Source: an uncultured beta proteobacterium
GTDB taxonomy: Bacteria; Pseudomonadota; Gammaproteobacteria; Burkholderiales; Rhodocyclaceae
Assembly: GCA_903917505.1 (NCBI GenBank)
Contig: CAIXAY010000092.1
Coordinates: 1-7,621, forward strand
Length of the DNA: 7,621 nt
Direction: 5' to 3'
The position numbers were made by a program, and so were the translations under genes. Under the pieces are notes generated by a model. That model made no database searches. It was not told the DNA's origin and saw only the letters and a program-made list of their open reading frames with translations. This document shows, one piece after another, positions 1 through 7,621 of this stretch. Numbering within the stretch: the stretch's first letter is position 1; every line of letters starts with the position of its first letter.

Positions 1-208
1 CGTGCAGGAAAGCGGTGCGCTCGAGGCCGACCTCGATGAAAGCCGATTGCATGCCGGGCAGGATGCGCACCACGCGGCCGACGTAGATGTTGCCGACTAG
101 GCCGCGGCTGGCGGTGCGCTCGATGTGCAGCTCCTGCACGGCGCCCTGATACATCACGGCGACCCGCGTCTCCTGCGGGGTAAAGTTGATCAGGATATCT
201 TCGGACAT
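1..208 (-). CDS. rng: Ribonuclease G, N-terminal part (gene leaves the window)
   Basis: RNase G is a cytoplasmic endoribonuclease of the RNase E/G family that matures the 5' end of 16S rRNA and degrades some mRNAs. Only the first 69 codons are present. They read MSEDILINFTPQETRVAVMY, followed by QELHIER, GLVGNIYVGRVVRILPGMQS and AFIEVGLERTAFLH. This is the characteristic start of RNase G leading into its S1 RNA-binding domain; the catalytic part lies outside the window. The ATG at 208 gives the family-typical N-terminus, and no strong Shine-Dalgarno sequence precedes it. In many betaproteobacteria rng directly follows maf. Here it is about 5 kb away, so it probably uses its own promoter in the gap shared with trhP. 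RNase E is the alternative, but the short leader before the S1 region favours RNase G. Confidence 0.92.
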   Translation of the reverse strand, partial: MSEDILINFTPQETRVAVMYQGAVQELHIERTASRGLVGNIYVGRVVRILPGMQSAFIEVGLERTAFLH

Positions 209-281
209 GGGCGGGCAATCCGGCAATTGCAGGTTAAAATTCGATTCACTGCATTCTACCCTTTCCCGCCGCTCAAGCCCC
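209..281. promoter_or_regulatory. Divergent rng / trhP intergenic region with candidate -10 elements
   Basis: This 73-bp gap separates two divergent start codons, so both genes are expected to have promoters here. For rng, TAGAAT (minus strand, 258 to 253) is a good -10 match and would give a leader of roughly 38 nt, but no convincing -35 lies at the right distance. For trhP, TAAAAT (235 to 240) is a good -10 match with only a weak -35 (CGGGCA at 212 to 217). The region is AT-richer than the flanking genes. The assignments rest on motif match only. Confidence 0.35.
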
Positions 282-1547
282 ATGTCTGCTGCATCCGCCC
301 TGATTCGACCCGAATTGCTCGCACCCGCCGGCTCGCCGGCCATGATGCGAACAGCATACTCCTTCGGGGCCGACGCCGTCTACGCCGGACAGCCGCGTTA
401 CAGCCTGCGCGTCCGCAAGAATGAATTCGGGAAGCTCGAAACCCTGGCCGGCGCGATCGCCGAGGCGCACGCCGGCGGCAAGCGCTTCTACGTCGTCAGC
501 AACGTGCTGCCGCACAACGCCAAGGTAAAGAGCTACCGCGCCGACATGGCACCGGTCATCGCCCTCAAGCCCGACGCGCTGATCATGGCCGACCCCGGAC
601 TGATCGCCCTGGTGCGCGAGACCTGGCCGGAAATGCCCGTGCATCTGTCGGTGCAGGCCAATACCTTGAACTTTGCCGCGGTGCGTTTCTGGCAGCAGCT
701 TGGCGTTGCGCGCATCATCCTCTCGCGCGAACTGTCGCTCGCCGAGATCGCCGAGATCCGCCAGGAGTGCCCGGACATCGAGCTCGAAGTCTTCGTGCAT
801 GGCGCGCTGTGCATCGCCTATTCGGGCCGCTGCCTGCTCTCGGGCTACTTCAACCATCGCGACGCCAACCAGGGAACGTGCACCAACTCCTGCCGCTGGG
901 AATACAAGCTCAAGGCCGCCGACACCGAAAGCGGCGCGTGGCAGCTCGAGGAGCAAGAGCGCCCGGGCGAACTGATGCCGATCGAGGAAGACGAACACGG
1001 CACTTACATCATGAATTCGAAGGACTTGCGCGCCGTCGAGCACGTGCAGCGCCTGGTCGAGATCGGCGTCGACTCGCTGAAGATCGAGGGCCGCACCAAG
1101 TCGGCCTATTACGTGGCGCGTACCGCGCAGGTCTATCGCCGCGGCATCGACGATGCGCGTGCCGGCCGGCCTTTCGACGCGCGCCTGCTCGGCGAACTCG
1201 ATGGCCTGGCCAATCGCGGCTATACGGACGGTTTCCTGGAGCGCCATCACGAGCACGAGATGCAGAACTATTTGCGCGGCCATTCCGAATCCGGCCGCAG
1301 CCTTTACGTCGGCGACGTCGTCGCCTGGAACGCGGCGCGCGGACTCGCCGAAATCGATGTCAAGAACCGCTTTGCGGTCGGCGACCGCATCGAGGTCATT
1401 CACCCGAGCGGCAATTTCGAACTGACCCTCGCGCGCATCGAGAGCACCGACGGCGCCGCGCTCGAGGTCGCCCCGGGCAACGGCCATCGCGTCTGGATCG
1501 CGCTGCCCGGCGAGTTGCCGGGCGCGATGCTGGCGCGATTCATTTAG
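282..1547 (+). CDS. trhP: tRNA uridine-34 hydroxylase TrhP/YegQ, peptidase U32 family
   Basis: The 421-aa product matches the YegQ/TrhP branch of the U32 family. In E. coli TrhP acts with prephenate to hydroxylate U34 of certain tRNAs, giving ho5U, the precursor of cmo5U-type wobble modification; proteolysis is not its known role. The start PELLAPAGS (residues 10 to 18) and GADAVYAGQPRYSLRVR (29 to 45) are typical. The U32 signature EVFVHGALCIAYSGRCLLS spans 169 to 187. Cys177, Cys184, Cys200 and Cys204 (the last two in GTCTNSC) could bind the iron-sulphur cluster described for related U32 proteins. SLKIEGR (265 to 271) is also conserved. The ATG at 282 is chosen because an in-frame upstream extension runs into rng and lacks family similarity. 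The gene diverges from rng and ends 5 bp before a palindromic repeat. A different U32 paralogue (UbiU/V or RlhA) is less likely because the tyrosine-rich N-terminus is YegQ-like. Confidence 0.9.
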   Translation: MSAASALIRPELLAPAGSPAMMRTAYSFGADAVYAGQPRYSLRVRKNEFGKLETLAGAIAEAHAGGKRFYVVSNVLPHNAKVKSYRADMAPVIALKPDALIMADPGLIALVRETWPEMPVHLSVQANTLNFAAVRFWQQLGVARIILSRELSLAEIAEIRQECPDIELEVFVHGALCIAYSGRCLLSGYFNHRDANQGTCTNSCRWEYKLKAADTESGAWQLEEQERPGELMPIEEDEHGTYIMNSKDLRAVEHVQRLVEIGVDSLKIEGRTKSAYYVARTAQVYRRGIDDARAGRPFDARLLGELDGLANRGYTDGFLERHHEHEMQNYLRGHSESGRSLYVGDVVAWNAARGLAEIDVKNRFAVGDRIEVIHPSGNFELTLARIESTDGAALEVAPGNGHRVWIALPGELPGAMLARFI

Positions 1548-1552
1548 AGGCA

Positions 1553-1671
1553 TTAACCACAACGAGCACAACGAAATCAAGAGAACAAGAATTTTTCGAG
1601 CTTGCCGGCGGGGTCGATTCAGCGAGGTTCGATAAAGTATTCGTTGTGCCCGTTGTGCCCGTTGTGGTTAA
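1553..1671. repeat. Palindromic repeat with 9-nt-unit arms, copy 1
   Basis: The left arm starts TTAAC and continues with CACAACGAG and CACAACGAA (two units, ending at 1575). The right arm (1640 to 1671) is its inverse with three units: TTCGTTGTG, CCCGTTGTG, CCCGTTGTG, then GTTAA. The 64-nt interior includes CTTGCCGGCGGG (1601 to 1612). The element lies 5 bp after the trhP stop codon and 2 bp before the target duplication of the insertion sequence. A transcript could fold into a long hairpin that ends or protects the trhP mRNA, which is inference. A second copy occurs at 6336 to 6472. The arms have stop-free frames (for example VVPVVP), so short apparent reading frames here are probably not genes. 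Confidence 0.85.
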
Positions 1672-1673
1672 TT

Positions 1674-1682
1674 AATCTACTT
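1674..1682 (+). repeat. Target site duplication, left copy
   Basis: AATCTACTT is repeated exactly at 3002 to 3010 and abuts both ends of the insertion sequence. The bases beyond it differ on each side, so the duplication is 9 bp, consistent with IS4-family transposition. Confidence 0.88.
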
Positions 1683-1700
1683 CAGTAGTGTCCCAACGTT
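1683..1700 (+). repeat. Left terminal inverted repeat of the IS
   Basis: CAGTAGTGTCCCAACGTT is the exact reverse complement of 2984 to 3001. Two further outer bases also pair (TT/AA), but they belong to the target duplication, so the IS boundary is set at C1683. The inner end overlaps the transposase stop codon. Confidence 0.9.
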
Positions 1701-2862
1701 ATTCGAACAGAATCAGTTGGTTGGGATTTTCCAGCGGATTCTCGGCAAGTGGTGCGCGTGCAAGCAGTTGATCCAACGGGGTTCTCTCGAACATTGTGAG
1801 GCTCAAGATTTGTAGGATTTCGTAGAGTGAGGCGGAGAGATTTAGCCGCTTCTTGAGGATGGTGACGAGAACGTAGACGGACACGGCAATCCAGATTTGG
1901 GACTTGACCGCATTCTCCGAAGTGCCGAAGAAAGCTTTGATACGCAGATGCTGCTTGATCCACTTGAAGAACAATTCGATCTGCCAACGGCAGCGATAGA
2001 GATCGGCGATGGTTCGTGCCGGCAGGTCGGTGTTGTTGGTCAGAAAGACGAGCGTCTTCCCTTCGTCGTCTTTGATCCGGATTCGACGCAGTGGTGTGGG
2101 ATAGCCCTTGAGCGAGTAAAACCCGGTGAGCGTTCCGATCTGATTGCAGAGGATCCCGCCGGCTCGATCCGATTGCATCGAATAGCGACGTTTGAAGCGC
2201 AGATTCGACTTGGCGCGGATGACGAAAAAGCGGCCGACCTGATGCAATCGATGCAGTTGCTCGAAGTCGATGTAACCCCGATCCATGACGTAGAAGGCAC
2301 CGGGTTCGGGCACCAGCATGTCGAAGATATTGACCTCGTGCCACTTGCCGTCGCTGATGTGAATGAAACTCGGAATGTTGCCGCGCAGGTCGAGCAGCGT
2401 ATGCATCTTCACCGCCGCCTTGGTCGTTCGAAACGGCGCCCACGGGAAGACCGACAGGCACAAGTCGATGGTCGTGGCATCCAGGGCATAGACCGTATTG
2501 GACAGATCGACGCCGAACGGCTCGTTCGCATAAAGCTTGCGAGCAATACTGATCAGACTTTGTGCGAAGTCGGCGTAGATGCGCCAGTCGCGAACCGCAT
2601 TGGCATTGGCCAGGGTGTTCCTTGCTACCGGGCTGCGGAATCCCATGTGATAGAGCTTGGCGACCTGGCTGCGAAGGCAGGCTTCGATATCGCGCAGACT
2701 TTCCCGATAGGTCAGTTGCGCAAAGGTCATGCACAGATAGTGATCGAGACACGTGAAGTGCTTGATCTTGTGCTCCCCATCGTAGCGAGCAACGCAGCGA
2801 CGAAAGGTGGTCAGTGGCAGATGCGCCATGACCTGCGCAAAGACAAGTTTGCCTGTGTTCAT
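1699..2862 (-). CDS. IS4-family DDE transposase
   Basis: The 387-aa transposase catalyses cut-and-paste movement of the surrounding IS. It has an N-terminal region resembling the DUF4372 type (KLVFAQVM, then HFTCLDHYLCMTFAQLTYRE), which probably contributes to DNA binding. An RNase H-like DDE catalytic domain follows. Counting from the ATG at 2862, the likely acidic residues are Asp128 (YALDATTIDL), Asp194 (VMDRGY) and Glu296. The IS4 signature Y-(2)-R-(3)-E-(6)-K is intact: Tyr289, Arg292, Glu296 and Lys303 in YRCRWQIELFFKWIK. A TTG two codons upstream (2868) is an alternative start; the ATG is preferred because neither has a clear Shine-Dalgarno sequence. There is no frameshift or internal stop, so the enzyme is probably functional. 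It runs opposite to trhP and the glycosyltransferase gene. Confidence 0.93.
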   Translation of the reverse strand: MNTGKLVFAQVMAHLPLTTFRRCVARYDGEHKIKHFTCLDHYLCMTFAQLTYRESLRDIEACLRSQVAKLYHMGFRSPVARNTLANANAVRDWRIYADFAQSLISIARKLYANEPFGVDLSNTVYALDATTIDLCLSVFPWAPFRTTKAAVKMHTLLDLRGNIPSFIHISDGKWHEVNIFDMLVPEPGAFYVMDRGYIDFEQLHRLHQVGRFFVIRAKSNLRFKRRYSMQSDRAGGILCNQIGTLTGFYSLKGYPTPLRRIRIKDDEGKTLVFLTNNTDLPARTIADLYRCRWQIELFFKWIKQHLRIKAFFGTSENAVKSQIWIAVSVYVLVTILKKRLNLSASLYEILQILSLTMFERTPLDQLLARAPLAENPLENPNQLILFE

Positions 2863-2983
2863 TGCCAACGCCCGCGGTCCGGTTGGAAGAGCCGGAAATG
2901 CTACAGGCGATGTTCAAATCGAGACCAGCTCCAAACACGGAATATCCTCTATCCTTCAACTTGTTACACGAACCCGGCGTGAG

Positions 2984-3001
2984 AACGTTGGGACACTACT
3001 G
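2984..3001 (-). repeat. Right terminal inverted repeat of the IS
   Basis: AACGTTGGGACACTACTG is the exact complement of the left end. It contains TTGGGA reading outward (2988 to 2993), a weak -35-like sequence pointing at the glycosyltransferase gene. No good -10 lies at normal spacing. Confidence 0.9.
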
Positions 3002-3010
3002 AATCTACTT
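3002..3010 (+). repeat. Target site duplication, right copy
   Basis: AATCTACTT is identical to 1674 to 1682. Removing the IS and one copy restores a short spacer between palindromic repeat copy 1 and the glycosyltransferase start codon. Confidence 0.88.
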
Positions 3011-3026
3011 AACTACTAAATTGCCA

Positions 3027-4115
3027 ATGGCAGCGCACCTCTTCGTCGATATTTCATCGCACGGTTTCGGCCATCTGGCGCAGGTTGCGCCGGTGCTCAA
3101 CGAACTCGCCTTACGCATGCCCGGGCTGCGCCTGACAGTGCGCAGCGGCCTGCCGCCCGGCAAGCTGCACGCTCGGATCGCCGGCGACTTTGCCCACCTG
3201 CCGGGGCGCAGCGACTTCGGCTTTGTCATGCGCGACGCGCTGCGCATCGACGCCGCGGCCAGCGCGGCGGCCTATCGCGCGCAGCACGCCGACTGGCCGC
3301 GGGCGGTCGCCGGCGAGCGCCTATTGCTCGGCGAGGTGCGGCCAGATCTGGTGCTCACCGACGTGGCCTACCTGCCGCTCGCTGCGGCAGCGCAGCTCGG
3401 CATCCCGTCGCTCTCGATGTGCTCGCTCAACTGGGCCGATATCTTCGCCTATTATTTCGGCGGCGAAGCCTGGGCCGGCAAGATTCACGCCGAGATGCTC
3501 GCCGCCTACCGCAGTGCCGGATGCTTCTTGCGCCTGACGCCCGGCATGGCCATGCCCGACCTGCCGCGCTTGCACGCCATCGCGCCGGTCGCCGCGCTCG
3601 GCAAGGACTGCCGCGCGGCGCTGCGCGCGCAGCTGGCCTGCGCGCCTGACGAGGGGCTGGTGCTGATCGCTTTCGGCGGCATCGAGCAGGAACTGCCGGT
3701 CGAGCACTGGCCGCAGGACCCGGGCCTGCGCTGGCTGGTTCCCGCGAGCTGGGGCGTGGCGCGCGCCGACATGACGGCGATCGAGACGATCGCGCTGCCC
3801 TTTACCGATCTCCTGCGCAGCGTCGATGCCGTGCTCACCAAGCCGGGCTATGGCACCTTCGCCGAAGCGGCTTGCAACGGCACGCCGGTGCTCTATCTGC
3901 CGCGCAGCGACGGCTGGCCCGAGCAGGACGATCTGATCGCCTGGCTGAAGCAGCATGCGCGCTGCGCCGGAATAGAAGCGGGCGCACTGCTCGGCGCGCA
4001 ACTGCCGGCGCTGCTCGCCGCGCTGTGGCGGCAAAGCGCGCCGCCGACGCCGCGCCCGGCCGGCGCCGTCGAAGCCGCGGCGCTGCTTGCCGAACGCCTC
4101 ACTTGCCGGAATTGA
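3027..4115 (+). CDS. Putative GT-B glycosyltransferase, MurG/GT28-like
   Basis: The 362-aa protein has the outline of a GT-B glycosyltransferase. The N-terminal domain opens with HLFVDISSHGFGHLAQVAP (4 to 22), the glycine- and histidine-rich loop typical of the acceptor side. A second Rossmann-like domain begins near LVLIAFGGIEQELP (211 to 224). It carries the donor-binding stretch TKPGYGTFAEAACNGTPVLY (271 to 290) and a later PEQDD (298 to 302). Similar TKPGYG segments occur in GT28 C-terminal domains and in the sugar-transferase-like part of plant arabinokinases. I see no membrane segment or signal peptide, so it is probably cytoplasmic. Sugar donor and acceptor cannot be told from sequence. 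The start is ATG 3027; a TTG two codons earlier is possible. No good Shine-Dalgarno sequence is present, and the IS ends 25 bp upstream, so expression may be disturbed. The 3' end overlaps the convergent PilZ gene by 17 bp. Confidence 0.75.
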   Translation: MAAHLFVDISSHGFGHLAQVAPVLNELALRMPGLRLTVRSGLPPGKLHARIAGDFAHLPGRSDFGFVMRDALRIDAAASAAAYRAQHADWPRAVAGERLLLGEVRPDLVLTDVAYLPLAAAAQLGIPSLSMCSLNWADIFAYYFGGEAWAGKIHAEMLAAYRSAGCFLRLTPGMAMPDLPRLHAIAPVAALGKDCRAALRAQLACAPDEGLVLIAFGGIEQELPVEHWPQDPGLRWLVPASWGVARADMTAIETIALPFTDLLRSVDAVLTKPGYGTFAEAACNGTPVLYLPRSDGWPEQDDLIAWLKQHARCAGIEAGALLGAQLPALLAALWRQSAPPTPRPAGAVEAAALLAERLTCRN

Positions 4116-5013
4116 GCAGGCCGGATTTCAACTCGAGCAGGTCGAGCGCGGCGAATTTCTGCAGCTTGCCGTCCCTGATCTGGCCGTCGAGGTGAATGAC
4201 GCAGGTTTCGGCGGAGCGGCGGATGACCGTCGCCTTGATCAGGTAGTGCCGCTCGGCCTCGGCCAGCTCGGTTTCGACGATCACCGCGTCGCCGCGTTGC
4301 AGCAGGGGCATCGCCGTGCCGCGCTCGCGCACGCGCATGCGCAACTCGCCCTCGGAGATATCGACGATGGTGCACAGCGCCGAGAATTTTCCCTGCGGCG
4401 AAAACATCTTGACCGGGGCAAGGAGCTTGGTGCGGTTCTGCTTGCGTTGATCGCTGACCGAGAGAGTCGTCAGATCGGGAGTCAGCAGGATCATGTTGGC
4501 GTGCGCGTACGGGCCGTCGGGCAGATCGACCTGCTTGGTCACCTCGGTGTCTATCGTCGAAACGCCCCGGCCGCCGGCGTTCGAGATCAGCGAGATGCAG
4601 TTGCCCTGCTTGAACTGCCGGCCGCGGCCGATCAGCGCGCGGCGCTGATAGTCGAGCTTCACTTCGAGGTCGGAGGTATCCGGGACGAGCAACTGAAACA
4701 GCCTGAGCTTGGAGACATGCGTGCGCGTGCCCGATTCGTTGCTCAGGAAGGCGGTCGGAAAGCCCTCGGCGTCGCGCTCGATGGCTTCGCTCGAATAGAC
4801 GAAATTGCCGTTCACGCAATAGGCGACGATCAGCGTGTCGAGAACGATCTCCTGCTTGAACTCGGGGTAATAGCGCAGCTTCTTGCCGATCGGAAAGAAA
4901 TCGATCAGCGTCTTGATTTTCGGCAACTCGATCTTCATCAGCGGGAAACGCCCCAATGCCGGTTCCTCGCCGCTCGCCGGACCGCTGGACTTGCCAAAGA
5001 ATGATTTCAGCAT
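4099..5013 (-). CDS. PilZ-domain-like protein with long uncharacterised N-terminal domain
   Basis: The 304-aa protein has no signal peptide or membrane segment and is probably cytoplasmic. The C-terminal part (about 186 to 295) looks like a PilZ domain, the c-di-GMP sensor fold. RKQNR (190 to 194) fits the RxxxR motif, and DISEG (218 to 222) fits the start of (D/N)xSxxG. The usual final glycine is Glu223, so binding is plausible but not certain. Residues 25 to 180 form a separate domain with LIDFFPIGKKLRYYP and FKQEIVLDTLIVAYCVNG that I do not recognise; an analogy to YcgR, which pairs an N-terminal effector domain with PilZ, is only a suggestion. GAGG six bases before the ATG at 5013 supports the start. 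It lies downstream of maf on the same strand, with a candidate promoter of its own. A role in c-di-GMP-controlled motility, surface polysaccharide or adhesion is inferred from family only. Confidence 0.72.
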   Translation of the reverse strand: MLKSFFGKSSGPASGEEPALGRFPLMKIELPKIKTLIDFFPIGKKLRYYPEFKQEIVLDTLIVAYCVNGNFVYSSEAIERDAEGFPTAFLSNESGTRTHVSKLRLFQLLVPDTSDLEVKLDYQRRALIGRGRQFKQGNCISLISNAGGRGVSTIDTEVTKQVDLPDGPYAHANMILLTPDLTTLSVSDQRKQNRTKLLAPVKMFSPQGKFSALCTIVDISEGELRMRVRERGTAMPLLQRGDAVIVETELAEAERHYLIKATVIRRSAETCVIHLDGQIRDGKLQKFAALDLLELKSGLLNSGK

Positions 5014-5106
5014 TTTCCGCCTCGGCGCATTGAAAATTCCGCCGATCGTCGCGCAGCAAGGCCAGTGAAAACTGCCGGGGGGATAAGGACGTGCTTCATG
5101 CCGCCA

Positions 5107-5136
5107 ACTCTACCGGAAAACGCGCGCTTATGCCAA
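5107..5136 (-). promoter_or_regulatory. Candidate sigma-70-type promoter of the PilZ-like gene
   Basis: On the minus strand TTGGCA (5136 to 5131) matches the -35 consensus at five of six bases. TAGAGT (5112 to 5107) matches the -10 at four of six, with an 18-bp spacer. Transcription would begin near 5100, giving a leader of about 87 nt. Palindromic sequence lies directly upstream of the -35. Confidence 0.4.
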
Positions 5137-5141
5137 ACGAT

Positions 5142-5162
5142 CGGTGATATCACCGGCCGGTG
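5142..5162. promoter_or_regulatory. Two overlapping perfect palindromes, possible operator
   Basis: CGGTGATATCACCG (5142 to 5155) is a perfect 14-bp palindrome. CACCGGCCGGTG (5151 to 5162) is a perfect 12-bp palindrome sharing five bases with it. The half-site CGGTG thus occurs three times in alternating orientation within 21 bp. The pair lies 5 bp upstream of the candidate -35 of the PilZ-like gene, centred near -48 and -56, where an activator commonly binds. It could instead be a hairpin in a transcript reading through from maf. Confidence 0.35.
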
Positions 5163-5163
5163 C

Positions 5164-5208
5164 AAAGCGCCGACGCGAACGGCGCCGGCGGGAACGGCGA
5201 AGCGCTTT
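5164..5208 (-). terminator. Possible maf transcript hairpin
   Basis: AAAGCGC (5164 to 5170) and GCGCTTT (5202 to 5208) are exact inverted repeats starting 11 bp after the maf stop codon, with a GC-rich, partly self-complementary 31-nt loop. There is no clear run of T after the stem, so this may end or stabilise the maf transcript but is not a classic intrinsic terminator. Confidence 0.25.
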
Positions 5209-5218
5209 CACGCCGGCC

Positions 5219-5839
5219 TTACAGCGCATAGCCGAAGCGCTTGAGCAGCACGCCGGTCTCGAACAGCGGCAAGCCCATGACGCCGGTGTAGCTGCCCGCC
5301 AGATGTTCGACGAAAAAAGCGGCGCGGCCCTGGATGCCATAGGCGCCGGCCTTGTCGAGCGGATCGCCGCTGGCCACGTAACGGCGGATTTCCCCTTCGT
5401 CGAGCGCGCCGAAACGCACCTCGCTGACCGACAAAGCCGTTTCGACGCGCCCGTCGAAAGCCACGGCGACGGCGGTGAGCACGCGGTGGCTGTGGCCCGA
5501 GAGGGCGCGCAGAATGCGCTCCGCGTCGCCGGCGCCCTGCGGTTTGCCGATGATTTCGCCAGCGAATTCGAGCGCCGTGTCGGCGGCCAGCACCGGTTGC
5601 GGCAGCAAGTTTCTCCAGCCGACGATGCGCCAGCCGTGCTCGGCCTTGGCGTGCGCCAGGCGCTCGACGTAGGCCGTCGGCGACTCCTGCGCCTGCGGCG
5701 TCTCGTCGACTTCCTTGTCGTCGCGCGGCGGATTGCGAAAGACGATGCTGTCGAACTGGATGCCGACCTGGGTCAGGAGCTCGCGCCGGCGCGGGCTGCG
5801 CGAGGCGAGATGAATGCGCGTATTGCGAATGCCGAGCAT
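5219..5839 (-). CDS. maf: Maf/YhdE nucleoside triphosphate pyrophosphatase (dTTP/UTP type)
   Basis: The 206-aa product is a complete Maf-family protein, a cytoplasmic enzyme that hydrolyses nucleoside triphosphates, including modified ones, to monophosphates. HLASRSPRRRELL (10 to 22) is the family's N-terminal phosphate-binding segment. AADT (85 to 88, Asp87 the likely catalytic or metal-binding residue) and IIGKP (96 to 100) follow. YVASGDPLDKAGAYGIQG (154 to 171) and AGSYTGVMGLPL (181 to 192) favour the YhdE subgroup (dTTP/UTP) over YceF (m7GTP). The ATG at 5839 shares its A with the rlmH stop codon (TGATG), so the two genes are probably translationally coupled. Upstream in-frame codons fall inside rlmH and are rejected. 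rng, the usual next gene in many relatives, is missing here. Confidence 0.95.
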   Translation of the reverse strand: MLGIRNTRIHLASRSPRRRELLTQVGIQFDSIVFRNPPRDDKEVDETPQAQESPTAYVERLAHAKAEHGWRIVGWRNLLPQPVLAADTALEFAGEIIGKPQGAGDAERILRALSGHSHRVLTAVAVAFDGRVETALSVSEVRFGALDEGEIRRYVASGDPLDKAGAYGIQGRAAFFVEHLAGSYTGVMGLPLFETGVLLKRFGYAL

Positions 5840-6309
5840 CAGCCCTCCCGGTGGTACGGATGGTTTTTCAGCACGCTGACCGCGCGATACAGCTGTTCGC
5901 AAAGGATCAGGCGGGCCATGGCGTGCGGCAAGGTCAGGCTGGACAGGCGCAAGCGCGCGTCGGCTTCGCGCTTCAGGTCCTCGGCGATGCCGTCGGCGCT
6001 GCCGATGATGAAGGCCGTGTCACCGCCCTCGCGCATCCAGTCTTCGAGACAATGCGCGAATTTCGCCGTCGTCAGGTCGGCGCCGAGCTCGTCGAGCACG
6101 ACGACGCGGCGGTAGCCTTGCAGGGCGGCTTGCAGGCGAATCTTTTCGGCGGCCAGCAATTGCTCGCGCGTCTTCGAGCCGCGCGGTTCGGGCTTGATTT
6201 CGATCAACGCCAGCGGCAGTTCGCGCGGCATGCGTTTGACATACTCGGCGCAGCCATCGGCCACCCAGACGGGGAGTTTGTGCCCGACAGCGAGTATGCC
6301 GAGTTTCAT
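5839..6309 (-). CDS. rlmH: 23S rRNA pseudouridine-1915 N3-methyltransferase RlmH
   Basis: RlmH uses S-adenosylmethionine to methylate pseudouridine 1915 in helix 69 of 23S rRNA on assembled 70S ribosomes. The product is 156 aa, against 155 in E. coli. It shows MKLGILAVGHK at the N-terminus, VVVLDELG (69 to 76), the SPOUT-fold cofactor loop FIIGSADG (100 to 107), LTLPHAMARLILCEQLYRA (125 to 143) and the C-terminal NHPYHR (149 to 154). The loop has Ser104 where most homologues have a second glycine, a mild change. The ATG at 6309 gives the expected N-terminus; the frame continues upstream into the palindromic repeat, but that part has no family similarity. The bases before the ATG are pyrimidine-rich with no Shine-Dalgarno sequence. 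The stop overlaps the maf start. Palindromic repeat copy 2 separates it from rsfS. Confidence 0.95.
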   Translation of the reverse strand: MKLGILAVGHKLPVWVADGCAEYVKRMPRELPLALIEIKPEPRGSKTREQLLAAEKIRLQAALQGYRRVVVLDELGADLTTAKFAHCLEDWMREGGDTAFIIGSADGIAEDLKREADARLRLSSLTLPHAMARLILCEQLYRAVSVLKNHPYHREG

Positions 6310-6335
6310 GGGAATGAATTGAAAATGAAAAGCGA

Positions 6336-6472
6336 TTAACCACAACGGGCACAACGAGCACAACGAGCACAACGAAATCCATAGATAAAAAACTCTTCCG
6401 CTCGCCGGCGGGCCGCTCGGACAAAGCTTATCGAAAAAGCGTTCGTTGTGCCCGTTGTGCTCGTTGTGGTTA
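6336..6472. repeat. Palindromic repeat with 9-nt-unit arms, copy 2
   Basis: The left arm begins TTAAC, then CACAACGGG, CACAACGAG, CACAACGAG and CACAACGAA (four units, ending at 6376). The right arm starts at 6442 and has three inverted units: TTCGTTGTG, CCCGTTGTG, CTCGTTGTG, then GTTA. The 65-nt interior holds CTCGCCGGCGGG (6401 to 6412), one base different from copy 1 and at nearly the same distance from both arms. The element fills the gap between the rsfS stop codon (2 bp away) and the rlmH start (26 bp away). The rsfS-rlmH transcript would carry a long hairpin here. Confidence 0.85.
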
Positions 6473-6474
6473 TA

Positions 6475-6837
6475 TTATGCAGACGCCGACACAGCCTTGC
6501 GCGCTCGCGCCGGGCCCTTGCTGCCCCACAGCTCTTCGAGGTTGTAATAGCTGCGGATCGCCGGCTGCATGACGTGGACGACGATGTCGCCGAGATCGAC
6601 GAGCACCCATTCGCCGTTTTCCTCGCCCTCGGTGGACAGGATCGTCACGCCCGCTTCGCGTACCTTGTCCTGTACGTTGCGCGCCAAGGATTTGACCTGG
6701 CGGTTCGAATCGCCGCAGGCGATGACGATGCGTTCGAACAGGGAGCTGAGCTTGGCGGTATTGATGACTTCGATGTCGCGGCCCTTGATGTCTTCGAGGG
6801 CGCTGACGACGAGTTTTTCCAGCTGGGGTAGTTTCAT
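6475..6837 (-). CDS. rsfS: Ribosomal silencing factor RsfS
   Basis: RsfS binds protein L14 (uL14) of the large ribosomal subunit and blocks subunit joining, lowering translation in starvation or stationary phase. The 120-aa product has the usual length and motifs: ALEDIKGRDIEVIN (13 to 26), VIACGDSNRQVKSLA (38 to 52) and EGEENGEWVLVDLGDIVVHV (70 to 89), followed by RSYYNLEELW (95 to 104). The tail after that is short and rich in basic residues and alanine. The ATG at 6837 lies 7 bp after the nadD stop codon, with GGAG somewhat far upstream inside nadD, so the genes are probably co-transcribed. The stop codon lies 2 bp from palindromic repeat copy 2. Confidence 0.95.
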   Translation of the reverse strand: MKLPQLEKLVVSALEDIKGRDIEVINTAKLSSLFERIVIACGDSNRQVKSLARNVQDKVREAGVTILSTEGEENGEWVLVDLGDIVVHVMQPAIRSYYNLEELWGSKGPARARKAVSASA

Positions 6838-6844
6838 CGGGCGA

Positions 6845-7528
6845 TCAGGTCTCCGGGTAAAGGTGGTTCTTGTTGATATAAGCGATGACTGCGTCGGGCA
6901 TCAGGTAACGCGCACTGCAACGCTTCGACAGCAGCGCACGGATCTTGGTTGCCGAGATATCGAGCGGGGTCATGGCGAAAGCCGCGATGCGGCCGGCCGG
7001 TGCTGCGGCGAGCGCCGACGAATCCTGGCAGGCCCGTTCGCGATAGCACGTGGCCAGCGCTGCCGGCAGCTTGGCCGGATCGAGCGGAAAGCCCGGACGG
7101 TGCGCGACGCCGATATGCGCGAGATCGAACAGCGCCTCCCAGCGATGCCAGACGGCCAGGTTGGCGAAAGCGTCGGCGCCGACCAGCAGGACCAGCGGCT
7201 GCCGCGCGCCGCAGGCCGCACGCAGGCGCTCTAGCGTCGTCACCGTGTAGCTTGGCCGCGCGCGTCTGACCTCAGCTTCATCGACTTCGGCCGCATCGAC
7301 TTCGAAGCGCGGGTTGCCGGCGATGGCCAGGCGCACCATCTCCAGGCGCTGTGCGGCGCTGGCCTGCGGCGCGCCGCGCAAGGCCGGCTGGCCGGCGGGA
7401 ATCCAGCGCACGCGCGCGAGTCCCAGCGCATCGGCGGCTTCCTCGGCCAGGCGCAGGTGGCCGTAATGCAGCGGATCGAAAGTTCCACCGAAGACGCCGA
7501 GCGGCTGGCCGGCAGACGGATCAGGCAT
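6845..7528 (-). CDS. nadD: Nicotinate-nucleotide adenylyltransferase NadD
   Basis: NadD joins nicotinate mononucleotide and ATP to give deamido-NAD and pyrophosphate, an essential step in NAD synthesis in the cytoplasm. The 227-aa product has the nucleotidyltransferase signature GGTFDPLHYGH (14 to 24), the mid-region PLVLLVGADAFANLAVWHRW (111 to 130) and the C-terminal ISATKIR (191 to 197), equivalent to the ISxTxIR ATP-binding motif. The position commonly held by His in the loop after IPAGQP is Leu50 (PALRGAP), a small deviation. The ATG at 7528 is preferred over one at 7552: it lies closer to the conserved N-terminus and overlaps the stop codon of the upstream gene by 8 bp (ATGCCTGA), which suggests translational coupling. 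rsfS follows after 7 bp. Confidence 0.95.
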   Translation of the reverse strand: MPDPSAGQPLGVFGGTFDPLHYGHLRLAEEAADALGLARVRWIPAGQPALRGAPQASAAQRLEMVRLAIAGNPRFEVDAAEVDEAEVRRARPSYTVTTLERLRAACGARQPLVLLVGADAFANLAVWHRWEALFDLAHIGVAHRPGFPLDPAKLPAALATCYRERACQDSSALAAAPAGRIAAFAMTPLDISATKIRALLSKRCSARYLMPDAVIAYINKNHLYPET

Positions 7529-7621
7529 TGTCGTCGACCGTGACGAAAACATCGCGGTAGCTCACGTAAAAACTGGCATACAGCGTCGGCAGGAGAAAGA
7601 GAACGGCCAGTGCGGTCAGCA
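7521..7621 (-). CDS. Membrane protein, C-terminal end (gene enters from outside the window)
   Basis: An open frame enters from the right edge and ends with TGA at 7521, overlapping the nadD start by 8 bp. Its 32 visible residues begin LTALAVLFLLPTLYASFYVS and end YRDVFVTVDDNA. The first part is a strongly hydrophobic membrane helix, and the SYRDVF tail then leaves the membrane. The pattern recalls the end of the BPSS1780-family membrane proteins of betaproteobacteria, whose function is not established; that name is from memory of the family and uncertain. Coding is supported by the uninterrupted frame, the membrane-helix composition and the tight overlap with nadD. It is probably the gene before nadD in the same operon. 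Confidence 0.6.
   Translation of the reverse strand, partial: LTALAVLFLLPTLYASFYVSYRDVFVTVDDNA

Follow-up and report, generated by a model that had tools for sequence, protein, structure and literature searches.

The window, by which we mean the whole stretch of 7,621 nucleotides analysed here, contains two palindromic elements. Copy 1 starts 5 nt past the stop codon of a U32 peptidase gene, and copy 2 lies between rsfS and rlmH, within the minus-strand run nadD-rsfS-rlmH-maf. The arms of both palindromes are built from the 9-nt unit CACAACGRG, and their parts are located as follows:

1553-1671: copy 1, whole
1553..1573, plus strand: left arm of copy 1, TTAACCACAACG and one unit
1574..1641, no strand: interior of copy 1, without a gene and akin to the interior of copy 2
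1642..1671, minus strand: right arm of copy 1, inverted unit series with the end GTGGTTAA
6310..6474, minus strand: rsfS-rlmH interval containing copy 2
6336-6472: copy 2, whole
6336..6374, plus strand: left arm of copy 2, TTAACCACAACG and three units
6375..6443, no strand: interior of copy 2
6444..6472, minus strand: right arm of copy 2, its end GTGGTTA being 2 nt from the rsfS stop codon (6475-6477, minus strand)

The motif CACAACGRGCACAACG, allowing up to two mismatches, occurs eight times in the window, always within the arms of the two copies, against an expectation of 0.01. Alignment of arm with arm yielded scores of 37 for copy 1 and 50 for copy 2, whereas 2000 plain shuffles of each reached at most 27 and 23. 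Folded as single-stranded DNA (DNA parameters), the copies have z-scores of -4.8 and -6.9, none of 200 shuffles folding as well, and both folds pair an arm with the opposite arm and not within itself. The number of units is unequal between the arms (2 versus 3 in copy 1, 4 versus 3 in copy 2). The original prediction had described two palindromes of common plan with arms of 9-nt units, and these values place them far beyond chance. It had also stated that the plan is kept more than the sequence; the plan holds, but the interiors (trimmed to 64 and 65 nt for alignment) are somewhat more similar than was claimed, with a score reached by none of 1000 shuffles. Because their interiors are related, copies 1 and 2 look like sisters. 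Neither of them (~120-137 nt) contains an open reading frame of at least 80 residues. No Rfam family matched anywhere in the window at the gathering score, searches of the window element against plasmids and phages gave no match, and a PADLOC search returned none.

An insertion sequence of the IS4 family (DDE_Tnp_1, DUF4372; NF033592) with inverted ends is found directly to the right of copy 1, at 1683-3001, flanked by a 9-bp direct repeat, AATCTACTT, at 1674-1682 and 3002-3010. Its ends had been said to be unlike those of the palindromes, and indeed they are different and accompanied by the direct repeat of its own. The longest rlmH frame (start 6372; 6310-6372) crosses the left arm of copy 2 and gains 21 residues (MCSLCSLCPLW...), an extension of RlmH that is likely a false start. 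Annotators should thus be cautious wherever reading frames traverse such arms.

The 21-base left end plus one unit was detected in 13 stretches among a collection of 84,980 species. Its carriers comprise Propionivibrio, Accumulibacter, a betaproteobacterium and other Pseudomonadota, as well as a Chitinophagales MAG (Bacteroidota) and Rhodohalobacter halophilus (Balneolota), three phyla in total. In the 11 genomes behind these stretches, we counted the arm word (17 fixed letters, up to two mismatches, both strands) against a reversed-pattern control. It was abundant in G001 (78 versus 6), G010 (51 versus 2) and G004 (27 versus 2), and not above control in G003 and G011 (5 versus 5 each) or G009 (5 versus 4). 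A motif rule applied to 60 fetched stretches identified paired arms in 37 (23 of 25 in G010, 2 of 15 in G004, 12 of 20 in G001); the 23 copies of G010 and the 12 of G001 form the basis of the tests of arm agreement and target duplication. The paired arms of G010 span 73-494 bp, and 22 of these copies are gene-less, while one carries a GxxExxY gene. The window's own ACCACAACG opens the left end of 16 of the 22 gene-less copies and of the gene-bearing one. Among gene-less interiors, 21 of 210 pairs in G010 exceed the shuffle maximum, some through a common nested repeat, and 7 of 55 do so in G001. No significant remains of GxxExxY were found in these interiors beyond the intact gene of L188. Eight copies of G010 (L179, L181, L182, L184, L185, L187, L194 and L196) contain other, nested repeats such as GTCATTGCGAGCGATAGCG and TACCCAAAACGCTTTGCGGGGCAGGCTCTC.

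The two arms of a G010 copy agree with each other better than with the arms of other copies (0.835 versus 0.766; 0 of 20000 permutations). The reverse is seen in G001 (0.744 versus 0.807), where spacers follow a fixed asymmetric order, which implies that the element has a direction. Spacer pairs in the G001 copies (L217-L236) tend to AA,GG on one arm and GG,AA on the other, opposite to G010. Compensatory change in the arms had been proposed as a check; agreement within copies is present in G010 but reversed in G001, and arm covariation was hence rejected as a general proof of pairing. The copy-specific agreement may reflect ancestry.

Our starting point was a hint that GxxExxY genes may carry repeats of this kind. 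PF13366 matches at 10 places in 6 of the 11 genomes with the arm word, the flanks showing inverted arms of ~9-nt units around most of them, and in G010 it is the window's own arm word that surrounds the GxxExxY gene (L049/L188). The family is present in 32 of 200 genomes of G010's phylum. We compared the upstream flank with the inverted downstream flank at 38 GxxExxY loci (TIGR04256/PF13366), a non-random set in which nine come from the 11 genomes picked by arm word and 29 are the best place per genome. Inverted arms scored above all 50 dinucleotide shuffles at 31 loci and were not significant at seven; z exceeded 5 at 30, the strongest lag within the arms being 8 nt at five, 9 nt at 13 and 10 nt at 12 loci. 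The same test was negative at all 29 rlmH loci and all nine loci of Y1 transposases that served as controls. Loci dropped were L052 (contig end) from the GxxExxY set, L056, L059 and L061 from the S23 set described below, L097 from the rlmH control, and 14 of 23 from the Y1 control, which were shorter than 3300 bases. Mismatched-locus controls had medians of 21 and 20, and maxima of 346 and 469 that presumably stem from overlapping or duplicated loci.

A further hand-picked sample was compared with 50 plain shuffles, and 20 of its 23 GxxExxY loci scored above them. This is the weaker control, as 5 of 29 rlmH loci also pass the maximum of 20 plain shuffles (best rlmH score 31), against none of 29 with dinucleotide shuffles. 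The sample comprises nine full genes, one nearly full, ten truncated (all judged so in the rest of the phylum list) and three viral ones. Arms are present at eight of the ten truncated genes, some of which match just 32-39 profile positions, and the arms thus outlive the gene. Unit words are diverse (CACAACG, CGCAGAG, CACGAAG, ACGCAGATGA, AATGAAACG, CGGAATAAA), and the inversion and a period near 9-10 nt are retained. On plasmids, GxxExxY occurs in eight records; among the seven fetched, arms are found in four (Bacteroides finegoldii, Gemmatirosa, Bernardetia, Sphingomonas) and absent from three. On the Gemmatirosa plasmid (L323), near-perfect gene-less palindromes flank the GxxExxY gene on both sides.

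By prediction, GxxExxY is a nuclease with a Cas4-like fold and a PD-(D/E)XK signature; sequence searches returned no convincing relative of solved structure, and sequences with stops were left out of the alignments and identities. At 37 loci with neighbours judged by the longest open frame on each side and not by annotation, both neighbours lie on the strand of the gene at 30, both on the opposite strand at two, and the arrangement is mixed at five. Five annotated plasmid loci are likewise co-directional, two of them without arms. We read this sense orientation of gene-bearing copies as dependence on read-through transcription.

The gene-less inverted-repeat copies resemble MITEs, and one might suppose that an unrelated transposase (DDE or Y1/RAYT) moves a MITE- or REPIN-like element in which GxxExxY is cargo. 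Y1 genes are present in 11 of 13 genomes tested, some inverted repeat lies within 700 nt at 9 of 15 Y1 loci (above 10 shuffles), and insertion sequences have been reported close to class 1 sites in Geobacter (PMC2700814, in the accessible text). However, G001 and G007, both rich in arm-word matches, have no Y1 match. The repeats at Y1 loci are other words (for example GGGGTCAGA and GGGGACA), none of CAC type being seen by eye at 15 of the 23 loci in related genomes, and none of nine Y1 loci has arms within 350 nt. The IS4-family element of the window has other ends, and matching ends occur around GxxExxY in G010. Finally, comparison of outer flanks with permuted partners detected no target duplication in the 23 copies of G010 and the 12 of G001. 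We therefore consider this explanation quite improbable.

Orthologous junctions were compared. A search of 150 genomes in G006's family detected RlmH in 145, and the junctions were read at the best 30 places. In 29 of these, rsfS ends at -60 to +4 nt relative to the start of rlmH, and there is no element. Because the junction is closed in 29 of 30, the most plausible interpretation of copy 2 is an insertion, along with 26 and 2 nt of outer sequence. The 30th relative, L102 (G122), has no rsfS beside rlmH and carries four arm series at most 140 nt upstream of rlmH, with the words ACCACAACG, ACCACGGAG, ACCACGACG and one weaker. On its reverse strand, all four series are right-arm-like, with different words in a row, as in clustered or nested elements. 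As L102 has four arm series of mixed words, the rsfS-rlmH site may have been targeted long ago or more than once. L270 (~230-460, reverse strand) likewise has three successive right arms, with a short GxxExxY-like tail (MTHLKKGIKQVSI, by eye) between two of them, an arrangement of nested or adjacent elements.

The pth-ychF junction was compared across the four genomes of G010's genus: it is a gap of 35 bp in G438, holds GxxExxY elements in G010 and G439, and holds one too in G007, as far as its contig extends. The GxxExxY proteins at this site (77 residues in G007) share 75-81% identity among themselves and no more than 52% with the others of the 37. The arm words of G010 and G439 are not the same. 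Left and right arms agree at 32/33 and 29/33 positions within an element, compared to 24-26/31 between species. Gene-less copies between ubiB and uvrD are common to G011, G006 and G002. Here, 24 close uvrD places were obtained in 28 genomes of the genus and 19 junctions were located by script, G002 being read separately; of the 19, those of G011 and G006 are occupied, L243 has a short palindrome, and the other 16 are without such an element by eye. Two candidates for a clean empty site were rejected: at G006 C55 only one clear arm is present and relatives carry other sequence, and at site 2 of G010 C70 the relative G438 is without the element but has other sequence in place. Unoccupied orthologous junctions, which had been proposed as a check, exist, but the comparisons between species yielded no exact boundary of the element.

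These junctions also bear on a second explanation, in which the arms are static binding sites of a chromosomal or global regulator of IHF/HU type, as proposed for Geobacter metallireducens. The same plan of tandem repeats, mostly in opposite-strand pairs at variable distance, was interpreted in this manner in 2009 (PMC2700814, in the accessible text). Binding sites, however, leave unexplained the GxxExxY and S23 genes, truncated ones included, that lie between the arms, the unoccupied junctions, and the differing unit words at one site in sister species. We regard this explanation as very improbable. The original prediction of a dispersed intergenic repeat, perhaps a non-autonomous mobile element, is supported by the copies across phyla, the occupied and unoccupied junctions and the gene-bearing form; further copies do exist elsewhere, and none of the Rfam families accounts for the element.

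Similar arms surround genes of the S23 family (PF05635, four helix bundle), whose helical-bundle protein is pentameric. PF05635 is present in 3 of the 11 arm-word genomes and in 45 of 61 genomes of G008's phylum. When the inverted-arm test was applied to 34 S23 loci (5 + 29), 24 scored above all shuffles, 14 of them with z > 5; the top lag in these 14 is 7 or 14 nt in 12 and 8 nt in two. A top lag of 8 and not 7 nt was noted at L064, L066, L070 and L078 (L066 is not significant). As with GxxExxY, the arm words differ from genome to genome. The heptamer arms fit an independent description of the intervening sequence (IVS) in the 23S rRNA of Coxiella burnetii, which, in the accessible text, has terminal inverted repeats, tandem heptamers ahead of the S23 ORF and is cleaved by RNase III in vitro (PMC4990558).

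The S23 genes within inverted arms, mostly of 7-nt period, together with this IVS, the sense orientation of gene-bearing copies between co-directional genes and the strong folding of the window copies (DNA parameters), could be taken to indicate an IVS-like element at the RNA level, as the original prediction had offered as an alternative. RNase III would cut the arm stem in the transcript, making insertion into an operon or rRNA harmless, and GxxExxY and S23 would be the proteins of this element. Selection on an RNA stem would favour G-U over A-C mismatches on the coding strand. We found no such excess, the counts being 38 versus 34 for GxxExxY (34/38 loci) and 26 versus 29 for S23 (24/34 loci), and the test thus lends the alternative no support. 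The arms of a G001 copy are, moreover, less similar to each other than arms across copies. On balance, an element of this type seems unlikely to us.

In the reading that we favour, with a probability of about 0.6, both palindromes are non-autonomous copies, lacking the gene, of a small mobile DNA element; its full form would be arm-GxxExxY-arm, and GxxExxY probably serves it. Such an element would have a single GxxExxY gene between two inverted arms, each built of tandem units of 9-10 nt. Its conserved part would be the arms, with their period, their inversion and often a TTAACC-like outer end, and the unit word would vary by lineage. GxxExxY, as a predicted nuclease of the Cas4/RecB-type PD-(D/E)XK group, might recognise either units spaced by about one helical turn or a hairpin or cruciform of paired arms, and would cut there. 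The element would then be pasted into intergenic gaps without target duplication. Gene-bearing copies would be retained mostly in sense between co-directional genes, where read-through could transcribe them, and loss of the gene would leave arms that may still be moved in trans or may merely persist, as in the window. What the data show is the arms with their period, the gene link, truncated genes between arms, dispersed copies, unoccupied junctions, and the nuclease signature and predicted fold of GxxExxY; its action on the arms and all steps of movement are proposed. Against this reading stands G001, which has the most gene-less matches (78 versus 6) and yet no PF13366 match, the completeness of this genome not being stated. 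Since the interiors are mostly unmatched and retain no GxxExxY, only the truncated genes hint at an origin through loss of internal sequence. The GxxExxY loci without significant arms (seven of 38, and three of seven on plasmids), the negative searches for target duplication and for an exact boundary, and the four arm series of L102 also weigh against it.

Given that S23 genes occur in similar arms, a common arm system might carry both proteins as passengers. A bolder extension, which we put forward tentatively and which may well prove wrong, is that GxxExxY with its 9-10-nt arms and S23 with its 7-8-nt arms serve as mobility proteins in a new class of bacterial mobile DNA that lacks a known transposase. 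The spacing of the units and not their sequence would be read, by a Cas4-like nuclease in one case and by a helical-bundle protein in the other, and the rRNA IVS would be the branch that landed in rRNA. Because spacing would be read, the unit words could change freely, provided that the element retained both arms and the period.

Many genomes, such as the 32 of 200 and 45 of 61 given above, have genes annotated as GxxExxY or 'four helix bundle', with no function attached. An arm period specific to the protein joins these two orphan families, the rRNA IVS and many unexplained intergenic repeats, and raises the question of whether the protein acts on the arms. If the nuclease moves the element, the latter would be mobile by means of a Cas4-type enzyme and without any known transposase; if our main reading is true, the much-annotated and so far unexplained GxxExxY gene would gain a role.

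Searches of the literature, covering few subscription journals and no supplements, found none that links GxxExxY to these arms, and for CAC-type words such as CACAGAG and those of the window only unrelated papers were retrieved. Against these searches, the link thus appears to be new. We place the feature among non-autonomous inverted-repeat elements; that GxxExxY moves it is our inference. The original prediction matched it to no named family, and this is borne out by Rfam, though the gene-less plan had been described, with another interpretation, in Geobacter in 2009.

The 'predicted global regulator binding sites' of Geobacter metallireducens (PMC2700814), classes 1-3, show this gene-less plan and were read as IHF/HU-type sites. 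According to the accessible text, they are tandem 7-9-nt repeats, mostly opposite-strand pairs at variable distance, in tens of copies. The class 2 unit, TCTCCGTS[Y], resembles on its other strand the CAC-type arm units, and the class 2 plan of three tandem repeats in opposite-strand pairs is that of the window, although the word differs (CGTTGTGCY in the window). The sites differ further in that this text mentions neither GxxExxY nor S23. The TAACTGA repeats of Beggiatoaceae are, in the accessible part of PMC4679880, similarly intergenic, tandem (heptamers) and sporadic, with horizontal spread suspected, but they form direct sets with one inverted pair, and GxxExxY is not mentioned there.

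The rRNA IVS with its S23 ORF is, as far as PMC4990558 is accessible, alike in being a small selfish element with terminal inverted repeats, tandem short units, one small ORF and variants with a damaged ORF. It differs by its location in 23S rRNA, its 7-nt unit and its S23 helical bundle, whereas the present kind has 9-nt units, is intergenic and carries GxxExxY where a gene is present. Both window copies lie beside protein genes and not in 23S rRNA, and neither has an S23 ORF.

The remaining relatives in plan are those covered in the accessible text of PMC3733652. Bacterial MITEs (NEMIS, RUP, ERIC, Nezha) are non-coding sequences of 70-300 bp with inverted terminal repeats beside genes. The window element is likewise short, gene-less and bounded by inverted terminal repeats, with two copies in the window and more in other genomes, but no target duplication was detected in the copies of G010 and G001, and no DDE transposase with matching ends was found. 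REPs are short hairpins tagged GTAG, and some TIRs share GGGGWSAS; in the window the folds pair arm to arm, each repeat does not form its own hairpin, and the units are CACAACGRG in place of a GTAG-type tag. RAYT/REPIN and TIRYT/TIRtron systems rely on a tyrosine (Y1/HUH) transposase and not a PD-(D/E)XK nuclease, and no 9-nt period is stated for them in that text. They nevertheless combine a small gene between inverted repeats with dispersed gene-less repeats, and TIRtrons are in this logic the nearest analogue of the element described here.
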